Source of the DNA: Methylococcaceae bacterium
GTDB taxonomy: Bacteria > Pseudomonadota > Gammaproteobacteria > Methylococcales > Methylomonadaceae
DNA: 7,883 nt
Assembly (NCBI GenBank): GCA_947505055.1
Contig: CANNLO010000213.1
Location: 1-7,883, forward strand
Reading direction: 5' to 3'
Shown: piece by piece, positions 1-7,883 of the stretch
Numbering within the stretch: the stretch's first letter is position 1
How the letters are laid out: every line of letters starts with the position of its first letter
The notes under the pieces: model-generated
What the model saw: only the letters and a program-made list of their open reading frames with translations
Database searches by the model: none
Told to the model about the DNA's origin: nothing
Translations under genes and position numbers: made by a program

Positions 1-1
1 A

Positions 2-178
2 ACGGCCTGCATTCGTGAAATGCCCGAATTTGCCCATTTGCCGATTATCGCCTTGACCGCAAAAGCCATGAAGGAGGACAGAAAAAAATGTCTGGATGCA
101 GGCGCTTCAGATTATCTGTCCAAACCCGTGGATCAGGATAGACTGATTTCGTTAATCCGGGTCTGGCTTTGCCGGTAG
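2..178 (+). CDS. Response-regulator receiver domain, C-terminal end (probably tail of a hybrid histidine kinase); 5' truncated by window
   Basis: This is an open frame of 58 codons from the window edge to a TAG at 176-178. It carries the second half of a CheY-like receiver domain. The segment [11 protein letters not shown] matches the beta-4 strand and its conserved Thr/Ala switch region. [12 protein letters not shown] holds the invariant Lys of the KP motif that closes the domain. The phospho-acceptor Asp lies upstream, outside the window. The protein stops about 14 residues after the KP motif, so the receiver is the last domain. The ALTAKAM..DR..CL.AGASDYL.KPVD pattern is typical of receivers fused to the end of hybrid sensor kinases, although a stand-alone or multi-receiver regulator is also possible. 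It acts in the cytoplasm by phosphotransfer. It is transcribed towards the kinase gene at 309-2438 (convergent) and the two are separated by a palindromic repeat, so they are not one operon. Confidence 0.9.
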
Positions 179-182
179 CTTA

Positions 183-281
183 GGAATGCGTATGAAATAA
201 CATAGACAACTTGCTCCCTCTCCTGTTGGAGAGGGATGGGGTGAGGAGAATAAAATGCTCAAGTTATTTCATGCGCTTTCC
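183..281. repeat. REP-like hairpin nested in a longer imperfect inverted repeat
   Basis: The core is a perfect 8-bp stem, CCCTCTCC at 216-223 and GGAGAGGG at 228-235, with a TGTT loop, followed by ATGGGGTGAGGAG. This core recurs in the pair at 7342-7438. Around it lies a second inverted repeat: 183-201 and 263-281 are reverse complements at 17 of 19 positions. The whole structure fills the gap between two convergent genes ending at 178 and 309. It may act as a bidirectional transcription end or mRNA stabiliser, but there is no T-run adjoining the stem, so a terminator role is only an inference. Confidence 0.75.
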
Positions 282-308
282 TTAGCCAGTCAGCACAGCT
301 TTAAAAAG

Positions 309-2438
309 CTAAGTTATTAACGCTGCTCTAGCAAGGGGTAAGGTGAAATAAAACGTGCTGCCTTTACCGGGTTCGCTGTTGAAACGCAACGCACCTTGAT
401 GGGCTTCGATAAGGGCGTTACTGATGGATAGTCCCATGCCCATGCCGCTGGTTTTGGTGGTGTAAAAAGGTGTAAGAACCTGTTTTTGTTGGTCTATAGC
501 GATACCCAAGCCGTTATCTTTTACGCTAATCCGTATCGCATCGTTGAACATCAAGCGACTTTGGATAGTAATTTGGCTTGGGTATTTTTTTGGGGAGCTG
601 TGCAAGGCGTCAATGCTGTTGCGGCACAAATTAATCAGAACTTGCTCTATTTGAAGTTCATCGATATGGATGGACGGCAGGTTGTTTTCCAGTTCAAGTA
701 GCAGCGTGACGTTATTTAGCTTGAGCTCATCGGAACACAAGGTGACACAGTTATTAATCAATTTATTCATGTCGACGGTTAAGCGCCGTTGTGAATTAGG
801 CTTACAAAAATGTTTCATCCTGTGAATTATCGTTCCCGCTCTTAAAGCCTGCTGCTGTGTTTTGACGAGTATCTCAGTGAGCTTTACAAGATCAGGATTT
901 TCGGTATTGATGATGTTTAAACTCACTTGTGTATAGCTGGAAATTGCAGACAGTGGCTGGTTGACTTCATGGGATATGCCCGAAGCCATTTCCCCCATCA
1001 GGCCCAGACGCGATATGTGGGCGAGTTGATCTAAATGTTCGCGATATTGCTGTTCCTGAATTTTTCGCTGTGAAATGTCGGTATGTGTACCGATCATGCG
1101 TAACGGCGAACTATCTTCACCGTAGTTGACCACGGCGCCGCGTGCCATAATCCATTTATAGTTGCCATCTTTGCAGCGCAAGCGATACTCAACGTTATAA
1201 CTTTTCGTCTTTCCCTCCAGGTAGGCCCGCAATGCTTCTGTAACAGAGGGCAGGTCAGCAGGATATAAATTGTTTTGCCAATCTTGGTAAGTAAACGGCG
1301 GATTGTCTTCGCCATAGCCTAGCATTGAGGTGAATTCCTTGGAATAGTTGACATGACCGGTCTGGATGTTCCAATCCCAGATGCCATCTCCGGAACCTTC
1401 TAAGGCGAATTTCCAGATAAACCTGGTTTCACGCAGCTCATTTTCCATCTGCTTGCGTGCGGTAATGTTGGTGATGAAGCCGTGCCAGAGTGTAGAGCCG
1501 TCAATTTCCCGCTCGGGTAAGGCGTTGCCGAGCAGCCAGTAGATCGTGCCATCATCAAACTTCACCCGATATTCATGATTCCATGGGGTCAAGTTCATTG
1601 CGGACGCCTGAATTGAGGCCACGATACCGTCATAGTCCTCCGGGTGCAGAATGGCAAAGACTTTGGCGGCATCATTAAGCACGTCTTCAGGGCTGACCCG
1701 GTATATGTCATACATTGCTGCACTGGCGTAAGGAAAGCAGGAGCTGCCATCGGAACGCAATCGATATTGATAGATCACGCCCGGTACAGAACTGGATATT
1801 TTCTGAAGGCGATGCAGTGTAGCTTCTGGTGATTTTTCTTGCTGCTGGTGTTCAGCGCACATTAGGACTAATGCCCTGGCTTCGCACAAGTCTGCTGTTG
1901 CTTGCCTGTTTTTGGTGTTGTCTGTAACGGTGATGCGCAGCGACGAATTTAAGCACAGGCAGTTCAGCAGGACAGGACGTTCGCTATTGCTACAGTTCTT
2001 CAGCGACAACTCAATAGTCTGCTGCCGCTTATGCTTGATTATGTCGGAGAAAAAAAGATGCCACCTGTCGCCATCTTGTGGTGAGACCAGGGCAGCAAAG
2101 TGCTGGTGCAGTAAGTTCCTGCGCTCCATGTTTATCAGCTGAAGGGCGGTTCGGTTAACTTCTGAAATCAGTCCTTCGTGTGTCAATAGGAAGTAGCCAG
2201 TCGGGACATTCTCATAAAGATCAACATAACGAGCTTGGGATTCCTCCAGGGCAGCGTGAGCGCAGCGCAGTTTCTCGTGTTGCATGTCCAGTTCAAGCAG
2301 GTTCATTTCGAGTTGATACCGTAAATCATGCAGTAATTGATTTGCGGAGCGAATCACCGGTTTTGTAGTGGGAGCATCAGATTGTTCTGCCGCCTCTTCT
2401 ATCCGCAGTGTATTGAGTCCAGTTGGTTTTTTATCCAT
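309..2438 (-). CDS. Soluble PAS-PAS-PAS sensor histidine kinase (FixL/HPK4-like kinase core)
   Basis: A 709-residue sensor kinase with no membrane segment or signal peptide, so it probably senses a cytoplasmic or diffusible cue. A charged helical region at residues about 30-72 is followed by PAS 1 (about 70-175), PAS 2 (about 212-333) and PAS 3 (about 338-465), the last two ending in PAC-type segments (ITNITARKQ, THTDISQRK). The HisKA domain follows, with the H box GISHEVNQPLSAI and phospho-acceptor His490. The ATPase domain has the N box LCRNSIDAL (Asn607), G1 DNGLGI (Asp641), the F box FYTTKTSG and G2 GMGMGLS (665-671), so all catalytic motifs are present. The H box and ASGISHEVNQPL context resemble FixL- and DctB-type kinases. 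No heme-binding PAS histidine could be assigned, so oxygen sensing is not claimed. There is no receiver domain and no adjacent complete regulator, making this an orphan kinase here. The ATG at 2438 has no good Shine-Dalgarno sequence, so a later start is possible. Confidence 0.9.
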   Translation of the reverse strand: MDKKPTGLNTLRIEEAAEQSDAPTTKPVIRSANQLLHDLRYQLEMNLLELDMQHEKLRCAHAALEESQARYVDLYENVPTGYFLLTHEGLISEVNRTALQLINMERRNLLHQHFAALVSPQDGDRWHLFFSDIIKHKRQQTIELSLKNCSNSERPVLLNCLCLNSSLRITVTDNTKNRQATADLCEARALVLMCAEHQQQEKSPEATLHRLQKISSSVPGVIYQYRLRSDGSSCFPYASAAMYDIYRVSPEDVLNDAAKVFAILHPEDYDGIVASIQASAMNLTPWNHEYRVKFDDGTIYWLLGNALPEREIDGSTLWHGFITNITARKQMENELRETRFIWKFALEGSGDGIWDWNIQTGHVNYSKEFTSMLGYGEDNPPFTYQDWQNNLYPADLPSVTEALRAYLEGKTKSYNVEYRLRCKDGNYKWIMARGAVVNYGEDSSPLRMIGTHTDISQRKIQEQQYREHLDQLAHISRLGLMGEMASGISHEVNQPLSAISSYTQVSLNIINTENPDLVKLTEILVKTQQQALRAGTIIHRMKHFCKPNSQRRLTVDMNKLINNCVTLCSDELKLNNVTLLLELENNLPSIHIDELQIEQVLINLCRNSIDALHSSPKKYPSQITIQSRLMFNDAIRISVKDNGLGIAIDQQKQVLTPFYTTKTSGMGMGLSISNALIEAHQGALRFNSEPGKGSTFYFTLPLARAALIT

Positions 2439-2480
2439 ACTAAATTCGGGTATGTTATTTTTTTTATTTATATATTAAAA

Positions 2481-2486
2481 ATTATA
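2481..2486 (-). promoter_or_regulatory. Candidate -10 box for the histidine kinase gene
   Basis: On the minus strand this reads TATAAT, a perfect -10 hexamer, about 43 bp before the ATG at 2438 in a markedly AT-rich stretch. No good -35 hexamer lies 16-18 bp upstream. It is therefore a positional candidate only, or a promoter that depends on an activator. Confidence 0.3.
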
Positions 2487-2650
2487 CATTACTGGCTGCG
2501 TTAATTCTTTAGTTATCTAACGTATTTTTAGTAATAAATCGCCTTGGTTAGCATGGCTATGGCTTTTTTCTTGAAAAGCATTTGAAATAGTTCCGCAGCG
2601 GATTTCTTTGGGCAATTTTGAGATTCCCGTCATGCGTTTTAGCGGCGGTA

Positions 2651-3604
2651 TCAGGACAAATTCAGGAAGATTTTAATGATGGGATTTGTACCGCTGCTTT
2701 TTTTCAATACGGTGACGCTGTCGATTATTGTTTGATCCACAGTGCAGTTTCTAATATAGGGCTCACTGCCAAAAAAGATGCTATTTACTTTCATGCCGAG
2801 TTTGAGTTGAGGCAAGGAGATTTCAACAATAGGGACGGCAGAGTTGGCGCGATTTCGATTGTTTAAGACTAGGCCTTTTTGCCACCGTTCTGTAGCTATG
2901 GAGACGAGCTTCGCTTTGGCAATGGCGGCTTTAAGTTCCTCAACGGTTGCGCCGCTCAGCACATTTACAAAAACATCGACAACCTCCGCATCATAGTAGC
3001 TTTCTTTTCGAATCATCAATTGACTGATTACAATGTCTGCGAACATGGCATGCCCCGTCATTGAGCCGTCAATATAAGCGTTATAGTCGCTGACGACACT
3101 GAGTATCCGAGAGCCTAAGGGAATATGTTTTTGAGCTAGGCCGTCCGGAAAGCCTTGGCCGTCATAGCGTTCGAATTGGTGCCGCATTAAAAGCGCAGCG
3201 GCTTCAAATTGCGGCAAACCTTTCAATAAAGCCTCACCGTCTACCGCGTGTCCTAGATAGCGGTATTTATCGACTATAGACATTGAATAAAAAGGCTTGG
3301 TTAACAAGCTATTCGGTAAAAGGCTCTTGCCGAGTGGCAGTAACAATGCTGCATAGAGAATATTTTTTTTATCTATTTCGCTGATATCTAAGCCCTCTGC
3401 GATCAGGAAGGCTTTTTCAGCAATAAATTTTGACTGTCCGCTTTTAATGCCGGGTCGCGATTCAACAATGCGCGAGAGTGTCTGGACGAACTTAATATTC
3501 AGTTTTATTAGTCTGTCATCGGCATGGTCAAGATGCTGCGTTGCAATCTTGAATTGTTCGATATATTTTGTTATTTTTTCTTCCATATGTGGGGCGTTTT
3601 CCAT
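2651..3604 (-). CDS. Degenerate HD-GYP-like protein (probable non-catalytic c-di-GMP phosphodiesterase relative)
   Basis: A 317-residue soluble protein. Residues about 40-215 align by eye with the HD-GYP domain, the family that hydrolyses cyclic di-GMP. The region around the GYP motif is well kept: RHQFERYDGQGFPDGL (141-156), then IPLGSRILSVVSDYNAYIDG. GFP at 151-153 stands in for GYP. The metal-binding part is lost. The position of the HDIGK motif reads LPLGK (89-93), and the expected first-motif His near residues 55-60 is absent (KSGQSK). Metal ligation and phosphodiesterase activity are therefore unlikely, and a c-di-GMP-binding or protein-interaction role is more plausible (inference). 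The C-terminal segment (about 257-317, EISLPQLKLGMKVN) resembles the small L-x-x-GM-containing domain that follows some HD-GYP domains. The ATG at 3604 is favoured by AGAGGA at 3617-3612, seven bases away. A Met at residue 7 is an alternative. No receiver domain is attached. Confidence 0.72.
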   Translation of the reverse strand: MENAPHMEEKITKYIEQFKIATQHLDHADDRLIKLNIKFVQTLSRIVESRPGIKSGQSKFIAEKAFLIAEGLDISEIDKKNILYAALLLPLGKSLLPNSLLTKPFYSMSIVDKYRYLGHAVDGEALLKGLPQFEAAALLMRHQFERYDGQGFPDGLAQKHIPLGSRILSVVSDYNAYIDGSMTGHAMFADIVISQLMIRKESYYDAEVVDVFVNVLSGATVEELKAAIAKAKLVSIATERWQKGLVLNNRNRANSAVPIVEISLPQLKLGMKVNSIFFGSEPYIRNCTVDQTIIDSVTVLKKSSGTNPIIKIFLNLS

Positions 3605-3769
3605 TTGCGTGTCCTCTGGTTTGTTCTGTTTCGCAATCGTTAAATAGGGACGTTGCTTGTCGTGCGTCAGTCAAGTCGGAGCCATTTTTTTGTTTAATTA
3701 TACACAGCTAACTGCTGATTTTTTAATTTATGTGTTGTTTGACAGCTGGAAAATAGTCTGGGTAATAGC

Positions 3770-4072
3770 TTAATACCAAATTATATTGTCATCCATATCT
3801 GTAATGTCATCTATATTGTCTTTGGGTTCAAAATATACTATGGTTTGGGTGTCTGAAATTGAAGTCAGAGGTTCAGAATCCTGGTTTTTCGGCTTGCGTT
3901 CGTCGTAACTTCCAGTCGAAATACATTCTTTGATGAATTGCTGAAGTATAGCTTCCGCCTCTTGCCTTGAATTATAGGGGCCAATGTTATGACCATTGCG
4001 TGCCTGAAAAAACCATTCAGTTTTTCCTGTTAGTTGATTCGCAATATAAAATATTCTATCGGATTTAAACAT
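3770..4072 (-). CDS. Small acidic protein, DUF6316-like
   Basis: A 100-residue protein. The first half, FKSDRIFYIANQLTGKTEWF then FQARNGHNIGPYNSRQEAEA and LQQFI, has the pattern [FR]xSDRxFxxxxxWFFxxRxGxxxGPxxSRxEAExxLxxFI. I associate this with short DUF6316-type proteins of Pseudomonas and related gammaproteobacteria, whose function is unknown. The second half (about 58-100) is strongly acidic, low in complexity and probably unstructured (PKDNIDDITDMDDNIIWY). There is no signal peptide or membrane segment. The ribosome-binding site is weak (AGG about ten bases before ATG). It is co-oriented with the HD-GYP-like gene but separated from it by about 165 bp, so a shared transcript is uncertain. 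The family name is from memory of the motif pattern. Confidence 0.65.
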   Translation of the reverse strand: MFKSDRIFYIANQLTGKTEWFFQARNGHNIGPYNSRQEAEAILQQFIKECISTGSYDERKPKNQDSEPLTSISDTQTIVYFEPKDNIDDITDMDDNIIWY

Positions 4073-4140
4073 AGTCAGGCCTGCTCGTTAATATTAGATG
4101 TATAGAAAACTTTGACTAAAGTATAAAGCTTTCATCAATT

Positions 4141-4168
4141 AAAAACTGCATAAATGTATGCATTTTTT
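4141..4168. terminator. AT-rich hairpin with T-run, terminator-like on both strands
   Basis: The arms 4141-4152 and 4157-4168 are complementary at 11 of 12 positions around an AATG loop. The core is TGCATA/TATGCA and the outer part is an A-run facing a T-run. This could end transcripts from either side. It lies about 70 bp upstream of the small minus-strand gene, so on that strand it would insulate the gene from upstream readthrough. The stem is poor in GC, so termination strength is doubtful. Confidence 0.4.
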
Positions 4169-4616
4169 AAATTATTAAAATAAATTAAGCTGAAGTGGTA
4201 TTTGATAAGGCGTCTGGCCATGGAAAAGGCTATGATTTTGTTAAATATAGCTTTATTTGTGAGTAAAAATAAAGAAGGCTGGATGTTTTTAGGGGGTTTT
4301 AAAATTAAGTCTGTATTTTCATCTGTCAATATAGTGCTGTATCGCAGTATTTTTCAGTATTTTTATAAAATAATTGAATTTTTTATTTGTAAGGAGCTTG
4401 TGTTTAATCGTTATAGTGACGCCGTGGGAGAGGTCTACGTCGTAGCTATAATTAAAATACGCGGTGAATCATGGAGTCTGGGGTTACCAAGATGGGACAA
4501 GGAATTTTAGCCAATACCGTCATGCCGGTTGGGATGGTAATGTAGTTTATGATTTAGGTTCGAAATCAAACCAAAGCTTCACAGCCTAGACTTGATGCGC
4601 TAAGCGCTCTAACGGG
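4169..4616. other. AT-rich stretch without a convincing gene
   Basis: The only longer plus-strand frame (TTG at 4202 or ATG at 4220, to 4510) lacks a ribosome-binding site, has an unnatural composition rich in Ile, Phe and Lys, and resembles nothing I know. The minus-strand frame at 4135-4329 is equally unconvincing and runs through a hairpin. The stretch contains a perfect short palindrome, GCGCT-A-AGCGC, at 4597-4607, just outside the IS insertion point. It may be degraded coding DNA or true intergenic sequence. Confidence 0.5.
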
Positions 4617-4624
4617 TCACCCAT

Positions 4625-4635
4625 TAGCCTGCCTC
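4625..4635. repeat. IS1111-group subterminal inverted repeat, transposase-distal end
   Basis: TAGCCTGCCTC, the exact reverse complement of 6339-6349. It starts about five bases inside the element from the TCA junction at 4617-4619. It marks the end downstream of the transposase. Confidence 0.8.
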
Positions 4636-4703
4636 TGTCAATAGGCCAATAAAATCCCCCAGGCAAAATCTGATTTTTTTTCGTGTCTCTCTTCCTGTTA
4701 TTG

Positions 4704-4835
4704 AACCTGTGGACTTCGTGGGCGCGAGATCCGAGAGTGTGGGTAAGTTGTGGTCAGCAGGGACGCTGTCCATAACTTATCCACACGGCTCTGCTCGGAT
4801 CGATCCGCAGGACGCGTCCACGAAGTCCACAGGTT
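4704..4835. repeat. 132-nt nested hairpin with an exact DnaA-box sequence inside the IS non-coding end
   Basis: The outer arms 4704-4726 and 4813-4835 pair at 22 of 23 positions. The middle arms 4728-4735 and 4794-4801 pair perfectly. The inner arms 4737-4753 and 4770-4786 pair at 15 of 17, and a tip CAGC/GCTG (4755-4758, 4765-4768) closes a six-base loop. All three mismatches would be G-U wobbles in a plus-strand RNA and C-A mismatches in a minus-strand one. The right inner arm holds TTATCCACA (4777-4785), identical to the consensus DnaA box. The left arm holds a one-mismatch copy (4738-4746, reverse). The right side also contains the 12-bp palindrome CGGATCGATCCG at 4796-4807. It could be a structural part of the IS end, a nested miniature element, or a protein-binding site. 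Confidence 0.8.
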
Positions 4836-4954
4836 ATCCTTATAATTCGTTGTTTTTAGACTAAAAAAATACTGTTTCCCTGTTCATTTATGTCGCTTGT
4901 CCGAGTAATCAGTCTAAATACGCACCCGTCTTCTCGTTTAGTGGTTCGCGCAAA

Positions 4955-5256
4955 GCACTGATGCGCGCCAGTCACCCATCAGGATCAAGACAGCTGAACT
5001 TGCCCAAAGGGAAAGATTTCAGCGCCCCTGGCTCATTCGAGCCCCAGAAAATTGTCGGTGCCAAGCTTTGTCCAATTGTATTTAATACAACAGATTTAAT
5101 GGTTCTCCGTCGAAACGGACCAGACCCGGAGTGGTTCAAAGCTTAGGCGTATCAGCTTGTACTCATTGTAACAATCGACTTTTAGTCGGTTGAACGACCT
5201 ACCAATCAGGTCTCGTGGTTATTAGCCAACCCCTTTGCCGGTTCAGTCGTTCAACC
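4955..5256 (-). ncRNA. Predicted IS1111-group bridge RNA (target- and donor-binding loops); outer ends not defined
   Basis: This non-coding region directly follows the transposase stop on the same strand. Hairpin A has a perfect 11-bp stem (5246-5256 with 5188-5198) and a 47-nt loop. On the minus strand its loop carries GGGGT on the 5' side (5233-5229) and AGACCTGA on the 3' side (5213-5206). The first equals the left half, and the second is complementary to the right half, of GGGGTCAGGTCT, the insertion target. Hairpin B has a 7-bp stem (5019-5025 with 4955-4961, one G-U wobble valid only for a minus-strand RNA) and a 57-nt loop. Its 3' side carries ATGGGTGA (4979-4972), complementary to TCACCCAT at 4617-4624, the IS end itself. 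With flanking bases this becomes 12 nt including one wobble. The two loops thus fit target- and donor-binding loops. Between them are further stems (5061-5070 with 5137-5146, and a 7-bp arm palindrome at 5076-5090). A matching left donor guide was not found, and transcript ends are unknown. Confidence 0.65.
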
Positions 5257-5263
5257 TTAACTG

Positions 5264-6280
5264 TTAAGTAAATAACTTTGCAGAATCAAAGGGTACTTGA
5301 TCCCGCATCACATAATAGCTTGCCCTCGCCAGTTTATGCGCCACCGCTTTGAGTGCAACCACTCGGCTTTGTTTGGCGGCTTTGCGCTGATAAAAACGTT
5401 TAGCTTGTTCGTTAAAGCGAATGGCAAAGTTGGCGGCTTCAACAAAAGCCCACGCCAAATACTTGTTGCCATTTTTAGTATTGCCCTGGCCTTTCTTTTT
5501 GCCATTGCTCAATTTCTCACTGCCGACACAGCGGCAATAGGAGGTGAAGTTACCCACCTGGGCAAAGCGCTCAATACCGCCGGTCTCCAGCATGATAGTT
5601 AGCGCCAAAACTTCGCCTACGCCGCCGATACTTAACAAATAACGGTAGCGAGGATCCAGTTTCGCCTGTTTTAAAATAGCTTGCTCCAGTACTTTGATCT
5701 GTTGATCCAGAGCGTTCATTAGGATCCGATTGCTGTCAACCGCCAACGCCACATTCGGGTCAGCAAACTGTTGTTGTACCTGTTCTTGAGTCAGGGATTT
5801 GGTGGCATTGCAACTCAATCGGCTACCGGTGTTACGGGCATATAAATTTTCTATGCTTAAAATATGCGCAGTTCGCTGCCTAACCAATTGTCCGCGTTTG
5901 CGTAATAAATCCCTGACCGCCCGGCTTTGTTTGGGATAAATATGTCCGGTGGGCAAAATACCTAAACGTAATAAATGGGCCAGCCAGAACGCATCGGAAT
6001 CATCGTCGGTAAACTTTAAGCCTTCGTATTGTTTGACGGCAGACGTATTGACCAGATGAACCTTGTAACCCGCTTCCATCAAGCCATCCACCAGCCAATA
6101 CCAGTTGTAAGTCGATTCTACTGCAATTCCTTCAATACCTTCTTTGAACGGCTCCAAGCCATGTAGAATCTGATCTAAATCACAGCCTTGTTTCTTCCTG
6201 TAAAGCACTTTGTCTTCTTCGTTGATGAGTTGTGTCACCACGTTCGTTGAATGTAAATCTATTCCACAGTATAGTTTCAT
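5264..6280 (-). CDS. IS110-family (IS1111-group) transposase/recombinase
   Basis: A 338-residue, full-length enzyme of the RNA-guided IS110 recombinase family. The N-terminal DEDD (RuvC-like) domain shows GIDLH with Asp8, AVEST with Glu55, and the TDDDSDA motif supplying Asp93 and Asp96. A coiled-coil linker occupies about 185-208. The C-terminal Transposase_20-type domain follows (about 212-300: LLSIGGVGEVLALTIMLETG, then GNFTSYCRC, KLSNGKKKGQGNTKNGNKYLAWA). The catalytic serine must lie in this part. Ser247 and Ser258 are the candidates, and I cannot choose between them by eye. The ATG at 6280 is preceded by GAGG with an eight-base spacer, a good ribosome-binding site. The enzyme would form a complex with the bridge RNA encoded just downstream and move the element via a circular intermediate (family knowledge). 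No frameshift or stop is visible. Confidence 0.95.
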   Translation of the reverse strand: MKLYCGIDLHSTNVVTQLINEEDKVLYRKKQGCDLDQILHGLEPFKEGIEGIAVESTYNWYWLVDGLMEAGYKVHLVNTSAVKQYEGLKFTDDDSDAFWLAHLLRLGILPTGHIYPKQSRAVRDLLRKRGQLVRQRTAHILSIENLYARNTGSRLSCNATKSLTQEQVQQQFADPNVALAVDSNRILMNALDQQIKVLEQAILKQAKLDPRYRYLLSIGGVGEVLALTIMLETGGIERFAQVGNFTSYCRCVGSEKLSNGKKKGQGNTKNGNKYLAWAFVEAANFAIRFNEQAKRFYQRKAAKQSRVVALKAVAHKLARASYYVMRDQVPFDSAKLFT

Positions 6281-6338
6281 GCCTGCTTCCTCGGTTGTTT
6301 AAATTCAATGTCAGTTTACACCACTGGCACCGATCGGG

Positions 6339-6349
6339 GAGGCAGGCTA
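6339..6349. repeat. IS1111-group subterminal inverted repeat, transposase-proximal end
   Basis: GAGGCAGGCTA, exact inverted partner of 4625-4635, about 60 bp upstream of the transposase start and about eight bases inside the TCA junction at 6358-6360. The asymmetric distance to the two ends is characteristic of the IS1111 group. Confidence 0.8.
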
Positions 6350-6358
6350 GATGATTAT

Positions 6359-6372
6359 CAGGTCTTGCAATC
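6359..6372. repeat. Target-motif copy 1: right half-site at the IS junction (direct repeat with 7229-7242)
   Basis: CAGGTCTTGCAATC, identical over 14 bases to 7229-7242. From GGTCT onward it is chromosomal flank of the IS, and CA is part of the shared TCA junction. Joined to the other flank (4611-4619, AACGGGTCA) it rebuilds GGGTCAGGTCTTGC. I recall sequences close to GGGGTCAGGTCTTGCAT as common dispersed repeats in proteobacterial genomes, which is memory rather than a search result. Confidence 0.75.
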
Positions 6373-6574
6373 ATACATTTTGGCGCTGCAATACATAAAC
6401 TGTTTACTGTTTAAGAGCACAACGTTTTGATTGCTGAGTAAAAATTGCAAAATAAGGATAGACGTTTGCAGTAATAACGATTTAGCTAACGGGTTAAAAT
6501 CCTGTGGCGATTTTATCGCAGCCGAAACAAAATTTATCCAAGCTGTTATGAGCGTTTACGCAGAAGAAAAACGA

Positions 6575-6602
6575 TTGCACTTTTCTTTAAAAACGCTATC
6601 AT
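6575..6602 (+). promoter_or_regulatory. Candidate sigma-70 promoter of the hicAB operon, with flanking inverted repeat
   Basis: TTGCAC (6575-6580), a 16-bp spacer and TATCAT (6597-6602) sit immediately before the ATG at 6610. The predicted transcript would start at or next to the start codon, so hicA would be leaderless, in keeping with the lack of a ribosome-binding site. A perfect 7-bp inverted repeat AGCGTTT (6551-6557) / AAACGCT (6591-6597) brackets the -35 region, and the palindrome GCGTTTACGC (6552-6561) overlaps its left arm. These are plausible HicB operator sites, because HicB-type antitoxins with a ribbon-helix-helix tail usually repress their own operon. Confidence 0.45.
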
Positions 6603-6609
6603 TAATGCC

Positions 6610-6864
6610 ATGAACAGCAAGCACCGTAACACACTCGAAACTATTTTTTCTAATCAGTGCAGAGGAAATCTGCCGTGGGATCGTATTGAGTCGTTGCTAG
6701 TCGCTATTGGCTGCAATGTTGTGGAAGGAAGCGGATCGTCGGTAATGTTCGAGAAAAATGGTCGACGGGCCTATTTCCATCGTCCTCATCCGCAACGCGA
6801 AGCGCTTTTATATCGTGTTAAGGCTGTACGCGAGTTTTTGATAAAATTGGAGATCACACCTTGA
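6610..6864 (+). CDS. hicA: HicA-family toxin (predicted mRNA interferase), variant without the usual GSH-type histidine
   Basis: An 84-residue protein of the HicA toxin family, small dsRBD-fold RNases that cut mRNA in a translation-independent way (family knowledge). It matches the longer HicA branch that begins MNSKHRxTLExIF and carries LPWDRIESLLVAIGCNVVEG (21-40), then GSGSSVMFEKNGRRAYFHRPHP. The catalytic His of classical HicA normally follows the Gly/Ser turn (GSH or SNH). Here that turn reads GSGSS (40-44), and the conserved histidines are instead His57 and His60 in FHRPHP. The gene overlaps the next one: its TGA (6862-6864) shares bases with the TTG start at 6861. There is no ribosome-binding site before ATG 6610, so leaderless initiation is likely. 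The pairing with the HicB-type protein downstream makes the toxin call firm. Confidence 0.85.
   Translation: MNSKHRNTLETIFSNQCRGNLPWDRIESLLVAIGCNVVEGSGSSVMFEKNGRRAYFHRPHPQREALLYRVKAVREFLIKLEITP
6849..6852 (+). promoter_or_regulatory. Ribosome-binding site fixing the TTG start of hicB
   Basis: GGAG inside the end of hicA, eight bases before TTG at 6861. The alternative ATG at 6873 has no correctly spaced site, so the TTG start is preferred. It overlaps the toxin stop, giving translational coupling. Confidence 0.7.
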
Positions 6865-7196
6865 AAAACAGGATGACATACCTCGGTTATACTGCCAGCC
6901 TGGAATTTGATCCGGACGATAATATTCTGGTCGGGCGCGTGTTGAGCATTGACGATATTATCAGCTTCCATGGAGAATCAATTGCTGAATTTACGCACGC
7001 ATTCCATGAAGCGGTCGATGATTATATCTCTGCTTGCGAAAAAATAGGACAAACACCTGAAAAGCCCGTTTCTGGTCGATTGATGCTGCGCGTTGCTCCT
7101 GCAATACACGCGGCAGCACTAAAGGCAGCTTCGCACAACGGGTTAAGCCTTAATAAATGGGCGGAGCGAGTTTTACAGCAAGCCGCCCATGGTTGA
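6861..7196 (+). CDS. hicB: HicB-family antitoxin with ribbon-helix-helix C-terminus
   Basis: A 111-residue antitoxin partner of the preceding HicA-like toxin. The N-terminal part (about 5-68) has the HicB partial RNase H-like pattern: MTYLGYTASLEFDPDD, then NILVGRVLSIDDIISFHGES and a long helix FTHAFHEAVDDYISACEKIG. The C-terminal part (about 72-108: SGRLMLRVAPAIHAAALKAA, then GLSLNKWAERVLQQA) is a HicB_C/Arc-like ribbon-helix-helix DNA-binding segment. It should bind and mask the toxin and repress the operon (family knowledge). Translation starts at TTG 6861, one base before the toxin stop, with GGAG eight bases upstream. The toxin-first gene order is the usual one for hicAB. Both genes look intact. 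Confidence 0.9.
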   Translation: MKNRMTYLGYTASLEFDPDDNILVGRVLSIDDIISFHGESIAEFTHAFHEAVDDYISACEKIGQTPEKPVSGRLMLRVAPAIHAAALKAASHNGLSLNKWAERVLQQAAHG

Positions 7197-7228
7197 GTTG
7201 AAGCTGTTATTAAAGAATGAAATGGGGG

Positions 7229-7242
7229 CAGGTCTTGCAATC
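7229..7242. repeat. Target-motif copy 2, undisturbed (direct repeat with 6359-6372)
   Basis: CAGGTCTTGCAATC within ATGGGGGCAGGTCTTGCAATC. It shows the motif with its G-rich left half still attached. A short hairpin CAATC-TACT-GATTG (7238-7251) follows. It begins about 32 bp after the hicB stop, so the two copies of the motif bracket the hicAB operon. Confidence 0.75.
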
Positions 7243-7341
7243 TACTGATTGTAAAGGATTATGGGGTAAGGCAATATTGGTGACTTAATGATGGCAGTCT
7301 TTCTCCCATGGGGTATAGCTATCTACACAAGTAACTTTACT

Positions 7342-7438
7342 CTTTCTCCAGTGGGAGAAGGCGGGGATGAGGGGAGTCAAAATAAGTTTTTTCTTCATTT
7401 TAATTTCCCCTCACCCAACCCTCTCCCGCTGGAGAGGG
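7342..7438. repeat. Inverted pair of REP-like hairpins (REPIN-like)
   Basis: The first hairpin is 7342-7361, an eight-pair stem with one G-T pair and an AGTG loop, followed by GCGGGGATGAGGGG. The second is CCCTCTCC (7419-7426) and GGAGAGGG (7431-7438) with a CGCT loop, preceded by CCCCTCACCCAA. The two units face each other in opposite orientation across an AT-rich spacer (7376-7405). The second unit has the same stem as 216-235. Two inverted REP units with a spacer are the REPIN arrangement, which is mobilised in trans by RayT-type proteins (family knowledge). No such gene is in the window. Confidence 0.75.
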
Positions 7439-7490
7439 CTTCTTAACTTAAGTCAATAATACAATCCCCCATAATTCGTTACAATCAGGA

Positions 7491-7610
7491 CATCTTGAAG
7501 AGCGGATTGATAGTAAGTTTATTCAACTTGAGCAGCGCATGACGATTAAGTTGGGCGCATTAATGGTTATAGCCGTTGGCGCTGTTGCCGCTTTGGTTAA
7601 GTTATTGTAG
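7491..7610 (+). pseudogene. 3' remnant of a small coiled-coil protein with a C-terminal membrane anchor
   Basis: An open frame of 39 codons ends at TAG 7608-7610: HLEERIDSKFIQLEQRMTIK followed by LGALMVIAVGAVAALVKLL. This is an amphipathic, charged helix joined to a single C-terminal hydrophobic segment. That is the layout of the ends of small DUF1640/CCDC90-like proteins, which are typically longer and carry a coiled coil before the anchor. The frame is closed by a TAA at 7449-7451 and has no start codon or ribosome-binding site before the internal ATG at 7539. The 5' part appears lost at or near the REP pair ending at 7438. A very short functional peptide from ATG 7539 (23 residues) cannot be excluded, but it lacks a ribosome-binding site. 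Confidence 0.6.
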
Positions 7611-7669
7611 TCAAAGCAGCATTACTTTTCTGCCCACGCGCACAACCAATATTCTATCGAACTTCAAAC

Positions 7670-7708
7670 AAAAACCATCCAATCCTCTTCGGGTTAAATG
7701 GTTTTTTT
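7670..7708 (+). terminator. Intrinsic terminator, possibly bidirectional
   Basis: A perfect 9-bp stem (7670-7678 with 7698-7706) and an inner five-pair stem AATCC/GGGTT (one wobble) around a TCTTC loop lead into seven Ts (7702-7708). The A-run at 7670-7674 makes it usable on the other strand as well. It lies about 60 bp after the coiled-coil remnant and would once have ended that transcript. Confidence 0.75.
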
Positions 7709-7719
7709 ATTTACTCTTT

Positions 7720-7883
7720 GGGTGACGGCCTACAGGTAAATATTCGGTTAACCTGCCAACTAAAATCACCCAGCTAGCTCGTGTTTGAATTTTCTCTCCA
7801 AGGGGTAAGCCCATACGTCCTTAATAGGGACACTCTGCTTACCAGATGGGCCGAGCTTCCCGCGTCCCTTGGTTTGTCCAAGG
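7720..7883. other. Hairpin-rich non-coding segment running off the window
   Basis: I see no gene here, but several stems. GGGTGA (7720-7725) pairs with TCACCC (7766-7771), enclosing CAGGT/ACCTG (7733-7737, 7751-7755). GGTAAGC (7804-7810) pairs with GCTTACC (7837-7843), enclosing GTCC/GGAC (7817-7820, 7828-7831). CCCAT/ATGGG (7810-7814, 7846-7850) would cross that stem as a pseudoknot. CCTTGG/CCAAGG (7867-7872, 7878-7883) closes the window, and an earlier CCAAGGG at 7798-7804 competes for the same CCCTTGG. It may be the leader of a gene beyond the edge or the end of another repeat. I recognise no named RNA family. Confidence 0.4.

Follow-up and report, generated by a model that had tools for sequence, protein, structure and literature searches.

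The region that follows the transposase gene in the window (the whole 7,883-nucleotide stretch of DNA that was analysed) is very probably the guide-RNA gene of a DEDD insertion sequence of the IS110/IS1111 superfamily, with two loops that carry crossed letters; the bottom strand of the DNA is predicted to be exchanged first. The initial annotation had placed a guide-RNA gene downstream of the transposase, and this placement was borne out in relatives of the element by covariation of a stem and of the guides. The RNA was also described as long, and a distance of about 310 nt from the target hairpin to the donor loop agrees with that description.

The insertion sequence, its ends and its relatives

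The element and its landmarks in the window are as follows.

~4618-6360, minus strand: DEDD insertion sequence, comprising the transposase gene and a downstream two-loop RNA gene
5264..6280, minus strand: DEDD transposase/recombinase of 338 amino acids (Pfam PF01548 and PF02371), with conserved residues D8, E55, D93, D96 and S258
6339..6358, minus strand: left end, ATAATCATC (6358-6350) and then the subterminal inverted repeat 6349-6339 (11-bp perfect repeat pair; TGATAATCATCTAG-like left end among relatives)
4620..4635, minus strand: right end, inverted repeat 4635-4625 and then ATGGG 4624-4620 (repeat pair and lined-up ends of relatives)
6359..6360, minus strand: core TG of the left junction, with the left flank GATTGCAAGACC just outside, from 6361 upwards
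4618..4619, minus strand: core TG of the right junction, with the right flank ACCCG from 4617 down

The relatives used for comparison were the best 80 of 425 obtained in a genome scan, and were 54-82% identical in the best segment; a scan of viral contigs yielded no relative of the element. With the window included, 81 elements were compared, of which 60 had both ends in register (20 loci and L007 fell out), and 56 of these were usable in tests after removal of L067 and L068 (the same as L066), L051 (with a right end that is not its own) and L022 (with a shifted left end). Among the 56 rows, four lacked the six left-flank bases and six the left-donor motif; L004, which has an insert of about 32 nt in the donor loop, was also left out of the donor tests. 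When the ends of the relatives were lined up, the recurrent pattern was (left flank) TG ATAATCATC TAG...CTA ATGGG TG (right flank).

The window transposase scored 192 bits against the NCBIfam model 'IS110 family RNA-guided transposase', for which the cut-off is 140, and each of the residues D8, E55, D93, D96 and S258 was kept in 79 or 80 of the 80 aligned transposases. A length of 338 amino acids with the DEDD residues D8, E55, D93 and D96 falls within the 330-350 amino acids of the IS1111 family, as does the perfect 11-bp subterminal inverted repeat (4625-4635/6339-6349) within that family's 11-13 bp. The non-coding region (NCR) is about 640 bp downstream of the transposase compared with about 78 bp upstream, the longer downstream NCR being another IS1111 family feature (the median downstream NCR was 438 in 59 elements). 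Between the repeats and the core there are 9 bases on the left and 5 on the right, whereas IS1111 terminal extensions are 7+3 or 6+3 bp; extensions of 6+3 fit only when CAT/ATG is counted into the repeat together with one unpaired base, and L028 shows such a 15-bp repeat.

The IS1111 C-terminal motif GL-P----S(T)G, which IS4321 keeps as GLVPRQYSTG, was not found in the window transposase, where the sequence reads RCVGSEKLSNG; N takes the place of the motif's G in 80 of 80 aligned transposases, the window included. Because the motif is replaced by RCV-S----SN (SN for SG or TG) and the identity to the IS4321 transposase is 22%, we call the element a DEDD element with IS1111-type architecture that belongs to a separate transposase subgroup, and by transposase motif it is not a canonical IS1111 member. 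IS110-type groups with a downstream NCR are mentioned in the consulted part of PMC11187229.

The core of the left end was the same as that of the target loop in 56 of 56 elements. It was CG in four, the Elusimicrobia elements L025, L031, L038 and L042, where the two ends and the target loop all have CG. A three-base target duplication, TGA, was considered and ruled out by elements with T, G or C after the right-end TG, and the core is therefore TG.

The target-binding hairpin and its guides

5188..5256, minus strand: target-binding hairpin with the 11-bp stem 5246-5256/5188-5198 (compensatory changes in 47 sequences)
5229..5233, minus strand: right-flank guide GGGGT, complementary to the target top strand ACCCC, the window's own site being ACCCG (z 12.8, 52 unique pairs)
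5205..5214, minus strand: left-flank guide GAGACC (5214-5209; flank AAGACC), core TG (5208-5207) and handshake letters AT (5206-5205) (z 11.4, 50 unique pairs)

The 11-bp hairpin that had been noticed right after the transposase stop has a perfect stem in the window, and by eye a hairpin was seen downstream of the stop codon in 77 of 78 aligned sequences (L003 was the exception; L007, L059 and L074 were too short or gapped in that alignment). Among 47 sequences, 88.4% of the stem cells were paired, compared with 66.8% after shuffling and 44-62% in slid versions of the stem, and 101 cells were changed on both sides. None of 500 shuffles reached either the paired share or the count of two-sided changes, and such changes occurred in all nine stem pairs counted.

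Along its 5′ side the loop reads as the reverse complement of the right flank, and along its 3′ side it repeats the left flank and the core. Both of the guides first read in this loop, GGGGT at 5229-5233 and AGACCTGA at 5206-5213 (minus strand), are in place and follow each element's own flanks. To quantify this, guide positions were anchored by conserved motifs, the right-flank guide could take either of two registers, in the data and in the permutations alike, and significance was taken from 20,000 permutations uncorrected for relatedness. As found with the 56 usable elements, both target guides track their own flanks, with 0 of 20,000 permutations reaching the observed agreement. On the left, 204 of 300 positions matched (119.2 permuted; 50 unique pairs), and on the right 262 of 312 (183.0 permuted; 52 unique pairs). 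The 22 unique right flanks that do not start with ACCC or TCCC gave 107 matches in 132 positions against 57.5 permuted, and ten of them matched at 6/6. Examples are L015 (flank ACAGGACC, guide GGTCCTGT), L046 (flank ACACAGGG, guide CCCTGTGT) and L075 (flank TGGGTAA, guide TTACCCA). The copy L118, which is related to that of the window, has the guide ATACTC at the flank TTACTC and, to judge from these letters, is a natural reprogramming. Poorer matches between guide and flank were seen in L014, L028, L053 and, on the right side, L045; the right side reached only 3/6 in L014, L034, L045 and L053.

The chance of such matches was estimated from 3,000 first-order Markov resamples of the window NCR only. 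An exact AGACCTGA occurred in 1.4% of resamples and a match of at least 8/9 to the left flank, core and A in 11%; a 9/9 donor match occurred in 0.23%, and together with a left-flank match of at least 8/9 in 0.07%. The window alone is therefore suggestive, and it is the relatives that decide. The loop positions that had been put forward for comparison with each copy's target and ends (5206-5213, 5229-5233 and 4972-4979) did follow each element's flanks or right end.

The donor-binding part

4971..4979, minus strand: right-end donor guide ATGGG (4979-4975), core TG (4974-4973) and handshake letters AC (4972-4971) (right-end guide z 8.6)
5030..5043, minus strand: small hairpin between the donor guides, 5039-5043/5030-5034 (covariation)
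5047..5053, minus strand: candidate left-end donor guide AATTTTC (5 of 7 pairs with core G and ATAATC; weak)

About 200 nt beyond the target loop lies ATGGGTGAC, a copy of the right end, the core and the first two bases of the target, within a 12-nt repeat (4616-4627/4971-4982) that has one mismatch (92%). The initial annotation had pointed to ATGGGTGA at 4972-4979 as a guide to the terminus of the element; it is present and repeated there, and the donor guide covaries with the right end. The 3′-side donor guide is thus real, but the match is not to the end of the element only, ATGGGTGAC being composed of the right end, the TG core and two target bases. The right end agreed with the donor guide at 270 of 275 positions (252.8 permuted), and the guide follows right-end changes in the ATGAG, ATGGA and ATGGC versions; mismatches were found in 5 of 55 elements (L024, L036, L060, L070 and L077). 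In L004 the insertion splits the donor guide, and this may be an inactivated copy. In the four elements with a CG core, the donor-loop copy of the core stays TG despite the CG of the target loop, so the two core copies need not share letters.

Of the two stems proposed initially, the target stem covaries and the second, 5019-5025/4955-4961, is not kept among homologues. It forms 7 pairs with one G-U in the window, but 44.0% of its cells were paired compared with 40.6% after shuffling, and 33-51% in slid versions. Cells changed on both sides numbered 26 against 16.2, above all 500 shuffles, and two slid versions also gave 26. The small hairpin at 5030-5043 had 85.9% of cells paired versus 65.8% shuffled, with 42 cells changed on both sides, and 0 of 500 shuffles reached either value. 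RNAalifold, applied to the donor region, predicted this hairpin together with two small helices that surround the donor guide.

Where the left donor guide had been described as not evident, a candidate with modest support was found: the stretch just 5′ of the small hairpin could pair with the left end. This stretch is AATTTTC in the window and GGTTTTC or GATTTTC in 24 of 50 rows. Its motif was found in 50 of the 56 rows, and the observed pairing was reached in 8 of 20,000 permutations on these 50 rows and in 144 of 20,000 on 19 unique pairs. It pairs at 7/7 in L026 and shows a matching double change in L043, with values of 5/7 in the window, 4.0/7 in L001 and L002 and 3.0 in L058. Compared with the IS621 type, which has two guides in each of two loops, three guides are firm here and the left donor guide is weak.

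Crossed letters next to the core

It was found that the letters after each copy of the core match the other DNA partner: those of the target loop match the left end, and those of the donor loop match the right flank of the target. In the window, the AT at 5206-5205 is identical to the first two left-end bases. The target-loop letters are A, then T, A or G, and the second of them equalled the second left-end base in 54 of 56 elements (permuted mean 35.8). The first donor letter equalled the first right-flank base in 50 of 55 (permuted mean 28.2), and the second donor letter the second right-flank base in 52 of 55 (permuted mean 48.3; 50 of 20,000 permutations). This is handshake covariation with non-cognate DNA, as in the IS621 type, but located on the opposite (mirror) side of the core and subject to caveats of relatedness. 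Mismatches against the flank were found in L012, L028, L054, L065 and L069.

Over a transposase tree with 55 tips, 9 changes were counted for the first right-flank base and 8 for the RNA letter. Of 19 disjoint closest contrasts, 14 show the RNA letter following the flank; at tree distances below 0.5 this holds for 4 of 6. For the second donor letter, agreement was seen in 2 of 4 contrasts, and for the target-loop letter in 7 of 9. The first target-loop letter is invariant and the second depends on 3-4 changes; with these figures, relatedness is a concern.

A test within the RNA compared the complement of the last right-guide base with the donor letter. It covered 65 of the 78 aligned sequences: L003, L004, L017, L018, L067 and L068 were set aside, the donor loop was not found in L029, L044, L049, L055 and L064, and the motif was out of register in L032 and L035. 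Agreement was seen in 59 of 65 (37.1 expected), the mismatches being L012, L054, L065, L069, L072 and L073.

Proposed mechanism and alternatives

The letters, the target stem and the covariation were observed directly; from them we infer transcription, binding and strand order. The guide RNA would be read from the minus strand, beginning immediately past the stop codon of the transposase. Within the target loop, GGGGT would act as the 5′ guide for the top strand on the right of the insertion point, and GAGACC-TG as the 3′ guide for the bottom strand on its left. The donor part would address the left end by a weak 5′ guide and the right end by a strong 3′ guide, ATGGG-TG. The crossed letters would pair after the first strand exchange, like the handshake guides of IS621, and the bottom strand would be exchanged first, in mirror image to IS621, because the handshake letters are added to the bottom-strand guides on the right side of the core.

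An unlikely alternative in which only the target hairpin works, as an 80-nt seekRNA like that of ISEc11, would leave the downstream ATGGGTGAC repeat as a DNA site or a leftover, with the ends found by the protein. An 82-nt ISEc11 seekRNA did suffice according to the sections of PMC11187229 consulted, the window hairpin is about 80 nt long and the left donor guide is weak. However, the ATGGGTGAC repeat covaries both with the right end (ATGAG, ATGGA and ATGGC) and with the target base after the core, and following a target letter is not expected of a protein site. Slightly less probable again is that the element itself contributes the base that follows the core at the right junction; the donor loop would then match its own end only, and there would be no handshake. 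The window cannot separate these two readings, having A at both places, and in 39 of 55 elements the donor letter is identical to the left-end base too. What distinguishes them is the L048 genome, in which 27 of 29 dispersed, uninterrupted GGTCTGNCCCC sites read T (a reversed-pattern control gave 1), the left end of the L048 element having A and its donor loop T. The other three genomes add little: the uninterrupted repeat has T in 3 of 4 sites in G006 (that of L065) and in 0 of 5 in each of G004 and G005 (those of L054 and L066, which do have T), where sites are no more frequent than in the controls. Of the four genomes, only G003 shows a clear excess of repeats with T, and in two the uninterrupted repeats that contain this base are not in excess. 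Where the base following the core is G or C (L027, L047 and L078), the 5′ target guide pairs with it as well. That the base after the core comes from the target is thus shown in one genome and supported by 5′ guide pairing elsewhere.

Shared ancestry could in principle produce apparent covariation if clades happened to share both a flank type and an RNA type, and the permutations do not correct for relatedness. The flanks ACCCC and TCCCC do sort largely by clade, and the second target-loop letter changes only 3-4 times. Against this, close relatives at different targets carry correspondingly different letters (L066/L080, L027/L038, L045/L031 and L047/L042), and unique non-consensus flanks still match their guides; we regard this explanation as very improbable. 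Returning to crossed letters, we lean slightly towards a general reading in which downstream-RNA elements would use the IS621 machine in mirror, with identical RNA geometry and swapped DNA strands, and in which the reversed IS1111 order would be a consequence of labelling. The target and donor loops would then not be independently reprogrammable, as each contains the target base that adjoins the core.

Relation to known systems

In the consulted parts of PMC11187229, the IS1111-type seekRNA elements ISEc11, ISPa11 and ISKpn4 resemble the present element in having subterminal inverted repeats, a long downstream NCR, the top-strand complement 5′ of the bottom-strand match and one orientation in the target. 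The same order was found here, GGGGT (5233-5229) preceding GAGACCTG (5214-5207) in the window and in the relatives tested. The initial annotation had taken the guide order to be opposite to that of IS621, as either a real group difference or a misreading; the order stands, and it is the IS1111 order published there. The NCR of about 640 bp compares with a 270-bp NCR fragment used for ISEc11, and the donor loop and handshake letters present here were not found in those parts of PMC11187229.

As far as PMC11208160 and PMC11208158 were consulted, the IS621 bridge RNA is alike in its two loops, guides for both strands, shared core dinucleotide, and 3′ guides that each end in handshake letters matching the other partner. 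In IS621, however, the RNA lies upstream, at the left end, whereas here it is downstream; the core is CT rather than TG; and the 5′ target guide includes the core, which is not clearly so here. In IS621, the handshake guides are continuations of the top-strand-pairing guides on the left side of the core, and they pair with non-cognate DNA after top-strand exchange, cognate pairing being inhibitory to exchange (PMC11208158, in part). Here, the 3′ guides read the left flank and the right end on the bottom strand, which places the handshake letters on the opposite side, to the right of the core. A published manual inspection of six elements, in its consulted part, likewise describes donor guides apparently separated by a small hairpin; the present evidence is covariation in 56 elements of one clade.

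IS4321 is similar in that the right-flank guide AAAACGGAA lies 5′ of a left-flank match (8/10), and a downstream repeat of the right end and flank is present (8/10). Unlike here, the match of its target loop continues into the target and not into the left end, and the crossed reading is only half supported in IS4321. In L137 (14474-14810), the IS4321 donor-like stretch ATAGATTC corresponds to the right end plus flank and not to the circle junction.

The element and its guide RNA are known in kind, and the mirrored handshake is apparently new; this novelty is provisional, the mirrored handshake having been sought in a literature that excluded bioRxiv and most subscription journals. Among the papers listed, handshake pairing of a guide RNA was found in PMC11208158 only, where, in the portion seen, covariation concerned upstream-RNA relatives of IS110. 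PMC11187229, in its consulted part, advises that a mechanism shared by IS1111 and IS110 should not be assumed, partly because of the reversed order of target matches; if true, the mirror model would reconcile that order with a shared mechanism. A design rule for downstream-RNA elements would follow from it, the two donor-loop bases after the core following the target and those of the target loop following the left end, and natural reprogrammings are available in the clade.

The target repeat and the surrounding sequence

7224..7242, minus strand: second, uninterrupted copy of the target repeat, GATTGCAAGACCTGCCCCC (14-nt direct repeat)
4704..4835, no strand assigned: 132-bp long-hairpin segment between the RNA and the right end (23-nt arms, 96% complementary)

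The suggestion that the element is programmed for a dispersed repeat was supported by this second copy in the window and by dispersed repeat sites in the genomes of relatives. In the genome of L001, AAGACCTGNCCC was found at 8 sites, with A following TG at 5 of them (2 sites in the reversed control), and in that of L002 at 5 sites, 4 of them with A following TG (1 in the control). The site at 4444217 in G001 is about 100 bases from the frame of a Y1 (REP-associated type) transposase (4443793-4444116), one of 12 Y1 matches, and on contig 57 of G003 five sites surround the only Y1 transposase match of that genome. REP sequences are already known as targets of the superfamily, from ISPa11 (PMC11187229, in its consulted part) and from the title of an IS621 paper in the reference list of PMC11208158.

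The 132-bp hairpin is present in the window, L001 and L002 and absent from L004, L005, L006, L009 and L034 in the same alignment, with further copies elsewhere. It might be a separate mobile hairpin inserted here or a lineage-specific part of the right end. Most matches continue into the right end, in favour of the latter, but the match of L105 stops at a contig edge, those of L110 and L120 cover one side only, and L114 and L115 match a piece of the hairpin alone. A search of 4300-6600 against Rfam gave no family above the gathering score, and three sub-threshold miRNA-family hits, all on this hairpin, were disregarded.

In Methylomicrobium sp. wino1, L134 (1470-1704) consists of about 230 bp with left-end-like and right-end-like sequences and no room for a transposase or guide RNA, and it is likely a non-autonomous derivative. 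In the window, a HicA/HicB toxin-antitoxin pair (6610-7196) lies between the interrupted target repeat and the intact copy at 7224-7242. A PAS/histidine-kinase gene (309-2438) and an HD-domain gene (2651-3604) adjoin the element and are apparently unrelated to it. By eye, CTCTCC-rich palindromic stretches at 218-247 and 7337-7440 resemble dispersed REP-like sequences.
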